Assembly: GCA_017651625.1 (NCBI GenBank)
Contig: JAGCCP010000039.1
Coordinates: forward strand, 1 to 64,000
Length of the DNA stretch: 64,000 nt
From: Candidatus Ruminimicrobiellum bubulum
GTDB taxonomy: Bacteria; Elusimicrobiota; Endomicrobiia; Endomicrobiales; Endomicrobiaceae
Reading direction: 5' to 3'
Positions 1-64,000 of this stretch are shown one piece after another. The position numbers were made by a program, and so were the translations under genes. Every line of letters begins with the position of its first letter. Within the stretch, counting starts at the first letter, position 1. Below the pieces are notes generated by a model. The model saw only the letters and a list, made by a program, of their open reading frames with translations, was not told the DNA's origin and ran no database searches.

Positions 1-798
1 ATAAGTATATTTCCTGTTCATTGCCTTTAAAATATTATTGGAACCGGACTGCAAAGGTAAATGAATATGTTTGCAAATTTTTTTGTTTGTTGCTATCTCA
101 TCTATAAGCTCATCGGACAAATCTTTCGGATGGTTTGTCATAAATCTTATTCTTTTAACTTTGTCTGACTCGGATATTTTTTGTAATAATCCGGTAAAAT
201 TCACACCGTTATAATTGTAAGAATTAACATTTTGTCCCAACAAAATTATCTCTTTTATACCATCATCACAAGCTTTATTTACTTCTTTTAATATTTCGTT
301 ATAGTCTATACTTACTTCAGGTCCTCTGACATAAGGGACTATACAATAAGAACAAAAATTGCTGCACCCTCTCATTATTGTTATATATCTGAAAACTTCA
401 CCGTTTTCGTTTATATTTTGACTTTTTTCTTTGCTATCAGGAACATATTTGCTTATAGTTTCACTGAATAAATCTATATCCCTTGCCCCCAAAACAAAAT
501 CTACATATTTACATCTCGATTTTATCTCTTTTGTAGCATATTGAGCCATGCAACCGGTAACACCTATAATCAAATCGGGATTTGTATCTTTTTGTTCTTT
601 TAATCTTCCAAGTAGTGAATAAGCTTTATGTTCTGCCGAAAATCTAACCGAACAAGTATTTACTATAACAATATCAGCCTGCGACATATCTTCCGTTCGC
701 AAACAACCTTTTTCCGATAAAATTTCTGCCATTTTATCGGAATCGTTCATATTCATTTGGCAACCGATAGTTTCTATATAAAACTTAATATTTTTCAT
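1..798 (-). CDS. miaB: MiaB tRNA methylthiotransferase, N-terminal part (cut by window start)
   Basis: Reading leftwards from an ATG at 798 gives 266 open codons with no stop before the window edge. The protein has the layout of MiaB, which adds the 2-methylthio group to i6A37 of tRNAs in the cytoplasm using two 4Fe-4S clusters. The N-terminal UPF0004 cysteines are C13 (in GCQMN), C49 (NTCSV) and C83 (GCMAQ). The radical SAM CxxxCxxC is C145/C149/C152, in a context ([11 protein letters not shown]) typical of MiaB rather than RimO or MtaB. The end of the SAM barrel and the TRAM domain lie outside the window. The start overlaps the 3' end of rfbA by 14 bp, so the two are probably co-transcribed. 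Confidence 0.93.
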
Positions 799-1660
799 TT
801 GCTACTTTTATCAAATATTTTGTGTATACGGAATTAAGATGTTTGGCTCGTTCCAACAATTGTTTTTTGTTAATGAAACCTCTTTTGTATGCAATTTCTT
901 CCAAACAACCTACCATTATTCCCTGTCTTTGTTCTATTGTTTTTATAAACAAAGAAGAATCTAACAAAGAATCGTACGTTCCCGCATCAAGCCAAGCAAA
1001 ACCTCTGTCCAAAAGTTCTACCGATAGCTTTTTATTTTTCAAATAAACTTTATTTACATCAGTTATTTCAAGTTCGCCTCTTGCAGAAGGCTTTATTCCC
1101 TTAGCTATTTTTATAACTGAATTGTCGTAGAAATATAATCCCGGAACAGCCCAATTTGATTTCGGATTCTTCGGCTTTTCTATAATTGATACCGGTTTTT
1201 TATTCTTATCAAGTTCAACTATTCCGTACCTGCAAGGATCTTCTACATAATAGCCGAAAATCGTTGCACCTGTTTTTCTTTTTTTCGCTTTCTCTAAAAT
1301 ATCCGAAAATCCGTGACCGAAAAATATGTTATCACCCAAAATTAAGGCAACATTATCTTTACCGATAAATTTTTCTCCGATAATAAATGCTTCAGCAAGG
1401 CCGTTAGGCTTTTCTTGTTCCGCATAAGAAATATTTATACCTAAATTGTTACCGTTACCGAACAAATCTTTTAATCTCGGCAAAGTTGAAGAATTTGATA
1501 TTATTAATATATCTTTTATTCCCGCAAGCATTAGAACGGAAAGCGGATAATATATCATTGGTTTATTATAAACTGGCAACAACTGTTTTGAGATTGTTGA
1601 AGTTATAGGATAAAGTCTTGTAGCTTTTCCGCCTGCAAGAATGATACCTTTTGTTTTCAT
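785..1660 (-). CDS. rfbA: Glucose-1-phosphate thymidylyltransferase
   Basis: A 291-residue nucleotidyltransferase of the RmlA/RfbA family, which makes dTDP-glucose from dTTP and glucose-1-phosphate for dTDP-sugar synthesis. The signature loop reads [11 protein letters not shown] near residue 8, where most members have GGSGTRLYP, a mild substitution. LGDNIFFG (about 109) and the RYGIVELD and EKPKNPKSN segments are family typical, and the length matches. It overlaps the next gene upstream by 4 nt (ATGA) and miaB downstream by 14 nt. No rmlB, C or D lies in view, so either those are elsewhere or the activated sugar has another use with the neighbouring epimerase-like gene. Confidence 0.93.
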
Positions 1661-2589
1661 ATTTTACTCCTTTTAAAGTAATCTATGGTTTTTAATAAAC
1701 CTTGTTTCAAATCCACTTTAGGTTGCCACTTTAATATTTTTTTTGCTTTTGAAATATCCGGTCTTCTTCTTTTAGGATCATCTTCCGGTAATGGCTTATA
1801 TATTATTTTAGATTTACTATTCGTTAATTTTATTATTGTTTTAGCTATATCATTTACCGTCATTTCATTAGGATTACCGATATTTACCGGTCCATGTTCT
1901 TTGGACATTAATAATTTATATATTCCTGAAATCAAATCAGACACATAACAAAGACTTCTGGTTTGTGTTCCTTTACCGAAAACGGTAATAGGTTTATTGT
2001 TTAATGCCTGATTTATAAATTGCGGAACAACTCTGCCGTCGTTCATATTCATTCTGGGGCCGTATGTATTAAATATTCTTACCATTTTTGTATCAAGGCC
2101 GTAAACTCTGTGATAATTTGTAATCAATGCTTCGGAAAATCTTTTTGATTCATCGTACATACTTCTTTTACCTATCGGGTTAACATTCCCCCAATAAATT
2201 TCTTTCTGAGGATTACAAAGAGGATCACCGTAAACTTCACTCGTAGAAGTAAACAAAAACTTTGCTTTATTTTTCCTGGCAAATTCCAACAAATTGTATG
2301 TTCCGTAAGAGCCGACAAGCAAAGTTTCTATTTTATATTTATCATAAAATATGGGACTTGCTATCGAAGCAAAATTGATAACAGCATCAAATTTTTCTTT
2401 TATTAAAAATTTTTTTGTTATATCTATTTTTTTAAACTTAAACTTCTTATTATTAAAAAGATGTTTTATGTTCTCTTTTTTGCCGGTAATAAAATTATCT
2501 ACACAGTAAACGCTATGCCCTTTTTCCAACAAAAAGTCACAAAAATGAGAACCTAAAAATCCTGCTCCGCCAGCTAATAAAATATTCAT
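1657..2589 (-). CDS. NAD-dependent sugar-nucleotide SDR, UDP-glucuronate decarboxylase (UXS)-like
   Basis: A 310-residue extended short-chain dehydrogenase. The Rossmann motif GGAGFLGSH sits at about residues 7-15, STSEVYGDP at about 114, and the catalytic YDESK at about 144. [21 protein letters not shown] closely resembles UDP-xylose synthases. Such enzymes turn UDP-glucuronate into UDP-xylose for surface glycans. A dTDP-glucose 4,6-dehydratase is the main alternative, suggested by the adjacent rfbA, but the [10 protein letters not shown] segment and the short length favour UXS. It overlaps rfbA by 4 nt, giving translational coupling. Confidence 0.82.
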
Positions 2590-2670
2590 TTTATATCTCC
2601 TAAGAATATCTTATTATTATATAAATTTGTTGTGTGTATTTACAAATTGCGGAAAGAGAATTTTTGAGAG

Positions 2671-4716
2671 TTAAACATCGTAAATATTTATTGCGATATC
2701 CAGTAATGTTTCGTTGATTTTCATGTATTGGTCCAACACATCCAAATGAAGGCTGGATGTTTCAATGGATTCCTGAAGACCTGCATGCAATCTTGCAATA
2801 TGATTTCTTTTTAATTCATGCATTATTTCGTTTAATTTATCTATATCGTCACTTACTTCCCTTGCCAAAACATCATCTTCTTTGATAAAGGAATCTATAA
2901 TTTTTGAACAATTCGTATAAACTATATTATGCATATGTTTTAAATCTTTTAAACCTTCATCTGAAAATCTTAAATGTCTTCTCATTTTTTCTTGTGATAT
3001 ATAAATAATATTTCTGTTAATGATATCGGCAATCTGTTCGAAATCGGCAACTATGTACAAAAGCATTGTTTCTCTTTTAGCCTGTTTTTCGGTAAGTTCG
3101 TTCTGTCCTATTTTAGTTATATACGGAATTATTTCATCTACCAAATGCGATATCTGTAAACATTTATATTTTATTTTTTCTATAACTATTTCGTGTCTTG
3201 TTTTTAATGCGTTTATCGAATCTTTCATTACATCAGACACTATTTCCGATAATCTTTCTATTTCCTGCTTGGACAAAATAAGAGCTTTTTCCGGTTCTTC
3301 AATATATTTTTCGTCTATAAAAGCCGTTCCGAAATGTTTTTCAACGGCAGAACTGGGATAAACAAACATTATGAATTTATGAAGTACAGGAACTATCGGC
3401 AAAATTATAAAAGCCGTAAACAATGTTACCAATGTATGCGACATGGCTATTTGCCTTGCTATATCATTTGAAAATATAAAAGTTGAAGTAAAATATTTAA
3501 CGAAATATATCCAACACAGTTCCCCTTTATAATAAACAAAAGATATAAACGGATAAACTAAAATTACACCTAAAATTTGGTATCCCAAATGCCACAACAT
3601 AACTCTTTTACCGCTTCTAGGTTGTGTAAGGGAAGCAACTATTGCCGTGGAACATGTTCCTATTTGTGCTCCCAAGCAAACACAAATTCCTTGTAACAAA
3701 GACAATATTCCCGAAGAAGCCAAAACGATAATTATTCCGACCGTTGCACCGCTGCTATGTGTAAGTATGGTAAAAAATATACCGAAAAGTATTAACCATA
3801 ACGGTGATTGTAAAGTAGCAATTGTTGCTAAAAGTTCGTTGTTTAATGTTATCGGAAGCATGGAATCCGACATCAACTTCATACCGAAAAACAAAAGTCC
3901 GAACCCGAAAATAGCATCACCTATTTCTATTATTTTTCTCTTTTTTGAAAAGAAAGATAAGAAGTATCCGACTGCCGTAATAATTAGAGCATAATCAACT
4001 AATTTAAAAGCAACAAGTTGTCCAGTAACGGTAGAACCTACAGATGCTCCTATCGTTACAGACATCGCCTGGAAAAATGTCATTACACCTGCACTTGTAA
4101 GCGTAATTTGCAATAACAGTGTTGCCGTACTCGACTGATTTATTCCGGTAACAATGAAACCCGTAAAAAAGCCTTTTAATCTGGTACTTGTAAATTTTTT
4201 AAGTATTGTTCTAATATTTTGACCTGCTATTTGTTGGAAAGCGGAATTAACTTTAAACATTCCGAAAAGAAGAAGAGCAGCACCTCCTAACATTGTGACA
4301 ATCATTATAAAAATCCACTGTTTGCTTAAAACAGAAACCGTAAAATAAACGGGCTCTGCCAAGACATCAACATTTACTATAACAACAACCTTATCTTCCG
4401 CTTTTTTATCTATGAAAACTTTTGATTGTGCATACCCTTTTTCATCGGTAACAATTGTTTCTTCTTGAACTGAATTATCTTTTGATACTTGATTATTTGG
4501 AAAGTAACCGTCTGCTACAATAAAATTAACTTTTACATCGGGAACGGGATTACCGACCTTATCTGTTAAACAAACTATAAGATCGTTTTTTGTCTCCGTT
4601 CCTCTAACGGCAAGCTGTTTGTCACCGGAAATTTTAGTTAAAACAAAATCCTGTCCTAAACAGATTGCAGGCAAAAGCATTAAAAATAAACAAAACAGTA
4701 TGTTTTTTATTTTCAT
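2671..4716 (-). CDS. Na+/phosphate symporter (NptA/PF02690 type) with N-terminal Ig-like and C-terminal PhoU-like domains
   Basis: A 681-residue inner-membrane transporter. Residues 1-21 are a signal peptide. About 25-130 form a Big_1/invasin-like Ig domain (DKVGNPVPDVKVNFIV, DEKGYAQSKV) that would lie outside the membrane. Two Na_Pi_cotransporter repeats follow (about 135-460), each with the QSSTATLL/HSSGATVG-type Q/H-SS-T signature. The last 200 residues are a helical PhoU-like domain. It probably imports phosphate with sodium. An N-terminal Ig domain is not part of the minimal family. Its start overlaps cdd by 4 nt, tying it to the nucleoside cluster, where phosphorolytic enzymes consume phosphate; that link is inference. 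Confidence 0.85.
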   Translation of the reverse strand: MKIKNILFCLFLMLLPAICLGQDFVLTKISGDKQLAVRGTETKNDLIVCLTDKVGNPVPDVKVNFIVADGYFPNNQVSKDNSVQEETIVTDEKGYAQSKVFIDKKAEDKVVVIVNVDVLAEPVYFTVSVLSKQWIFIMIVTMLGGAALLLFGMFKVNSAFQQIAGQNIRTILKKFTSTRLKGFFTGFIVTGINQSSTATLLLQITLTSAGVMTFFQAMSVTIGASVGSTVTGQLVAFKLVDYALIITAVGYFLSFFSKKRKIIEIGDAIFGFGLLFFGMKLMSDSMLPITLNNELLATIATLQSPLWLILFGIFFTILTHSSGATVGIIIVLASSGILSLLQGICVCLGAQIGTCSTAIVASLTQPRSGKRVMLWHLGYQILGVILVYPFISFVYYKGELCWIYFVKYFTSTFIFSNDIARQIAMSHTLVTLFTAFIILPIVPVLHKFIMFVYPSSAVEKHFGTAFIDEKYIEEPEKALILSKQEIERLSEIVSDVMKDSINALKTRHEIVIEKIKYKCLQISHLVDEIIPYITKIGQNELTEKQAKRETMLLYIVADFEQIADIINRNIIYISQEKMRRHLRFSDEGLKDLKHMHNIVYTNCSKIIDSFIKEDDVLAREVSDDIDKLNEIMHELKRNHIARLHAGLQESIETSSLHLDVLDQYMKINETLLDIAINIYDV

Positions 4717-5117
4717 TTTTTTAATGTTTTTACATCAAAAGATTTAGGCAACAAACTTGATATTTTTACTACTTTAGAACTATCCTTCTTTGTATTATAA
4801 ACAACGTCTGCCGTTTTTGAAAATTCCGATATAACTTGTCTGCATGCTCCGCACGGAGTAACATCACCTTTTTTTGAGTATATCGCAATAGCTTTTATAT
4901 TTTTACAACCGTTGGCAACCGCGGTAAATATCGCAACTCTTTCGGCACACATACTTAAACCGTAAGAAACATTTTCTACATTTGTTCCGCAAAAAACTTT
5001 ATTGTCTTCACACAGCACTGCCGCACCGACTTTAAATTTGGAGTACGGGCTATAAGAATTTTCAGATGCCTGTTTGGCAAAATCCAACAATTGCTTATAT
5101 GCTTGTTTTTTATTCAT
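4713..5117 (-). CDS. cdd: Cytidine deaminase
   Basis: A 134-residue homotetramer-type cytidine deaminase, converting cytidine or deoxycytidine to uridine or deoxyuridine. The zinc site is complete: CAER (catalytic Glu, about residues 57-60) and PCGACRQ (about 92-98). The N-terminal SPYSKFKVGAAVLC substrate loop is present. It is first in line for the pyrimidine branch handled by the downstream phosphorylase DeoA, and overlaps the phosphate transporter gene by 4 nt. Confidence 0.95.
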   Translation of the reverse strand: MNKKQAYKQLLDFAKQASENSYSPYSKFKVGAAVLCEDNKVFCGTNVENVSYGLSMCAERVAIFTAVANGCKNIKAIAIYSKKGDVTPCGACRQVISEFSKTADVVYNTKKDSSKVVKISSLLPKSFDVKTLKK

Positions 5118-5132
5118 AGTTTTAGTTCCGAA

Positions 5133-6017
5133 TTATTTCTTAAAATATTTATCCAATAACAAACTGAGATCTTTGTATGCCGGTGCTTTTGTTACCGTTT
5201 CCGGTGCAGACTGAACGGCATCTTTTAAAGCATGCTGACAAGCACATTTAAGTTCTCTTTGTGCCATTTTCGGTATAAGATTTTTGATAAGTTTTTTACA
5301 TGTATTTGCATTTGCATCCATAACTTCCAACACTTTTTCAACATCAACTTCTTCACCTATTTTTAAAACGTCGTAATCGGTAACCAAAGAAACATTTGCA
5401 TAACAAATTTCCGCTTCTCTGGCAAGTTTAGCTTCCGGAATTGCAGTCATTCCCACAACGGAAAAACCGTTAGCCCTGTTTACTTTAGATTCTGCCCTCG
5501 TTGAAAATTGAGGACCTTCTATACAAACATAAGTTGTATTACTGAAATGATGTTCTATTCCAAGTTCGGTAACCGCTTTATGAACTATATCTCTCAAATC
5601 GTTACAAAACGGATCCGCAAAACTTACATGAGCAACTATACCGTTACCGAAAAACGTATTAACTCTGTTTTTTGTTCTGTCGAAAATTTGTTCAGGAATA
5701 ACAAAATCTTTAGGTTTTATCTTATCTTGCAAAGAACCTACAGCCGTTAATGCAATTATCTGTTCTACACCCAAAGATTTTAAAGCATATATATTTGCTC
5801 TTACATTTATTTCAGAAGGTAAAATAGTATGACCTTTGCCATGTCTTGGTAAAAAAGCAACTCTAACATCGTCAACCGTTCCTATAGTTATCGGTGCCGA
5901 CGGTTTTCCAAACGGAGTATCTATTTCAAATTCTTTAACATTTTCTATTCCGCTTATTTCACTTATTCCGCTGCCGCCGATTACTGCAATTTTTACAGGT
6001 TCAATTTGTTTTGCCAT
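5133..6017 (-). CDS. mtnP: S-methyl-5'-thioadenosine phosphorylase / purine phosphorylase (MTAP family)
   Basis: A 294-residue trimeric purine phosphorylase. GGSGISEI at about residue 14, LPRHGKGHTILPSEINVRAN (phosphate and ribose site), ALTAVGSL and GMTAIPEAKLARE place it with MtnP, which cleaves methylthioadenosine to adenine and methylthioribose-1-phosphate. Some members prefer inosine or guanosine, so specificity is not settled by sequence. A C-terminal extension of about 40 residues (QSAPETVTKAPAYK) is longer than usual. A G-rich stretch (GGGGGGAAG) directly before the ATG serves as ribosome binding site. Confidence 0.9.
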   Translation of the reverse strand: MAKQIEPVKIAVIGGSGISEISGIENVKEFEIDTPFGKPSAPITIGTVDDVRVAFLPRHGKGHTILPSEINVRANIYALKSLGVEQIIALTAVGSLQDKIKPKDFVIPEQIFDRTKNRVNTFFGNGIVAHVSFADPFCNDLRDIVHKAVTELGIEHHFSNTTYVCIEGPQFSTRAESKVNRANGFSVVGMTAIPEAKLAREAEICYANVSLVTDYDVLKIGEEVDVEKVLEVMDANANTCKKLIKNLIPKMAQRELKCACQHALKDAVQSAPETVTKAPAYKDLSLLLDKYFKK

Positions 6018-6083
6018 CTTCCCCCCTAAATTTATTATTTATATTTAAATTTTAGTGCATTATATTAAAAACTTCAACCGTTT

Positions 6084-8057
6084 CTAAACGATTTTTACAT
6101 CCATTATTATTAACTGAACATTATCCCTATTTAAATCTATGTTAAACAAAATATCGAACTTATCTTTATAACCGAAATCATCCGCATATTTTGCTGCCCC
6201 CCAAAAAACGGCCGGGATGCTCATACCGTCTTTACAAACTTTTAATTTTAAATGTTCTTGAGTTTGTCCTATAATAGAAACCTCTTCAAAACTAACATTT
6301 CTTAACATAAAAATAGGAACGGAATTTGATGCACCGAAAGGTTCCAAAACTGTTAAATCTTTATATGTATTTTTGTTTACATCACTTATTTTAAGTTCGC
6401 AATCTACATTTATTTTTTTTGCTACCATTTCGGTAGAAATAGAATCTTTTGCGATTTGTTTCATCCTGGTTCTAAACTCTTCTATTTTACCGATTTCTAT
6501 TGTAAGACCTGCCGCTTGATGATGTCCGCCGAACTTAATAAGCAAATCTTTTGTTTTATCGAGAGCGGAAACGATATCAAATCCATCTATTGAACGACAA
6601 GCTCCCGTTGCTTCACCTTTTTCTTTATCTTCTATGAATAGAATTACGGGTTTACCATAGAGTTTTACCATTTGCGAAGCAACTATACCCGTTACACCGT
6701 GAGCCAAGCTACCCGCAGATACAACAAGTATATTATCTTTTTCTACGTCACATTGCTGTTTTAACAAGATATTGAATTGTTTTATATTTTCATTTTGTAA
6801 TTCTTTTCTGTCATTGTTTAATTTTTTTAATTCAATAAAAAAATCGTTTGCATTGTATTTATCATCGGCAAGAATAAGTTCGGCAGCGACGGACGCTTTT
6901 CCCATTCTTCCCGCAGCATTTAAAATCGGTGCAACATTCCAAGATATTGTTTTTGCCGAAATTTGTTTTCCTTTTAAATATTCATCGAAAATATAACCGA
7001 GTCCGAATCTCTTTGAACAATCTTTATTTAATACGGATAGCCCGTAACGAACCAACATTCTGTTTTCATCAACAAGAGGCACTATATCCGCAACGGATCC
7101 CAATGCTACCAAATCAATATTATTTTCGAAAAATTCCAACATTCTGCCGTCATTTTCAAAATTTTGTTTTCTATACTGTTTTAAAATTTCATGTGCCGTT
7201 TGTTTTACATCTTCCTGTTCTTTAACTTCTATTATTTCAATATTCGTATTTTCTACATCTTTAACATAATTACAGTCATTTGTAACAATTTTTGAAAAAT
7301 CTTTTAGGTTAGGTTTGCCTGAGACAAATTCTTCTTTAACTATTATGTCATTAATAAGAATAATCAAATATATTTCTTCTTGTTTAACGGCAAGAACAGC
7401 AACTTCTTTATCGAAATATTTTCCGTATGTTTGCATTAATGCTTGTGACACTTTAAAAGAAACACCGCAACCTGCAAGTTCTTTGAACGGATAATTACAG
7501 AAATCCATTTTAGGATCAACAATACAATATGCTTTAGGTAACCCGTCTTGCGGCGGTTCATGATGATCGGTAACTATAACTTCCATTCCCAAACTGTTTG
7601 CATAATCTATTTCCGTAACGGCAGATATTCCGCAATCTACGGTTATTATAAGTTTAACACCTTCCTGTACATATTTATCCAATACGGTACAAGATAACCC
7701 GTAACCTTCATCGGAAGGAATGTACCACACTACGTTCCCGCCCAAAGTCGCAATAGTGTTATACAAAATAGTTAACGATGTTATGCCATCAACATCTCTA
7801 TCGGCATAAATAAGAATTTTTTCTTGATTTTCTATTGATTTTTTTATTCTTAGTACGGCTTTATACATGTCTCTAAAAAGGAAAGGATTAAATAAATCTT
7901 CTTTTTTAGGACTAACAAAGTTTTTTATCGCTTCAATTGTATTGAAACCTCTTGATAGTAAAACTTTTAAAGTGACTTCCGATAAATCCGTTTGTTCCTG
8001 TAAACGATATAAAATATTTTTATCTATATCCTGAAGTATCCATTTGTTCTTTTGCAA
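6084..8057 (-). CDS. recJ: Single-stranded-DNA exonuclease RecJ, with a central insertion and a TTG start
   Basis: A 657-residue DHH/DHHA1 exonuclease for 5'-3' ssDNA resection in recombination and mismatch repair. DHH-family metal motifs are YADRDVDGI (about 81), VDCGISA (about 141) and DHHEPP (about 165). The DHHA1 part carries GGHHQAAG (about 532). Between GVSFKVSQAL (about 200) and LVALGSVADIVP (about 318) lie roughly 100 Lys/Glu/Ile-rich residues that ordinary RecJ lacks. The start is TTG at 8057, supported by a strong AGGAG six bases upstream; no in-frame ATG lies nearby. It sits oddly inside a nucleoside-metabolism gene run. Confidence 0.9.
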   Translation of the reverse strand: MQKNKWILQDIDKNILYRLQEQTDLSEVTLKVLLSRGFNTIEAIKNFVSPKKEDLFNPFLFRDMYKAVLRIKKSIENQEKILIYADRDVDGITSLTILYNTIATLGGNVVWYIPSDEGYGLSCTVLDKYVQEGVKLIITVDCGISAVTEIDYANSLGMEVIVTDHHEPPQDGLPKAYCIVDPKMDFCNYPFKELAGCGVSFKVSQALMQTYGKYFDKEVAVLAVKQEEIYLIILINDIIVKEEFVSGKPNLKDFSKIVTNDCNYVKDVENTNIEIIEVKEQEDVKQTAHEILKQYRKQNFENDGRMLEFFENNIDLVALGSVADIVPLVDENRMLVRYGLSVLNKDCSKRFGLGYIFDEYLKGKQISAKTISWNVAPILNAAGRMGKASVAAELILADDKYNANDFFIELKKLNNDRKELQNENIKQFNILLKQQCDVEKDNILVVSAGSLAHGVTGIVASQMVKLYGKPVILFIEDKEKGEATGACRSIDGFDIVSALDKTKDLLIKFGGHHQAAGLTIEIGKIEEFRTRMKQIAKDSISTEMVAKKINVDCELKISDVNKNTYKDLTVLEPFGASNSVPIFMLRNVSFEEVSIIGQTQEHLKLKVCKDGMSIPAVFWGAAKYADDFGYKDKFDILFNIDLNRDNVQLIIMDVKIV

Positions 8058-8068
8058 TTTTTCTCCTT

Positions 8069-9370
8069 TTAATTTACTATATATTTAATTTTTTTATTTT
8101 GCTCTGTTTTTTCGTCACTTATGGTATAAGAAGAATTCAAAAGTTCAACAACATTATCGATATCATTTTTATTATAATGCAACTCAAATATTATATCGTT
8201 TTTGTTAACGAAATCACCCGATTTTTTATGAATCATTATACCGCTTACAAAATCTATTTTATCTTCAACTTTTAATCTTCCCGCACCCAACAAACAGGAA
8301 GCTATTCCTATATTTCTTGTATTTATAAACTTTAAACAACCGTCTTCTTTTGCTTTTATATAACAAATATTTTTTGCTTTACCGAAAACGGAATAATCAT
8401 CTACTACTTTTGTGTTTCCTTTTTGTAATTCTATCATTTTTATAAACTTATTTAATGCTTGCCCAGACACAATTTTTTCTTTAGCTAAACTTTGTGCCTG
8501 CTCAAAAGTTTTTGTTAATCCTACCTGTAAAATCGAAAAAGCAGCTAAATCTATACTTAACCGAACAAAATCGTTATCCATTTTATTTTTTAACGCCTCT
8601 ATAGTTTGTATAACTTCCAAACTGTTACCTACTGCATTTCCTAACGGTTCATCCATATCGGTAATAACAGCAGTCATATTTCTGCCGAACTTTTTCCCTA
8701 CACTAACCATTTTTTCGGCTAACAATTTTGATTTTTCGTATTCTTGTATAAAAGCGGCACTACCTGTTTTTACATCAAGTAATATATTTTGTGCACCTTC
8801 GGCAATTTTTTTAGACATTATACTTGAACAAATTAAAGGTATAGATTCCACCGTAGCGGTAACATCTCTTAATGCATACGTCCTTTTATCAACGGGAGCA
8901 ACTTCTTTCGTTTGCCCTATCATAGCAAATTTATTTTGTTTTAATACCGAAATAAATTCTTTTATATCAAGATTAACATTAAATCCGGGAATAGATTCCA
9001 ATTTATCGAGAGTTCCACCGGTATGTCCCAATGCTCTACCCGACATCATCGGAACATAAATATCGCAACTTGCAAGTATCGGAGCAATAAGTAACGACGT
9101 TCCGTCACCTACTCCACCTGTAGAATGTTTATCTGCGGTAGGCCCATCCAAAAAACTTAAATCTAAAATCTCACCGGATTTTGCCATTGCATTTGTAAGA
9201 TAAAAAGTTTCATCATCATCAAGGTTTTGAAAGTAAACGGACATCAAAAAAGCAGACATTTGATAGTCTGCGATTTCATGGTTAGTATATCCTTCTATCA
9301 TAAAAGATATTTCTTCTTCCGATAATTTTTGTCCGTTTCTTTTTTTGTAAATTACATCATATGCTCTCAT
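8069..9370 (-). CDS. deoA: Pyrimidine-nucleoside / thymidine phosphorylase
   Basis: A 433-residue class II nucleoside phosphorylase (DeoA/Pdp) that splits thymidine, deoxyuridine or uridine with phosphate into base and (deoxy)ribose-1-phosphate. KHSTGGVGDGTSL (about 81, phosphate loop) and MMSGRALGHTGGTLDKLESI (about 112) are the family signature, and VKTGSAAF is also conserved. The length matches. Its ATG shares one base with the punA stop codon (TAATG-type junction). It acts between cdd and deoB/deoC. Confidence 0.95.
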   Translation of the reverse strand: MRAYDVIYKKRNGQKLSEEEISFMIEGYTNHEIADYQMSAFLMSVYFQNLDDDETFYLTNAMAKSGEILDLSFLDGPTADKHSTGGVGDGTSLLIAPILASCDIYVPMMSGRALGHTGGTLDKLESIPGFNVNLDIKEFISVLKQNKFAMIGQTKEVAPVDKRTYALRDVTATVESIPLICSSIMSKKIAEGAQNILLDVKTGSAAFIQEYEKSKLLAEKMVSVGKKFGRNMTAVITDMDEPLGNAVGNSLEVIQTIEALKNKMDNDFVRLSIDLAAFSILQVGLTKTFEQAQSLAKEKIVSGQALNKFIKMIELQKGNTKVVDDYSVFGKAKNICYIKAKEDGCLKFINTRNIGIASCLLGAGRLKVEDKIDFVSGIMIHKKSGDFVNKNDIIFELHYNKNDIDNVVELLNSSYTISDEKTEQNKKIKYIVN

Positions 9371-10185
9371 TAAAGTTCCTTTACAAAACTTGTTATTATT
9401 TTCTCCATTGAAGCAGCAGCTTTTTTGCCTGCCTGTAAAACCTCTTCATGTGTTAAACTTTTCTTTGATAAACCGCTTGCTTTATTCGATACATAAGTTA
9501 AAGCAGATACTTTAATACCCATTTGATTTGCAACGATTGCTTCCGGAACTAACGACATACCTACAACGTCTCCGCCCAATTTTCCGTAAGCGTTAATTTC
9601 CGCAGGAGTTTCGTAAGATGGTCCGCTAACGGCAAAGTACACTCCTTTATGAACGGTTATCTTCTTATTCTTTGCTATTTTTAATATTTTATTTATTACA
9701 GTTTTATCGTATATATTTGTCATATCGGGAAATCTGTCACCGAACTCTTCGTAATGTTTTCCTATCAAAGGATTATTCCCCATAAAATTTATATGATCTT
9801 TTATAACAACAATATCACCCATATTATATTTTTTGTTAATTGCTCCAACCGCACAAGTTATAATCAACTTTTCTATTCCCAAAAGTTTCATAAGCCTTAT
9901 TGGATATGTTATATCCTGCATGGTATAACCTTCATAATAATGAAATCTTCCGCTCATCACCATGATATTGATTGAATTAAATTTACCGAAAATTAATTGA
10001 CCGTTATGACCTTTAACCGTCGATTGCTTAAAGTACGGAATTTTGTTGTAAGGTATGCTTACTGAATTTTTTAATTGATTTTGAATATTGCCTAATCCGG
10101 AGCCTAAAATGACGGCAACTTTGGGATTAGTTTTTATTTTTTTTCTTATAAAATTTTTAGTTTTTTGCAGTTGTTTTAATAACAT
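9370..10185 (-). CDS. punA: Purine nucleoside phosphorylase, trimeric type
   Basis: A 271-residue PNP that frees hypoxanthine or guanine from (deoxy)nucleosides and gives pentose-1-phosphate. VILGSGLGN (about 26), the phosphate-binding SGRFHYYEGY (about 78), CAVGAINKKY, and FAVSGPSYETPAEI with GMSLVPEAIVA are characteristic of the PNPase I/PunA family. A candidate extended -10 promoter lies 40 nt upstream, so it may start its own transcript with deoA and recJ behind it. Confidence 0.94.
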   Translation of the reverse strand: MLLKQLQKTKNFIRKKIKTNPKVAVILGSGLGNIQNQLKNSVSIPYNKIPYFKQSTVKGHNGQLIFGKFNSINIMVMSGRFHYYEGYTMQDITYPIRLMKLLGIEKLIITCAVGAINKKYNMGDIVVIKDHINFMGNNPLIGKHYEEFGDRFPDMTNIYDKTVINKILKIAKNKKITVHKGVYFAVSGPSYETPAEINAYGKLGGDVVGMSLVPEAIVANQMGIKVSALTYVSNKASGLSKKSLTHEEVLQAGKKAAASMEKIITSFVKEL

Positions 10186-10225
10186 AAATTTTATAACAAT
10201 ATTTCATTTGATTTTACTACATATA

Positions 10226-10234
10226 ATTATAGCA
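10226..10234 (-). promoter_or_regulatory. Candidate extended -10 promoter for punA
   Basis: On the minus strand TGCTATAAT matches the extended -10 consensus TGnTATAAT. The -35 region is poor and falls in the palindrome at 10239-10263. Predicted transcription would begin near 10219, about 34 nt before the punA ATG. Confidence 0.4.
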
Positions 10235-10238
10235 TAAT

Positions 10239-10263
10239 TAAAAATTTGTTTCACAAATTTTTA
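10239..10263. repeat. Perfect AT palindrome with 3-nt loop, upstream of punA
   Basis: Arms of 11 bp (TAAAAATTTGT and its complement) flank the loop TTC. It is the first of a set of architecture-sharing palindromes at gene borders here. Confidence 0.75.
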
Positions 10264-10349
10264 GGTTATAAGGTGATAGGGTTATGGGATTATCGGCTAA
10301 AACAGCAACGGCTGGATTGCCACGATGACAAGTCACCTCGCAATGACGG
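10264..10349 (+). repeat. Composite intergenic repeat cassette (copy 1)
   Basis: Two modules in series. A ggttataaggtgatagggtt-type module (10264-10296) is followed by a hairpin module (about 10311-10349) with ATTGC/GCAAT outer arms and TGAC/GTCA inner arms. The first module recurs at 56294 and, inverted and diverged, at 11786-11820. At 56294 it is followed by a different hairpin module, so the cassettes are modular. Confidence 0.65.
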
Positions 10350-10376
10350 AAGATTTGTTTGTCTTATTCTTGACTC

Positions 10377-10516
10377 TCAAAGACTTTTAAGATTTTGAAT
10401 TAGAACGAAGTATTTGGCGAATGAAGTGTACTTAAAATAAAAGCGGTATCGATTGGTACTCGATTGAGCCAAATACAAAGTTATAATTCAAAAGATGAAG
10501 TCACTTCGCTAAAATA
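10377..10516 (-). repeat. 101-bp near-palindromic dispersed element, copy A (inverted)
   Basis: The core 10393-10493 is 101 bp. Its two halves are imperfect reverse complements (TTTTGAATTA...TATTTGGC... against GCCAAATA...TAATTCAAAA). It matches the core at 38300-38400 in reverse orientation and, less closely, 56006-56105. Flanks are also shared: AAAGACTTTTAAGA on one side and GATGAAGTCACTTCGCT on the other. It fills most of the 338-bp punA-deoB gap. No ORF is inside it. Confidence 0.85.
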
Positions 10517-10523
10517 AAAAAAA

Positions 10524-11726
10524 CTATATTATTTCCTTCTTAAAACTTGTTCCGTTTTTCATCGGTTCTATATCAAAGATATCTGCTATTGTTTGAGCAA
10601 CATCCGATAAAGATTTTCTTGTTCCCAAATTTATATTTTGTTTTATCATCTTACCGTAAACCATTAAAGGGACATATTCTCTTGTATGGTCGGTATGTTT
10701 TGTATATGTAGGGTCACATCCGTGATCTGCGGTTATTATAAGCAAATCCGTATTTTTCATAAAACTGATTATTTCCGGTAATTTTTCGTCAAAAGATTTC
10801 AATCCTTGGGCATAAGCTTCAATATTTCTTCTGTGTCCCCAAAGCATATCAAAGTCTACCAAGTTTGTAAAAATCAATTGTTTTTTTGAGTTATTTGAAT
10901 TTTTTATTGAATCGATAGTAACTTGTATTCCGTTAGAATTTCCTACCGTATGATAAGCGGTAACAATTCCTTTGTTATTAAATATATCTTTTATTTTGCC
11001 TACGGCAATAACATCCCCGCCAACACTTTTTATCTTATCCAATACCGTTGTTTCCGGAGGCGTTAACGAATAATCTTTTCTGTTGGTTGTTCTTTTAAAT
11101 GTTCCGCCTTCCATACGAACAAAAGGTCTTGCTATAACTCTGCCTACAGCATGATTTCCTTTTAACATTTTTCTTGCAATTTCACATATTTCGTAAAGTC
11201 TTTTAAGACCGCCGAACTTATCACCATCTTCGGCTGCGGCAATTTGAAAAACTGAATCTGCCGATGTGTAAACGATAGGATAACCTGTTTCATAATGTTC
11301 TTCTCCTAAAACTTTTATTATCTCCGTACCGGAAGCAACACAGTTACCCAAAACTTTTGTGCCGATTTGTTTTTCGAATTCTTCTATTAAATCTTTCGGA
11401 AATCCGTTAGGATATGTAGGAAAAGGTTTATCTAAAACTATACCGGAGAGTTCCCAATGACCTGCGGTTGTATCTTTTGCAGGTGACAATGTTGCCATTT
11501 TACCGTAGCAACCTATAACTTTTTCCGGATTATAACCGTAAGGTGACGGAACTATGTTATATAGTCCGAGTTTACCCATGTTCTCAAGAACAAAATTTTT
11601 ATCTTTTTGTTCAAAAATATGTTTTAAAGTATTTGTACCGGCATCACCATATTTGGCAGCATCGGGAAGTTCACCTGCCCCGACACTATCCAACACTATT
11701 AGAATTATTCTGTTAATGTTTACCAT
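10524..11726 (-). CDS. deoB: Phosphopentomutase
   Basis: A 400-residue alkaline-phosphatase-superfamily mutase that interconverts (deoxy)ribose-1-phosphate and -5-phosphate, linking the phosphorylases to DeoC and to the pentose phosphate pathway. Metal ligands are visible in [13 protein letters not shown] (about 10), TTAGHWE (about 87), the [11 protein letters not shown] segment and [20 protein letters not shown] (about 335). Length matches the family. The 338-bp gap to punA is filled with repeats. Confidence 0.96.
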
Positions 11727-11785
11727 TTTAGGACAATTTATAATTACAACTATTTAACTTTATAAGGTTAATTCTTTAGTTTTTT

Positions 11786-11820
11786 AACCTATAACCTTAT
11801 CACCCTATAAACTTATAACC
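11786..11820 (-). repeat. Diverged inverted copy of the GGTTATAAGG intergenic module
   Basis: Read on the minus strand it is GGTTATAAGTTTATAGGGTG followed by ATAAGGTTATAGGTT, related to the modules at 10264 and 56294. It occupies the deoB-transketolase gap. Confidence 0.55.
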
Positions 11821-11841
11821 TAAATTGTCTGTGACAATTTA
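11821..11841. repeat. Perfect palindrome with 3-nt loop, abutting the transketolase stop
   Basis: Arms TAAATTGTC and GACAATTTA flank TGT. It lies directly after the stop codon at 11842. On the minus strand no T-run follows, so it is a poor intrinsic terminator. Confidence 0.7.
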
Positions 11842-12792
11842 TTATTTTTTTCTTTTTAAAACTTTTTTTACGGCTTCAACAATATTTATATCTTTTAAAC
11901 CGTATTTTACAATCAAGTCTGCCGGTTTTCCGGATTCTCCGAAAGTGTCATTAACGCCTACAAATTCCATAGGAACAGGACTGTTAGCAACAACAACTTC
12001 GGCAACAGCACTTCCGAATCCGCCGAAAATTTGATGTTCTTCGGCAGTCACTATTGCACCGCACTCTTTTGCGGCATCTATTATTGCTTGCTTATCTATA
12101 GGTTTTATTGTGTGTATATTTAATACTCTTGCTTTTATGCCTTCTTTTTCCAAAATTTCCGCAGCCATTAACGATTCATATACCATTGAACCGCAAGCCA
12201 TGATACAAACATCACTGCCTTCTTTCATTTTTATGGCTTTACCTATTTCAAAAGGTGTTTTGTCTTCAGTAATAATGGGAACATTTTCTCTACCATATCT
12301 TATATAAACAGGTCCGTTATAATCTGCTGCTGCAATTGTTGCTTTCTTTGTTTCAACTAAATCGCAAGGAACAAGAACGGTCATGTGAGGTAAACATCTC
12401 ATTATGGAAATTTCTTCTAAAGCTTGGTGAGTTGCACCATCGGGACCTACCATAAGTCCGGAATGAGAGCCGCCGATTTTAACATTTAAATTCGAATAAC
12501 AAATTGTTGTTCTTATCTGTTCCCAAGGTCTTCCGGAAGCAAAAACTCCGTAAGTAGAAACGAAAGGTACAAAACCTGCAACGGCAAGTCCTGCAGCCAT
12601 TCCCAACAAATTGGTTTCCGCAATACCCACATTTGCAAATCTTTCCGGAAACTCTTTTTGAAAACCGTTTATTGCAACCGAAGAAACGGTATCAGCACCG
12701 AGAACAAAAATTTTATCGTTTTTTCTGCCTAACTCAACAAGACCTTCACCAAAACCAAACCTTGTAGCTTTATTACCAAAAACATTTACCAT
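11842..12792 (-). CDS. Transketolase, C-terminal subunit (pyrimidine-binding plus C-terminal domains)
   Basis: A 316-residue half transketolase. The TPP pyrimidine-binding domain occupies about 1-170 (ADTVSSVAINGFQKEFPERF, NVGIAETNLLGMAAGLA with the catalytic Glu). The regulatory C-terminal domain occupies about 190-310 (EEHQIFGGFGSAVAE). It pairs with the N-terminal half encoded 25 bp upstream. Together they move two-carbon units between pentose, hexose and triose phosphates, carrying ribose-5-phosphate from nucleosides into glycolysis. Split transketolases are common in archaea and several anaerobic bacteria. Confidence 0.93.
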   Translation of the reverse strand: MVNVFGNKATRFGFGEGLVELGRKNDKIFVLGADTVSSVAINGFQKEFPERFANVGIAETNLLGMAAGLAVAGFVPFVSTYGVFASGRPWEQIRTTICYSNLNVKIGGSHSGLMVGPDGATHQALEEISIMRCLPHMTVLVPCDLVETKKATIAAADYNGPVYIRYGRENVPIITEDKTPFEIGKAIKMKEGSDVCIMACGSMVYESLMAAEILEKEGIKARVLNIHTIKPIDKQAIIDAAKECGAIVTAEEHQIFGGFGSAVAEVVVANSPVPMEFVGVNDTFGESGKPADLIVKYGLKDINIVEAVKKVLKRKK

Positions 12793-12817
12793 AATTTATT
12801 CCTTATATTTTTAAAAA

Positions 12818-13645
12818 TTATTTACTTAAACTTGCATCTATTTCTTTAAGTGCTTGTTCCAACTGTTCCGCATTAGGAGCTTTTCCGTGCCAATCGGCAA
12901 CGTTTTCCATAAAAGAAACACCTTTACCTTTTACGGTTTTTGCCATTATAACGGTAGGTTTTCCTTTGCATTGTTTTGCTTTTGTATATGCATCATCAAC
13001 TTCTTTTAAGTTGTGTCCGTCTATTTCTATAACATTCCAACCGAAAGCTCTGTACTTATCGGCTATCGGATTAATATTTAAAACATCTTCAACTTTACCG
13101 TCTATTTGTAAACCGTTACAATCAACAATAGCACACAAATTATCAAGTTTAAAGTGAGGCGCACACATAGCAGCTTCCCATATTGAACCTTCCTGCTGTT
13201 CACCGTCTCCCATAAGGACGTACACTCTGTTATCTTGTTTTAAAGTTTTTATACCTTTTGCAATACCTGCTGCTATTGAAAGTCCGTATCCCAAAGAACC
13301 GGTAGAAATTTCTATACCCGGAATATGTTTATCCATTGCGGGATGTCCTTGCAATCTGCCGCCGATTTTTCTTAACGTATCTAACTCTTCTTTAGGAATA
13401 CAACCTATTTGTGCAAGAACAGCATATAAAACGGGGCAAACATGACCTTTTGATAAAACAAAATAATCTCTGTTTTTATCTTGCCAGTTATCTTTATTAA
13501 AGTTCATATGATTATTATATAAATCTACCAATAACTCTACTGCAGATAAACTTCCACCCGGATGACCGGACCCGGCTTTATTCAACATTTTAAGAACTTC
13601 TTTTCTTACAGATGCTGATATCATTTTCAAATCAGCTATTTCCAT
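12818..13645 (-). CDS. Transketolase, N-terminal subunit (TPP pyrophosphate-binding)
   Basis: A 275-residue N-terminal half. GHPGGSLSAVEL (about 27), LSKGHVCPVLYA (about 68), GSLGYGLSIAAGIA (about 116) and the TPP/Mg motif GDGEQQEGSIWEA (about 145) are all intact, followed by VKGKGVSFMEN. A GGGGGAAG Shine-Dalgarno lies before the ATG. It forms the active enzyme with the product of the next gene. Confidence 0.94.
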   Translation of the reverse strand: MEIADLKMISASVRKEVLKMLNKAGSGHPGGSLSAVELLVDLYNNHMNFNKDNWQDKNRDYFVLSKGHVCPVLYAVLAQIGCIPKEELDTLRKIGGRLQGHPAMDKHIPGIEISTGSLGYGLSIAAGIAKGIKTLKQDNRVYVLMGDGEQQEGSIWEAAMCAPHFKLDNLCAIVDCNGLQIDGKVEDVLNINPIADKYRAFGWNVIEIDGHNLKEVDDAYTKAKQCKGKPTVIMAKTVKGKGVSFMENVADWHGKAPNAEQLEQALKEIDASLSK

Positions 13646-13665
13646 TTGCTTCCCCCATTTATATA

Positions 13666-15375
13666 TTAACTTTTAATTTTCTTATACAAATTCATTCTTT
13701 CTATTATACCATAAATAATAACAGATACGTGCTCTAAAGCTTTTACATCGGTACAATTGAAACTTGAATTTTTCTTATTGATTGCAACAACTATTGCAAT
13801 TACTTCATCTCCCTGCTTTACCGGCAGGAACACCGCAGACTTCAATTTAACACTGTCACTTATTAAATTCCTCGAATAACTGTTCAAGTCTGAATCTTTA
13901 TTTAAAACAATACGATTACCCGTATTTATTATATCATTATAGATTGTACCTTTTTTGTTAACAATTTTTAAGATGTTATCTAAACCGAAAGAACCTTTAA
14001 CGGAATACAAAACATCTTCTTTTTTATCATATGTAAAAATACCGAACTTTTCTATGTCTAAAATCTCTTTCATTTTTGACGTAATATATTCCATGGATTC
14101 TGCGATATCTATTCTCGTAGTTGCATGAAAAGCGATATCTGAAACATTTCTTATATCTTTTATCTTTTTTACCAAAATGTTGTTTGTTTCCATAAGTTCT
14201 TTTGAGGCCGTTTCTATTTCTATTTCCAATTTTCTGTTTGTTTCTTTTATTGTTTGATAATCTTTTATTCTGTTTATCAATGCAACCAAATATTTTGAAA
14301 CACTGTTTATAATATCAATATTATCGGAATTAAAAGAATTTTCAATTTTACATATTACACTAAAAACACCTATACACTTTTTATCTTCTTCTATAAGCGG
14401 AATAGACATAAAAGAGCCGACTTTATCATCACACAAACCGCCTATATTTTCTTTTGTTATTTTATTTTCATCGTTCACAACAATTTCTTTTATTTGTTCG
14501 TACGTATTCCATATATAATTATTGTCATCTTTAGGCATTAAAGTTATATCGTTATTTAATAATCCGTTTTTGGCAAACACTTTTAATTGACCGCTTTCAT
14601 CGGGAATAAACAATGCACACATAGAATCTTTTATTCTTTTTTGAACAACATTAAATACAACATGTACGGAATTTACAAGTTCCAAATCGGAACTTACGAT
14701 ACTTGTGGCAGAAAACAATAAATTCATTGTAGTATTTACATCAAAAACTTTATTATGCAATTTCTTTAAGTCGAAAAATATGTTTTTCCATATTCCGTAT
14801 TCGTTGGACTCATCAAAAGTTACTTCTTTATCCATAACGATATTGTTTATCATCATTTTTATCTGTTTAAACGGATCAAACACGTATTTTTTGATATAAA
14901 GGTATGCAACAAAAATAAAACCTATCAACAAAAAAATTACCGATAGTAACAATATGGTAATATTTACACCGCTTGAAAATATTTTTGCAAAAAGTTCGTA
15001 TGAAGGCCAAACTTCAATCCAACCAACAACGGTATTTTCACTTTTTATCGGATAAGATAATTTTAAAACAGACAACAATGCGGAATTTATTTTTGTAGGA
15101 TTAAAATACTCTTTCTTATTTTTTATTGTCAGATAACGAATATAATCTTTTTTTTCAAATTCGGAAATAAATTTTCTTGTTTTATCCAACGCGAAGTTTT
15201 TGTTAACAATTTCCGATAACATCTGTTTAGAATCGTCAAACATTGGATATATACTTTTTTTCAATTCGTTATCAAAAAAGACATATACAAACAAAAACCA
15301 AATTAAAACTATAAGCAAAATAGCGGAAATTATTATTGATATATGTTTAACTATTGTTTTATTCATACTCATCAT
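13666..15375 (-). CDS. Membrane-anchored double-GAF sensor without a recognisable output domain
   Basis: A 569-residue protein. TM1 is at about 10-32, an extracytoplasmic domain of about 100 residues follows, then TM2 at about 137-161 and a HAMP-like linker. GAF1 is at about 220-370 and a coiled coil at about 372-410. GAF2 is at about 410-560, where the protein ends. No kinase, GGDEF, EAL, HD or helix-turn-helix region can be seen, so the signal partner is unknown. It may sense a ligand and act through protein contact. The start overlaps deoC by 17 nt; ATG codons at 15372 and 15366 are alternatives. Its place between transketolase and deoC suggests a link with nucleoside use (inference). Confidence 0.75.
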   Translation of the reverse strand: MMSMNKTIVKHISIIISAILLIVLIWFLFVYVFFDNELKKSIYPMFDDSKQMLSEIVNKNFALDKTRKFISEFEKKDYIRYLTIKNKKEYFNPTKINSALLSVLKLSYPIKSENTVVGWIEVWPSYELFAKIFSSGVNITILLLSVIFLLIGFIFVAYLYIKKYVFDPFKQIKMMINNIVMDKEVTFDESNEYGIWKNIFFDLKKLHNKVFDVNTTMNLLFSATSIVSSDLELVNSVHVVFNVVQKRIKDSMCALFIPDESGQLKVFAKNGLLNNDITLMPKDDNNYIWNTYEQIKEIVVNDENKITKENIGGLCDDKVGSFMSIPLIEEDKKCIGVFSVICKIENSFNSDNIDIINSVSKYLVALINRIKDYQTIKETNRKLEIEIETASKELMETNNILVKKIKDIRNVSDIAFHATTRIDIAESMEYITSKMKEILDIEKFGIFTYDKKEDVLYSVKGSFGLDNILKIVNKKGTIYNDIINTGNRIVLNKDSDLNSYSRNLISDSVKLKSAVFLPVKQGDEVIAIVVAINKKNSSFNCTDVKALEHVSVIIYGIIERMNLYKKIKS

Positions 15376-16012
15376 CTATCAACTGCAAAGATTTTGATGT
15401 ACCTAATCTGCTTGCACCGGCTCTTATTAGTTCTTCGGCTTGTTTATATGTTGATATTCCGCCTGATGCTTTTATTCTTACATTGTTTTTCAATATTTTT
15501 TTAAAAAACTTAATATCTTCAACAGTCGCACCTGAAGGTGCAAAACCTGTAGATGTTTTTAAAAAATCTACACCATTATTCAAAACTATTTTAGCTATTT
15601 TTTCTTTTTCTTCTTGGTTTAAATATGCCGTTTCAACTATTATTTTTAATACTTTTTTTGCCGCTGCTTTTCTTAATAAAGAAATTTCCCTTTCTACATA
15701 TTCAAAATCTTTAGATTTTAAAGCAGATATATTTATAACGGCATCTATTTCATCAGCTCCGCTTTTTATAGCTTCTTTAGTTTCAATCAACTTACTTATG
15801 TAGCTGTTGTATCCTAAAGGAAATCCTATTACGGTACAAACTTTTACATCGGTATTGATAAGAGCATGTTTACAACTTCCTACCATAAAAGGAGGCACAC
15901 ATACGGAATAAAACCTTTTTTCAACCGCTTGTTCACATAATAGCTGAAAATCTTTATACGTTGCATTAGGTTTTAATAATGTGTGATCTATGATAGACGC
16001 TATATTTACCAT
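15359..16012 (-). CDS. deoC: Deoxyribose-phosphate aldolase
   Basis: A 217-residue class I aldolase that splits 2-deoxyribose-5-phosphate into glyceraldehyde-3-phosphate and acetaldehyde. The Schiff-base lysine is in FLKTSTGFAPSGAT (about 157) and the second lysine in RIKASGGIS (about 184). IDHTLLKPNAT near the N-terminus and EIDAVINISAL carry the conserved Asp. Length is normal. No acetaldehyde dehydrogenase is visible nearby. It overlaps the DUF4139 gene by 7 nt and the sensor gene by up to 17 nt. Confidence 0.96.
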   Translation of the reverse strand: MVNIASIIDHTLLKPNATYKDFQLLCEQAVEKRFYSVCVPPFMVGSCKHALINTDVKVCTVIGFPLGYNSYISKLIETKEAIKSGADEIDAVINISALKSKDFEYVEREISLLRKAAAKKVLKIIVETAYLNQEEKEKIAKIVLNNGVDFLKTSTGFAPSGATVEDIKFFKKILKNNVRIKASGGISTYKQAEELIRAGASRLGTSKSLQLIDDEYE

Positions 16013-17364
16013 GAATATTTTACCTTATAAGTAACTTTTGTTTCCGATTTTGCGGGAACATCAACTTCAAAAACTATACTGTTTGAATCTTTCTTTTCAA
16101 ACTTATGTGAATTGGAAACAATTTTCCAATTAGACCAACCATAAAAAGTTTCTATAACATCAACTTTTACAACTTCATCTTTTGCATTTTTTAAAACAAT
16201 TTCATAAGTTTCTTCCGATTGTTTTGCAGAATTATTTCTTGAAGAATTTGTCATCTTCTTTTCTGCGGTAACATCAAAAGCATTACCTAAAGTAAGTCTC
16301 ATATCTTTGTTTTCAGGAGTATGATCTATAGTATCTTCACCTACAAATTCTATAGAATCTCCATCACTTTTGAATACTCTTACTTTACCTTTTGGTAACG
16401 GTATTCCTAAATTGGAAGCTTTATTATTTTTAAACTTCAAAGAAATTTCTACTTTGTTATTTTTTGAACTTTGATACGTAAACTTTTTCTCTACGGGAAT
16501 ATTTTGTGCTGCGGTAAATTCTATTTGTTTTTTCTCGTTATCTTTTAAATCTGCTTTTCTTTGTAACTTATAAATATGATACTCAAAAAATGCCTGTTCC
16601 TGAAAACCTGCAGCAGTATCATATGCCGCTTCTTCCGCAACAGCGGCTTTAGCTAACATAACTCTGTTAGTCCTTCCGGATTCTTTAACGGTATTTACAT
16701 CACCTGCAACCAATTTTAATTTTGCATCTTTATATGTTGCACCGGAAGTATTATTTATCGTTACCCAAGCATTCAAATCTATATTTTTATCATCTTTATT
16801 TAATACTGCAACATAATCCGCTACCCAAGAAAATCCTGTTGTTTTATATGTTAATTCCAACTTTTTCTTACCGGAAACTTTACTATTGATTAACCACGAT
16901 AAAGTAGGTTTTAACATTAAACCGTCCGGCATCTTGGGCAAAGATATTTCTCCGTCCGGGTTAATAACAATCTTATCGTTATTTGTTTTTATGATTGTGC
17001 CACCCTGAACAGATAAAAGTTTACCTGAAATTTTTTCCTTTTGAGAGTTAGGCAAATATCTTTCCACCGTTATATCTTTACCTATGTATTTCTGTAACAA
17101 TTTGTTACTGTTTACCAAATCGAAATCATAGTTTTGTTCAAGAATTGTAATATTATTTGCATCAGAAAGAAATTTCGGTAACACACTTGTAGGATCTATT
17201 TTCGCTGATACATCATCTACTTCTATCGTTTGTTTACCGACTTTAACATCAACTTCTTTCGTATCTCTTACAAGTGCAAAATTATCATTGTAAATTGTTA
17301 CAGATGCCGCATAAATAAAACTTGAAACAAACATAAATACGGATAAAACCAAAATTTTTTTCAT
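16006..17364 (-). CDS. Secreted DUF4139-domain protein
   Basis: About 452 residues with an N-terminal signal peptide (MKKILVLSVFMFVSSFIYAA), so probably periplasmic or surface exposed. TIYNDNFALVRDTKEV, the central GFSWVADYVAVL and the C-terminal FYGWSNWKI beta-rich part match the DUF4139 family, whose function is unknown. An ATG 12 nt upstream (17376) is possible, but the inner ATG has a GGAA at a usable distance and gives a clean signal peptide. It overlaps deoC by 7 nt although it has no evident role in sugar metabolism. Confidence 0.75.
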   Translation of the reverse strand: MKKILVLSVFMFVSSFIYAASVTIYNDNFALVRDTKEVDVKVGKQTIEVDDVSAKIDPTSVLPKFLSDANNITILEQNYDFDLVNSNKLLQKYIGKDITVERYLPNSQKEKISGKLLSVQGGTIIKTNNDKIVINPDGEISLPKMPDGLMLKPTLSWLINSKVSGKKKLELTYKTTGFSWVADYVAVLNKDDKNIDLNAWVTINNTSGATYKDAKLKLVAGDVNTVKESGRTNRVMLAKAAVAEEAAYDTAAGFQEQAFFEYHIYKLQRKADLKDNEKKQIEFTAAQNIPVEKKFTYQSSKNNKVEISLKFKNNKASNLGIPLPKGKVRVFKSDGDSIEFVGEDTIDHTPENKDMRLTLGNAFDVTAEKKMTNSSRNNSAKQSEETYEIVLKNAKDEVVKVDVIETFYGWSNWKIVSNSHKFEKKDSNSIVFEVDVPAKSETKVTYKVKYSW

Positions 17365-17401
17365 AGCAGTTTCCATTTATATTTTTATTTGCGTATAAAA
17401 A

Positions 17402-17437
17402 AAATAGAACAACAGCATTAACACTGTTGTTCTATTT
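17402..17437 (-). terminator. Intrinsic terminator overlapping the end of rpiB
   Basis: Perfect 14-bp stem: AAATAGAACAACAG pairs with CTGTTGTTCTATTT around an 8-nt loop, and the minus-strand transcript continues into a run of U. The upstream arm is coding sequence for the last residues of rpiB and the stop codon lies in the loop. It ends the tpiA-pduL-rpiB transcript. Confidence 0.85.
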
Positions 17438-17858
17438 GACTGATTTTATTTATTCTTTTCATATGTCTTTGCTCAAATTCTGTTTCAAGAAAAGTCTTAA
17501 TCCATAAACAAATATCTTCGGACGATGCAAATCTTGCTCCGGCACACATAATATTTGCATTATTATGTTGCGCTATCAATTGTGCCGTTTCTTTACTCCA
17601 ACAAACTGCCGCTCTTATACCTTTAACTTTATTTGCGGCAATCGACATTCCTATACCGGTACCGCAAATTAAAATACCTTTATCGGCAACTTTTGAAACA
17701 ACATTTTGAGCAACTTTAAGAGCAAAATCAGGATAATCACAACTTTCCTTAGAGTCTGTTCCGCAATCTATAACATCATGCCCTAAAGTTTTTATAAAAG
17801 ATATTAATTTATCCTTAACTTCTATTCCGGCATGATCACAACCGAATGCAATTTTCAT
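17418..17858 (-). CDS. rpiB: Ribose-5-phosphate isomerase B
   Basis: A 146-residue RpiB/LacAB-family isomerase interconverting ribose-5-phosphate and ribulose-5-phosphate, needed to feed the transketolase. GCDHAGIEVKD (about 6), CGTDSKESCDYPDFA, the anion-hole ICGTGIGMSIAANK (about 66) and NNANIMCAGAR are conserved. The catalytic Cys is in ICGTG. It is the last gene before the intrinsic terminator that overlaps its own 3' end. Confidence 0.95.
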   Translation of the reverse strand: MKIAFGCDHAGIEVKDKLISFIKTLGHDVIDCGTDSKESCDYPDFALKVAQNVVSKVADKGILICGTGIGMSIAANKVKGIRAAVCWSKETAQLIAQHNNANIMCAGARFASSEDICLWIKTFLETEFEQRHMKRINKISQIEQQC

Positions 17859-17872
17859 TGTTATACCCTTAA

Positions 17873-18457
17873 TTATAATATGAAGAGCTTATCTCCGTTT
17901 TTCACACCGGCAGCATTAGCTTCTTCCATATCCAAATGACATTCCAATGCCATTTTATCGCTTACCCTTGCTATAACATTATCAAAAACAAGTCCTCTTT
18001 CACCTTCTGTTTTCAACTTCAAAGAGTCACCGTTTTTTACTCCGTAAAATTCTGCATCTTTTGTTGTAAAATGAATATGTCTTTTGGCAACAATGCAACC
18101 TTCTTTTAAATCGATTGATCCCGCAGGACCGATAACTTTTATAGGTTCCGAACCGGCCAAATCACCTGACAATCTTATGCAAACATTAACACCTAATCTT
18201 ATGGCATCAGTTACAAAAATTTCTACTTGAGTTTGTTTTCTTAACGGTCCCAAAACTCTAACTTTTTCTATTGCTCTTTTTGGTCCTTGAATTGTAACTG
18301 TTTCATCACAAGCATGTTCGCCCGGTTGAACCAAATCTTTTGTTTTAGTTAATGTATGTCCTTTACCGAACAATGTTTCCATATCTTCTTTTGACAAATG
18401 AATATGTCTGTTAGAAACATTTGTTAATATGGGATTCTTTGCTCTATTTTCGTTCAT
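17873..18457 (-). CDS. pduL: PduL-type phosphate acyltransferase
   Basis: A 194-residue PduL phosphotransacylase with two beta-barrel repeats. Zinc-binding histidines are visible in NVSNRHIHLS (about 14) and AKRHIHFTTKDAEFYGV (about 125), and ECHLDMEEAN lies near the end. It converts acetyl-CoA (or propionyl-CoA) and phosphate to the acyl phosphate, the step before ATP formation by acetate kinase. The N-terminus is short, with no amphipathic encapsulation helix, so a free cytosolic enzyme is likely. It sits between tpiA and rpiB, which fits fermentation of nucleoside sugars to acetate. Confidence 0.93.
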   Translation of the reverse strand: MNENRAKNPILTNVSNRHIHLSKEDMETLFGKGHTLTKTKDLVQPGEHACDETVTIQGPKRAIEKVRVLGPLRKQTQVEIFVTDAIRLGVNVCIRLSGDLAGSEPIKVIGPAGSIDLKEGCIVAKRHIHFTTKDAEFYGVKNGDSLKLKTEGERGLVFDNVIARVSDKMALECHLDMEEANAAGVKNGDKLFIL

Positions 18458-18476
18458 TTTTGTTTTTCCTCTATAA

Positions 18477-19229
18477 TTATTTAGAAAATTTTACCAATGC
18501 TTCAAAAGAATCAGCTTTTAAACTTGCTCCGCCTACCAATCCGCCATCAATATCTTCTTTTTTCATAAGTTCACTTACGTTTTCCGGTTTTACTGAACCG
18601 CCATAAAGAATTCTTATTTTATCTGCTGCACAGCAATACATTTCTCCGTAAACTTTTCTTATAAAAGCATGAACTTCTTGCGCTTGATCGGGAGTTGCTG
18701 TTTTTCCTGTTCCTATTGCCCAAACAGGTTCGTAAGCTATAACGATTTTTTCAGCTTCTTCTTTTGTTAAACCTTTTAAACCTTCTCTTACTTGAGCTTC
18801 GATAACTTTAAATGTTACATCTGATTCTCTTTCTTGTAATGTTTCACCTACACAAACTACAGGTATTAAACCGATAGCAAGTGCTGCTTTAACTTTTTTA
18901 TTTACTGTTTCGTTTGTTTCGCCGAAGTATTGTCTTCTTTCGGAATGACCGATTATAACATAAGAACATCCTGCATCTACCAACATGTTAGGAGCGATTT
19001 CTCCTGTAAAAGCACCTTTAGCTTCCCAAAATATATCTTGTGCACCTATATTTATATTTGTTCCTTTAGCTTCGTTTGCCAAAGCTGAAATTGCAGTAAA
19101 TGTAGGGCAAATTAAAACATCAACATCTTTAACATCTGCAATTTTACCTTTTAATTCACTTACCATAGCAACTGCTTCAGGTATAGTTTTGTTCATTTTC
19201 CAGTTTCCTGCCATCAACGGTTTTCTCAT
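18477..19229 (-). CDS. tpiA: Triosephosphate isomerase
   Basis: A 250-residue TIM barrel. GNWKMNKT (catalytic Lys near 11), IIGHSERR (catalytic His near 95), IAYEPVWAIGTG (catalytic Glu near 166) and ILYGGSVKPENV are complete. It interconverts glyceraldehyde-3-phosphate, the product of DeoC and transketolase, with dihydroxyacetone phosphate. An AAAGGAG site precedes the ATG. It heads the tpiA-pduL-rpiB unit. Confidence 0.97.
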   Translation of the reverse strand: MRKPLMAGNWKMNKTIPEAVAMVSELKGKIADVKDVDVLICPTFTAISALANEAKGTNINIGAQDIFWEAKGAFTGEIAPNMLVDAGCSYVIIGHSERRQYFGETNETVNKKVKAALAIGLIPVVCVGETLQERESDVTFKVIEAQVREGLKGLTKEEAEKIVIAYEPVWAIGTGKTATPDQAQEVHAFIRKVYGEMYCCAADKIRILYGGSVKPENVSELMKKEDIDGGLVGGASLKADSFEALVKFSK

Positions 19230-19299
19230 AATTAAATCTCCTTTTAATATAATTTAATAAATATTTTTATAACAACATGATTTATATTATAAAAAATTT

Positions 19300-21036
19300 T
19301 TATTCATCTTTATTATTATCTTCGTTATAATACGAATAATTTTTATAATATCCATATTTGCTGTATGTAATGCCTTTCGGTTCGTATTGAGATATAACAC
19401 CACCTACGATTTTTATTCCCACATTTTTCATCTTTTCCAGTGCAGCTTCAGCTAATTTTGAGTTTGTACTTCCATACTTTACAACAAAAATAGCTTTATT
19501 AATATACTTTCCCCATAACAAAGTATCACTTACCGGCAAAACCGCAGGACAATCAACAATAACACAATCAAAATGTTCAACCGCCCATTTTACAAATGCT
19601 TCGAGTAATGGTGTATTTAACAATTCCGATGGATTCGGAGGCCTTGTACCGGAAGTCATAACATACAAATTTTCTACAGATGTCTGTTGAACATTATATT
19701 CAAAACTTGATATTTTTTTGTCTTCCTGCCAAATATTGGTTAAACCTTTTTCGTTTGAAACTTTAAATACCTTATGAAGTCTGGATCTTCTCAAATCACC
19801 ATCTATAAGCAAAACTTTCTTTTGAGTTTGAGCAAAGGCCACCGCCAAATTTACCGACAAGTGACTTTTTCCTTCACTTTGCAAAGAACTTGCAATCAAG
19901 ATAGGGGCTTTTCTATCATCAGATAAAGCAAAACCTAACATTGTTCTTATATTTCTTATTTGTTCTGCCAACAAAAAATTCCCTTCTTTTAACATTATTT
20001 CATACTCATTCTGTAATTTCTTTATTTTATTAACGGGAATAAAACCTAAGAACGAGATTTTTAATTTATCTTGTAAATCGTCAGATGTTTTTATTGTTTT
20101 ATCTAAAAATTCAACAATAAATATAAACAGTATTCCTAAAATACAACCCACACAAAATCCTATTAACAAATTCAACATTTTATTCGGTTTATAAGGATTG
20201 TCCGGAACAAGTGCTTCATCAACTATTCTTATGTTGTTTCCGGAAAACTGTCCGGAAAGTTCAATTTTTATACTTTGGATAAGTCTTTTTGTTTCAACAT
20301 CTATTTTTTCTCTTATTGCTTGTAATTGATTTTGAACAGCTATAACTTCAGGATGATTTACTGTATATCTTGCATTTAACTGGACATATTGTTTATACAA
20401 TGCTATCTCTTGGTTTTTAAGATTTTTTATAAAATCACTGTTTACTACCTGTGGCATAGAATTCAATAATTCTTGCTGTTTTGAACTCCTTTCCGTTGCA
20501 TCAAGAGCAGCAATAACATCTTGTGCTATAGAAACTCTATTGCTTACATTGTCTTCTACAAAAGTCTTCGCTATTGTGTTAGCAATCTTTGCACACAAAG
20601 TCTTATCATAAGATTCAACTTCAAGATTTAATAAACGACTTCTCGTTATAGGAATGATTTTTATATGCTTTCTTAATTTTGCCCAACCGTTAGGTTGTTT
20701 GAATTCCGGTATTTCCGACAAATTCATATTTTTATAAACTTTCTCGAGTAGTGTTCTCGATTCCAACAGTTTATACTGTGTTCTGTAGTAGTCTTCATCA
20801 CTTGCCCATGACCCGAAAGAAGAAGTTTCTATTTTACCGGAATCTTCCCTATCTATCATCATAAGAGCGGAAGCTTTATATTTCGGTTGCATCAACATAT
20901 TTACTACAACAGCTGCCACAACACATATAATAACAACACCTATTAACAGCCATATTCTTTTTAATATTACCGATATGTAAAATGTAAAATCTATTTCAGC
21001 ATTATTGTTAGTATCATTTACAAAATTCTCGTTCAT
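19300..21036 (-). CDS. Wzc-like polysaccharide co-polymerase / BY-kinase
   Basis: A 578-residue inner-membrane protein for capsule or exopolysaccharide assembly. A Wzz domain lies between TM1 (about 27-48) and TM2 (about 290-312). The cytoplasmic bacterial tyrosine kinase part has Walker A SLQSEGKSHLS (about 387), Walker A' LLIDGDLRRS (about 413) and Walker B CVIVDCPAV (about 500). The C-terminus is a Tyr cluster (SKYGYYKNYSYY), the usual autophosphorylation site. It lies 8 bp after the Wza-like gene. No glycosyltransferases, Wzx or Wzy lie nearby. Confidence 0.93.
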   Translation of the reverse strand: MNENFVNDTNNNAEIDFTFYISVILKRIWLLIGVVIICVVAAVVVNMLMQPKYKASALMMIDREDSGKIETSSFGSWASDEDYYRTQYKLLESRTLLEKVYKNMNLSEIPEFKQPNGWAKLRKHIKIIPITRSRLLNLEVESYDKTLCAKIANTIAKTFVEDNVSNRVSIAQDVIAALDATERSSKQQELLNSMPQVVNSDFIKNLKNQEIALYKQYVQLNARYTVNHPEVIAVQNQLQAIREKIDVETKRLIQSIKIELSGQFSGNNIRIVDEALVPDNPYKPNKMLNLLIGFCVGCILGILFIFIVEFLDKTIKTSDDLQDKLKISFLGFIPVNKIKKLQNEYEIMLKEGNFLLAEQIRNIRTMLGFALSDDRKAPILIASSLQSEGKSHLSVNLAVAFAQTQKKVLLIDGDLRRSRLHKVFKVSNEKGLTNIWQEDKKISSFEYNVQQTSVENLYVMTSGTRPPNPSELLNTPLLEAFVKWAVEHFDCVIVDCPAVLPVSDTLLWGKYINKAIFVVKYGSTNSKLAEAALEKMKNVGIKIVGGVISQYEPKGITYSKYGYYKNYSYYNEDNNKDE

Positions 21037-21044
21037 TATTTCCT

Positions 21045-21719
21045 CTAAAACATACTTTGCGGAACAAAAACGACATCTCCGGGTATTAGCTCGATATCAA
21101 GAGATTTATTTCCTTGTTTTGTTATTGCATTAACATCGACATCTATACTTTTTTGCTTCCCGTTTTCCATTCTTAAAACTTTTATTTTTGAAGTATTTGC
21201 AATATCGGTAAATCCGCCTACAGATGTAATTGCTTCAAGAACTGTTATAGTTTTTTCGGGTGGAATAGATATTTCCGAAGGTTTCTTTACTTGCCCCAAA
21301 ACATAAACCCTTTTATTTGAATATTCTTTTATCAACATTGAAACCTGCGGACTTTTTATATAATACTTTAATTTTTCTGCAAGTTGTTCTTCAGCATCAC
21401 TTACGCAATAACCACCTATTTTAACATTACCTATCAAAGGGTATGTAACAGTTCCGTTGGAAGATATTCTAAGAACTCTATCCATGTTAGGTTCCATAAA
21501 AACCTTTATTTCGACAAGATCTCCCGACTGCAATATATAGTTTTTCGATTGTTGCACATTCGAAATATCATTCAACATCTGATCTTGAATACTATCGGTT
21601 TCATCACTTGTACTACCGATACTATTATCTTCACCCGTAACGGCAACACCTTTTGTTGAGGCACATGATACTAAACAAAAAGAAACAAAACATAATAAAA
21701 ATAAAATATAATTTTTCAT
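21045..21719 (-). CDS. Wza-like polysaccharide export outer-membrane lipoprotein
   Basis: About 224 residues. A lipoprotein signal ends in LVSC (Cys 19), followed by a polysaccharide-export domain (YILQSGDLVEIKVF) and a SLBB domain (RVYVLGQVKKPSEI, LEAITSVGGF). It would form the outer-membrane channel for the polysaccharide driven by the Wzc-like partner. The ATG at 21719 is preferred because it gives a normal signal peptide; a TTG at 21737 in the same frame adds six residues and has no clear Shine-Dalgarno. Confidence 0.9.
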   Translation of the reverse strand: MKNYILFLLCFVSFCLVSCASTKGVAVTGEDNSIGSTSDETDSIQDQMLNDISNVQQSKNYILQSGDLVEIKVFMEPNMDRVLRISSNGTVTYPLIGNVKIGGYCVSDAEEQLAEKLKYYIKSPQVSMLIKEYSNKRVYVLGQVKKPSEISIPPEKTITVLEAITSVGGFTDIANTSKIKVLRMENGKQKSIDVDVNAITKQGNKSLDIELIPGDVVFVPQSMF

Positions 21720-21748
21720 AATCTTAGTATTATACAAAAAAAGAAAAG

Positions 21749-22255
21749 TTATTTCACTAATATTTTTTGTTGTTGAGATTCACCTGTTTTAACTTCACTT
21801 CCGAACAGTTCATAAAAACTTACATTCGGTATACCGAAAGCACCATCAACAGATCCGATATAAACTTTTTCCAAGAAACAATCAACGTTATTTATTTTTA
21901 TAACGGCCTTGGCAACACCATCATATAAATCGATAATCATAGGTTTATCTTTGGCAGCTTTTAATACAAAATCAAAATTTTGTCTTTCGGTATTATATTT
22001 AACCTTAAAGCCATAAGCTTTTTTATCAAATGCACTTAATTCTTCTCTTTCTCCGTTTTTATATGCATACAATAACCAATAAGAATCTACAGGATTTTCT
22101 TTTTTTATCGTTCCGTCATCATTTAAAACAGCATCATAACTAACAACATTTGCATTTTTGCTTCTTTCTATCACAAACAAATTACTTGTTTTATCGGCAT
22201 ATACGTTTATACCAAACATTAAAAACATTATTACAAACAAAATTGCTTTTTTCAT
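21749..22255 (-). CDS. Secreted DUF4833-like protein
   Basis: About 168 residues with a signal peptide (MKKAILFVIMFLMFGINVYA). NLFVIERSKNANVVSYD and ENPVDSYWLLYAYKNGEREELSAF resemble the DUF4833 family, a periplasmic beta-rich domain of unknown role. The inner ATG at 22255 is chosen because GGAG lies six bases before it; the outer ATG at 22267 overlaps that site. It stands just upstream of wza. Confidence 0.75.
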   Translation of the reverse strand: MKKAILFVIMFLMFGINVYADKTSNLFVIERSKNANVVSYDAVLNDDGTIKKENPVDSYWLLYAYKNGEREELSAFDKKAYGFKVKYNTERQNFDFVLKAAKDKPMIIDLYDGVAKAVIKINNVDCFLEKVYIGSVDGAFGIPNVSFYELFGSEVKTGESQQQKILVK

Positions 22256-22315
22256 TTTAAACTCCATATAAAAAACATTGTTACTATTTAGACATATACT
22301 TATACAAAATTGTTA

Positions 22316-25138
22316 CTATCTGCACAAGTAAAAATACGGACATTTCTCACAATCTACATCATCATAAATTTCACTTTTAAACGGTTCGTCACTATTAATA
22401 TCGGCAATAATAACTTTGAGTTGTTTGAGCAATATATCAAAATCTATTTTACTGCCTTCCTTCAATAAAGGAATGGTCTCGGTCTTTTTTAAAGAATACA
22501 ACATCATATCTTTTACAGTTTTATCTTTAATGTTTTGTTCGTATAAATACTTATAAATTATCAATTGGAAAGATTTTATATTTTTCGATATTACCTGTCT
22601 GGAAAATTTTGTTTCATCTATAACAAAATCTCTGGCAGCAAGCGGTGCTTCCGCAGTACCCGTTTTATAATCTATAATACTTACTGTTCCGTCATCGTTT
22701 TCATCTATTCTATCCATTCTTGAAACCAAATTATATTTTACTTGATTTACTTCTATTTGAGAGTTAAAATCTTTTTCGGTATCCAACACTTTTTTAAATG
22801 GTCTTGCAATTTCTGCTATTCTAAAATCATTCAATTTCTTTTTAAGAAGTTTTCTTAATAAATACATTTTACCGGTTTTAGCATTTTTAAAATATTCATC
22901 TATTTTGTTATTCAACTCTTTATCATAAGAAGCTTCATCCAAACTCAACAACTCTTCTTTAGTTAAACCGCCGTGAAAAATTTTATTTAAAAAGTCGTGA
23001 ACACAATTCCCTATATTAATGCTTTCGTGATCATCATCATAATCTGTTTGTTCACCTAATTTCAACACATACTTATAATAAAATCTTAATTTACATTTCA
23101 TATAGGAATCTATACTTGTTGCCGAATAATTAAAATTCAACAAATATTTTTTTATCTCATCTGTTTTTGAAAATTCAGGTTTATTGTTAGGAAAAAGTTG
23201 TGCAGACAAAACAGCATTATTAACTGTTACCGAGCTTAAAAGTTTTGCTTCATATTGTTTTTTCCATACAAGTTCTTCTATAAATCTGCTTCTTATGTTA
23301 GCATTATCACAAGGATATATTAAAGAAACATTCTTTGCACCGGAAATTAGACTATAAAATTGATATTTTTGAATATCGATTTCTCTTTCGGAATAACCGA
23401 TATTCAACAAATTAATAACTTCTTTCGGAATAAGAGGATTTATATCCGTTACATTTGGTACCACGGAATCCGACATAGACACTATAAAGACATTTTTAAA
23501 CGAAAGTCCTCTTGCTTCCATAAAGCCCAAAACCTGTAACCCTTTTAAAGGACTTCCTACAAGATTTATGTTACCTGTAGATATAAGATTTTCAAATATT
23601 TTCAATAATTCTTTCGTACTAAAAATATTATTTGAACAAATAGAGTTTAAAAGTTGATTTGCGACATCATAAATCATGTTCATCGCACCTAAATTAAAAG
23701 AGTACGAATTTATCAAACTCTTTTGAGTTATAATATCGGCTATAGTATTTATGGCTTTTCCCAAAGCATACATTGTAGAAATATTTTCAAATTTATAGAA
23801 AAATATATCAAACAATTGCATAATGAGTTCTTTCACTCTTTCAGGGGAAACTTCTTGCCAATAAGAAGTTATTTTTCCGGAAATAGTTTCGTGTAGTATA
23901 TTATTATTTTGAATCTCGTCTAACGAAATAAACTGATACGATTTAAACAAAGCTTTTTTATTTGAAAAATCAAAATTGTTAATTATTTCATGAATTATAA
24001 TTCTCGTAATATCCGGCATACCGATAAATCTTATATTTTTAACGAGTGGATTTGATATTATTGAAATAAAATCCTTTACATAATATTTGTTATTTTCATC
24101 TCTGTTTAAATGCGTTTTAATTAAATCTTTCATTAAAGAAAATACCGTAGTTTTATTTGCAGGATATCCCACCGCAATATTAATATCTTTCATTACCGAA
24201 TAAAGTTCGCTTGTAACCGCCTGCAATATAGTATTATCCGGAACGATAACTACAGTATCTTTAAGTTCGTTTTGAGGAACTTTTTGTACTAAATTTTTAA
24301 CCAAACAAGCTTGAGAATATCCGTCGTAAGCGCTATAAAATTGAATATTATCCGTTAAACTATCTCTTACAGATTTAGAAACAGAATTAAAATCTTTATA
24401 AATTTTGTTTAAGTATTGCCAATTATTCTTGTTACCTCTTATGATAATGTCAAGCTTACCGACATTAAACAAAACTTTAAACATTTCATTTTCGGACTTA
24501 TTCAAATAATATGGATTAAACAATATTACCCTATCAAAATCTTTAAAATAAGTTTCTATGTTTTTTGCAGCATTGTAATAAGAATATGCTGTCGTCGTTT
24601 TGTTTAATATTTCTATTCTTTTATGAAATTCTTCCCTTATAAAAGATATATTCTTTAAAAGATCATTAATACTTTTAGGCACATCAAAACCGATATCAGC
24701 CTGCATTTGAATATTTAACAATTTATCGTTACTTATTTGTTCCAAATCCAACAGATTTATAAAATTCAATATTTCGTTTGCCCATTGAAAGAAAGATGAG
24801 TATGTATATTGATAAAAACTTGAACTTTTAAGATTGTTATGAATAATATCGTAAATTATATAACTGCTATCTATCTTTGATATTTTTTTCTTATTCTGTA
24901 AACCGGATATTGAACTTACAAGTTCTTCAAAAGTAAGAAATTTTGGTGGAATAAACGGCTTATTTATTTGTTTTGCCAATTCTCTCTTTATAAACAATGA
25001 TGGTCTTTTCGAAGTCATAATAACTGCAACTTTACCAAAATCATTTTCTGTACCGGTTAAATTAAACAAATATTTTGCCGTATATTCAACAATACTATCA
25101 TTTAAAGCAATATTAATTATCTTACTTTTGTTTTCCAT
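22316..25138 (-). CDS. addB: AddB-like helicase-nuclease subunit (PD-(D/E)XK exonuclease)
   Basis: A 940-residue partner of the downstream-acting AddA-like helicase in double-strand-break end processing. The N-terminal part is an inactivated helicase-like fold. The C-terminal nuclease has SIDSYMKCKLRFYYKY (about 690), VSIIDYKTG (about 843, catalytic Asp and Lys) and the terminal CEKCPYFYLC. The early Cys and the last three form the AddB-type 4Fe-4S clasp. Only 5 bp separate it from the AddA gene. Sequence drift is large, so the assignment rests on the clasp, nuclease motif and pairing. Confidence 0.85.
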   Translation of the reverse strand: MENKSKIINIALNDSIVEYTAKYLFNLTGTENDFGKVAVIMTSKRPSLFIKRELAKQINKPFIPPKFLTFEELVSSISGLQNKKKISKIDSSYIIYDIIHNNLKSSSFYQYTYSSFFQWANEILNFINLLDLEQISNDKLLNIQMQADIGFDVPKSINDLLKNISFIREEFHKRIEILNKTTTAYSYYNAAKNIETYFKDFDRVILFNPYYLNKSENEMFKVLFNVGKLDIIIRGNKNNWQYLNKIYKDFNSVSKSVRDSLTDNIQFYSAYDGYSQACLVKNLVQKVPQNELKDTVVIVPDNTILQAVTSELYSVMKDINIAVGYPANKTTVFSLMKDLIKTHLNRDENNKYYVKDFISIISNPLVKNIRFIGMPDITRIIIHEIINNFDFSNKKALFKSYQFISLDEIQNNNILHETISGKITSYWQEVSPERVKELIMQLFDIFFYKFENISTMYALGKAINTIADIITQKSLINSYSFNLGAMNMIYDVANQLLNSICSNNIFSTKELLKIFENLISTGNINLVGSPLKGLQVLGFMEARGLSFKNVFIVSMSDSVVPNVTDINPLIPKEVINLLNIGYSEREIDIQKYQFYSLISGAKNVSLIYPCDNANIRSRFIEELVWKKQYEAKLLSSVTVNNAVLSAQLFPNNKPEFSKTDEIKKYLLNFNYSATSIDSYMKCKLRFYYKYVLKLGEQTDYDDDHESINIGNCVHDFLNKIFHGGLTKEELLSLDEASYDKELNNKIDEYFKNAKTGKMYLLRKLLKKKLNDFRIAEIARPFKKVLDTEKDFNSQIEVNQVKYNLVSRMDRIDENDDGTVSIIDYKTGTAEAPLAARDFVIDETKFSRQVISKNIKSFQLIIYKYLYEQNIKDKTVKDMMLYSLKKTETIPLLKEGSKIDFDILLKQLKVIIADINSDEPFKSEIYDDVDCEKCPYFYLCR

Positions 25139-25143
25139 AAATT

Positions 25144-28100
25144 TTATTCTATACCTATATCCGCATTAAAAACACACAATTTTTCCTTTTCAATATCTAC
25201 GATACAACAACATACTTTTTTATCAGTATATATATCCTTCAATATCTCAATATAATTTTTCATTTGATTATTTATATATTCTTTATCGTATATTGAACTT
25301 TTGAAATCTACTATGCAGACTTCTTTTTGTTTTACTATTATTTTGTCCGTTCTTATGGTATTGCCAAATTTATCAACATACTCTTTTTCGTTGAAGACAA
25401 TATTTTTTTCGTCAAATAAATCCGCTATTTCTTTGTTTAATAACAAGCTTGAAAGTTTTTCTTTAAAACTTGTTAAATCTTGGTCCGGATATGCAAGTTG
25501 TGTACTTTCTATTGCTTTTTCAATTTTATTTTTTAAATTTTTAGAATTAAAAGTTTGTATTTGAGATAAAGCATAATGAATTATTTTCCCGTTTAATAAA
25601 ATATCTTTATGCTTTTTTCCGTAAATTTCTATGGAACTATCGTTTATTATATCTACAATATCCTGAAGTTTTGTAGGTATTATTTCAGTATTTTTTATAA
25701 GTTCTTCATCTTCGTTAGATGATTTTGAATTTGTTTTTTCTTTAACACCGAAATTTCTGTTGTTTTCGTCTATAAAAATTTCAATATAACTTTTTTTATT
25801 TCCTGTTTTTGTTTTTTTGTGAGTCATAAGAGCATAAAATTCACATACTGCTCTTGTAGTTGAAACATACAAACCGTTCAATTCGTCAGATATATTTTTA
25901 AAATATTTCTCATAGTAAATATCTTTTAATTCTTGCGAATAATTCGCCATCTCCTGATTTATTGCCAAGAAAGATATTTCTTCTTTTTTTTCTATAGTAA
26001 ATATATTATCCCCATCCGGTGATTCTATATAGAAATAAGGCATTATTACAACATTATATTCAAGACCTTTTGATTTATGAATTGTAGTAATTTTTATTGC
26101 ATTTGATGATGCTACTTTTATAAAAAACTTTTCATTTTTTTCATTATTTTTAAAGTCATTAAAAAAGTCTATAAAATTTTGTAAACCCTGATTATCTTTC
26201 TCAAAATCACAAACTATTTCCAAAAATCTATAAATTACATTTGTATATTCCTCAAAATTTTCTATTACCTTATATTTTGAAATTAAAGAAACAACCATTT
26301 CGTAAACGGCGACAAAACCAACCCTATTAAAAAACTCTTCAATATAATCTTGCCATACTTTAGGATATGCTTTTCTGAATTTGATATAAAGATTAATATT
26401 GTTTGATGTTTCAAGAGAATTTTCGGTTATAAATTTAAACATATCTTCTTTCTTCAAACCTGTTACTTGTAAAAACATATTGCTTGTAATAAAAGAAACA
26501 AAAGATACATTATCCGTAGGCATATTAAAAAATTGTAACGAGCTGAACAATTCTTTTATTATTTGTGAATTTAAAATATTTAATGTTTGAAAGGATTCTA
26601 TGTCTATTCCTTTTTCTAACAACCATTTACCTATTCTTTTTATTTCTTCATTTTTTCTGCAAATTATCGTTATATCTTTATTTGAAAATCTTTTTAGAAC
26701 ATCATCTATTATTTCATATAAATACTGTTTTACTAACTCATCAAAATCGTCATCTTCACTATATTCCTTATACGATATTTCTACATAACCGGATTCTTTT
26801 CTGTTACATTTCTGTTTGGAATCTTTAAAAACTTCTATTATACCTTCACAATATTTTTCTATATTTCCTAAATCCTTATTATCACCTACATAGTTCAATA
26901 GTTTAGCTATATTATCTTGCGAATATATTTTATTATTAAAATCTACTATTGCTTTACAACTTCTGTAGTTTGTATCAAGTACGGTAAGCTTTGGTTCATA
27001 ATTATAAAACTCTTTTCTCGGAACATCAAAAATTTTATAATCTCCTCCTCTAAAACCGTAAATTGCTTGTTTTTTATCACCGACATAAAAGAATGATCCG
27101 CCCTTTGAAAGGTTTTCTTCAACTATAAATTTTAGTGTTTGCCATTGAATTTGGTTTGTATCTTGAAATTCATCTATAAGGAAGTCAGTAAAATTATTGG
27201 ATAAACTTAAATATATTTCAGGAGCTAAATTCTGTTCATAAAAAACTTTTGACACCTGTTTATTTATATCCTGCAAAAACATTACGGAATCTAACTTTGC
27301 TCTTATTTCAAACTCTTTTAAAATATTATCAAACATTTTTATGTAATTATCATAGAAGTGTTTTGCTTTAAATTCCATAAATGCTTGAATAACGGCTTTG
27401 CCTTTAACAAAAACTTCTTCCAATTTAGCACTATGTTGTTCAGGTGAAAGTTTTGTTGAATAAGGGACTTCAGCTTTTGCAAAAAAAGAAGTTATTCTAC
27501 CATCGAACAGAGACTTTTTCCCTGAAACAATATCACTTGCATAATTTTGAAGTTTTATTTTACCACCTATAAATTTTGGTATATCTTCTATTTCCAAAAC
27601 CTTTTCACAAATTTTTATAAACTCAGAGTTTAATTTAGACAATTCTTCGGAATATTTTACTTTCTTTTTTATTTCTACTATTTTTTTTGTTATTTCTTTT
27701 TTATATAGTTTTTTGAATGTTCTGGAAATGTTACCTCTAATATTCCAAGACGAAGTAGTGTCTATGGTATACTGTTCAAAAAAAGAATCCAACACTGCTT
27801 TTACCTTATCATCACTAAAAGATTTATCCAAAAAAACATCTATTGAATAATCGATATAATCTTCGTAAGAGTCTAAAATCTTATAATTCGGAGATACCCC
27901 CAATTTTAACGCACATGCTTTTATAATTAAATTTATGAAACTATCTATTGTTCTTACATTAAAATGGTCGAAATTATTTATTATGTTATTTACAACAATA
28001 TTGGCATTTGAAGGAATTTTTATTTTAGGAAGATTTACTGCTGTCAAAACATCTTTTACGTCTTGTCCTAAAGATATTTTTTTCAAATATTTTATTATTC

Positions 28101-28278
28101 TTTCTTTCATCTCGATAGTTGCTTTATTCGTAAAAGTTAACGCAAGAATATTGTTCAAAGGAGGCTTTGTTGTAGATGAATCGAAATTAAGCAATAAAGA
28201 AATGTATCTTTTTGCTAAATTGTGGGTTTTCCCGGAACCAGCAGATGCTTCTAATACAACGAATTTACTTGTATCCAT
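25144..28278 (-). CDS. addA: AddA/RecB-like UvrD-family helicase-nuclease
   Basis: A 1044-residue SF1A helicase. Walker A is EASAGSGKTHNLA (about 9), Walker B FLIDEFQDTNQIQW (about 377), motif III GDKKQAIYGFRGGD (about 403), motif IV LDTNYRS and motif V TTIHKSKGLEYNVV (about 745). A C-terminal RecB-type nuclease motif (CIVDFKSS, about 993) is present. With the AddB-like product it would resect broken DNA ends. It begins 12 bp after smpB, with a weak ribosome binding site. Confidence 0.9.
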   Translation of the reverse strand: MDTSKFVVLEASAGSGKTHNLAKRYISLLLNFDSSTTKPPLNNILALTFTNKATIEMKERIIKYLKKISLGQDVKDVLTAVNLPKIKIPSNANIVVNNIINNFDHFNVRTIDSFINLIIKACALKLGVSPNYKILDSYEDYIDYSIDVFLDKSFSDDKVKAVLDSFFEQYTIDTTSSWNIRGNISRTFKKLYKKEITKKIVEIKKKVKYSEELSKLNSEFIKICEKVLEIEDIPKFIGGKIKLQNYASDIVSGKKSLFDGRITSFFAKAEVPYSTKLSPEQHSAKLEEVFVKGKAVIQAFMEFKAKHFYDNYIKMFDNILKEFEIRAKLDSVMFLQDINKQVSKVFYEQNLAPEIYLSLSNNFTDFLIDEFQDTNQIQWQTLKFIVEENLSKGGSFFYVGDKKQAIYGFRGGDYKIFDVPRKEFYNYEPKLTVLDTNYRSCKAIVDFNNKIYSQDNIAKLLNYVGDNKDLGNIEKYCEGIIEVFKDSKQKCNRKESGYVEISYKEYSEDDDFDELVKQYLYEIIDDVLKRFSNKDITIICRKNEEIKRIGKWLLEKGIDIESFQTLNILNSQIIKELFSSLQFFNMPTDNVSFVSFITSNMFLQVTGLKKEDMFKFITENSLETSNNINLYIKFRKAYPKVWQDYIEEFFNRVGFVAVYEMVVSLISKYKVIENFEEYTNVIYRFLEIVCDFEKDNQGLQNFIDFFNDFKNNEKNEKFFIKVASSNAIKITTIHKSKGLEYNVVIMPYFYIESPDGDNIFTIEKKEEISFLAINQEMANYSQELKDIYYEKYFKNISDELNGLYVSTTRAVCEFYALMTHKKTKTGNKKSYIEIFIDENNRNFGVKEKTNSKSSNEDEELIKNTEIIPTKLQDIVDIINDSSIEIYGKKHKDILLNGKIIHYALSQIQTFNSKNLKNKIEKAIESTQLAYPDQDLTSFKEKLSSLLLNKEIADLFDEKNIVFNEKEYVDKFGNTIRTDKIIVKQKEVCIVDFKSSIYDKEYINNQMKNYIEILKDIYTDKKVCCCIVDIEKEKLCVFNADIGIE

Positions 28279-28290
28279 TTTTATTTTGAA

Positions 28291-28773
28291 TTAATATTTA
28301 TTTGAACTTTTCAGACTTTTTTGAATTTCTCGGTCTATATCTTTTTTCTTTAATAAGTCCCTTTTATCGTAGGTAGTTTTTCCTTTTGCAAGGCCTATAA
28401 GAGCCTTTATTTTACCGTATTTTGAAACATAAATTTCTAATGGAACAACGGTTAATCCTTTTTCTTTTGATTTTGAAAACAGTTTATTTATTTCTTGTTT
28501 ATGTAACAATAATTTTCTGTTTCTTTTAGCATCGTAATCACCGATATGTGTTGAAATTTGTGTATATGGTGCTATATAAACATTTTCCAAGAAAGCTTCA
28601 CTGTTATTAAATCTTACAATAGAATCTACTAAACTTGCGTTATGTAATCTTAAAGATTTCACTTCATATCCGGACAATACGATACCTGCTTCATATTCTT
28701 CCAAAATATGATAGTTATGATATGCTTTTTTATTTGTAACTAAAACCTTTTTTTCGGTATTTTTCTTTGCCAT
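28291..28773 (-). CDS. smpB: SsrA-binding protein SmpB
   Basis: About 160 residues, the tmRNA partner in ribosome rescue. NKKAYHNYHILEEYEAGIVLSGYEVKSLR, GDYDAKRNRKLLLHK and the basic tail with GLAKGKTTYDKR are diagnostic. The ATG at 28773 (MAKKNTEKK) matches the family start; a reading extending 20 residues upstream through a hydrophobic stretch is unlikely. The ssrA gene was not found here. Confidence 0.94.
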   Translation of the reverse strand: MAKKNTEKKVLVTNKKAYHNYHILEEYEAGIVLSGYEVKSLRLHNASLVDSIVRFNNSEAFLENVYIAPYTQISTHIGDYDAKRNRKLLLHKQEINKLFSKSKEKGLTVVPLEIYVSKYGKIKALIGLAKGKTTYDKRDLLKKKDIDREIQKSLKSSNKY

Positions 28774-28826
28774 AATATTATCAACTATTTTACCAAAAAT
28801 ATAATAAAAAAGTATATATATGTATG

Positions 28827-28855
28827 TTGACAAAAAAGGTTAAATCTTTTAAAAT
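28827..28855 (+). promoter_or_regulatory. Sigma-70-like promoter for tRNA-Arg
   Basis: Perfect -35 TTGACA, 17-bp spacer and -10 TAAAAT. Transcription would start near 28862, about 22 nt before the tRNA. The reverse strand of the -35 reads TTGTCA, so a divergent smpB promoter may overlap it. Confidence 0.75.
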
Positions 28856-28883
28856 CTTTAAATCAAGTTATTAAATACAAAAT

Positions 28884-28957
28884 GCGCCCATAGCTCAATT
28901 GGATAGAGCGTTTGACTACGAATCAAAAGGCTAGAGGTTCAACTCCTCTTGGGCGCG
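28884..28957 (+). tRNA. tRNA-Arg (anticodon ACG)
   Basis: A full cloverleaf can be drawn. The acceptor stem is GCGCCCA/TGGGCGC with discriminator G. The D arm is GCTC...GAGC. The anticodon stem TTTGA/TCAAA holds loop CTACGAA, and the T arm is AGAGG TTCAACT CCTCT. The anticodon ACG reads CGN arginine codons after A34 editing. CCA is not encoded. Confidence 0.97.
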
Positions 28958-29000
28958 GACAGAATTTTTATAAACAAACAATAACTTTAAGGAGTATAAA

Positions 29001-29225
29001 ATGAAAGAAAAAGTTGAAGCAATTTTGAATCAGGTAAGACCTGCTCTTATAGCCGATGGCGGAAATGTTGAATTGGTAGATGTTACACCTGATAACATCG
29101 TAAAAGTAAGATTACAAGGTCATTGCGGAAGTTGTCCTATGGCAATGATGACATTAGAAATGGGAATAAAAAAAGCTATTCAAGAAGCTCTTCCCGAAAT
29201 AAAAGATGTTGTTGCAGTACAGTAA
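29001..29225 (+). CDS. NifU-like (Nfu) Fe-S scaffold domain protein
   Basis: A 74-residue stand-alone NifU C-terminal domain. RPALIADGGNVELVDV and GHCGSCPMAMMTLEMGIKKA contain the CxxC that carries a transient Fe-S cluster for delivery to apoproteins. A good AAGGAG lies before the ATG. It follows the tRNA-Arg by 43 bp and its stop codon abuts the ATG of the next gene. Confidence 0.93.
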   Translation: MKEKVEAILNQVRPALIADGGNVELVDVTPDNIVKVRLQGHCGSCPMAMMTLEMGIKKAIQEALPEIKDVVAVQ

Positions 29226-29705
29226 ATGAAAATAGGTATTTTATCTGATACACACAACAATATAGATAAAATATGCAAAGCTATAGATTTTTTTAATCTC
29301 CGGCATGTAGAGTTTGTTTTACATGCCGGAGATTTTTCTTATCCCGAAGCGGCAAAACATTTTTCAAAACTAAATGTTCCGTTTTTAGCTATCTTTGGAA
29401 ACAACGATTTCGATTATTACGGATTATCAAAAACTATCGAAAAGTTCGGCACTATTTACGAACCGCCTTACGATTTCGTTTTGGACAACAAAAGTTTCTT
29501 ATTAACACATCATTTGTACACACCGACAAAAAAGTTTGATTATATAATTTACGGACACACACACAGACCTTCCATAACAAAAACATCTAACGGATTACTT
29601 ATAAATCCGGGAGAAGTTACGGGAAGAAGATATGGAAGAAGCACGGTTGCAATACTTGATACAAGTACGAACCGTGCCGAAATATTTGATTTAGATTTAG
29701 AATAA
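29226..29705 (+). CDS. YfcE/MJ0936-family metallophosphodiesterase
   Basis: A 159-residue calcineurin-like phosphoesterase. Metal ligands are in ILSDTHNN (about 4), LHAGDF (about 32), FGNNDFDY (about 57), LLTHHL (about 93) and YGHTHRP (about 109). These small enzymes hydrolyse phosphodiesters in the cytoplasm; the natural substrate is unknown. The start codon directly follows the nfu stop, so translation is probably coupled. The gene contains a perfect 15-bp inverted repeat followed by Ts (29295-29334) and another hairpin near its end (29641-29677). Confidence 0.9.
   Translation: MKIGILSDTHNNIDKICKAIDFFNLRHVEFVLHAGDFSYPEAAKHFSKLNVPFLAIFGNNDFDYYGLSKTIEKFGTIYEPPYDFVLDNKSFLLTHHLYTPTKKFDYIIYGHTHRPSITKTSNGLLINPGEVTGRRYGRSTVAILDTSTNRAEIFDLDLE
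29295..29334 (+). promoter_or_regulatory. Intragenic 15-bp hairpin with following T-run in the yfcE-like gene
   Basis: AATCTCCGGCATGTA (29295-29309) is the exact reverse complement of 29320-29334. The loop is 10 nt and the plus strand continues with a short T-rich run. The arms are GC-richer than the surroundings. It looks like a premature intrinsic terminator or attenuator about 70-110 nt into the coding region. Confidence 0.6.
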
Positions 29706-29712
29706 TATTTTA

Positions 29713-29937
29713 TTATTTTATTATATCAGAATTTGAAATATTTGAACTTGAATCTACAGGCATAATAAAATATGCAATTATATATATAAGTCCTACAGGG
29801 AAAAATCCCGTAAATATAAGCAATAAAACCATTATTATTCTTACAACAGTTTTATCTATTCCAAAATATTGTGCCAAACCGGAACATATACCGAAAATAA
29901 TCTTATCATTAGGTAATCTTGTTAGTTGTTTTGACAT
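29713..29937 (-). CDS. PspC-domain small membrane protein
   Basis: A 74-residue protein with the PspC domain: LTRLPNDKIIFGICSGLAQYFGIDKTVVRII, then a transmembrane helix (about 33-60, VLLLIFTGFFPVGLIYIIAYFI). Small PspC proteins are tied to envelope stress; no psp partner genes are near. It lies 13 bp below the acyl-CoA synthetase gene and is convergent with the yfcE-like gene. Confidence 0.88.
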   Translation of the reverse strand: MSKQLTRLPNDKIIFGICSGLAQYFGIDKTVVRIIMVLLLIFTGFFPVGLIYIIAYFIMPVDSSSNISNSDIIK

Positions 29938-29950
29938 TTTTATCTCCTGT

Positions 29951-31609
29951 TTATTTTTTGTTATCTGCTTCTCTTATTTGTACTCTTCTTATTTTACCGC
30001 TTATTGTTTTAGGCAACTCATCCACAAATTCAACTATTCTCGGATATTTGTAAGGAGCAGTAACTTTTTTAACATGATTTTGTAATTCTTTTTTCAAATC
30101 GTCACTTGCTTTAAATCCTTTTGCCAAAACTACGGTTGCTTTAACTATTTGTCCTCTGTCCGGATCGGGAACAGCGGTTATTGCACATTCCAATACTGCC
30201 GGATGTTCCAACAAAGCACTTTCAACTTCAAAAGGCCCGATTCTGTATCCCGAACTTTTTATAACATCATCAACTCTGCCTACAAACCAAATATACCCGT
30301 CTTCATCTCTGTATGCGGTATCACCGGTAAAATATAATCCGTCATGTAAAACTTGTTTTGTAAGTTCCGGATCTCTGTAATATCCGTTAAAGAGTCCGGC
30401 AGGTTTTTCACCGTGAAGTCTTACTACTATTTGTCCTACTTCACCGAACTCACAAGTTTTATACTCGTCGTCAACGATATCTATATCATAATACGGTGCG
30501 GGTTTTCCAATGGAACCGGGTTTCGGGGTCATCATAGGGAAATTTCCTATAATGGAAACAAGTTCCGTTTGTCCGTAAGATTCCATTAATCTTATACCGG
30601 TAATTTTTTTCCAATTGTTATACATTTCGGCATCTAACGGTTCACCTGCAATTGTACAATACTTTAAATTTGATAAATCATAACTCGGTAAATCTTCTTT
30701 TATCAAATATCTGTATATTGTCGGAGGTGCACAGAAAGATGTTACTTTATGTTTGGAAATTTGTTCCAAAATATCTTTCGGTGTAAACTTATCGAAATCA
30801 TAAACAAAAACAGATGTTCCCGTTATCCATTGAGCATAAATTTTACCCCATGCCGCCTTTGCCCAACCGGTATCTGCAACTGTTATATGTAATCCGTTTT
30901 CTTGAAGATTATGCCATTGACCTACAATCAAAAGTCCCAACGGATACGTAAAATCATGTGTTACCATTTTAGGCATTCCGGTTGTTCCGGAAGTAAAATA
31001 TAACAACATGTTATCGTGATTTGTTGTTGCTTCGGCTCCGGTAGGTCTTTCAAAAACATCAGACTCTTTTTCTATTTCTTCGGTAAAGTTGTACCAACCG
31101 TCCACACCTTTAGAATTTACACAAACCTTATATTTTAATGTAGGAGTTTTTGCCTGGGATTTATTTACAACATCTATAAGTCCGTGAGCATCCACAACTA
31201 CAGCCATTTTAACATCTGCGGCATTACATCTGTAAACGATATCTTTTTCGGTTAACAAATGTGTTGCAGGTATTCCTATCGCTCCTATTTTGTGAAGAGC
31301 TACAACGGAAAACCAAAACTCAAATCTTCTTTTAAGAATAAGAAGAACCGTATCTCCTTTTTTCACACCTATTCTCTTAAAAAAGTTTGCTGTTTTATTT
31401 GTGTATTTTCTTATTTCATCGAAAGTAAAAGTTTTTTCCAAACCTTTATCATCGCACCAAACCAAAGCTCTTCTGTTCGGTTCTTGTTTTGCCCATTCAT
31501 CAACGATATCAAATCCGAAATTAAAGTTCTCGGGAACGTTTATTTTAAAGTTTTTTACGAAATCTTCATACTTATCAAAATGTTTTGTTGTTATATATTT
31601 TTCTAACAT
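29951..31609 (-). CDS. AMP-forming acyl-CoA synthetase (acetyl/medium-chain type)
   Basis: About 552 residues of the ANL superfamily, activating a carboxylic acid with ATP and CoA. The AMP motif is LLYFTSGTTGMPKMV (about 202), followed by SYGQTELV (about 343), YFTGDTAYRDEDGYIWFVGRVDDVIKSSGYRIGP and the catalytic lysine in PKTISGKIRR near the end. Overall it is closest to the ACSM/acetyl-CoA-synthetase-like branch; the acid is not predictable. The ATG at 31609 has GGAG six bases upstream; the TTG at 31621 is rejected. It is paired with the XRE-cupin regulator just upstream. Confidence 0.9.
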   Translation of the reverse strand: MLEKYITTKHFDKYEDFVKNFKINVPENFNFGFDIVDEWAKQEPNRRALVWCDDKGLEKTFTFDEIRKYTNKTANFFKRIGVKKGDTVLLILKRRFEFWFSVVALHKIGAIGIPATHLLTEKDIVYRCNAADVKMAVVVDAHGLIDVVNKSQAKTPTLKYKVCVNSKGVDGWYNFTEEIEKESDVFERPTGAEATTNHDNMLLYFTSGTTGMPKMVTHDFTYPLGLLIVGQWHNLQENGLHITVADTGWAKAAWGKIYAQWITGTSVFVYDFDKFTPKDILEQISKHKVTSFCAPPTIYRYLIKEDLPSYDLSNLKYCTIAGEPLDAEMYNNWKKITGIRLMESYGQTELVSIIGNFPMMTPKPGSIGKPAPYYDIDIVDDEYKTCEFGEVGQIVVRLHGEKPAGLFNGYYRDPELTKQVLHDGLYFTGDTAYRDEDGYIWFVGRVDDVIKSSGYRIGPFEVESALLEHPAVLECAITAVPDPDRGQIVKATVVLAKGFKASDDLKKELQNHVKKVTAPYKYPRIVEFVDELPKTISGKIRRVQIREADNKK

Positions 31610-31621
31610 ATTTTTCTCCAA

Positions 31622-32182
31622 TTAATTCAATATTGTAGCCAGGAATTTGAGTTGTTTATTACCTAACGCCATCATTGCATGTTCTGTTCCGGAATCAAAA
31701 TAAATACTGTCTCCAGGATTTAAAATAACTTCCTGATTCTTATAAAAAAATTTCATTTGACCTTCAAGAATGTAATTAAATTCGTGACCTTCATGAGCAT
31801 ATTTATGAATATCTGATTTCTCTTCTTTCTCCGGATCAACCGTTACCATAAAGAATTCGGCTTTTTTGTTAATAAAATTGTAAGCCAAATCCTGATATTT
31901 GTATTCTTTTCTTCTATCTATGGAAAGACCTTTATCTTTTCTTACAACACTAAATTTTTTAAGTTTAGGTTCTTCACCGGTTAAAAGAACAGTTAACTCT
32001 ATATTGAATTTGCCTGCCATTGCATATAAAAAGCTTACAGGAATATCACATTCTCCGCTTTCGTATTCAATATATTTTTCTACATCTACATTGAGCTCTT
32101 TTGCCATAGATTCAATCGACATATCGGAAATTTCTCTTAACTCTTTAATTCGCTTTGCAATCAATTTAATGTTTTCTAACAT
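31622..32182 (-). CDS. XRE-family HTH regulator with C-terminal cupin domain
   Basis: 186 residues. An N-terminal helix-turn-helix (about 8-62, IKELREISDMSIESMAKELNV) is followed by a cupin barrel (about 110-180, EGHEFNYILEGQMKFFYKNQ, LNPGDSIYFDSGTEHAMMAL). This architecture binds DNA in response to a small molecule in the cupin. It directly precedes the acyl-CoA synthetase gene, which it may regulate with itself. A strong AGGAGG lies six bases before the ATG. Confidence 0.9.
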   Translation of the reverse strand: MLENIKLIAKRIKELREISDMSIESMAKELNVDVEKYIEYESGECDIPVSFLYAMAGKFNIELTVLLTGEEPKLKKFSVVRKDKGLSIDRRKEYKYQDLAYNFINKKAEFFMVTVDPEKEEKSDIHKYAHEGHEFNYILEGQMKFFYKNQEVILNPGDSIYFDSGTEHAMMALGNKQLKFLATILN

Positions 32183-32317
32183 TGTATCCTCCTGAACATA
32201 TAATACATAATCGTAAATTTTATAAATTTAATTATATAAAAGCAATTTAGAACAACTCTAATTTATTGAAAAATTTAATCTTTTTATGAAGTTTGGTTTT
32301 GTAGTACAAGTAAAGAT

Positions 32318-32908
32318 TTACTCTTTTTCTTTCAATTGTTTGTAGATGAACTTAATATTTTTCTTAAGTTCGGCAAGTGTTCCCGAATTGTCTATTGTAA
32401 CATCTGCCAATTTCATTTTATCTTCTATCGGCATTTGTAATGCTATTCTTTTTACTGCTTCTTCTTTAGAAAGTTTGTCCCTTCTCATAAGTCTTGATAC
32501 CTGCAAATGATACTTCGCATATATAACAAGAACTTTATCACAAATTCTGTCTAATCCCACTTCAAAAAGTAACGGGGCATCAACTATGATATCCGTAACA
32601 TTATATTTCTTTGCGATTATTTCATTCGTTTTTCTTATTATGTGCGGATGGATTATTCTTTCAAGTTCGATTTTTGCCTGTTTATCGTTAAAAACAATTT
32701 CGCCCAACTTTTTTCTGTTTAACGAACCGTCATCTTTTAGCACATCCGTTCCAAACGTACCGACAATATCTTTCAAACATTTACTGTCTTTTACAGTTAA
32801 TGTTCTTGATATTTTATCGGCATCTATTATATAACAACCGAGCTGTTTAAATATTTTAGATGATTGACTTTTACCGGTACCTATGCTACCCGTAAGCCCT
32901 ATTATCAT
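32318..32908 (-). CDS. coaE: Dephospho-CoA kinase
   Basis: About 196 residues; phosphorylates dephospho-CoA in the last step of CoA synthesis. P-loop GLTGSIGTGKSQSSK near residue 4, DADKISR, IIVDAPLLFEVGLD and RDKLSKEEAVKRI are conserved. The ATG at 32908 overlaps the polA stop (ATGA) and has AAGGTG upstream, so translation is coupled to polA. A reading starting 24 nt earlier is rejected. Confidence 0.94.
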   Translation of the reverse strand: MIIGLTGSIGTGKSQSSKIFKQLGCYIIDADKISRTLTVKDSKCLKDIVGTFGTDVLKDDGSLNRKKLGEIVFNDKQAKIELERIIHPHIIRKTNEIIAKKYNVTDIIVDAPLLFEVGLDRICDKVLVIYAKYHLQVSRLMRRDKLSKEEAVKRIALQMPIEDKMKLADVTIDNSGTLAELKKNIKFIYKQLKEKE

Positions 32909-35643
32909 TTTACACCTTCCATCTGTGCCCAATTAGGTCCTGCTTTTACTTCTACCAACAACGGAACATCTAACTTTACCGCATGTTCCATTTCATATTT
33001 TAGCATATTTATAACAGTATTTTCTTCTTCTTTAGGAACTTCCAACAACAAATCATCATGAACCTGCAAAAGAATCTTTGCTTTCAAGTTCTGTTCTTTT
33101 AACTTTTTGGATACATTTATCATCGCTACTTTAATAATATCCGCCGATGTTCCCTGAACTGGAGTATTAAGTGCCATTCTTTCACCGAAAGATACTACTT
33201 GTTTATTTGTAGAGTTTATTTCCGGAATATATCTTATTCTGCCTGTAATAGTTTTAACATAACCTTTTTGTTTTGTTTCTTCTATTATTCTGTTAGACCA
33301 ATTTCTTATACCGGAATATTTTGAAAAATAACTGTCTATATACTCTTTTGCCTGTTTAACGGGAATATCCAACTGTTTAGATAATCCGAACGAAGATATG
33401 CCGTAAACTATACCGAAATTTATAGATTTTGCCGCCATTCTTTGTTGTTTCGTGACATCTTCTTTTTTGGCTATATTGAAAACTTCCATAGCGGTTGCGG
33501 TATGAATATCTTGTCCGGAACAAAATGCTTTAATTAAGTTTGTATCTTTGGATATATGCGCTAACGATCTTAAATCTATTTGCGAATAATCTGCGGAAAC
33601 AAAAACGTTTCCTTCATCCGCTACAAAAACTTTTCTGAATCTTCTGCCATATTCCGTTCTTATCGGAATATTTTGTAAGTTCGGATCCGAAGACGAAAGC
33701 CTGCCGGTTGTTGTAACCGCTTGATTAAAAATAGTGTGTATTCTTTCCCCTTCAACTTCGGTAAATCTTCTGATTGAATCTACATAAGTTGTTTTTAATT
33801 TTTGCAATTCTCTATACTTTAATATTTCGTTGGCAATATCATATTGTGACAATTCCACTAAAACCGATTCATCCGTAGAATAACCTGTTTTAGTTTTTTT
33901 AATTACCGGCAAATTTAATTTTTCGAACAATATTGTTGCCAACTGTTTCGGTGAATTTATATTAAACGTCTCGCCTGCCAAATTATAAATATTTTGTTCA
34001 AGAACAGTTATTGCGTTTGTTAATTCTTTATCGAAATCATTTAAAAAGTTTTTATCTGTTTTTATACCGATATCTTCCATTTCATAAAGAACTTGAACTA
34101 TCGGCATTTCTATATCAAAAAACAAAGATGCCAAATTGTTCTTGTTCAGCTCGTTTGTTAATATATCTTTTAAATTATAAAGGCTTATGGATTTCGAACA
34201 CGAATACTGCGCCAACGTTTCTATATCAAGATTATCGGCTTTTATTTTTTTTGTTCCTTTAGAAAAAATTTCTTCTTCGGTTTTTATATGAAAATTAAGA
34301 TATTTCAATGCTAACTGTTCTATCGTATGCTGTAGCGAAGGATTTATACAATAAGATGCTATCATAACATCAAAAGAAATATTTTTGAGTTCTATATTTA
34401 AAGTTTTCAGTATATGTTTTACAAACTTTAAATCGCAACCTGTAAACTTTATATTTTCATTTTCAAATACCGGTTTAAACATTTCGATAAAATCTTGTTC
34501 CGGAACCTGCTGCAATATAAAATCACTGTGGTTTATGGGAATGTAGTAATTATTGTCTTGTCCGTAACAAAAAGAAACTCCTACCAACAAATCCTGCATT
34601 ATACCCGAACCGGCAGTTTCAATATTTATTGCTATTTCCTTTTGTTGCAATAATTCTTGTTTAAGTTCGTTTGCCTTTTCTACTGTATCGACTATTTTTA
34701 CGATATTTTTTGTTTCTTTATGTATAACTTTTTGTTCTGCAACTTTTTCTTCTTGTTTATTTTGTTCCGTATTTGTTTGAAAAATTTCTTGTTGCGTTTT
34801 ATTTGGAATAAAACTGTATAATTCGTACTCTTTAAAAAACTCTTTTGCAGTTTCGGTTTCAAAAAGATTATCGTTAAAGCCCAATTTCTCTACAGAGACA
34901 TCTATAGGTACATTAAGTTCAAGTTGTACAAGTTTTTTACTTAACAAAACATCGTTCGCACCGTCTTTAATTGCTTGAGAAATTTTACCTTTAATGGAAT
35001 CTGCATTTGCAATAATATCTTCAACGGAGCCATAAGTATTTATAAGTTTTACGGCAGTTTTTTCGCCTATACCTTTAACACCACAAACGTTGTCGCAATT
35101 GTCACCCATTAAGGCTAACATATCTACAATTTTATCGGGATATAAACCGTACTTCTCATAAACTTTTTGACTATCAAACATTATATTTTTAGATTCGTTC
35201 CAAATATGTATATTATCGTTTACCAGTTGAAACAAATCTTTATCTCCGGTAGCAATAACAACTTTTACACCTTCTTTTTCGGCTTTTTTTGCTACCGTTC
35301 CTATAACATCATCGGCTTCAAAACCTGCCATTTCAAAAGAAGCAAGTTGCATGGCATTAACTGCCTGTCTTGCTATAGGCATTTGTTTTATTAAATCTTC
35401 ATCTATTTGTTTTCTGTTAGCTTTATATATCGGAGACAACTGATGTCTAAAATTTTTTGACGGATGATCGAAACATACGGCAATATAGTCCGGTTTTTGT
35501 TCTTTTTTTATTTTATTTATAAGTTTTATAAAACCGTAAACCGCATTTGTGGGAACACCTTTTGATGTGGTAAGCGGTCTTATTGCATGGTACGCTCTAT
35601 GAATATATGCACTTGCATCTATTATGTATAAAACTTTGTCCAT
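32905..35643 (-). CDS. polA: DNA polymerase I with degenerate proofreading domain
   Basis: 912 residues. The 5'-3' exonuclease/flap domain is at about 1-290 (IDASAYIHRAYHA, DKDLFQLV, GDNCDNVCGVKGIGEKTA). The 3'-5' exonuclease-like domain is at about 320-500. The polymerase domain is at about 540-912 (ADYSQIDLRSLAHIS, RMAAKSINFGIVYG, QVHDDLLLEVP). In the middle domain the DxE motif reads NIE (INIETAG). The second and third acidic positions also appear lost (CDLKFVKH, YSCSKSISL). Proofreading is therefore probably absent, as in Taq-like enzymes. Overlaps coaE by 4 nt. Confidence 0.95.
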   Translation of the reverse strand: MDKVLYIIDASAYIHRAYHAIRPLTTSKGVPTNAVYGFIKLINKIKKEQKPDYIAVCFDHPSKNFRHQLSPIYKANRKQIDEDLIKQMPIARQAVNAMQLASFEMAGFEADDVIGTVAKKAEKEGVKVVIATGDKDLFQLVNDNIHIWNESKNIMFDSQKVYEKYGLYPDKIVDMLALMGDNCDNVCGVKGIGEKTAVKLINTYGSVEDIIANADSIKGKISQAIKDGANDVLLSKKLVQLELNVPIDVSVEKLGFNDNLFETETAKEFFKEYELYSFIPNKTQQEIFQTNTEQNKQEEKVAEQKVIHKETKNIVKIVDTVEKANELKQELLQQKEIAINIETAGSGIMQDLLVGVSFCYGQDNNYYIPINHSDFILQQVPEQDFIEMFKPVFENENIKFTGCDLKFVKHILKTLNIELKNISFDVMIASYCINPSLQHTIEQLALKYLNFHIKTEEEIFSKGTKKIKADNLDIETLAQYSCSKSISLYNLKDILTNELNKNNLASLFFDIEMPIVQVLYEMEDIGIKTDKNFLNDFDKELTNAITVLEQNIYNLAGETFNINSPKQLATILFEKLNLPVIKKTKTGYSTDESVLVELSQYDIANEILKYRELQKLKTTYVDSIRRFTEVEGERIHTIFNQAVTTTGRLSSSDPNLQNIPIRTEYGRRFRKVFVADEGNVFVSADYSQIDLRSLAHISKDTNLIKAFCSGQDIHTATAMEVFNIAKKEDVTKQQRMAAKSINFGIVYGISSFGLSKQLDIPVKQAKEYIDSYFSKYSGIRNWSNRIIEETKQKGYVKTITGRIRYIPEINSTNKQVVSFGERMALNTPVQGTSADIIKVAMINVSKKLKEQNLKAKILLQVHDDLLLEVPKEEENTVINMLKYEMEHAVKLDVPLLVEVKAGPNWAQMEGVK

Positions 35644-35661
35644 GAAAAAATCCTACGGATT

Positions 35662-36579
35662 TTATCCTTCAATAAAGTGTTGAGCGGAAATTGCCGCGAT
35701 TGCTCCGTCACCTGCAGCGGTAACAACTTGTCTTAAAATTTTTTGTCTTACATCACCGCAAGCAAAAATTCCTTCTATTGAAGTGTTCATATTATCATCG
35801 GTTACAATGTAACCTGCTTCGTTTAACTTTATTTTCGTGTTTTCCAAAAATTTTGTGTTCGGTAACCAACCTACAAAAACAAATACTCCATTAACTGATA
35901 ACGGTGACGAAATGTTATTTTTTACATTTTTCAACGTCACTTGTTCTACCGAAAGGGCACCTGAAATATTTTCTACTACGGAATCAAATATTATATTTAT
36001 TTTAGGTTCTGCAAAAACTTTTTCCTGCAAAATTTTTGCTGCTCTAAATTGATCTCTTCTGTGAATCAAATTAACTTTTGTAGCAAACTTCGTTAAATAT
36101 AATGCTTCTTGTAATGCGGAATCACCGCCGCCTACAACGGCAATTTCTTTATTTCTGAAAAACGGTCCGTCACAAGTAGCACAATAAGATACACCTTTAC
36201 CTATAAATTCCTGTTCTCCTTCAACACCTAACTTCCTGAAATTTGCACCGCTTGCTATAATAATCGCCTTTGTAAAATATTCCTTTTTGTCCGAAAGAAT
36301 AACTTTCTTTATTGCATCGTCAGTTTCTATAAAAGAAACTTCACCATAAGTAATTTCACAACCGAAAGTTCTTGCTTGTTTTTCCATTTTCATGGCAAGA
36401 TCAAAACCGTTAATTCCTTCTTCAAAACCGGGATAATTTTCAAGATGATCGGTTATTGCGATTTGTCCGCCGCAACCTGCTTTTTCTATAAGCAAAGTTT
36501 TAAGTCTTGCTCTTGCGGTATATATTGCAGCCGACATACCGGAAGGTCCGCCGCCGACTATTATAACATCATATATCAT
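35662..36579 (-). CDS. trxB: Thioredoxin reductase
   Basis: A 305-residue flavoprotein reducing thioredoxin with NADPH. The FAD motif is GGGPSGMSAAIYTARA (about 8), the redox pair CATCDGP (about 132), the NAD(P) motif AVVGGGDSALQEALYL (about 148), and GIFACGDVRQKILRQVVTAAGDG lies near the end. Upstream lie the TlpA-like and thioredoxin genes, forming a thiol redox cluster. Confidence 0.95.
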   Translation of the reverse strand: MIYDVIIVGGGPSGMSAAIYTARARLKTLLIEKAGCGGQIAITDHLENYPGFEEGINGFDLAMKMEKQARTFGCEITYGEVSFIETDDAIKKVILSDKKEYFTKAIIIASGANFRKLGVEGEQEFIGKGVSYCATCDGPFFRNKEIAVVGGGDSALQEALYLTKFATKVNLIHRRDQFRAAKILQEKVFAEPKINIIFDSVVENISGALSVEQVTLKNVKNNISSPLSVNGVFVFVGWLPNTKFLENTKIKLNEAGYIVTDDNMNTSIEGIFACGDVRQKILRQVVTAAGDGAIAAISAQHFIEG

Positions 36580-36609
36580 ATTTTATTCTCTCTTATTTTA
36601 ATAATTTTT

Positions 36610-37086
36610 CTATAACAATTTCTTTATATCTTTTTGCCAAAGTTCTTCCACACCCGGAGCAAAACCTACAAACTTGTTATAAATTTCACCGTTCTTATCT
36701 ATTATAAAAAATTGAGGTATGGACGATATCTTATAATTGGCTATAACTTTTTTATCACTCAACAATACAGGATAATTCATTTTTTGTTTCTTCATAAACT
36801 TTAATATTGTATCTTTATCTTCCTGTAAGTTTATACCTAAAACAACAAAATCTTCGTTATCTTTATATTGTTCATACAATTTTTCCACTGCAGGAATAGA
36901 TGCTCTGCAGGGAGGACACCACGTTGCCCAAAAATCTATGAAAACGACTTTACCTTTATAGTCGGACAAAGATACCGGTTTACCTTCCAAATCTTGTAAA
37001 GTAAAATCCGGAGATATTTCGGCACAAGAAAAAGAACAACAAGCAACTACAAAAAGTAATAAAACAAACAGCTTTTTATAAAACAT
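36610..37086 (-). CDS. TlpA-like exported thioredoxin-fold protein
   Basis: 158 residues. The hydrophobic signal may be a lipoprotein signal (SFSC before AEISP). A TlpA/ResA-type domain follows: PDFTLQDLEGKPVSLSDYKGKVVFIDFWATWCPPCRAS with active site CPPC, and SIPQFFIIDKNG with the cis-Pro. It would reduce disulfides in envelope proteins. The gene start overlaps the thioredoxin gene by 11 nt. Confidence 0.9.
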   Translation of the reverse strand: MFYKKLFVLLLFVVACCSFSCAEISPDFTLQDLEGKPVSLSDYKGKVVFIDFWATWCPPCRASIPAVEKLYEQYKDNEDFVVLGINLQEDKDTILKFMKKQKMNYPVLLSDKKVIANYKISSIPQFFIIDKNGEIYNKFVGFAPGVEELWQKDIKKLL

Positions 37087-37396
37087 TATTTAACTCCTGT
37101 TCTATAGCAGTTTTAGGTCTGAATCCGACCATTTTATTTATTGCTTTTCCATCTTTAAATATTATAAGGCAAGGAATGGATGTTATTTGAAACTGTGATG
37201 ATAACGACATATTTTCATCGGTATTAACTTTACCGACTTTTACTTTACCTTCAAAATCTTTTGCGATTTCTTCTACTACAGGTAACAACATTTTGCAAGG
37301 TCCACACCATGGAGCCCAAAAATCAAGCAATACGGGAACATCCGATTTTAAAACTTCTTGTTCAAAATTTGCTTCATTTATAACTACTTCTGCCAT
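37076..37396 (-). CDS. trxA: Thioredoxin
   Basis: About 106 residues; the canonical WAPWCGPCK active site (about 26-34), TSIPCLIIFKDGK cis-Pro loop and GFRPK segment. It is reduced by TrxB encoded nearby. The ATG at 37396 has GGAGG seven bases upstream and gives the usual length; an extension to 37471 is not supported. Confidence 0.95.
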   Translation of the reverse strand: MAEVVINEANFEQEVLKSDVPVLLDFWAPWCGPCKMLLPVVEEIAKDFEGKVKVGKVNTDENMSLSSQFQITSIPCLIIFKDGKAINKMVGFRPKTAIEQELNNVL

Positions 37397-37453
37397 TTTA
37401 TGCCTCCATTTTTCATTATTTTCTATATTGGTTAAATTATACCAAAAACAGCA

Positions 37454-37476
37454 TAAAATTGCTAAGAGCAATTTTA
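37454..37476. repeat. Perfect palindrome with 3-nt loop upstream of trxA
   Basis: Arms TAAAATTGCT and AGCAATTTTA flank AAG. It is followed on the plus strand by AATTAGTAATTAG-type AT repeats (37479-37571) that recur near 56267. Confidence 0.7.
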
Positions 37477-37569
37477 CAATTAGTAATTAGAAATTGGTAA
37501 TTATTGGTAATTTATGTGTGCTTTCGACACATTGTTTTAATTTAACGACAGAATGCCAATTAGTAATTA

Positions 37570-37598
37570 TTGATTTTTAAATATAATTATGTAATAAT
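37570..37598 (+). promoter_or_regulatory. Candidate promoter of the outer-membrane protein gene
   Basis: TTGATT, a 17-bp spacer and AATAAT on the plus strand. This lies 38 bp upstream of the ATG at 37636, which is itself preceded by AAGGAG. Confidence 0.45.
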
Positions 37599-37635
37599 CT
37601 TGGGGTAGTTAAATTTCATTTAAGGAGAAAAGTAA

Positions 37636-38217
37636 ATGAGGAAAGGGTTGTTGGTTTTGTTGTTGGCAGTAGCACTTGCAGCACCTGTATTTGCAGCAGA
37701 TCAGGGAGCAATGGAATTAGACATTAAAGCAGGTTTTAATCTTATGTCTAGTGTAGATGTAGATAGTCCTGTACCGGGTTATGATGTAAAGGAAGATATT
37801 GATCCGGCATTTACAGCAGGTGTAGATTTCTTTTATTATGTAATGCCTGAATTGGCAATCGGTGGCGGTATTAGTTATGTTTTCAATTCTAAGGTAAAAA
37901 ACTCAGACATGAAAGCAGGTTTTACAAACATTTATGCACAAGCAAAATATGTATTTGATTTAGGTGACGATTTATTTAACAACATTTATCCTTTAGTTCA
38001 AGTAGGTTATGGTATGTTAAGAATCGATCCTGATGATGGCATTGATCCTGAAAGCGGTTTGTATTGGGGTATCGGTGCAGGTACAACAATAAAGGAAAAT
38101 TTTGTTTTGGAACTTCTTTATTCACAAAACAAGGCAGATATCAAACAAGGCCATTACACAGCTGACGGTAAATATACAACTTTACAATTGAAAGTCGGAT
38201 ACAAGTTTGTTTTCTAA
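37636..38217 (+). CDS. Small outer-membrane beta-barrel protein
   Basis: 193 residues with a clear signal peptide (MRKGLLVLLLAVALAAPVFA, cleaved before ADQG). Alternating hydrophobic strands, many Gly and Tyr, and a C-terminal aromatic residue (VGYKFVF) fit an 8-stranded OmpW/OmpX-like barrel with an outer-membrane insertion signal. It is one of the few plus-strand genes, with a good AAGGAG and its own intrinsic terminator, so it is a single-gene unit and may be well expressed. Function unknown. Confidence 0.8.
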   Translation: MRKGLLVLLLAVALAAPVFAADQGAMELDIKAGFNLMSSVDVDSPVPGYDVKEDIDPAFTAGVDFFYYVMPELAIGGGISYVFNSKVKNSDMKAGFTNIYAQAKYVFDLGDDLFNNIYPLVQVGYGMLRIDPDDGIDPESGLYWGIGAGTTIKENFVLELLYSQNKADIKQGHYTADGKYTTLQLKVGYKFVF

Positions 38218-38233
38218 TCAATATAAAAAACAA

Positions 38234-38270
38234 AAAAAGCACAGGAAGATTTTTTCTTTCTGTGCTTTTT
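38234..38270 (+). terminator. Intrinsic terminator after the outer-membrane protein gene
   Basis: A 16-bp stem (AAAAAGCACAGGAAGA with TCTTTCTGTGCTTTTT, one G-U pair) ends in a T-run, 17 bp after the stop codon. Confidence 0.9.
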
Positions 38271-38280
38271 GTTTTTTATT

Positions 38281-38414
38281 TTAGCAAAGCGACTTCATCT
38301 TTTGAATTACAACTTTGTATTTGGCTCAATCGAGTACCAATCGCTATCGCTTTTATTTTACGTACACTTCATTCGCCAAATACTTCGTTCTAATTCAAAA
38401 TCTTAAAAGTCTTG
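38281..38414 (+). repeat. 101-bp near-palindromic dispersed element, copy B
   Basis: The core 38300-38400 has the same length as copy A and matches its reverse complement closely. The outer arms TTTTGAATTA and TAATTCAAAA, then TATTTGGC and GCCAAATA, pair with each other. It fills the gap between two convergent transcription units, after the terminator. Confidence 0.85.
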
Positions 38415-38460
38415 AAATACCAAGAAGAAGGAAAACAGTATTCCAAAATTACTAATTATC

Positions 38461-39585
38461 TTAAAGCGGTACCAAATGTGCATCCCAACCGCCAAGTTCG
38501 GCTTCGTTATATTTATAAATCGGAGTTTCTTTATTTAACGGTTCGGTAATTATTTTTCTTGTAGCTTCTTCGGCATAAAAAGCTGCAGCAGCAACACCTA
38601 CCCCGGCACAAACTTGCCCTACCACGGGAATATAACTTACGGCTTCTATTATGCTATAGAAAACTATTAGTTGGTTTGCTACCATAGGTGACAAAAGTGC
38701 TGCCACAATATAAGACAAACCTGTACTTGTATCTTCCTTTTCGGGAAACATTGCACCTTTAGTATTGTACAAACCTGCCGTACCTAAACCGTACAGTATA
38801 GGCATATTAATATCAAAAATATTTTTAAACAGCGGATAAAACTCTTTTTTCGAAGGAGTTTTTATACCTACAGCCACCAACTTTTTATCGTAAAAATCTG
38901 TATCTTGAACATACCAAGACACATTGTCTTTCATATATTGTCTCGGTATAACTATATGATAATGTCTTGAATTGGCATCAAAACAAAAGTTCATGGTTTT
39001 ATAATAAGTTATACCTTTTGTGTTTCTTTTTATACCCAACCAAACTTTCGGATCTGTAATATTAAAATTCATAAAATTTGTTCCTTTGGCATATCTTGAA
39101 GGAACAACAAAAACTTTATAATCTTCGCTCGGTATTTTGTTCAATAACAGTGCAGACTGAACCATATAATTTGTAAGTAAAAGATCTTGAAACTGTTGTA
39201 TTGAATTTACAAGTTTTTTCATTTTCAATACACCGCTATATCTTTCGTTTACGGCAACACCCGCCTTCGGACAATAATAGTCACTGAAGGGGCCCGGTAT
39301 CATTGAACCGCCGACTTTATCTGTAGAAAAAGACGGAAACATCGCTATCACAGGATATGATGCAGTAGATAAAACGGTTGCCATTAAACTATTTGTCGAA
39401 CCTAACAAATTTAATGTTCTTGCCTGCAAGTTTGCAACCGATATTACAGTATTATCAACATAATTTTGTAATATCATTTTATCTCTTAAAACTTTGGCAA
39501 TATTTATCACCATTGCCCAACTTAATATAAGGATTATCGTCATTACAAGTGTATATGGTAATACTTGCCCTTTTCTATTGTTCAT
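38461..39585 (-). CDS. TadG-like single-pass secreted protein
   Basis: About 374 residues. NNRKGQVLPYTLVMTIILILSWAMVINIAKVLRDKMILQN is a TadE/TadG-type N-terminus: a short basic stretch followed by one transmembrane helix. The long remainder would be extracytoplasmic and has no recognised domain, though a second hydrophobic stretch occurs near 325-360. The ATG at 39585 is chosen because the upstream gene ends at 39575 and the helix then begins at the usual place. It is last in a secretin/pilin-like operon. Confidence 0.7.
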   Translation of the reverse strand: MNNRKGQVLPYTLVMTIILILSWAMVINIAKVLRDKMILQNYVDNTVISVANLQARTLNLLGSTNSLMATVLSTASYPVIAMFPSFSTDKVGGSMIPGPFSDYYCPKAGVAVNERYSGVLKMKKLVNSIQQFQDLLLTNYMVQSALLLNKIPSEDYKVFVVPSRYAKGTNFMNFNITDPKVWLGIKRNTKGITYYKTMNFCFDANSRHYHIVIPRQYMKDNVSWYVQDTDFYDKKLVAVGIKTPSKKEFYPLFKNIFDINMPILYGLGTAGLYNTKGAMFPEKEDTSTGLSYIVAALLSPMVANQLIVFYSIIEAVSYIPVVGQVCAGVGVAAAAFYAEEATRKIITEPLNKETPIYKYNEAELGGWDAHLVPL

Positions 39586-40069
39586 ATTTCGGAAACTCTC
39601 TTGCATCGGGATATGCTTTACCGTAAAAATTCTCATCGGGAGATTTTACCATTCTTGCTCTTGCGGATTGTTCTCTGTAAAATAAAGAATCAAAAAATCT
39701 TCCGAACATTATTCTTGTATAGTAACCTATTTTCACGTTATGTTTATGTATTTGTTTGTTACTGTGATCTGTAATTTTTTTACCTAAAATATCTTCATCC
39801 CAATGTGTAGTTTTATAATTAAATACACTGTTCGAACTTAACATATACGGTAAAAGAAACTTTGATACTGTTTCTTTTGCGGTATCGGCAATTTCTTTGT
39901 TTTTTGTTACAACTATTTTTCTTGTAGCTGAAAAAGCACTGTAATTTAAAAACATATCGTCCGTAACAATAATACAAACTTGTATTGCAGCAAACATTAA
40001 AACAGTTATTATACAAGCAACAATAAATCCTTCCATAAAAGATTGTCCTTTATTGTTAAAACAAAACAT
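39575..40069 (-). CDS. TadE-like pseudopilin
   Basis: About 164 residues. NNKGQSFMEGFIVACIITVLMFAAIQVCIIVTDDMFLNYSAFSATR is a clear TadE-like N-terminus, with a short leader, a Glu after the processing region and one hydrophobic helix. The ATG at 40069 has GGAG six bases upstream. It overlaps the small pilin-like gene above by 14 nt and the TadG-like gene below by 11 nt, so all are one operon. Confidence 0.75.
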   Translation of the reverse strand: MFCFNNKGQSFMEGFIVACIITVLMFAAIQVCIIVTDDMFLNYSAFSATRKIVVTKNKEIADTAKETVSKFLLPYMLSSNSVFNYKTTHWDEDILGKKITDHSNKQIHKHNVKIGYYTRIMFGRFFDSLFYREQSARARMVKSPDENFYGKAYPDAREFPKYEQ

Positions 40070-40235
40070 TTGATACTCCAACAATAAAAGAAACAAACTC
40101 AAACTTATGTTTCCATGCAAGTATAAAAATTTTTACCATACCGTAACTTGCCGCAAACATAATAAGAGTAAACAAAACATACTCTACAGTAGCTTGACCT
40201 GATTTATTGTTTATGATGTTAAAGATTTTTTTCAT
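40056..40235 (-). CDS. Small Flp/TadE-like pilin-type protein (59 aa)
   Basis: A 59-codon frame from the ATG at 40235 to TAA at 40056-40058. The N-terminus is MKKIFNIINNKSGQATVEYV, then a hydrophobic helix (about 20-40), a basic patch (WKHKFEF) and a short tail. The K-S-G-Q-A-T-V-E pattern, with Glu five residues after the Gly, resembles a type IVb prepilin processing site. Its ATG overlaps the secretin stop by 4 nt (ATGA) and its end overlaps the TadE-like gene by 14 nt. Both overlaps argue that it is real and translated. Confidence 0.75.
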   Translation of the reverse strand: MKKIFNIINNKSGQATVEYVLFTLIMFAASYGMVKIFILAWKHKFEFVSFIVGVSNVLF

Positions 40236-40963
40236 TGTTCTATGATTTTCGGAGTAACAAAAATTAAAACGTTAGTTTTGTTATCTTTCACTTTTGTATT
40301 TTTGAACAATGTCCCGAGTAACGGAATATCCGAAAGTATCGGAATACCGGATGTTGTTTTATCTTTATAGTTTTCTATAAGGCCTGCAATAACTATTGTC
40401 TGTTGATTTTTTAGTATAACACTTGACCTTGCCTGCCTTTTGGCAATATTGGGAAAACCCTGAACGGCGTTTGCCCAATCGAGTCTTGAAAGTTCCGTTT
40501 CTATAACTAAATCTATTTTGTTATCTTCTAAAATTTTCGGTAAAATTTCCATAATAATGCCATACTCTTTCCATTCAACATTACCGCCGGAAACCCCGGA
40601 TATCGCTATAGGAAATTCCCCGCCTACCAAGAACCTTGCTTTTGTTCCGGACTTTGTCATAAGTTTAGGATTAGACAATACTTGTGCCGAACCGCTTTCT
40701 TGCAAAAGTTTTAATTTTGCACTTAACGGAGTGTACCTTACCCAATCGTTAAATTCTACAAGTGAAGGATAAACCGTGTTACCTTCACCATTAGTAACAA
40801 AGAGTTCACCGGTAGATATTTCGTCTACCCATTTTATTCCATATTCTTTAGCTTTATTGTTATTGATTTCCGTTATTTCTATGGATATTTCTACCAACTG
40901 TTCCGCAAACAAAGATGTAATACAAAAAAGTAAAATTATTACACTAAAACAAAACTTCTTCAT
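40232..40963 (-). CDS. Short secretin-domain protein (type II/III secretion, Tad RcpA-like)
   Basis: 243 residues with a signal peptide (MKKFCFSVIILLFCITSLFA), followed almost at once by a secretin domain. Recognisable segments are LVEISIEITEINNN, LKLLQESGSAQVLSNPKLMTKSGTKARFLVGGEFPI, VQGFPNIAKRQARSSVILKNQQTIVIAGLI and SGIPILSDIPLLGTLFKNTK. Ring-forming N0/N1 domains are missing, so it is much shorter than RcpA/CpaC or PulD. It starts 1 bp after gcvT and heads the pilin-like genes. It may form a small outer-membrane pore or be a remnant. Confidence 0.8.
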   Translation of the reverse strand: MKKFCFSVIILLFCITSLFAEQLVEISIEITEINNNKAKEYGIKWVDEISTGELFVTNGEGNTVYPSLVEFNDWVRYTPLSAKLKLLQESGSAQVLSNPKLMTKSGTKARFLVGGEFPIAISGVSGGNVEWKEYGIIMEILPKILEDNKIDLVIETELSRLDWANAVQGFPNIAKRQARSSVILKNQQTIVIAGLIENYKDKTTSGIPILSDIPLLGTLFKNTKVKDNKTNVLIFVTPKIIEQ

Positions 40964-42037
40964 TTACTTTTTTGCTCTCTTATAAAACGGTTTGGGAACG
41001 ATTGTTATGTTTCTTAAATTGTTATGAACTTTTACTTGTACAGGCGAACTGTCATCAACTGAAATATCTATCATTGCCATACCGATAGCTTTTTTAAATG
41101 TAGGTGAAAATGTTCCGCTTGTAACATAACCGATTTTTTTGTCGTTTAAATAAACTTCATCATGTGCTCTTGCTATACCGCCCTGACAAATAAAAGCAAC
41201 TAATTTTTTTGAAGGAGCATCTTTTATTTTTTCTATTTCGGATTTTCCTATAAAATCTTTATTCCAAAATACTGTTTTTATAAATCCCGCATCTATAGGA
41301 TTAATTTCTTCTGATATTTCGTGACCGTGTAACGGCATACAAGCTTCAAGTCTTAATGTATCTCTGCAACCGAGTCCGCATGGTTTTGCACCGAGTTCTA
41401 CAAGTTTAGACCAAACATATTCGGCACAATTGTTGGAAATAAGAATTTCAACACCGTCTTCACCTGTATAACCGGTTCTTGCTATTTTTGAAAAGTTTGC
41501 TTGTTGACCTTTAAATGTTATATCTTTCGCAGTAAAATATTTCATTGAAGAAATTTCTCCGTCAACTATTTGAGAAACTATTTCTACCGCTTTCGGGCCT
41601 TGAACGGCCATCATTGAAATTTCTTTACTTATATTTTTTATCTCTACATTATCTAATTTATTTTCGTTTAACCATGCAAAATCTTTATCTAAGTTTCCTG
41701 CATTTACCACCATCATATAATAATTTTCAAATTTGTAAACGATAATGTCGTCTTTTATTCCGCCCTGCTTATTTAAAAGCATGGAATATCTTGCTTTATA
41801 TAAAGGCAAGTTAGACATATCCGATATTGTTACATAATCTAAAAATTTTCCTGCATTTTCACCCGAAATAATAAATGTTCCCATGTGAGATGTATCAAAT
41901 ATACCTACGGAATTTCTAACCGCATTATGTTCTTCTATAATAGAAGTATATTGAACCGGCATATCCCATCCGCCGAATTCGGTAAATTTTGCACCTGCTT
42001 TTTGGTGCATAGAATGTAAGAAAGTTTCTTTTAACAT
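40964..42037 (-). CDS. gcvT: Aminomethyltransferase, T protein of the glycine cleavage system
   Basis: A 357-residue tetrahydrofolate-dependent enzyme taking the aminomethyl group from lipoylated H protein. HQKAGAKFTEFGGWDMPVQY, VGIFDTSHMG, GYTGEDGVEI and CGLGCRDTLRLEACMPLHGHEI are conserved. A GGGGAC site precedes the ATG. Only lpdA (L protein) of the other components is close; gcvH and gcvP are not in the window. Confidence 0.95.
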   Translation of the reverse strand: MLKETFLHSMHQKAGAKFTEFGGWDMPVQYTSIIEEHNAVRNSVGIFDTSHMGTFIISGENAGKFLDYVTISDMSNLPLYKARYSMLLNKQGGIKDDIIVYKFENYYMMVVNAGNLDKDFAWLNENKLDNVEIKNISKEISMMAVQGPKAVEIVSQIVDGEISSMKYFTAKDITFKGQQANFSKIARTGYTGEDGVEILISNNCAEYVWSKLVELGAKPCGLGCRDTLRLEACMPLHGHEISEEINPIDAGFIKTVFWNKDFIGKSEIEKIKDAPSKKLVAFICQGGIARAHDEVYLNDKKIGYVTSGTFSPTFKKAIGMAMIDISVDDSSPVQVKVHNNLRNITIVPKPFYKRAKK

Positions 42038-42075
42038 ACTGTCCCCTTTTATATAAAAATTACTTCGTATTTTTT

Positions 42076-42108
42076 GAAGAATAGAAGATTAGAAGAATAG
42101 AAGAATGG
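42076..42108 (+). repeat. GAAGAATAGAAGATTAG-type intergenic repeat (copy 1)
   Basis: Positions 42076-42104 match, over 29 nt without mismatch, the reverse complement of 53065-53093. The unit is a loose tandem of GAAGAATA and GAAGATTA. Confidence 0.7.
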
Positions 42109-42120
42109 ATGAAAAGTTGT

Positions 42121-42141
42121 ATTTTTTGCTTTGCAAAAAAT
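42121..42141. repeat. Perfect palindrome with 3-nt loop (gcvT-lpdA gap, first)
   Basis: ATTTTTTGC, loop TTT, GCAAAAAAT. Confidence 0.7.
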
Positions 42142-42155
42142 TTATTTATTATCAG

Positions 42156-42172
42156 AAATCGCATAGCGATTT
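42156..42172. repeat. Perfect palindrome with 3-nt loop (gcvT-lpdA gap, second)
   Basis: AAATCGC, loop ATA, GCGATTT. The arms match those of the palindrome at 52968-52990, but the loop differs. Confidence 0.7.
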
Positions 42173-42186
42173 TTACAGCTTTGCTT

Positions 42187-42217
42187 CCAATCTTCAAATC
42201 CTCCAATCTTCCAATTG
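42187..42217 (+). repeat. CCAATCTTC/CCTCCAATC low-complexity tandem repeat
   Basis: Three imperfect units of CCAATCTTC separated by AAATCCT-like spacers, just after the lpdA stop codon. Related in composition to the 42076 and 53059 repeats. Confidence 0.5.
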
Positions 42218-42220
42218 CCT

Positions 42221-43507
42221 TCAGCAATTTCTTGTTGCTTCAAAAATCAGTTCTGAAAGGCCCGGATGAAAAAACATATCTTTCGATAAATCCGTAACTT
42301 TCATATCAGATTTTATTATCATTGTTGCGGACTCTATAAGTTCGTCCGCATTTACACCTATTATCCAAACACCTATAACCTTTTTGGAAACATTATCTAT
42401 TGCAACTTTTATCCAACCTGTTCTTTGTCCTTCAATTTGTGCTCTTGCATTTGAAATAAAAGTCGATTTACCGAAAGCAACATCTTTATAACTGTCATAA
42501 TCAACAGCTTTCACAGATGCTACCGGCGGAAACGAAAAAACGACTTTCGGTACAGGATTTTTTGATTGTAAATTTTCGGCAACATTTATTGCATCTTGTT
42601 CGGCGGTATATGCTAAAAATCCTTTAGCGATAATATCGCCTATTGCAAAAATGTTATCCACATTTGTTGCATAATTTTGTGTTGATACAAATTTTCTTTT
42701 ATCTAAACTTAAACCTATATTTTCAGGTTTTAGTTCATCGGCATTAGACTTTCTTCCCGCAACAATCAATATTTTTTCAAAACTGTCTTTATCTTTTAAA
42801 GTATCGGTACAACCTGCTTCAACTTTTATACCTTGTCTTGCCAACACTTTTGAAAGTTCTTGTGCCAAATCACTGTCTTCACTGGGCAAAATCTGTGGAC
42901 AAATTTCTCTTAAAGTAACTTTGCAGCCGAAACTTGCAAATATGGAACTTAACTCTATACCGATAGCTCCCGCACCTATAACAAGCATTGTCTTAGGAAC
43001 TTCCGTTAAGTTTAAAACATCAGTTGAATCGATATATTTTTTGTGATCGTATTCCACATTTGGAATGGATTTGCTTTCCGAACCTGTAGCAATAATTATT
43101 TTGTCTGCAAATATACTAATTTCTTCGGTTTCGGTTTTTATATTAAGTTCGTTTTTATTTTTAAAACTTGCAGTTCCTTTTATAACATCAACTTTGTTTG
43201 CAGCAAGTAATCTCGATACACCTTTAACCAAATTTTCCACTAACCTGTTTTTCTTGTTTATTATTTCTTGAAAGTTTACAGGTTCTAAAACAGATTTTAA
43301 ACCATACTCGTAAGATTTCGATATCGTTTGTTTTACCGACGCCGCCTGCCACAAAAATTTTGTGGGAATACAACCTCTGTTTAAACAAGTACCGCCTAAA
43401 TTATCTTTTTCGATTATTACAACCTTTTTACCTTGTTTAGCAAAATTTATTGCACAATTGTAACCGGCGGGACCTGCACCTATAACTGCTATATCGTATT
43501 TTTCCAT
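42221..43507 (-). CDS. lpdA: Dihydrolipoyl dehydrogenase
   Basis: A 428-residue flavoprotein disulfide reductase that reoxidises lipoamide with NAD+. The FAD motif IGAGPAGYNCAI (about 9), redox disulfide GGTCLNRGCIPTK (about 38), NAD motif VIGAGAIGIELSSIFASFG (about 176), FAIGDI (about 290) and C-terminal FFHPGLSELI with the catalytic His are all visible. It is somewhat shorter than usual. Likely the L protein for glycine cleavage with gcvT. Confidence 0.92.
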   Translation of the reverse strand: MEKYDIAVIGAGPAGYNCAINFAKQGKKVVIIEKDNLGGTCLNRGCIPTKFLWQAASVKQTISKSYEYGLKSVLEPVNFQEIINKKNRLVENLVKGVSRLLAANKVDVIKGTASFKNKNELNIKTETEEISIFADKIIIATGSESKSIPNVEYDHKKYIDSTDVLNLTEVPKTMLVIGAGAIGIELSSIFASFGCKVTLREICPQILPSEDSDLAQELSKVLARQGIKVEAGCTDTLKDKDSFEKILIVAGRKSNADELKPENIGLSLDKRKFVSTQNYATNVDNIFAIGDIIAKGFLAYTAEQDAINVAENLQSKNPVPKVVFSFPPVASVKAVDYDSYKDVAFGKSTFISNARAQIEGQRTGWIKVAIDNVSKKVIGVWIIGVNADELIESATMIIKSDMKVTDLSKDMFFHPGLSELIFEATRNC

Positions 43508-43583
43508 GATTAAATTCCAATTAATAAAATTAACAGGTAAATATTTTACTAAATTATGAAAGATTTATATATAGATAAACCGA

Positions 43584-44513
43584 TTAACTTTTTTGAGGAA
43601 GATTCAACAACTCTCCGAACTTATAATCCCATTCGAAAGGATTAAAAGGAACTGTTCCGCTAAACGGTGTAAAAGTTAATTCACCTACATAAACATTATT
43701 ACTACTGTCTTCATACAAATCAACTCTGACAAAAGGGAACGGTTGTGCCAATTTTTCCGCAATACTAATCATTTCTTCATAATTATTCACTTCTAACTTT
43801 ATATCTTTATTGATAACCGCATTTGCATATGTAAAAGGTTGTAAATTTAAATTTCTGTCATAAAAATTAAAATTTCTTTTTCTGTCACGTATTGCGGTTG
43901 TCATCAAATATTTACATTTACCGTTAAAACAAAAAAATTTATAATTCTGCACAAATTTTCCGTTTTTTCCCAAAAGAAATTTTTCACAAATAATCTTCGG
44001 TTTTATATCCTTGTATTGCCACTCAAAATGTGCATAATAGAAATTCATTTTCGGTTTAACCCATTTTGTAAGTTTTGTTATTGCATCATTTACATCAAAT
44101 GTCGACTTATCTATACATGCAACATTTTGTCTGCATCCCCAATTTGTTTTTATTATAAATTGGTTCGGTAACTTATCAAACTCTATTTCATTGGGTTTAT
44201 TATAAACACCTAAACACGGAACTAAATATTTTTCACCTGCAATATCTTTTATATATTCTCTTGCAGCAACCTTATCTGTACATTTTGTCATCAACGGATC
44301 ACGATAATAAAATTTCAACCATTGAATTTTTTCGTTAAAAGTTTTTGGATTGTCTAAATTTAATTTGCAACCTAATTCATGTTTGAATTGAACTTCCAAA
44401 GCATAGCGAACATCTTCTTCGGTTAATTTTTTAAATTTTTCGGAATCAATTATTTTATACTTAAAATTTAACTTATATTTTAAGTTTTCCCATTTTTTTT
44501 TAATTATATTCAT
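43584..44513 (-). CDS. TupA-like ATP-grasp protein coupled to a radical SAM peptide maturase
   Basis: About 309 residues. NPKTFNEKIQWLKFYYRDPLMTKCTDKVAAREYI and FIIKTNWG match the start of the ATPgrasp_TupA family, named for TupA of teichuronopeptide synthesis. VRVDLYEDSSNNVYVGELTFTPFSGT supplies the ATP-grasp metal-binding end (D and E). ATP-grasp enzymes join a carboxylate to an amine or thiol through an acyl phosphate. The maturase stop and this ATG form TAATG, so translation is coupled. A role in modifying the Cys-rich peptide is inference; a glycan-linked role is the alternative. Confidence 0.75.
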   Translation of the reverse strand: MNIIKKKWENLKYKLNFKYKIIDSEKFKKLTEEDVRYALEVQFKHELGCKLNLDNPKTFNEKIQWLKFYYRDPLMTKCTDKVAAREYIKDIAGEKYLVPCLGVYNKPNEIEFDKLPNQFIIKTNWGCRQNVACIDKSTFDVNDAITKLTKWVKPKMNFYYAHFEWQYKDIKPKIICEKFLLGKNGKFVQNYKFFCFNGKCKYLMTTAIRDRKRNFNFYDRNLNLQPFTYANAVINKDIKLEVNNYEEMISIAEKLAQPFPFVRVDLYEDSSNNVYVGELTFTPFSGTVPFNPFEWDYKFGELLNLPQKS

Positions 44514-45535
44514 TAGATTTCTTTCCAACATTGCGGATCGGCCGCATAAAAATTATGAGTTTTACCGTGAGCCACGGCAGGACATCCCCTGCAAAAGCCT
44601 AACAATTCACATTTGGAACATTTTTCAAATTTGTCGTAATCTCTGTATTGTTCCATTTCGTTTAACCAAACATCCGATATTTTGTTTTCAAACACGTTTC
44701 CTACTTTACCGTCAAATCTTCTGCAAGCAAGCAAATCTCCGTTCGAACAAATAGTCATATGAGCATTACCGCAATTACAACCGTCATATATAATTCCTTT
44801 TTCTGCCCACTCGGGAATTTTAAAAAGGCCTTTTTCATAAAGATATAACGTCCATAAATGGTCTTTATATGCAAAATAAGTATTTCTGCCTTTGTATTGT
44901 TGATACTTGTTATAACATTTATCCAAAAGTTCTTTATATTCCAACGGTTTTATGTTTGTATCTTTTTGTAAACTCGTAGGACAATATCTTGCAAAACCGA
45001 AAATGTCCACTTCATGTTCCACAACGGTATCTATAATGTCCGGAACTTCTTTAACATTTTTATCTGAAACGGTTGTCATAATAACAGACTCTATTCCCGC
45101 ATCTTTTATGCATTTTATTTTTTCTAAAGTAATATCGAAAGAGCCGGGCTTTCTGAACCAATCGTGAGTTTGTTTCATACCGTCTATAGACATTTGATAA
45201 CTTTCACAGCCGTAACTTTTCAACTTTTTACAAACTTTGGTATCTATATGAAAAGGATTACCCAAAATTGAAAATTCTATATTGTGTTTTTTCAATATTT
45301 CAAGCAAGTTCCAAAAATCTTTGTTAAGAATCGGGTCTCCGCCGGTCAATACAAAACGGGGTTGTCTATTGAATTTCGAACAAAATTCAATACAGTTATC
45401 AACAACTTTTTTCATTTGTTCCAACTGCATCGAAGCTATAGGTTTTGTTACATTTTCCGAGAATATATAACAATGTTTACATCTTTGATCACATTCGTCT
45501 GTTATGTGCCACTGAAAAGAAAAAATTTGTTTCAT
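44513..45535 (-). CDS. Radical SAM/SPASM peptide maturase
   Basis: 340 residues. The N-terminal SAM cluster motif is C15-x3-C19-x2-C22 (CDQRCKHCY), followed by LTGGDPILN and the SIDG segment. The C-terminal SPASM region binds auxiliary Fe-S clusters: GCNCGNAHMTICSNGDLLACRRF, KCSKCELLGFCRGC and a final PQCW. This architecture is shared by peptide-modifying enzymes that make thioether or carbon-carbon crosslinks. It lies 72 bp below the Cys-rich peptide gene and is coupled to the ATP-grasp gene. A GGA seven bases upstream of the ATG is a modest ribosome binding site. Confidence 0.88.
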   Translation of the reverse strand: MKQIFSFQWHITDECDQRCKHCYIFSENVTKPIASMQLEQMKKVVDNCIEFCSKFNRQPRFVLTGGDPILNKDFWNLLEILKKHNIEFSILGNPFHIDTKVCKKLKSYGCESYQMSIDGMKQTHDWFRKPGSFDITLEKIKCIKDAGIESVIMTTVSDKNVKEVPDIIDTVVEHEVDIFGFARYCPTSLQKDTNIKPLEYKELLDKCYNKYQQYKGRNTYFAYKDHLWTLYLYEKGLFKIPEWAEKGIIYDGCNCGNAHMTICSNGDLLACRRFDGKVGNVFENKISDVWLNEMEQYRDYDKFEKCSKCELLGFCRGCPAVAHGKTHNFYAADPQCWKEI

Positions 45536-45554
45536 ATATTTTTCCTATGCATAA

Positions 45555-45592
45555 AAAAAGACCTCCTTCTTCATAAAAAAAGAGATCTTTTT
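45555..45592 (-). terminator. Attenuator-like hairpin between peptide gene and maturase gene
   Basis: AAAAAGACCTC (45555-45565) pairs with GAGATCTTTTT (45582-45592) with one mismatch. On the minus-strand transcript the second arm ends in a U-run. Partial termination here would give more peptide mRNA than enzyme mRNA. Confidence 0.65.
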
Positions 45593-45607
45593 CTATTATA
45601 TTTACAA

Positions 45608-45853
45608 TTATTTGCAAGGTGAACAACCTGTTTTTTTACGTTTTTGCGCAGGCATACAAGATGAACAACCGTAACCGGTTGTCTTCTTTATATTAATATT
45701 ATAAGAGCCGCAGCCTGATGCCTTTGCAATAGAACCGCAGCCTGTCGGTCTCTTAGCAACTTGGCAAGAACTGCAACCGCAACCGGTTGTTTTCTTTAAA
45801 CTTATTTTTTTCTGTATTCCTTCATTCCAATCATATAAATTACTTAAAGACAT
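45608..45853 (-). CDS. Cys-rich peptide, candidate radical SAM-modified precursor
   Basis: 81 residues from the ATG at 45853. That start has GGAGG seven bases upstream; the in-frame ATG at 45859 lies one base from the GGAGG and is too close. The first 18 residues (MSLSNLYDWNEGIQKKIS) lack Cys and would be a leader. The rest holds nine Cys: a unit KKTTGCGCSSC, then TGCGS, GCGS, a second unit KKTTGYGCSSC, and the end KTGCSPCK. There is no Gly-Gly cleavage site and no transporter nearby. It has its own promoter. A metal-binding peptide is the alternative. Confidence 0.75.
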   Translation of the reverse strand: MSLSNLYDWNEGIQKKISLKKTTGCGCSSCQVAKRPTGCGSIAKASGCGSYNINIKKTTGYGCSSCMPAQKRKKTGCSPCK

Positions 45854-45897
45854 TTCCATACCTCCGAATTAGTATTGAAACAAACCGGTACTATATT

Positions 45898-45926
45898 ATT
45901 TTACAACACTTTCCGTTTTTTTTCAA
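45898..45926 (-). promoter_or_regulatory. Promoter of the Cys-rich peptide gene
   Basis: On the minus strand -35 TTGAAA, exactly 17 bp, then -10 TAAAAT. Transcription would start near 45891, leaving a leader of about 38 nt with GGAGG in place. Confidence 0.65.
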
Positions 45927-45945
45927 TCGTTTTTTGATTGTCTGC

Positions 45946-47670
45946 CTATATTTCGTACTTTTTTAATTCTTCTACTATTTTTGAAACTATATCTTCTTTT
46001 TTAACAATTTGTGCTCCGGACTTATCATCTTTTCTGTTCTTAAATTCCACATTACCGTTTTTAAGATTTTTTTCACCGATAGTAATTCTAAACGGTATAC
46101 CTATCAAATCAGCATCTTTAAACTTTATACCGGCTCTCTCATCTCTGTCATCAAGTAACACATCTATCTTTAATGCTCTGAGTTCTTTATATATTGCTTC
46201 AGCAGTTTCTTTTATTTGTTCGTTATTAAAATCTACAGGTATAATAGAAACTTTATATGCGGCAAGAGGTACCGGCCAAATAATACCGTTTTCATCGTAA
46301 GATTGTTCTATTGTTGCAGCAAGTATTCTTGTTACACCTATACCGTAACAACCCATTATCATCAAATTTTCTTTACCGTTGGCATCAAGATATGTTGCTT
46401 TCATGGATTTGGAATATTTTGTGCCTAATTTAAAAATATGTCCTATTTCTATACCTCTGGAAAACTGTAACTTTTCTTTTTTGCATCTCGGGCAAACATC
46501 ACCGTGAACAACTTTTCTTAAATCTGCAACAATATCAGCTTTATAATCTTTATTATAATTTACATTTTTTATGTGCATATCATCTTTATTTGCACCGATA
46601 ACACCATTAACAACATTTACAACCGAATAATCGGCATATATTTTAATTTTCTTCTTTAAATTTACAGGGCCTGCAAAACCGACTTTTGCACCTGTAACTT
46701 CCATAATAATTTCGGGTGTTGCAAGTTCAAGTTCACTGCAACCTATTACGGATTGTAACTTTATTTCGTTAATTTCGTAATCACCTCTTACCAAAACAGC
46801 TATCGGGTTACCGTCTGCGACATAAATAATTGTTTTAATGAATTTTTGTGTGGAAGAATTTAAGAATTTGGAAACGTCTTCAATAGTTCCTACATTAGGT
46901 GTGGAAATTTCCTGCATATCCAAAACCTGTTCATCTGTTTTTTCGTATATATCTTCCAAGCATTCCGCTTTTTCGGAGTTTGCACCGTAACCGCAATTAC
47001 ACCATGCTATTTCTTCTTCACCTGTATCTGCAAGTACCATAAACTCATGAGAAAAATTTCCGCCTATCGCACCGGCAGCAGCTTCAACAGCTCTAAATTT
47101 AAATCCGCATCTTTTACATATTCTTTCGTAAGCGGCATAAACTTTTTTATAATATTCTTCCAAATCCGCTTCTGTTGCATGAAAAGAGTATGCATCTTTC
47201 ATTATAAATTCTCTTGCTCTCATAACTCCGAATCTCGGTCTTATTTCATCTCTGAATTTTATACCGAACTGGTAAAGCATTACAGGTAATTGCTTGTAAG
47301 ATCTTATAAAACTTCTTGCAAGGTCTGTGATTGCTTCCTCGTGTGTGGGAGCAAGTGCAAATTCCGCATTTTTTCTGTCTTTTATTCTAAAAAGTTCTTT
47401 ACCGTAAACATTCCATCTTCCTGTTTCTATCCACAATTCTTTAGGCAACAACAAAGGAAGTTTTACTTCCTGTCCGTCTATTGAAGCCATTTCTTCTCTG
47501 ATAACGGTCATAACATTTTCAAGTGTTTTAAGACCTAACGGCAAAATTTCAAAAAGGCCGCTGCCCAATTTTTTTACCATTCCGGACCTTACCATAAGTT
47601 TTGCCGAAATGTTATCCATATCTGAAGGTGCTTCTTTTAATGTTGGTATAAAAGCTTTTGAAAAGTACAT
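45946..47670 (-). CDS. proS: Prolyl-tRNA synthetase, bacterial type
   Basis: 574 residues, class II aminoacyl-tRNA synthetase of the bacterial form with an editing (INS) insertion at about 230-390. Class II motif 2 is in FRDEIRPRFGVMRAREFIMKDAYSFH, motif 3 in GCYGIGVTRILAATIEQ, and an anticodon-binding domain ends the protein. LAPTHEEAITDLA is the proline-binding region. It is the last gene before the Cys-rich peptide unit. Confidence 0.96.
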   Translation of the reverse strand: MYFSKAFIPTLKEAPSDMDNISAKLMVRSGMVKKLGSGLFEILPLGLKTLENVMTVIREEMASIDGQEVKLPLLLPKELWIETGRWNVYGKELFRIKDRKNAEFALAPTHEEAITDLARSFIRSYKQLPVMLYQFGIKFRDEIRPRFGVMRAREFIMKDAYSFHATEADLEEYYKKVYAAYERICKRCGFKFRAVEAAAGAIGGNFSHEFMVLADTGEEEIAWCNCGYGANSEKAECLEDIYEKTDEQVLDMQEISTPNVGTIEDVSKFLNSSTQKFIKTIIYVADGNPIAVLVRGDYEINEIKLQSVIGCSELELATPEIIMEVTGAKVGFAGPVNLKKKIKIYADYSVVNVVNGVIGANKDDMHIKNVNYNKDYKADIVADLRKVVHGDVCPRCKKEKLQFSRGIEIGHIFKLGTKYSKSMKATYLDANGKENLMIMGCYGIGVTRILAATIEQSYDENGIIWPVPLAAYKVSIIPVDFNNEQIKETAEAIYKELRALKIDVLLDDRDERAGIKFKDADLIGIPFRITIGEKNLKNGNVEFKNRKDDKSGAQIVKKEDIVSKIVEELKKYEI

Positions 47671-47746
47671 TGTTCACTCCACTGATTATTATAAATTTTG
47701 TTCTATGTATTTTACCATTTTTTAATTAAAATAAAAAAGGCATAAA

Positions 47747-47778
47747 AAAAACTCCCGTTTATTTTTACGGGAGTTTTT
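47747..47778 (-). terminator. Intrinsic terminator after the LolA-like paralogues
   Basis: AAAAACTCCCGT and ACGGGAGTTTTT form a 12-bp perfect stem with loop TTATTTTT. It lies 16 bp after the stop codon at 47794 and closes the coaX-to-LolA-like operon. Confidence 0.9.
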
Positions 47779-47793
47779 GTTCTGTTTAATTAT

Positions 47794-48567
47794 TTAATCT
47801 TCTTCATCGTATTGTTCTTTAAGTTTTTGCATATATTGTTGTTTCATTTCATTTGCATTGAAAGATGACATATTTGAAGAATTAATAACAAAAGTGTTTT
47901 TAGGTAAAGTTAACATTTTTTTGGATATATCGTTACTGAAATTTATAATGTTAACAGTATTTTCTTTTTGTACAGCCGAATTCCAGTCAGTTTCTCTCTT
48001 ATATTTACTTCTTATAACATGTTCTATTCTTGTAGGATAACCATATTGTTCTGCTATATAAAACTTTAAAACTCTTTGTACGGTAAACGGTTTATTGTAC
48101 TCATCAAGCATCTTTTTTTCACTGACAACTTTTTCAAGTGCCTGACACCTGTATCCGTTAGCGATTCCTTTGTTTAACAAAACAAACTCTTTATAGTTAA
48201 GATTTTCAAGATCTTTAAAATCATATTCGATATTTTCTTTTGCGTCTTCAGGTAAAACAATAGCAGATAAAAGCGTAACTTTCGAAGATTCAGGTAAATC
48301 GGGAATTTGATACATTTTGTTATCTAAGACAAGATATTTATTACCGCCATACTCTTCGGATTCAAATAATTTGCTGTCACCTCTTTCTGAAATTATAAAT
48401 TTTCTTTTGTCGGCACCTTCGTACTCTCCAGGCAAAATAACCGTATATGTTATACCTTGCTCTTGCATACTATTCTTCTTAACTTGCAAATATGTGGCAA
48501 CATCTGCAGCAGACACGAAACTCACTATAAACATTAAACTTGCAAAAGCAATACTTATTTTTTTCAT
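47794..48567 (-). CDS. Periplasmic LolA/DUF4412-like protein, paralogue 2
   Basis: 257 residues with a signal peptide (MKKISIAFASLMFIVSFVSA). The rest is predicted beta-rich with a NGYRCQ centre, a YIAEQYGYPTRIEHV strand pair and INFSNDISKKMLTLPKNT near the end. The same order (NGYSCQ, TDDYGLPTYVK, TNFKTGKIDDNLFVLPKGT) occurs in the protein from the gene just upstream, so the two are diverged tandem duplicates. The fold suggests lipid or lipoprotein binding as in LolA, but this is inference. It is the last gene of the operon. Confidence 0.7.
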   Translation of the reverse strand: MKKISIAFASLMFIVSFVSAADVATYLQVKKNSMQEQGITYTVILPGEYEGADKRKFIISERGDSKLFESEEYGGNKYLVLDNKMYQIPDLPESSKVTLLSAIVLPEDAKENIEYDFKDLENLNYKEFVLLNKGIANGYRCQALEKVVSEKKMLDEYNKPFTVQRVLKFYIAEQYGYPTRIEHVIRSKYKRETDWNSAVQKENTVNIINFSNDISKKMLTLPKNTFVINSSNMSSFNANEMKQQYMQKLKEQYDEED

Positions 48568-48569
48568 AT

Positions 48570-49205
48570 TTAGTCTCCAAAATTTTGTTGCATATTTTGA
48601 ATAAGACTTTCAGGCGAAAAATTTGCCATATCAATAATATTTGTACCTTTAGGTAAAACAAAAAGATTATCGTCTATTTTTCCTGTTTTAAAATTTGTTA
48701 TATTCGTTTCGGAAGCTTCTTCTTTTACATAAGTCGGAAGGCCATAATCGTCCGTTAAGTAATATACTACATCACTATCATTATCTTTAGATTTAAATAC
48801 TTGGCAAGAATATCCGTTTTTCGAAGCTTTTTCAACAAGCTTTAATTCATCGGCTTTATCTTGAATAGCATCAAAAGTTGTTTGTTTAATAGTTTCTTTA
48901 TCAACATTCATTTTCATAGCGGTTTTTTCTTGTTCGGAATAAATGTACATACTATTTTCATCTATTATAGAAATTCCTTCTTTGGCTTCAATCCTTATTC
49001 TATCCCCTTTCATGTACACTTTTGCGGTAACGGATTTTTTATTGCTGTTTCCAGCTACGGCATGAAGGGTATAACTTATTCCCTGCTTCTTTAAAGTCTC
49101 AACTTTATCAAAAGCATTTTTGAACATTTCTTTTGCATCAGCGGGAAAAACCGATGATACCGCAAAACAGCAAAACAGAAAAGACAGTATTAAATTTTTT
49201 TTCAT
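48570..49205 (-). CDS. Periplasmic LolA/DUF4412-like protein, paralogue 1
   Basis: 211 residues with a signal peptide (MKKNLILSFLFCCFAVSSVFPA). AKVYMKGDRIRIEAKEGISIIDENSMYIYSEQEKTAMKMN is a LolA/DUF4412-like beta-sheet run (a stretch that describes carried-molecule binding in relatives). NGYSCQ contains a Cys shared with the downstream paralogue. The two genes are separated by 2 bp. Function unknown; envelope lipid handling is the best guess from fold and neighbours. Confidence 0.7.
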   Translation of the reverse strand: MKKNLILSFLFCCFAVSSVFPADAKEMFKNAFDKVETLKKQGISYTLHAVAGNSNKKSVTAKVYMKGDRIRIEAKEGISIIDENSMYIYSEQEKTAMKMNVDKETIKQTTFDAIQDKADELKLVEKASKNGYSCQVFKSKDNDSDVVYYLTDDYGLPTYVKEEASETNITNFKTGKIDDNLFVLPKGTNIIDMANFSPESLIQNMQQNFGD

Positions 49206-49223
49206 AATAATCCTCTAAAAAAA

Positions 49224-49469
49224 CTATATTGAAACCGCTTTTACGGTAACTCCTACTATTTTAGACAACTTCTTGGTCATTAAAGTTACTTCCCTTTTGT
49301 TTCCCAAGAATTCCAATATTATAAGTCCCGTCTGAGAACATTTCTTCGGTGTACTGTCTGTAATACCTAATCTTGTTTTTATAAGGCAACCGTATTCGCT
49401 TAAAACTTCCTGAACGGCAACTGCCGTATTTTTTCTGTGTTCAACTGAAATAATAATAATGTTTTTCAT
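49224..49469 (-). CDS. TM1266-like small ACT-fold protein (iron-only hydrogenase system regulator family)
   Basis: 81 residues resembling the TM1266 family: a beta-strand start (NIIIISVEHRKN), VQEVLSEYGCLIKTRLGI, GLIILEFLGNKREVTLMTKKLSKIVGVTVKAV. Members are usually found beside [FeFe]-hydrogenase maturation genes and are called putative regulators; the mechanism is unknown. Here it is in an envelope operon, overlapping the deacetylase gene by 4 nt, with GAGGAAAG upstream. Confidence 0.7.
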   Translation of the reverse strand: MKNIIIISVEHRKNTAVAVQEVLSEYGCLIKTRLGITDSTPKKCSQTGLIILEFLGNKREVTLMTKKLSKIVGVTVKAVSI

Positions 49470-50158
49470 AAACTTTCCTCCGATAATCTTTTATTTATCA
49501 TTTCACCTACTGTTACAAAATTATATTTTTTTTCTCTTAATTTATCTATTAGTGCCGGTAACATCTTTATAATTTTAGGATTTTTTTGTAAATCATGCAT
49601 AAGAAAAATTGTACCGGGTTTAGCATTATCCAAATACAATTGCAACATTTCTTCTTGCGACAAATCTCTTTCCCAATCTATACCGAAAGTCCAATTGATT
49701 ATTTTGTAATTTGTTTCTCTTGCAATTTCTATTGCATCCTCTTTTAAATATCCGTGCGGAAATCTTACCAGTTTTGTTCTGTAACCGGTAAGATCTCTTA
49801 TTAAATCCTGGCATAATAAAAGTTCTTCTTTTATTTTTTCTTCTTTGTCGTTTTCTTCATCGTATCTAAAAAAGTTCATGTGATTATACGTATGATTTGC
49901 AAGTTCGTGACCTTTAGAATAAATTTCTTTTACGAGTTTCGGCCTTTTTGCTACAGATGTTCCCAACAAAAAGAACGTAGCTTTTACATCTTTTTTATCT
50001 AAAATTTTTAGAATATCTTTTGTGTTTGAACCCGGACCATCATCAAATGAAAGTGCTACCTCTTTTGTGTTTAAACTTCCTCTTGAGAAGAAAGTTTGTT
50101 CCGCATATAAAGAAGCGGTAAGAACTAAAGACAATAGTATAAAAACTATTTTTTTCAT
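49466..50158 (-). CDS. NodB-type polysaccharide deacetylase, exported
   Basis: 230 residues with a signal peptide (MKKIVFILLSLVLTASLYA). NodB motifs: EVALSFDDGPGS (motif 1, Asp pair), HELANHTYNHMNF (motif 2, zinc histidines), RFPHGY (motif 3) and IFLMHD (motif 5). It removes acetyl groups from peptidoglycan or another N-acetylglucosamine polymer in the envelope. It overlaps the TM1266-like gene by 4 nt. Confidence 0.92.
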   Translation of the reverse strand: MKKIVFILLSLVLTASLYAEQTFFSRGSLNTKEVALSFDDGPGSNTKDILKILDKKDVKATFFLLGTSVAKRPKLVKEIYSKGHELANHTYNHMNFFRYDEENDKEEKIKEELLLCQDLIRDLTGYRTKLVRFPHGYLKEDAIEIARETNYKIINWTFGIDWERDLSQEEMLQLYLDNAKPGTIFLMHDLQKNPKIIKMLPALIDKLREKKYNFVTVGEMINKRLSEESL

Positions 50159-50161
50159 GTT

Positions 50162-50749
50162 TTAATTAAAAAATCTTGCAATATATGTTAATATACCTGC
50201 ATTTATTATTTGCATCCAAAAATTGTCGTTTAACGGCCAAGGAATCGTTTCTATAAATGCTGCTATCAACGCACCTACAACAGCAAACTGCCAACTTGGC
50301 AAAACTATTAAACCGACAATTAAACAAGCACAGAAACAAGCCAAAGAGCCTTCCAAAGATTTCCCTGCATATATTTTGTGTTTACCATATGCTTTACCGA
50401 AAAGAGCGGCACAAGCATCACCGAAAGCAAGATACAAAAAACTTGCCAAAACAAACGTTTTTTCAGGAAATAAAAGTATCGTTAAAAATGCACCTGAAAG
50501 CGTCCATGGCAAACCGCTTATTTTATGGGTTTCGGACTCTCTATGAACACCACCCAAAACTTTCAGTATAAACACATTAAATTTTTCGTTTCTTGCTCTT
50601 ATAAATTCACCCAACAAAACAATTATTATTGCTATTAACAAACCGATTAAAACTATATTTTTCGGTAAAAACCAATATGCAGCAACATAAATAAGTGTAA
50701 GAATGTGAAACGTTTTTCTTTTTATTTCGTCTTTAGGAAAGCCAAACAT
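50162..50749 (-). CDS. Dolichol/diacylglycerol kinase-like membrane protein (SEC59/DGK1/VTE5 family)
   Basis: 195 residues, mostly transmembrane (about six helices). KRKTFHILTLIYVAAYWF, HKISGLPWTLSGAFLTILLF, LAFGDACAALFGKAYGKHK and GKSLEGSLACF match the CTP-dependent lipid kinase/cytidylyltransferase-like family that phosphorylates polyprenols, phytol or diacylglycerol. The substrate is unknown. GGAG lies seven bases before the ATG, and the gene overlaps the M50-like gene by 28 nt. Confidence 0.82.
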   Translation of the reverse strand: MFGFPKDEIKRKTFHILTLIYVAAYWFLPKNIVLIGLLIAIIIVLLGEFIRARNEKFNVFILKVLGGVHRESETHKISGLPWTLSGAFLTILLFPEKTFVLASFLYLAFGDACAALFGKAYGKHKIYAGKSLEGSLACFCACLIVGLIVLPSWQFAVVGALIAAFIETIPWPLNDNFWMQIINAGILTYIARFFN

Positions 50750-51408
50750 TTATATACTCCGATAAAAATATTTTTATAAAAATTTATTATGTCAAAAAAC
50801 ACATTAACAAAAAATTCTCCAACGTATATATGATGTGGAAATATCCAAGCTAAAACCAATACTACCATTATTATATTAATAAAACAAACAAAAACCAAAG
50901 AAAAAAATTTTCCGTAAATTTTCATATCTTCTTGCCCGACTTTAATTGCATAAAAAGTAAGTGCGTAATAAAAAGCAAGTGACATACCGGCAAAGAACAA
51001 AAACCAAGAATATATTCTGGTAATATCCATGAACCAACCAAGAGCGAAATATATCAAAATAATTATTATCGGATATATCGGAAAGAAGTAAGGTGACAAT
51101 GTTATAAAAATGTTATCTTTTGTTAAAGTGACACTACCCTTATTTGCAGACACTTTAAACTTTTTTATTTGTGCACCGCTCAAAAGACCGGTTAATGCAT
51201 GTGTTAATTCGTGCCCGAAAACGTAAGTGGACATCGGTTTAAAAAATATTACCTGAAACAAAAAGTAAACGGCAATTCCTATCCAAAAAGGAACGATTGT
51301 AAAATCTGTTTTTCCCGCAAAAGAAAAAAACAATTTAACAAAATCGTATATTAAAACCAATAATGCCGGTAACAACAAAACCGATATAATAAATCTTACT
51401 TTATTCAT
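50722..51408 (-). CDS. M50-like integral-membrane zinc protease
   Basis: 228 residues with about six hydrophobic segments. STYVFGHELTHALTGLLSGA (about 65) carries HExxH within a membrane helix, as in intramembrane metalloproteases, and TLSPYFFPIYPI follows. A second metal ligand is not obvious, so the catalytic claim is tentative. No PDZ domain is present. It stands between an outer-membrane protein gene and a lipid-kinase-like gene. Confidence 0.7.
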   Translation of the reverse strand: MNKVRFIISVLLLPALLVLIYDFVKLFFSFAGKTDFTIVPFWIGIAVYFLFQVIFFKPMSTYVFGHELTHALTGLLSGAQIKKFKVSANKGSVTLTKDNIFITLSPYFFPIYPIIIILIYFALGWFMDITRIYSWFLFFAGMSLAFYYALTFYAIKVGQEDMKIYGKFFSLVFVCFINIIMVVLVLAWIFPHHIYVGEFFVNVFFDIINFYKNIFIGVYKCLAFLKTK

Positions 51409-51419
51409 TTATTTTTTAA

Positions 51420-52154
51420 TTAAAAAGCAGAACTAAGACCAAAAGTATATGATACGTATCCGTCGTACACACTGATACCTACGGTTCCGTTAATAACAAT
51501 TGCCGATATTGAAACACCGGCATAATAACCGAACCCTTCATAACTTCCTTCTAAACCTTGTTTATTTGAAGATTTCGGATTAGCTATTGTTTTATCCCAA
51601 CCTACACCTATGTAAGGTGTTACTATCGGAAGATTAAATGTTGCGGTCGCACCTAACCCTAAATTGTTTCCGTCCAACTTATTTTCACCGTCATCAGCAT
51701 TAATTAACGTATACATACCATGAACGCTGATAGAAGGAATAACAAAATCTTTGCCTTCAAACACCAAATATCTTAATCCGCCACCGTAAATATTTGTATC
51801 TTGCAAATATCCGTACTTTGCCAATATATCGAGTTCTTCGGTAAGTCTTATTCCACCGGTAAGCATAGGCACATAAAGTTCATGAATATCTTCCGCTTCC
51901 ATAATTTCGTTTGTTATTTTGTTGTAGTTTACTTTAAGGTGCAAATCTATTCCTGAAACACCGAAAGCGGCTGAAGCGCTAAAACTTCCGCCGGTCATAA
52001 TATTTCCTAAATCAGATGCTAAATTATCTAAATATTTTTGAGCTTGTTCTTCCGGTACATTGTTAAGAAGAAGATTCATTTTACTGAACGGTCCGGCAAA
52101 AGCAGTAATCGACATGAAGCATAAAACTGCACATACGGATAATAATTTTTTCAT
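51420..52154 (-). CDS. Outer-membrane beta-barrel protein, unknown function
   Basis: About 244 residues with a signal peptide (MKKLLSVCAVLCFMSITAFA). A helical N-terminal segment (VPEEQAQKYLDNLASDLGNIM) precedes beta-strands rich in Gly and Tyr that end in YVSYTFGLSSAF, with a terminal Phe as in outer-membrane proteins. The order resembles small conserved DUF6588-like proteins, but no function is known. The ATG at 52154 has GGAG upstream; the TTG at 52166 is rejected. Three codons at most separate it from coaX. Confidence 0.75.
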   Translation of the reverse strand: MKKLLSVCAVLCFMSITAFAGPFSKMNLLLNNVPEEQAQKYLDNLASDLGNIMTGGSFSASAAFGVSGIDLHLKVNYNKITNEIMEAEDIHELYVPMLTGGIRLTEELDILAKYGYLQDTNIYGGGLRYLVFEGKDFVIPSISVHGMYTLINADDGENKLDGNNLGLGATATFNLPIVTPYIGVGWDKTIANPKSSNKQGLEGSYEGFGYYAGVSISAIVINGTVGISVYDGYVSYTFGLSSAF

Positions 52155-52155
52155 A

Positions 52156-52956
52156 TTAAGCTCCAAGATTTTCTTTTTCCCAAATTATTTTTATACCTTC
52201 CAATGTAAGTTCGGGAATAACACCTTCTATTTCTTCCATTTCTTTTACCATAAGATAAGAAAGGCCGCCGGTAGCAATAATCTTTATATTTTCTTCACCC
52301 ATCTCATTTTTTATTCTGTGCAAAACTTCTTTTACCAAGCCGATATATCCGTAATATAAACCGGACTGGATACATTCAACGGTTGTTCTACCCACGATTT
52401 TTGCCGGCATATTCAAAGTAACTTGAGGTAACTTTGCTGTTCTTTGTGTTAAAGCCTCCGCTGATATTAAAGGTCCTGCCGTTATAACACCACCCAAATA
52501 GTTCCCGTCTTTATCTATACAATCAAATGTGGTCGCTGTTCCGAAATCTATAACTACGGATGCTGTTTTATATCTTTCATAAACGGCAACGGCATCCGCG
52601 ATTCTGTCGGCACCGACTTCTTCGGGATTGTTATACAAAAATTTTAGTCCGCCCGCTCTTTTGCTTGTAATAAACATTGCATCTTTTTTGAAATATCTTT
52701 TTGTTAAATCGGCAAAAACGTTATCTAAAGAAGGTACAACGCTTGCAATAGCAACGGCCTTAATTTGCTCTTTAGATATATCTATTTTCGAATAATAAAA
52801 TATATCCAAAATTTTTATTGCATATTCGTCCGCGGTTTTCTTTTTGGATGTTGCTATTCTCCAAATCTGAAACGGTTTATCTTCAATTTTGTTATCTTTA
52901 AATTTGAACAAACCGAGTGTAATATTTGTGTTTCCGATATCTATTGCTAAAAACAT
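52156..52956 (-). CDS. coaX: Pantothenate kinase, type III
   Basis: 266 residues of the ASKHA fold; the first step of CoA synthesis. IDIGNTNITLG (about 4), VGADRIADAVA (about 113), VIDFGTATTFDCID (about 133) and GGVITAGP are the CoaX signatures. AAGGAG stands five bases before the ATG, right behind a palindrome at 52968-52990. It heads the envelope operon. Confidence 0.95.
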   Translation of the reverse strand: MFLAIDIGNTNITLGLFKFKDNKIEDKPFQIWRIATSKKKTADEYAIKILDIFYYSKIDISKEQIKAVAIASVVPSLDNVFADLTKRYFKKDAMFITSKRAGGLKFLYNNPEEVGADRIADAVAVYERYKTASVVIDFGTATTFDCIDKDGNYLGGVITAGPLISAEALTQRTAKLPQVTLNMPAKIVGRTTVECIQSGLYYGYIGLVKEVLHRIKNEMGEENIKIIATGGLSYLMVKEMEEIEGVIPELTLEGIKIIWEKENLGA

Positions 52957-52967
52957 ACTAACTCCTT

Positions 52968-52990
52968 AAAAAATCGCAAAGCGATTTTTT
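52968..52990. repeat. Perfect palindrome with 3-nt loop just before the coaX ribosome binding site
   Basis: AAAAAATCGC, loop AAA, GCGATTTTTT. As RNA on the minus strand the hairpin ends directly at the AAGGAG of coaX. Confidence 0.75.
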
Positions 52991-53012
52991 AGAAGATTGG
53001 AAGTTTAAATGT

Positions 53013-53033
53013 AAAATTTGCTTTGCAAATTTT
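53013..53033. repeat. Perfect palindrome with 3-nt loop in the coaX-fumarase gap
   Basis: AAAATTTGC, loop TTT, GCAAATTTT. Confidence 0.7.
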
Positions 53034-53058
53034 GTTATTATTTAAAATTCCATTTTAC

Positions 53059-53095
53059 TTCTAATCTTCTATTCTTCTAATCTTCTATTCTTCCA
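53059..53095 (-). repeat. GAAGAATAGAAGATTAG-type repeat (copy 2), running into the fumarase gene
   Basis: 53065-53093 equals the reverse complement of 42076-42104 over 29 nt. The stop codon and last codons of the fumarase beta gene (from 53077 up) are inside it. Confidence 0.7.
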
Positions 53096-53607
53096 AATAG
53101 GGTGTTTCCGATGCAGTCTATTCCGATTATCAACGGAAAATTTTCTACTTTTATTTCATATATTGCTTCCGGTCCTAAATCTTCAAAAGCTATCAACTTA
53201 AAACTTTTTACTTTTTCGGCTATTAATGCACCTACTCCGCCGGTAGCAAGTAAATATATTGCTTTATTTTTTTGTATTGATTCAAAAACTTCTTTACTTC
53301 TTTTACCTTTACCGATAAGAATTTTTACACCGTTATCCAACATTTTCGGGGTATAAACATCCATTCTTGAAGATGTTGTCGGTCCGCAAGAACCTATAAT
53401 TTTATCGGGAGCATTAGGGCACGGTCCGCAATAATATATACAAGCATCTTTTAATTCTATCGGTAACTGTTTACCGCTGTTTAAAAGTTCCACTAACCTT
53501 TTATGTGCTTGATCTCTTGCGGTATAAATAGTTCCGGTAAGTTCTATTTTTGTACCAACTTTTAAATCGTTTATATTCTGTAATAATTGTTCTATTGTTA
53601 TTTTCAT
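53077..53607 (-). CDS. Class I fumarate hydratase, beta subunit
   Basis: About 176 residues, the C-terminal (FumA_C) half of a class I Fe-S fumarase or tartrate dehydratase. YYCGPCPNAPDKIIGSCGPTTSSRMD and LLATGGVGALIAEKV are conserved, and the family acts in fumarate-malate interconversion. The ATG at 53607 overlaps the alpha-subunit stop (ATGA). An upstream extension of 24 codons is not supported. The last five codons and the stop (encoding GRIED) are made of the GAAGAATAGAAGATTAG repeat. Confidence 0.9.
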   Translation of the reverse strand: MKITIEQLLQNINDLKVGTKIELTGTIYTARDQAHKRLVELLNSGKQLPIELKDACIYYCGPCPNAPDKIIGSCGPTTSSRMDVYTPKMLDNGVKILIGKGKRSKEVFESIQKNKAIYLLATGGVGALIAEKVKSFKLIAFEDLGPEAIYEIKVENFPLIIGIDCIGNTLFGRIED

Positions 53608-54440
53608 ATCGTTATTGTTTTTCTTCTGCAAGAATGGCACTGTACATTTATTGCTACAGGCATAGATGCTATATGACACGGCTTTGTTTCAATAAATACT
53701 GCAAGTGCCGTAGGGTTACCGCCTAAGCCCATAGGCCCGATATTTAATTTGTTTATTTCTTCCAACAATTCTTTTTCTTTGTCGTTATAATCTTGTTTTT
53801 TGTTCTTGCTGCCGACAGTTCTTAACAACGCTTTCTTTGCAAGAAGCCCGACACTTGCAAAATCTCCCCCTATACCAAGCCCTACAATTATCGGAGGACA
53901 AGCATTTGCACCTTTAAGTTTTATGCTGTCTATAACAAAATTTTTTATACCTTGCCAACCGTCCAACGGTGTAAGCATTTTTAAAAAACTTGCATTTTCG
54001 CTTCCGCCGCCTTTGGTTAATATTGTAATTTCTATTTTGTCACCATCAACGAAATCGCAATATATGTTCGCGGGTGTATTATCTTTTGTGTTTATTCTGT
54101 TTAAAGGATCACTTACAATAGATTTTCTTAAATAATATTTTGTGTAACCTTGCGATACACCTTTATTTATTGCGGTAACAATATCTTCACCGACAATTTC
54201 CACATCCTTACCGATTTTCACAAAAAAGTTTGCAGTTCCGGTATCTTGGCACAATGCAATTCTTTTTTCCTTAGCAATTTTTGCATTTTCCAAAATTTCT
54301 TTTAAAATGTTGTCGGATATGGAATTATCGTTTTTTATGTGAGAAGATATACAATCCGTTATATCTTGCGGCAAATTGAAATTTACATCACCGCAAAGCT
54401 CACAAACTTTATTGATAATTTCTTCACTGTTTATTTTCAT
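53604..54440 (-). CDS. Class I fumarate hydratase, alpha subunit
   Basis: 278 residues, the N-terminal Fe-S half. Cluster cysteines are in LCQDTGTANFF (about 64), ANACPPIIVGLGIGG (about 179) and the CHSCRR near the end. GPMGLGGNPTALAV is conserved. Oxygen-labile 4Fe-4S fumarases fit an anaerobe. L-tartrate dehydratase TtdA is the alternative. Its Shine-Dalgarno lies in the loop of a palindrome one base before the ATG. Confidence 0.91.
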   Translation of the reverse strand: MKINSEEIINKVCELCGDVNFNLPQDITDCISSHIKNDNSISDNILKEILENAKIAKEKRIALCQDTGTANFFVKIGKDVEIVGEDIVTAINKGVSQGYTKYYLRKSIVSDPLNRINTKDNTPANIYCDFVDGDKIEITILTKGGGSENASFLKMLTPLDGWQGIKNFVIDSIKLKGANACPPIIVGLGIGGDFASVGLLAKKALLRTVGSKNKKQDYNDKEKELLEEINKLNIGPMGLGGNPTALAVFIETKPCHIASMPVAINVQCHSCRRKTITI

Positions 54441-54441
54441 T

Positions 54442-54462
54442 AAAAAACACTCCGTGTTTTTT
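54442..54462 (-). promoter_or_regulatory. Palindrome presenting the fumarase alpha ribosome binding site in its loop
   Basis: AAAAAACAC, loop TCC (GGA on the transcript), GTGTTTTTT. The transcript reads CACGGAGTG, so GGAG is partly loop and partly stem, nine bases from the ATG at 54440. Folding could limit translation. Confidence 0.55.
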
Positions 54463-54493
54463 AGCTTAGAGCTTATGGTTTAACGGCAACTAC

Positions 54494-54523
54494 GAGATCC
54501 CGCATCAAGTGCGGGATGACAAA
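54494..54523 (+). repeat. GAGATCCCGC...GCGGGATGAC dispersed hairpin repeat (copy 1)
   Basis: The inner palindrome is ATCCCGCA, loop TCAAG, TGCGGGAT. It matches 56346-56375 with one change in the loop. Its GC content is far above the surroundings. Confidence 0.75.
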
Positions 54524-54524
54524 C

Positions 54525-54556
54525 TTTTCAACCTTTCAACCCTTCAACCTTTCAAC
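54525..54556 (+). repeat. TTTCAACC tandem repeat
   Basis: Four units of about 8-9 bp (TTTTCAACC, TTTCAACCC, TTCAACC, TTTCAAC) follow the hairpin repeat. Confidence 0.6.
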
Positions 54557-54559
54557 TAT

Positions 54560-54582
54560 AAAATTTTGCAGAGCAAAATTTT
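54560..54582. repeat. Perfect palindrome with 3-nt loop abutting the malic enzyme stop
   Basis: AAAATTTTGC, loop AGA, GCAAAATTTT. It touches the last base of the malic enzyme stop codon. Confidence 0.7.
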
Positions 54583-55916
54583 TATTTTGCTTTTTTAATA
54601 AATCCGTTTTTCATCATATCTGCAGTTAATGCTCTGCTTCTTTTTATCATACTCATTGCTTGAGCATAAAACTGATCGTAACTTGCTTTTCTCTGTGCAA
54701 CTTTTTCTTTTATAGCTTTTACTGCAACCGCTGCGGCAACTTTCGGATACACTTTCCAATCGTCCATAGTAGGTAATATCTGTGTAGGCTTTATTTTGTT
54801 GTTAGGAATACATGAAGCAAGTTCTACTGCTGCTGTAATACACATATTGTCGGTTATTGTTGTTGCTCTTGCATCAAGTGTTCCTCTAAACACTCCGGGG
54901 AACCCCAACGAGTTATTAACCTGATTTTCAAAATCGCTTCTGCCGGTTGCAACTACTGCTGCTCCCGCCTCTTTTGCTTCCCACGGCCAAATTTCAGGTA
55001 CAGGGTTTGCACATGTAAACACTATAGGATTTTTAGCCATCTTTTTAATCCATTCTTTCTTTATTACATCCGGTCCCGGTGTGGATAAACATATTAAAAC
55101 GTCCGCGTTTTCCATTGCATTTTCTATTGTTCCTTCAACGTTTGAACCGTTGGTATCGCAACACATTGCCCACTTTTCAGGATGAGATTTTTTCAATTCT
55201 TTTCTTTTTTTATTCAATGTTCCTTTAGAATCCACCATTATTATATTTGCAGGGTTTGCACCGTAAAACATTATAAGTCTTGCAATACAAATATTTGCCG
55301 AACCTGCACCCAACATTGCAATTTTAACTTTAGATATTTTTTTATTAACTACTTTTAATGCATTTATTAAACCTGCAAGTGTAACTAATGCTGTTCCCTG
55401 TTGATCGTCGTGCCATACAGGAATATGACATTCCTTTCTTAATGTGTAAAGTATAGGAAAACATTTCGGTTGAGCAATATCTTCCAAGTTTACACCGCCG
55501 AAAGAAGGTTGCAAAATTTTAACGGTATTAATTATTTCTTGTTGATCTTTCGTTGCAAGACAAATAGGATAAGCATCTACTCCGCCGAGATACTTGTATA
55601 ACAATGCTTTTCCTTCCATAACAGGCATTGCCGCTTCAGGACCGATATCGCCAAGTCCCAATACTCTTGTTCCATCGCTGACTACCGCAACGGAGTTCCA
55701 TTTGTTTGTATGTTCATATGCAAGTTCCAACTGTTTGTTTATATCTTTACAAACCGCAGCTACTCCCGGACTGTACCATATTGCAAAATCGTTAAAATCT
55801 CTTATTCTGCATTTAGGAACAACTTCTATTTTACCTTTATAAAAAGGGTGTAGCCTTCTTGCATCTTTGGATGGTTTTTCTGCCAACTTTAAAAGTTTTT
55901 TTACATTTGTTTTCAT
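54582..55916 (-). CDS. Malic enzyme (oxaloacetate-decarboxylating malate dehydrogenase)
   Basis: 444 residues, the short bacterial form without a phosphotransacetylase domain. [13 protein letters not shown] (catalytic Tyr, about 46), [22 protein letters not shown] (about 86), [10 protein letters not shown] (metal Asp pair, about 163), the Rossmann motif [14 protein letters not shown] (about 200) and [11 protein letters not shown] are conserved. It converts malate to pyruvate and CO2 with reduction of NAD(P). With the adjacent fumarase genes it links fumarate and malate to pyruvate. Confidence 0.94.
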
Positions 55917-56005
55917 GGTAATATTTCCTTATATTAATTTATAATTATCTTATAAATTATACAAAATTTAACAATAATTATAAATTTTGGAGAAACGGAT
56001 TTTTC

Positions 56006-56105
56006 TTTTAAATTCTAACTTTGTTTTTGGCTCAATCGAGTACCAATCGCTAACGCTTTCTTTTACGTACACTTCATTAGCCAAATACTTCGTTATAATT
56101 TAAAA
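56006..56105 (+). repeat. Near-palindromic dispersed element, copy C
   Basis: Same orientation as copy B. The blocks GGCTCAATCGAGTACCAATC and ACGTACACTTCATT are nearly unchanged. The arms have drifted (TTTTAAATTC and ATAATTTAAAA), partly in a compensating way so that the ends still pair. Confidence 0.8.
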
Positions 56106-56150
56106 TCTGTAAATCCTTTGAATGCCAAGAACGACTAAACACACCGCAGT

Positions 56151-56200
56151 CGGCAAATGCTTCATTCTAAGCAAAAACTTTGAAACTCTTTGAGAGCAAC
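56151..56200 (+). repeat. Half copy of the near-palindromic element
   Basis: GGCAAATGCTTCATTCTAAG and the following AAAACTTTGAAACTCTTTGAGAG follow the right arm and right flank of the element (GCCAAATACTTCGTTCTAAT..., then CTTTGAGAG as in copy A). No left arm is present. Confidence 0.55.
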
Positions 56201-56293
56201 CAACGACAAACGACAAAATTGATACATATATGCATTGAAGTATAGAGGTATGGATGCATGGAAACAGCAATTAGTAATTAGAAATCGACAACG

Positions 56294-56375
56294 GCAGGTT
56301 ATAGAGTGATAGGGTTATTGGATTATAGGTTTAAACGACAACGACGAGATCCCGCATCGAGTGCGGGATGACAAA
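56294..56375 (+). repeat. Composite intergenic repeat cassette (copy 2) with GAGATCCCGC hairpin
   Basis: A GGTTATAGAGTGATAGGGTT module (56294-56332) is followed by AACGACAACGAC and the GAGATCCCGC...GCGGGATGAC hairpin (56346-56375), which matches 54494-54523. Confidence 0.7.
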
Positions 56376-56378
56376 TAA

Positions 56379-56412
56379 AAAAGCCGGGAGAAGAATTTCT
56401 CTCCCAGTTTTT
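56379..56412 (-). terminator. Intrinsic terminator after the PorV-like gene A
   Basis: GGGAGA/TCTCCC core with flanking AAAA/TTTT pairs and one mismatch, 46 bp after the stop codon at 56458. It ends in a U-run on the minus-strand transcript. Confidence 0.75.
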
Positions 56413-56457
56413 ATTATTATAAATTTAAAAGATAAATCTGTTCAGCTAATGAAATGA

Positions 56458-57384
56458 TTAAAATTTGAATGACAATGAGAAGAAATGCGACCCGTAAGAA
56501 TCTTCCACTTCAAACGGAATTTCCAACGCATAATCTACAACTAACTTAGTTTCGTTTGCGAACGCAAACTCATATCCAAAACCCATATTAAAGGCTTCTT
56601 CTCTACCACCTAATCTTATTGCCAATTTTCTATCTAACACATAACTTTCTACACCGGCTCTTATAAATGTTTCGCTATCTCTGAATATTACATCTAAAGC
56701 TGCCGTGAAATAAGGTATTTTTACCAAAGGTAACTCATCACTATAATAACTTAAACCTAAAACATTGGTATTTTTTACTTCATCTTTTTCCATGAATCCG
56801 ATATCTGCAGGAACGATATATTTGCTGCTAAAACCTAATCCTATGCCGTTTGTGAACATTGCTAATACAGCGATGTCACCTGTCATTGCACCTTCGTATG
56901 TATTTAAATCTGTTTCTGATACATCAAACTTTACTTCTTGCATCAAATATTTTAAATTTGCACCTGCACTTAATTCTACAATTTCACTATTTAATCTAAG
57001 TATATCGTTCAATACTCTTGCATAACCTACACTGAAAGTATCTTCTCTTCTTAATCCCGGTGTAGATATTGAAGACCACGCAAAAGATATTGCACCGTAC
57101 TGAGCACTTATAGGATGAACATATCCGGCATAATTGGAAGCTATTTCTACTCCGTCAAGGCCTGCAAAAAGTCTTGATCCCATCAATGTTGCTTCTTTTT
57201 GTGCGGCAAATGCAGTACCTGCAACGTTATATAACGGTGCATTTGCATCGTTAGATACAGCGGTAAATGCTCCGCCCATACCTAACGCTCTTACGCCCCA
57301 ATAGGTATCGTCAAAAGCAGCGTATGCCTGTTGAGTTGCAAAAAATACTATGGTTAATAATAATACTGCTAATAACTTTTTCAT
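56458..57384 (-). CDS. PorV/UPF0164-type outer-membrane protein, paralogue A
   Basis: 308 residues with a signal peptide ending QQAYAA. DDTYWGVRALGMGGAFTAVSNDANAPLYN is the typical start of the PorV/PorQ-UPF0164 family (FadL-like 14-strand barrel). The C-terminus ends in FFSLSFKF, an outer-membrane insertion signal. PorV shuttles cargo in type IX secretion, which makes the gene just upstream, ending in a FlgD-like domain, a likely cargo. The protein is strongly similar along its length to the one encoded at 61584-62513. Confidence 0.85.
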   Translation of the reverse strand: MKKLLAVLLLTIVFFATQQAYAAFDDTYWGVRALGMGGAFTAVSNDANAPLYNVAGTAFAAQKEATLMGSRLFAGLDGVEIASNYAGYVHPISAQYGAISFAWSSISTPGLRREDTFSVGYARVLNDILRLNSEIVELSAGANLKYLMQEVKFDVSETDLNTYEGAMTGDIAVLAMFTNGIGLGFSSKYIVPADIGFMEKDEVKNTNVLGLSYYSDELPLVKIPYFTAALDVIFRDSETFIRAGVESYVLDRKLAIRLGGREEAFNMGFGYEFAFANETKLVVDYALEIPFEVEDSYGSHFFSLSFKF

Positions 57385-57393
57385 TTCAATTTT

Positions 57394-58584
57394 TTACCAA
57401 ACGAAAGCGATTGTTCCGCTTATTACATCGCCACCGTCTTTCAACTTAATTTGATAAATATATGTTCCGCTTTCTGCCCAATCACCATTATCTTTTTTAC
57501 CATCCCAAATGGTAGGATCGGATCCGTCAGCGGATATTTTTCTTATTTTTCTGCCTTTCAAATTGTATATTGTTATACTGTCACCCTGTTGCAAATATTT
57601 AAATTCAAAGCCCGGATAATTGCTACCAATTTTACCTTTTACAACAATTCTGTTATCCGGTCTGTAACTTGATTTTGATAATGAAATACTTTCTATCACC
57701 CTATACAAACCTATATCTGCAGCTGCAAATGAATATAATTGATAAGTTTTATCTACAGATAAATTTGCACCGGCTGCTGTTTCCCATTCTGCTCCGTTCT
57801 GATACTGCATAGTAAACTTAGATGCTTCTGTTTCTGTCTGTAACGGAAGATTTTTTATTATTATCGGATTATTAATTTCAGTTACACCTTCAACATCAAC
57901 AGATGCTGCAGAAATAACATTTTCTCTTTCTTGACCTGTTCCGCTTGAAGATGAAGCATCCTCTAAAAAGTCTACAACTACATGATGTTCACCATCATAT
58001 GCATTCGGAGAAACAGAAACGGTTACATAACCGTTGTCACCTTTAGATTGATCTCCGCAAAAAACTGATATTTGACCACCTGCAGCAATATCACCTTCTA
58101 TTTTACTTATAACATTTGCCGTAACAAATGTTGTTGAAGATGCATCCGCAGGAGCATAAAGTACATATTCACTGGTTGCGTTATTTTCCTCGGGAATAGT
58201 AAATGTAACAGCAATTCTGTATTCCACTATGGAATTATCTTTTGTTATTTCACCTTTCTTTGTTCCAAGATAAAAATCCCTGTCTTCCATTACAGCATCG
58301 TTAGTACTGGTCTTAACTTCACCGGAATCTATCTTGTATTCCAAAACGGCTTTTGCGGAAGTAGCTTCACCAAAATCAACACGAATTTTTGCATTTAAAA
58401 TTCCCTCTGCTAAAACAGTGTCTATTTTATCGTGTTTAACTTCCGGTTCTATAAACGAAAAATCAGCCACAGATGATATAGTTTTATAAGGTTCGCTTGA
58501 TGCCGCATAAACATCAACAACCAAAAACGATACCATAATTGCAACTACTATTAAGAGTGAAAGTTTTTTATAAATTCTTTCCAT
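57394..58584 (-). CDS. Secreted surface protein with FlgD-like C-terminal domain, copy A
   Basis: About 396 residues. The signal or anchor helix is at about 8-28, followed by beta-rich regions of unknown type. A C-terminal domain of about 75 residues ends the protein (FEFKYLQQGDSITIYNLKGRKI ... GDWAESGTYIYQIKLKDGG ... SGTIAFVW) and resembles FlgD Ig-like/type IX sorting tails. The tail is shared with the protein at 62540. The ATG at 58584 gives a normal signal; a TTG at 58605 is weaker. The next gene down encodes a PorV-like protein. Confidence 0.75.
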   Translation of the reverse strand: MERIYKKLSLLIVVAIMVSFLVVDVYAASSEPYKTISSVADFSFIEPEVKHDKIDTVLAEGILNAKIRVDFGEATSAKAVLEYKIDSGEVKTSTNDAVMEDRDFYLGTKKGEITKDNSIVEYRIAVTFTIPEENNATSEYVLYAPADASSTTFVTANVISKIEGDIAAGGQISVFCGDQSKGDNGYVTVSVSPNAYDGEHHVVVDFLEDASSSSGTGQERENVISAASVDVEGVTEINNPIIIKNLPLQTETEASKFTMQYQNGAEWETAAGANLSVDKTYQLYSFAAADIGLYRVIESISLSKSSYRPDNRIVVKGKIGSNYPGFEFKYLQQGDSITIYNLKGRKIRKISADGSDPTIWDGKKDNGDWAESGTYIYQIKLKDGGDVISGTIAFVW

Positions 58585-59369
58585 TTGGCTTTTAATTTTT
58601 CCCAAAAACTTTTTACTATTCCTGCTCTATCTTTTTCAACTTCAAATTTAACTTCTTTGGTTGCTTGTTTTCCTAAATCTTCTATGGTAAAAACAGCAAC
58701 ATATGTTCCGTCGTCCAAGTCGCACATTTCCCCTACAAATTGTTTTGAACTCTCACAAAAAGTTGGAACCGTTTCTTCTATATCAATACTTTTTATTTCT
58801 TTTGTTTTCTTAGAATCATAAATATGTATTTTACCGGAATGTCTTATATGAATATTACCGGTATTCTTTACAATCATCCTATAATACAATTTTCCGTCTG
58901 CAGGATTTTTAGCAAAATCCAAAGATTCTATTTCAAAATTTATATTTTCGGTTCCCTCAACTATAACATAAATAGGAACGGAAATCGAAAGATTTACCGT
59001 AGAACTTTGATCTACACTAAATTTTACTCTACCACACAGAGATCCTTTCATCTTTTCGTTTATAGTAACTTCATAAGGCACTTTTATCGTTTCGCCCGGA
59101 TTTAAAGTAAATTCCGTTTTTTCAATTTTGAGCCAATCGTTAACATCCACACCTTCGTTTTCCGAAAAACAGTTCCCGTTAGACAAAGTTACAGTAAATG
59201 TCATTGGTGTTTCGAATTTACTTGTAACCACATATGCATTTTCATAAGATGAACCCGGCACACCAGAAACATTAATTACAGTTGGAGTTACCGAGAAATT
59301 TGCAAAAGACAAAGAACATAAAAACATTAAACAAAAAGTAACTATATATTTTTTCATAAAGTTATTCAT
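58551..59369 (-). CDS. Exported chaperone-like Ig-fold protein, unknown function
   Basis: 272 residues with a signal peptide; the ATG at 59357 (MKKYIV) is as likely as that at 59369. NFSVTPTVINVSGVPGSSYENAYVVTS with FTLNPGETIKVPYEVTI resembles the N-terminal domain of fimbrial-chaperone-like or WxL-associated Ig folds. A second Ig-like part (about 140-240) has MIVKNTGNIHIRHSGKIHIYD. A basic, amphipathic tail (IVKSFWEKLKAKWKEFIKNF) could bind membrane. It overlaps the genes on both sides, so it belongs to the surface operon. Confidence 0.65.
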   Translation of the reverse strand: MNNFMKKYIVTFCLMFLCSLSFANFSVTPTVINVSGVPGSSYENAYVVTSKFETPMTFTVTLSNGNCFSENEGVDVNDWLKIEKTEFTLNPGETIKVPYEVTINEKMKGSLCGRVKFSVDQSSTVNLSISVPIYVIVEGTENINFEIESLDFAKNPADGKLYYRMIVKNTGNIHIRHSGKIHIYDSKKTKEIKSIDIEETVPTFCESSKQFVGEMCDLDDGTYVAVFTIEDLGKQATKEVKFEVEKDRAGIVKSFWEKLKAKWKEFIKNFHS

Positions 59370-60684
59370 AACTTAAATTAATTACAAAACTCGTAGTATA
59401 TTTTACCGCTTTTGCCTTTCTTGTATCGCATGCTAAAAACAATTTAGGCTTTCTTTCATAAAAATTAGTAAGTGCATCATAATACTCATGAACTACACCA
59501 CCCGCATCCGTATTTTCAAAAGTGTGGCACCCTGATTGTGAAGGATTGCCTGAAATATTTTGCCAAATTACGGAGGCATCACTTGTATCTCCGTTTGCTT
59601 TTACAAAGAACCATGGATACAACCATTTTACACCTTCATCCTGAAGAAACTCAACTTTACCGGCATCGTATAATCCAAAAAATTCTCCGGCTTCACTTTT
59701 ATTTTCACCGATTTGTAAAGTATTTTTATTTTGAAACGGATTACTTTGAGCATCATAGTCTGTATACACATACGGTAAAGTAGAACAACTTATTTTCCAT
59801 GCCATAGGTAAAACATCATCTATGGTATCATTGTATAAACCCGCTGTTGTTGTACTTGTATTATTTGAATAAAATCTTACTTTCCAATTATTACTGCTGA
59901 AATCTCCGTCAACATCTAATTCCAAATATTGATCTGCAACAACCCAACCTTGTCCGAAAGTATCTTCGGAAAAAGATATAGGAGCTGTTTGATCGGAAAC
60001 TTCAGAATTATCGGAAACTTTTTTTCTTACAACAGAAAATTCCGCTCCCGAACTTTTAATCCAACGAATGTTGTCGAGCTCTATATACTCACCTTCAACA
60101 TAATTGGCTTCCGGCAAATTAAAGAAGAACAAGTAACCGGTTGATGCTAACTTTGATTCTGTGATTCTACTATCGGTAGAAGATGTTAACGGGAATGAAA
60201 TTTCTTGCCATTGCCCGTTAGCCGAAAACCCTAAACTTGACAAAGGAACCATTATTTCATCTGACCCTGCTTTAATACCAACTCTTAAATTTACAATATT
60301 GGAATTAGTTGAACGAGCATAAAATTTCAATTCGCCGCCATAATATCCTGACATATTGACAGATCTGCCGGTATTTATTGAGGCAAAACCGCCTCCACCA
60401 TATTTCCATATTGAGTGAGGTATATCCGGCGCTCCGTTAGTGAGTTTAGAGTAAGATTTACCTTCCGCTGGAGTATCTGTTTTTGTTTCTCCGTACATAG
60501 ATTGGTTTGCCCAAAGTTGAAACTCAACCGCATCTTCATCGGAAGAAACCGCTCCGTAATGTGTTCCGTTAAAATTGTCGGAATAAACACTATAAACATT
60601 TCTTGTATTGTTTCCGGCAAGAACAACAGTTGCCGTAGCAAATAAGAAAACAAATAATAATGATATAAATTTTTTAAAATCCAT
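59362..60684 (-). CDS. Large secreted protein with carbohydrate-binding-like domain
   Basis: 440 residues with a signal peptide (ends VVLAG). About 85-210 look like a galactose-binding/CBM-type jelly roll (GGELKFYARSTNSNIVNLRVGIKAG, WQEISFPLTS, YIELDNIRWI). The remainder (about 230-440) is a beta-rich region with VRFYSNNTST and ends in TTSFVINLSYE. Catalytic residues are not evident, so binding or structural roles are likely. It is 2 bp after the preceding gene, in one operon with it. Confidence 0.6.
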   Translation of the reverse strand: MDFKKFISLLFVFLFATATVVLAGNNTRNVYSVYSDNFNGTHYGAVSSDEDAVEFQLWANQSMYGETKTDTPAEGKSYSKLTNGAPDIPHSIWKYGGGGFASINTGRSVNMSGYYGGELKFYARSTNSNIVNLRVGIKAGSDEIMVPLSSLGFSANGQWQEISFPLTSSTDSRITESKLASTGYLFFFNLPEANYVEGEYIELDNIRWIKSSGAEFSVVRKKVSDNSEVSDQTAPISFSEDTFGQGWVVADQYLELDVDGDFSSNNWKVRFYSNNTSTTTAGLYNDTIDDVLPMAWKISCSTLPYVYTDYDAQSNPFQNKNTLQIGENKSEAGEFFGLYDAGKVEFLQDEGVKWLYPWFFVKANGDTSDASVIWQNISGNPSQSGCHTFENTDAGGVVHEYYDALTNFYERKPKLFLACDTRKAKAVKYTTSFVINLSYE

Positions 60685-60686
60685 AA

Positions 60687-61460
60687 TTATTCAACAACCT
60701 TTATAATATATATTTGATCCGTTCCAAAAACATCTTTACGATTTATATTCATAAAGTTTCCACCGAAATACATATATGCGGTTTTACTTTGCTGTACTGC
60801 ATTCGGTGCCCAAGGATTATACCCGGATTCATCATAAGGATAAAAAACTATTCCACCGGTATTTGCACAAGCAATTATAGTATATTCAACATTAAAATTA
60901 CTATCGGCTTGATCGGTAAAATATCTTGCAACTTTCTCCCCTGTAACAGGCGTCATAACATCAGGATCGTATTCCTGTTGCAAATCCGAACTTGACAATT
61001 TGTTTATCGTAAAAAGATAACTTAGAGGAACATAGCCACGATGTTCACCACCTTGCAATTCTTTGTTTACTAAACCACTATAAACTGTTGAACCGTCAGC
61101 ATTTGTTCTCGGTGTTGTTGATTTGTATACTGTACTTTCTGTATTTTTTTGATATAAATAATAGCTTATCGTAGGATCCGTTACCGTAGCTTTTATAACG
61201 GCATAACTCGTCGACCATACCCATTGAGGAGTACTTTTACCGAGAGAGATATCTTGAACTTTCCAATTTATTGTTTCCGTACTTTCGTCGTCGGAAATAT
61301 TTTTTAATTCAAAAGAAATATCCACTGATCCCATGTTACTAAAATCCGCAACTACATCTACTGTTCCGACAGTACCCGACGAGATAACAGCGGCACAAAC
61401 TATATTCGAACTAAAAAATAATAGAGATGAAATAAGAAATAAACCAAAAATTTTTTTCAT
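60687..61460 (-). CDS. Secreted beta-rich protein, unknown function
   Basis: 257 residues; a signal peptide (MKKIFGLFLISSLLFFSSNIVCA), then a beta-sandwich-like sequence (VDVVADFSNMGSVDISFELKNISDDES). YTIIACANTGGIVFYPYDESGY and AYMYFGGNFMN resemble parts of the 440-residue neighbour (RFYSNNTST and the C-terminal region), but no family is recognised. It is the first gene after a good promoter and heads the five-gene surface operon. Confidence 0.6.
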   Translation of the reverse strand: MKKIFGLFLISSLLFFSSNIVCAAVISSGTVGTVDVVADFSNMGSVDISFELKNISDDESTETINWKVQDISLGKSTPQWVWSTSYAVIKATVTDPTISYYLYQKNTESTVYKSTTPRTNADGSTVYSGLVNKELQGGEHRGYVPLSYLFTINKLSSSDLQQEYDPDVMTPVTGEKVARYFTDQADSNFNVEYTIIACANTGGIVFYPYDESGYNPWAPNAVQQSKTAYMYFGGNFMNINRKDVFGTDQIYIIKVVE

Positions 61461-61495
61461 TTATTTATCTTTTCTCAACGAAATTTATTAGTATT

Positions 61496-61524
61496 ATTAT
61501 ACAAATTTAGTTAATCATTTACAA
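61496..61524 (-). promoter_or_regulatory. Promoter of the surface-protein operon
   Basis: On the minus strand TTGTAA, 17 bp, TATAAT (perfect -10). It stands just downstream of the terminator of the preceding unit and 36 bp above the ATG at 61460. Confidence 0.7.
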
Positions 61525-61536
61525 GAGGAAAATAAA

Positions 61537-61566
61537 AAAACGGGAAGATTTTTTTCTTCCCGTTTT
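61537..61566 (-). terminator. Intrinsic terminator after the PorV-like gene B
   Basis: AAAACGGGAAGA and TCTTCCCGTTTT form a perfect 12-bp stem with a T6 loop, 17 bp after the stop codon at 61584. The left arm extends to a longer A-run, which is the U-run of the minus-strand transcript. Confidence 0.88.
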
Positions 61567-61583
61567 CATTATTTTAAAAAGTA

Positions 61584-62513
61584 TTAGTTAAATCTAAAAG
61601 ATAATGCTATGAAATGAGAACCATAAGATTCTTCTATTTCGAACGGCAACTCAAAAGCATAATCTATTACTAATGTAGAATCATTTAAGAACGTAAATTC
61701 ATATCCGAAACCGATATTAAACGCTTCTTCTCTTCCGCCGAGTCTTATTCCTAACTTATCATCCAATATGTAACTTTCCAAACCGATTCTGAACTTTACT
61801 TCATCATCTATGAATATCACATCCAAATCTGCCGTAAATGTCGGTATATTTACATACGGTAACAACTCACTGAAATATCCTATACCGATTACATTCATGT
61901 TACTTACAGTATCTTTTTCTTCGTAACCGATATCGGGAGCCGTTAAATATTTACTGCTGAAACCTAATCTTAATCCGTTTTCAAAGGTTGCCAATATACC
62001 GATATCACCGGTTATTGCTCCTTTACTATCTGAAAGATCTTTATCTTCTTCATCAAAATTGATTTCTTGTCTTAAATATTTTATGTTCAAACCTGCTGAT
62101 AAGTTTACATAATAATCATCTATTCCGGTAATATCATTTAACTTTCTTGCATAACCTACGTTGAATGTATCGTATCTTGCAAGTCCCGGTGTTCCGAGTG
62201 ATGACCATGCAAATGATGCCGAACCCCACTCATCCGAAATAGGATATACAAAACCTAAATAGTTTGCTGCTATTTCTACTCCGTCAAGACCTGCAAACAA
62301 TCTTGATCCCATGAGTGTTACTTCTTTCTGTACACAATTTGCTATACCCGCAATGTTATACAAAGGTGCATTGGCATCGTTTACTACTGCAGTAAATGCT
62401 CCGCCCATACCTAACGCTCTTACGCCCCAATAGGTATCTTCAAAAGCTGCTTGAGCTTTCTGGGCTGCTACTACCATTATGGTTAATAATAATACTGCTA
62501 AAAACTTTTTCAT
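61584..62513 (-). CDS. PorV/UPF0164-type outer-membrane protein, paralogue B
   Basis: About 309 residues with a signal peptide ending AQAA. EDTYWGVRALGMGGAFTAVVNDANAPLYN, SRLFAGLDGVEIAANY and IRLGGREEAFNIGFGYEF are nearly identical to paralogue A, and the end SYGSHFIALSFRFN matches an outer-membrane barrel except for a final Asn after the usual Phe. The ATG at 62513 is preferred; the TTG at 62531 adds six basic residues. Its upstream neighbour carries the same C-terminal tail as the partner of paralogue A. Confidence 0.85.
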   Translation of the reverse strand: MKKFLAVLLLTIMVVAAQKAQAAFEDTYWGVRALGMGGAFTAVVNDANAPLYNIAGIANCVQKEVTLMGSRLFAGLDGVEIAANYLGFVYPISDEWGSASFAWSSLGTPGLARYDTFNVGYARKLNDITGIDDYYVNLSAGLNIKYLRQEINFDEEDKDLSDSKGAITGDIGILATFENGLRLGFSSKYLTAPDIGYEEKDTVSNMNVIGIGYFSELLPYVNIPTFTADLDVIFIDDEVKFRIGLESYILDDKLGIRLGGREEAFNIGFGYEFTFLNDSTLVIDYAFELPFEIEESYGSHFIALSFRFN

Positions 62514-62539
62514 GCGTACCTTTTTTTTCAAATTTTATA

Positions 62540-63892
62540 CTACCAAACAAACGATATTGTTCCGCTTACTAATTTACTCTTATCTTTTAACTTAATTTGA
62601 TAAATATATATACCGCTCTTTGCCCAATCACCGCTATTATTTGTTCCTTCTCTACCTAACCATTCAAAGCCGTCAGCTGTTCCCGCATTAAGTTCTGCAA
62701 CTTTCTTACCGCTTACATTGTATATCTTAACAACATCGCCTTCTTTCAAATTACCAAACTTAAATCCGCCATAAGTTGATATTCTCGATTTTACTCTTAC
62801 TCTCTTTGCAGGTCTATAACCTTCTTCCGGAATTTCGATTACTGCTATTATTCTAGTCCAAGCATTAGCAACATCCGGATAACTTAATATAAGCTTACCA
62901 TCTTCGTTTTCATGAACACTTAAAAGAGGTTTTTGTGAATCATCTATCTCCATCCAACCTTCTTCAGTAGTAATCTCTCGAGTTGTCGTATCATAAGCTT
63001 CTAAATTTAAATTATATTGCATAATAAACTTTGTTGCCTTTCTGCAAAGGTCAATATCAGCATCACCAACAGGTTCTTTCACTGCCATATTAGGATAAAC
63101 CACAGTACCGCCATTTTCATCTGTTACACATGTAAAACCTGCACTTTCAAGTTCTTCAGCATTAAAAATAGTTAAAATATCTTGAGCAGTTAAACCTATA
63201 CCCGTTCTAAAACATTCACTTTGTGTTTTAGCTTTAAAAAGACCGAATGCTCCAGAAGCACTACCACTATTTGCAATAGAACCGAATCTAAACGTCCAGT
63301 TAATGTATCTACCGGAAAGAGTAGGATATGCTTGTTTTACACCTACCCAATCAGGTTGAGATTGGTCACCTGTAGGTTGATATAAAGTATACTCTTCACC
63401 CATATCTAAGTACAATGTTTTTGAATCTATAATTTCTACAGGTTGATAAGAACCTACAGGAACTTCCAAATGAACTATCTCACCATCTGTTTTCTTTGTT
63501 TGAAAATCACCGCTAACTCTATAGTTTACGGTTCCGCCTATATAAGAATTAGGAATTACTCTTGTGCCGGGATAAAAAATTCCATCAGCTTCTACGGTAC
63601 AATCAGGACCTTTTTGAATATTAGCTTCATCTTCGTTAAAGTAATACTTTACATTTGTAACAGCAGACTCACAAAGACGACTCAAATGTACCTCTGTTTT
63701 AGGTTTAACAACCATGTTACAACTTATAACTTCTTCAACTCTGGGTTCATCGTGAATCAAGTCCGGATTATAATCATCAAATTCAGCAAGAGCTAAATAT
63801 CTAGCCGGTTCCGTTTCCGATTGAACCGGGATATTCAACATAAACACCATTGTTAAAGATAAGGTTAATGATAATATTTTTTTCATTTTCAT
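62540..63892 (-). CDS. Secreted surface protein with FlgD-like C-terminal domain, copy B
   Basis: 450 residues with a signal peptide (MKKILSLTLSLTMVFMLNIP). Several Cys (at least six) may form disulfides. The C-terminal domain (FKFGNLKEGDVVKIYNVSGKKV ... NSGDWAKSGIYIYQIKLKDKSK ... VSGTISFVW) is closely similar to that of copy A; the N-terminal parts share only short pieces (LIHDEP-like and RPAKRVRVKSRIS-like). It is directly followed by the PorV-like gene B, 26 bp away. Start codons at 63892 and 63886 are equivalent. Confidence 0.75.
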   Translation of the reverse strand: MKMKKILSLTLSLTMVFMLNIPVQSETEPARYLALAEFDDYNPDLIHDEPRVEEVISCNMVVKPKTEVHLSRLCESAVTNVKYYFNEDEANIQKGPDCTVEADGIFYPGTRVIPNSYIGGTVNYRVSGDFQTKKTDGEIVHLEVPVGSYQPVEIIDSKTLYLDMGEEYTLYQPTGDQSQPDWVGVKQAYPTLSGRYINWTFRFGSIANSGSASGAFGLFKAKTQSECFRTGIGLTAQDILTIFNAEELESAGFTCVTDENGGTVVYPNMAVKEPVGDADIDLCRKATKFIMQYNLNLEAYDTTTREITTEEGWMEIDDSQKPLLSVHENEDGKLILSYPDVANAWTRIIAVIEIPEEGYRPAKRVRVKSRISTYGGFKFGNLKEGDVVKIYNVSGKKVAELNAGTADGFEWLGREGTNNSGDWAKSGIYIYQIKLKDKSKLVSGTISFVW

Positions 63893-63926
63893 AATTTAAT
63901 ATATTTTTTTACAAATAACAACTATT

Positions 63927-64000
63927 TTATTCTACGTTCATTTCCAAAATAATATTTGCCGTATAATCTATATCACCGGCAGCTTCATTAAAACCGCCAC
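63927..64000 (-). CDS. C-terminal end of a further surface-type protein (cut by window end)
   Basis: Twenty-four codons ending ...DIDYTANIILEMNVE and TAA at 63927-63929, open to the window edge. The Y-T-x-x-hydrophobic pattern with a final Glu resembles the end of the 440-residue protein (YTTSFVINLSYE). Too little remains for a function. It lies 34 bp above the ATG of copy B. Confidence 0.5.
   Translation of the reverse strand, partial: GGFNEAAGDIDYTANIILEMNVE

Follow-up and report, generated by a model that had tools for sequence, protein, structure and literature searches.

Several systems that resemble the locus described here have been catalogued or characterized. The ACGX system is represented in NCBIfam by a radical SAM maturase family (TIGR04340, rSAM_ACGX) and a precursor family (TIGR04341), and its typical precursor consists of the leader MALSNLFGWN followed by a core of the form (ACGxxx)n. 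No paper was found in the literature searched on ACGX, TIGR04340 or TIGR04341 with radical SAM, and none describing the product or the enzyme chemistry. In grasp-with-spasm systems, one ATP-grasp enzyme and one SPASM enzyme are encoded in a peptide locus. TupA of Bacillus halodurans is involved in teichuronopeptide synthesis. The enzyme SbtM (TIGR04082) is a thio(seleno)oxazole maturase that acts on Cys or Sec and was shown to convert Cys to a thiooxazole (PMC11002830), whereas the PapB/freyrasin ranthipeptides (NF047865) contain thioethers that are likewise formed by a SPASM maturase. Cys-Gly repeats, such as the EGKCG repeats of the copper-related captophorins and bufferins, are the substrate of 5-thiooxazole-forming MNIO enzymes (PMC12668002).

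A locus of three genes was identified between proS and lpd in the genome of Candidatus Ruminimicrobiellum bubulum (G000), whose genus is an uncultured member of the Elusimicrobiota from the rumen, in the stretch of 64,000 nucleotides referred to here as the window. The genes lie on the minus strand at 43584-45853 and encode a Cys-rich peptide, a SPASM radical SAM enzyme and a TupA-like ATP-grasp protein, respectively. All three were found as an earlier note on this DNA had described them, including the 81 residues and nine Cys of the peptide. The locus contains the following features.

43508..45945, no strand: insertion between proS and lpd, full extent (empty site in three congeners)
45898..45926, minus strand: candidate promoter for the peptide gene, sigma-70-type, TTGAAA-17-TAAAAT (consensus match only)
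45608..45853, minus strand: precursor peptide of 81 aa, divergent ACGX-type, with nine Cys and the leader MSLSNLYDWN (reading frame, leader and pairwise match)
45551..45596, minus strand: strong hairpin with a U run that separates the peptide gene from the maturase gene, resembling an attenuator or terminator (folding energy)
44513..45535, minus strand: ACGX maturase (TIGR04340) of the radical SAM/SPASM type, 340 aa (profile match)
43584..44531, minus strand: TupA-like ATP-grasp protein (PF14305), 315 aa (profile match)

The start of the peptide gene was set at ATG 45853 because GGAGG lies 7 nt ahead of this codon, and just 1 nt ahead of ATG 45859, and because the leader MSLxNLYxWN is conserved; the same start is kept in relatives. 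The TAATG joint between the maturase and ATP-grasp genes is present at 44513, where the maturase stop overlaps an internal ATG of the ATP-grasp gene. Translation from this ATG would give 309 aa, and a start at the upstream in-frame ATG 44531 is possible and gives 315 aa. For the peptide's own promoter, a 10/12 match (TTGAAA-17-TAAAAT, 45926-45898) was located upstream of the gene; sigma-70-type matches occur in mild excess in the region (21 sites vs 13.3 expected in shuffles), and the promoter is plausible but not significant on this match alone. The hairpin between the peptide and maturase genes (-21.4 kcal/mol, z -6.2) is long and A/U-rich, and a similar hairpin (z -3.3) lies between the corresponding genes of a second species (G010). 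Such a hairpin, which the earlier note does not mention, would favour a surplus of peptide transcript. No Rfam RNAs were found in the locus region. The immediate neighbours are proS and lpd. No transporter or protease is adjacent, again as the earlier note had it.

The maturase is encoded by one copy only in this genome and matches TIGR04340 with 571.3 bits, well above the cut-off of 400. Its second-best family is SbtM (183.5 bits, 6.8e-54), under the cut-off of 350, and the PapB family (NF047865) is matched with 79.8 bits (2e-22), far under the cut-off of 340. The radical SAM motif CX3CX2C comprises C15, C19 and C22, and the SPASM-type Cys are C253, C255, C271, C306, C309, C315, C318 and C336. 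All of these are invariant in 75/75 relatives, in agreement with the full set of cluster motifs first read from the gene. The predicted structure (pLDDT 80) begins at the barrel, an RRE domain is absent, and the nearest Foldseek matches of the model are the RiPP maturases SkfB and SuiB, with anSME also matched. As in other ACGX loci, a small Cys-rich peptide with a leader of the form MxLxNLxxWN is encoded directly upstream. Peptide and maturase thus belong to ACGX, which NCBIfam already lists, and are not the new peptide-modification pathway that had been proposed. The new elements are those of a variant with a joint insertion, a recruited ATP-grasp gene, a diverged peptide and an unlinked canonical precursor. 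The ATP-grasp gene had rightly been singled out as an unusual third gene beside a RiPP-type peptide and a SPASM maturase.

Relatives of the maturase were identified by a genome scan at 80 close loci (61-88% identity), mostly in Clostridia, with two in Elusimicrobia of the Ruminimicrobiellum type and one in a Candidatus Brocadia genome. The ACGX family of RiPPs is widespread in gut and rumen. The maturase is accompanied by an adjacent precursor, or by ACG-repeat fragments of one, at 76/80 loci, so that a maturase occurring widely without the peptide, which would have spoken against the pairing, is not what was seen. An intact adjacent Cys-rich precursor reading frame is present at 72/80 loci (71 with ACG repeats and the G010 precursor), and the other eight comprise four with ACG-repeat fragments, two at a contig end, one with a short remnant and one without a precursor. 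Among 11 genomes of the genus, the maturase was detected in three, and precursors were detected in exactly those three and in 0/8 others, which indicates that the pairing of peptide and maturase is more than chance. The three maturases of the genus form one clade (100/99) that falls within the Clostridial sequences and groups with Lachnospiraceae (98/94), and the window maturase is 61-68% identical to clostridial maturases. The nested position suggests that the maturase was gained horizontally by the Ruminimicrobiellum genus.

The precursors of the relatives have a highly regular core in which Gly follows 396/399 Cys and Ala precedes 374/399 Cys. In these Clostridial precursors, the residue at position +4 of Cys is Asp in 205/399 cases and Cys in 170/399 (together 375/399). 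The spacing fits the CX3D motif of ranthipeptides, and together with the 80 bits to the PapB family it could mean that the ACGX maturase links the Cys sulfur to a carbon of the residue at +4, like PapB at CX3D, and thereby makes a row of small thioether rings. This chemistry is considered rather unlikely. CX3D motifs are common in clostridial precursors, but none occurs in the four distinct precursors examined from the Ruminimicrobiellum genus, which lack Asp at +4 although the window maturase is 61-68% identical to its clostridial relatives. SbtM is, moreover, a far closer family than PapB, and the +4 spacing may merely mirror the repeat unit. A Cys-derived 5-thiooxazole is the leading candidate for the chemistry, with the CX3D thioether as its rival, since SbtM is the nearest characterized enzyme, Cys-Gly repeats are a substrate of MNIO enzymes, and the precursors of the genus lack Asp acceptors. 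SbtM-type chemistry is a prediction for ACGX, and the window system contains no Sec. The product proposed here for ACGX is the same as that of captophorins and bufferins, which are likewise repeated Cys-Gly peptides (PMC12668002, PMC12452194). The enzymes of the latter are MNIO enzymes whereas that of ACGX is a radical SAM enzyme, bufferins and oxazolins carry Sec signal peptides, and the copper role belongs to captophorins and bufferins, ACGX being only a putative metal buffer.

In the proposed mechanism, the TIGR04340 SPASM enzyme would recognise the leader MxLxNLYxWN and oxidise the core Cys. The likely product would be an SbtM-type Cys-derived heterocycle, a 5-thiooxazole formed with the loss of 4 H per Cys, which may serve in the cytoplasm as a sulfur-rich buffer for redox state, electrophiles or metals. 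Clustering of the neighbours at the 80 ACGX loci gave an HxlR regulator similar to redox factors at 49 loci, SIR2-like genes at 45, PPOX-ferredoxin at 38, macrodomain ADP-ribose hydrolase at 33 and PIG3-type quinone reductase at 25. Pairs of SirTM and macrodomain proteins function in oxidative stress (PMC11490716), the ACGX neighbours being known here only as SIR2-like. This redox-type gene set at clostridial loci suggests that the ACGX RiPP family has a redox or electrophile stress role; genes of this type are not located beside the window locus itself. The gene context thereby offers a role that can be tested, as a Cys-derived buffer inside the cells of anaerobes, and such a buffer would parallel the copper-binding 5-thiooxazole peptides produced by iron enzymes.

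The window peptide differs from the ACGX precursors found elsewhere. Gly follows only 3/9 of its Cys, it contains no ACG motif, and a search with the TIGR04341 profile gave no match at E<=1. The precursor at the corresponding locus of G010 reaches 22.2 bits against the same profile (cut-off 28). The window peptide has lost most of its Cys-Gly motifs, and with few of these and no profile match the maturase may accept it poorly or act on it with other chemistry. An origin of the peptide unrelated to ACGX was also considered and is ruled out by its leader (MSLSNLYDWN, compared with MALSNLFGWN in Clostridia) and by a pairwise match to a canonical precursor that this genome also encodes (E 7.7e-5).

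This canonical precursor, with PCGCGSKKN repeats, is encoded on another contig (C25:16811-16984; L103:1501-1674) and has no adjacent maturase. It scores 28.5 bits against TIGR04341 (cut-off 28), and Gly follows 8/8 of its Cys. It is conserved in G010 (contig C48), likewise at a MarR site and without a maturase. The two copies differ by 11 synonymous and two nonsynonymous codon changes (dN 0.015, dS 0.39), and by this ratio the precursor is under purifying selection and kept as a functional gene. The neighbours of the C25 precursor are MarR, quinone reductase and DUF1848 genes. The MarR gene (L103:1743-2171) matches TIGR04472, a 'radical SAM mobile pair' regulator, weakly, with 66 bits against a cut-off of 240. 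In another genome of the genus (G003), a precursor and a maturase share one site, next to genes for MarR, PPOX-ferredoxin and quinone reductase. Since the C25 precursor is kept functional and only one maturase is encoded in the genome, the window maturase probably modifies this precursor in trans. Two substrates would then most likely be served by it, the nine-Cys peptide of its own locus in cis and the PCGCGSKKN-repeat precursor in trans.

The same observations could be explained if the window peptide were a decaying copy of the precursor and the insert were kept only for a maturase serving the C25 precursor. The weak conservation of motifs, the length difference between the two species and the purifying selection on the C25/C48 precursor are consistent with such decay. 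Against it, the leader is conserved in the locus peptides of both the window and G010, and both are intact reading frames with a good ribosome-binding site and a downstream hairpin; decay is regarded as improbable. The explanation adopted for the locus as a whole, with somewhat more confidence than doubt, is a divergent ACGX-type RiPP locus with SbtM-type Cys chemistry, precursors in cis and in trans, and a joint insertion of three genes.

The insertion was delimited by comparison with congeners. In G002, G003 and G007, lpd begins 3 bp after proS and the site is empty. The block of peptide, maturase and ATP-grasp genes is present at proS-lpd in both G000 and G010, which also have about 60 nt of the junction before lpd in common. 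By this comparison, the three genes are one insertion that entered jointly in the common ancestor of the two species. In G010 (contig C58; L129:6860-7100 and 7088-7954), a Caps_synth capsule-type glycosyltransferase gene follows the ATP-grasp gene, and behind it lies a 142-bp remnant with 80% identity to the window sequence where the ATP-grasp gene ends (3') and meets the lpd junction. Given this remnant, the three genes were probably the original insert and Caps_synth a later addition; its membership of the ancestral insert was considered and is unlikely for the same reason.

The ATP-grasp protein matches PF14305 with 169 bits (gathering cut-off 25) and has the conserved RVD and GELT residues of TupA/PF14305 proteins. 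Its gene lies behind a RiPP maturase with no glycan gene adjacent, and thus outside the usual glycan context of these proteins. The combination also differs from grasp-with-spasm systems, in which the ATP-grasp and SPASM enzymes belong to families other than PF14305 and TIGR04340. No solved structure matching the protein by sequence was found, and the predicted structure, from two sequences, is poor (pLDDT 39). Its nearest relatives are the G010 copy (71% identity) and paralogs of the genus (54-59%). In G003, G007 and G010, these paralogs lie inside or close to clusters that also contain genes for a glycosyltransferase, a PMT-type mannosyltransferase-like protein and an FAD amine oxidase. The ATP-grasp genes linked to the radical SAM gene (G000 and G010) form a clade of their own (100/100) and are under purifying selection (dN/dS 0.26, vs 0.09 for the maturase).

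Co-occurrence of the three genes in related genomes extends to peptide and maturase but not to the ATP-grasp gene, for which tblastn gave no match in the 78 non-Elusimicrobial ACGX loci. PF14305 is absent from 41/50 other ACGX genomes searched. A general role of the ATP-grasp as an ACGX component is ruled out by its absence from these loci and genomes, and on the same comparison the gene is a lineage-specific recruit, drawn from the genus paralogs in or near glycan clusters. The window is therefore a case in which precursor and maturase are split and a ligase gene has been recruited, relevant to trans maturation and enzyme gain in RiPP pathways. The ATP-grasp enzyme would probably join a carboxylate to an amine or hydroxyl, and the acceptor may be either the peptide after its modification or a glycan of the cell surface.

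That it is a glycan enzyme, carried in or recombined beside the RiPP pair and not acting on the peptide, falls just short of an even chance. The position of its closest paralogs, within or close to gene clusters for glycans or the envelope, is in keeping with this, as are its absence from the other ACGX loci examined and from most of the genomes, and the Caps_synth gene and ATP-grasp remnant of G010 indicate that sugar genes recombine at the site. That such genes cluster with glycan genes only, which would have spoken against the pathway, is half true: it agrees with these paralogs, with Caps_synth and with the lack of the ATP-grasp gene at ACGX loci elsewhere, but not with the window, where the sole PF14305 gene of the genome has no glycan neighbour and shares its insertion with the RiPP pair. 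The overlap with the maturase gene in both species, as part of the ancestral insert, and the separate clade under purifying selection likewise argue against a purely glycan function.

Action on the peptide is possible. In a two-enzyme RiPP pathway, the ATP-grasp would attach an amino acid to the peptide already processed by the maturase, or form an ester or amide there, and this is a real prospect, if on balance doubted. It accords with the joint insertion, the gene overlap and the separate ATP-grasp clade, and the two genomes that carry the ATP-grasp gene are precisely those in which the core has moved away from the ACGX repeat. No RiPP role was found, however, in the literature searched on TupA ATP-grasp proteins (PF14305) with peptides, and the core is unlike in the two species (81 aa and nine Cys in the window, 68 aa and five Cys in G010), with no evident ligation site. 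The link of the ATP-grasp to the pathway also comes from one insertion in two genomes. A fuller two-step pathway is offered only tentatively and seems doubtful as a whole: the maturase, followed by the recruited ATP-grasp, would act on the diversified Cys-rich peptide, possibly by amino acid attachment or by joining to a surface polymer, and the maturase would also serve the unlinked precursor in trans.

Elsewhere in the genus, three TupA-like ATP-grasp genes were identified within about 7 kb on contig C4 of G010 (L119), with a glycosyltransferase gene beside them. BrkB/YihY-like and FAD amine-oxidase-like genes lie between these ATP-grasp copies, and the arrangement is similar in G003 and G007.
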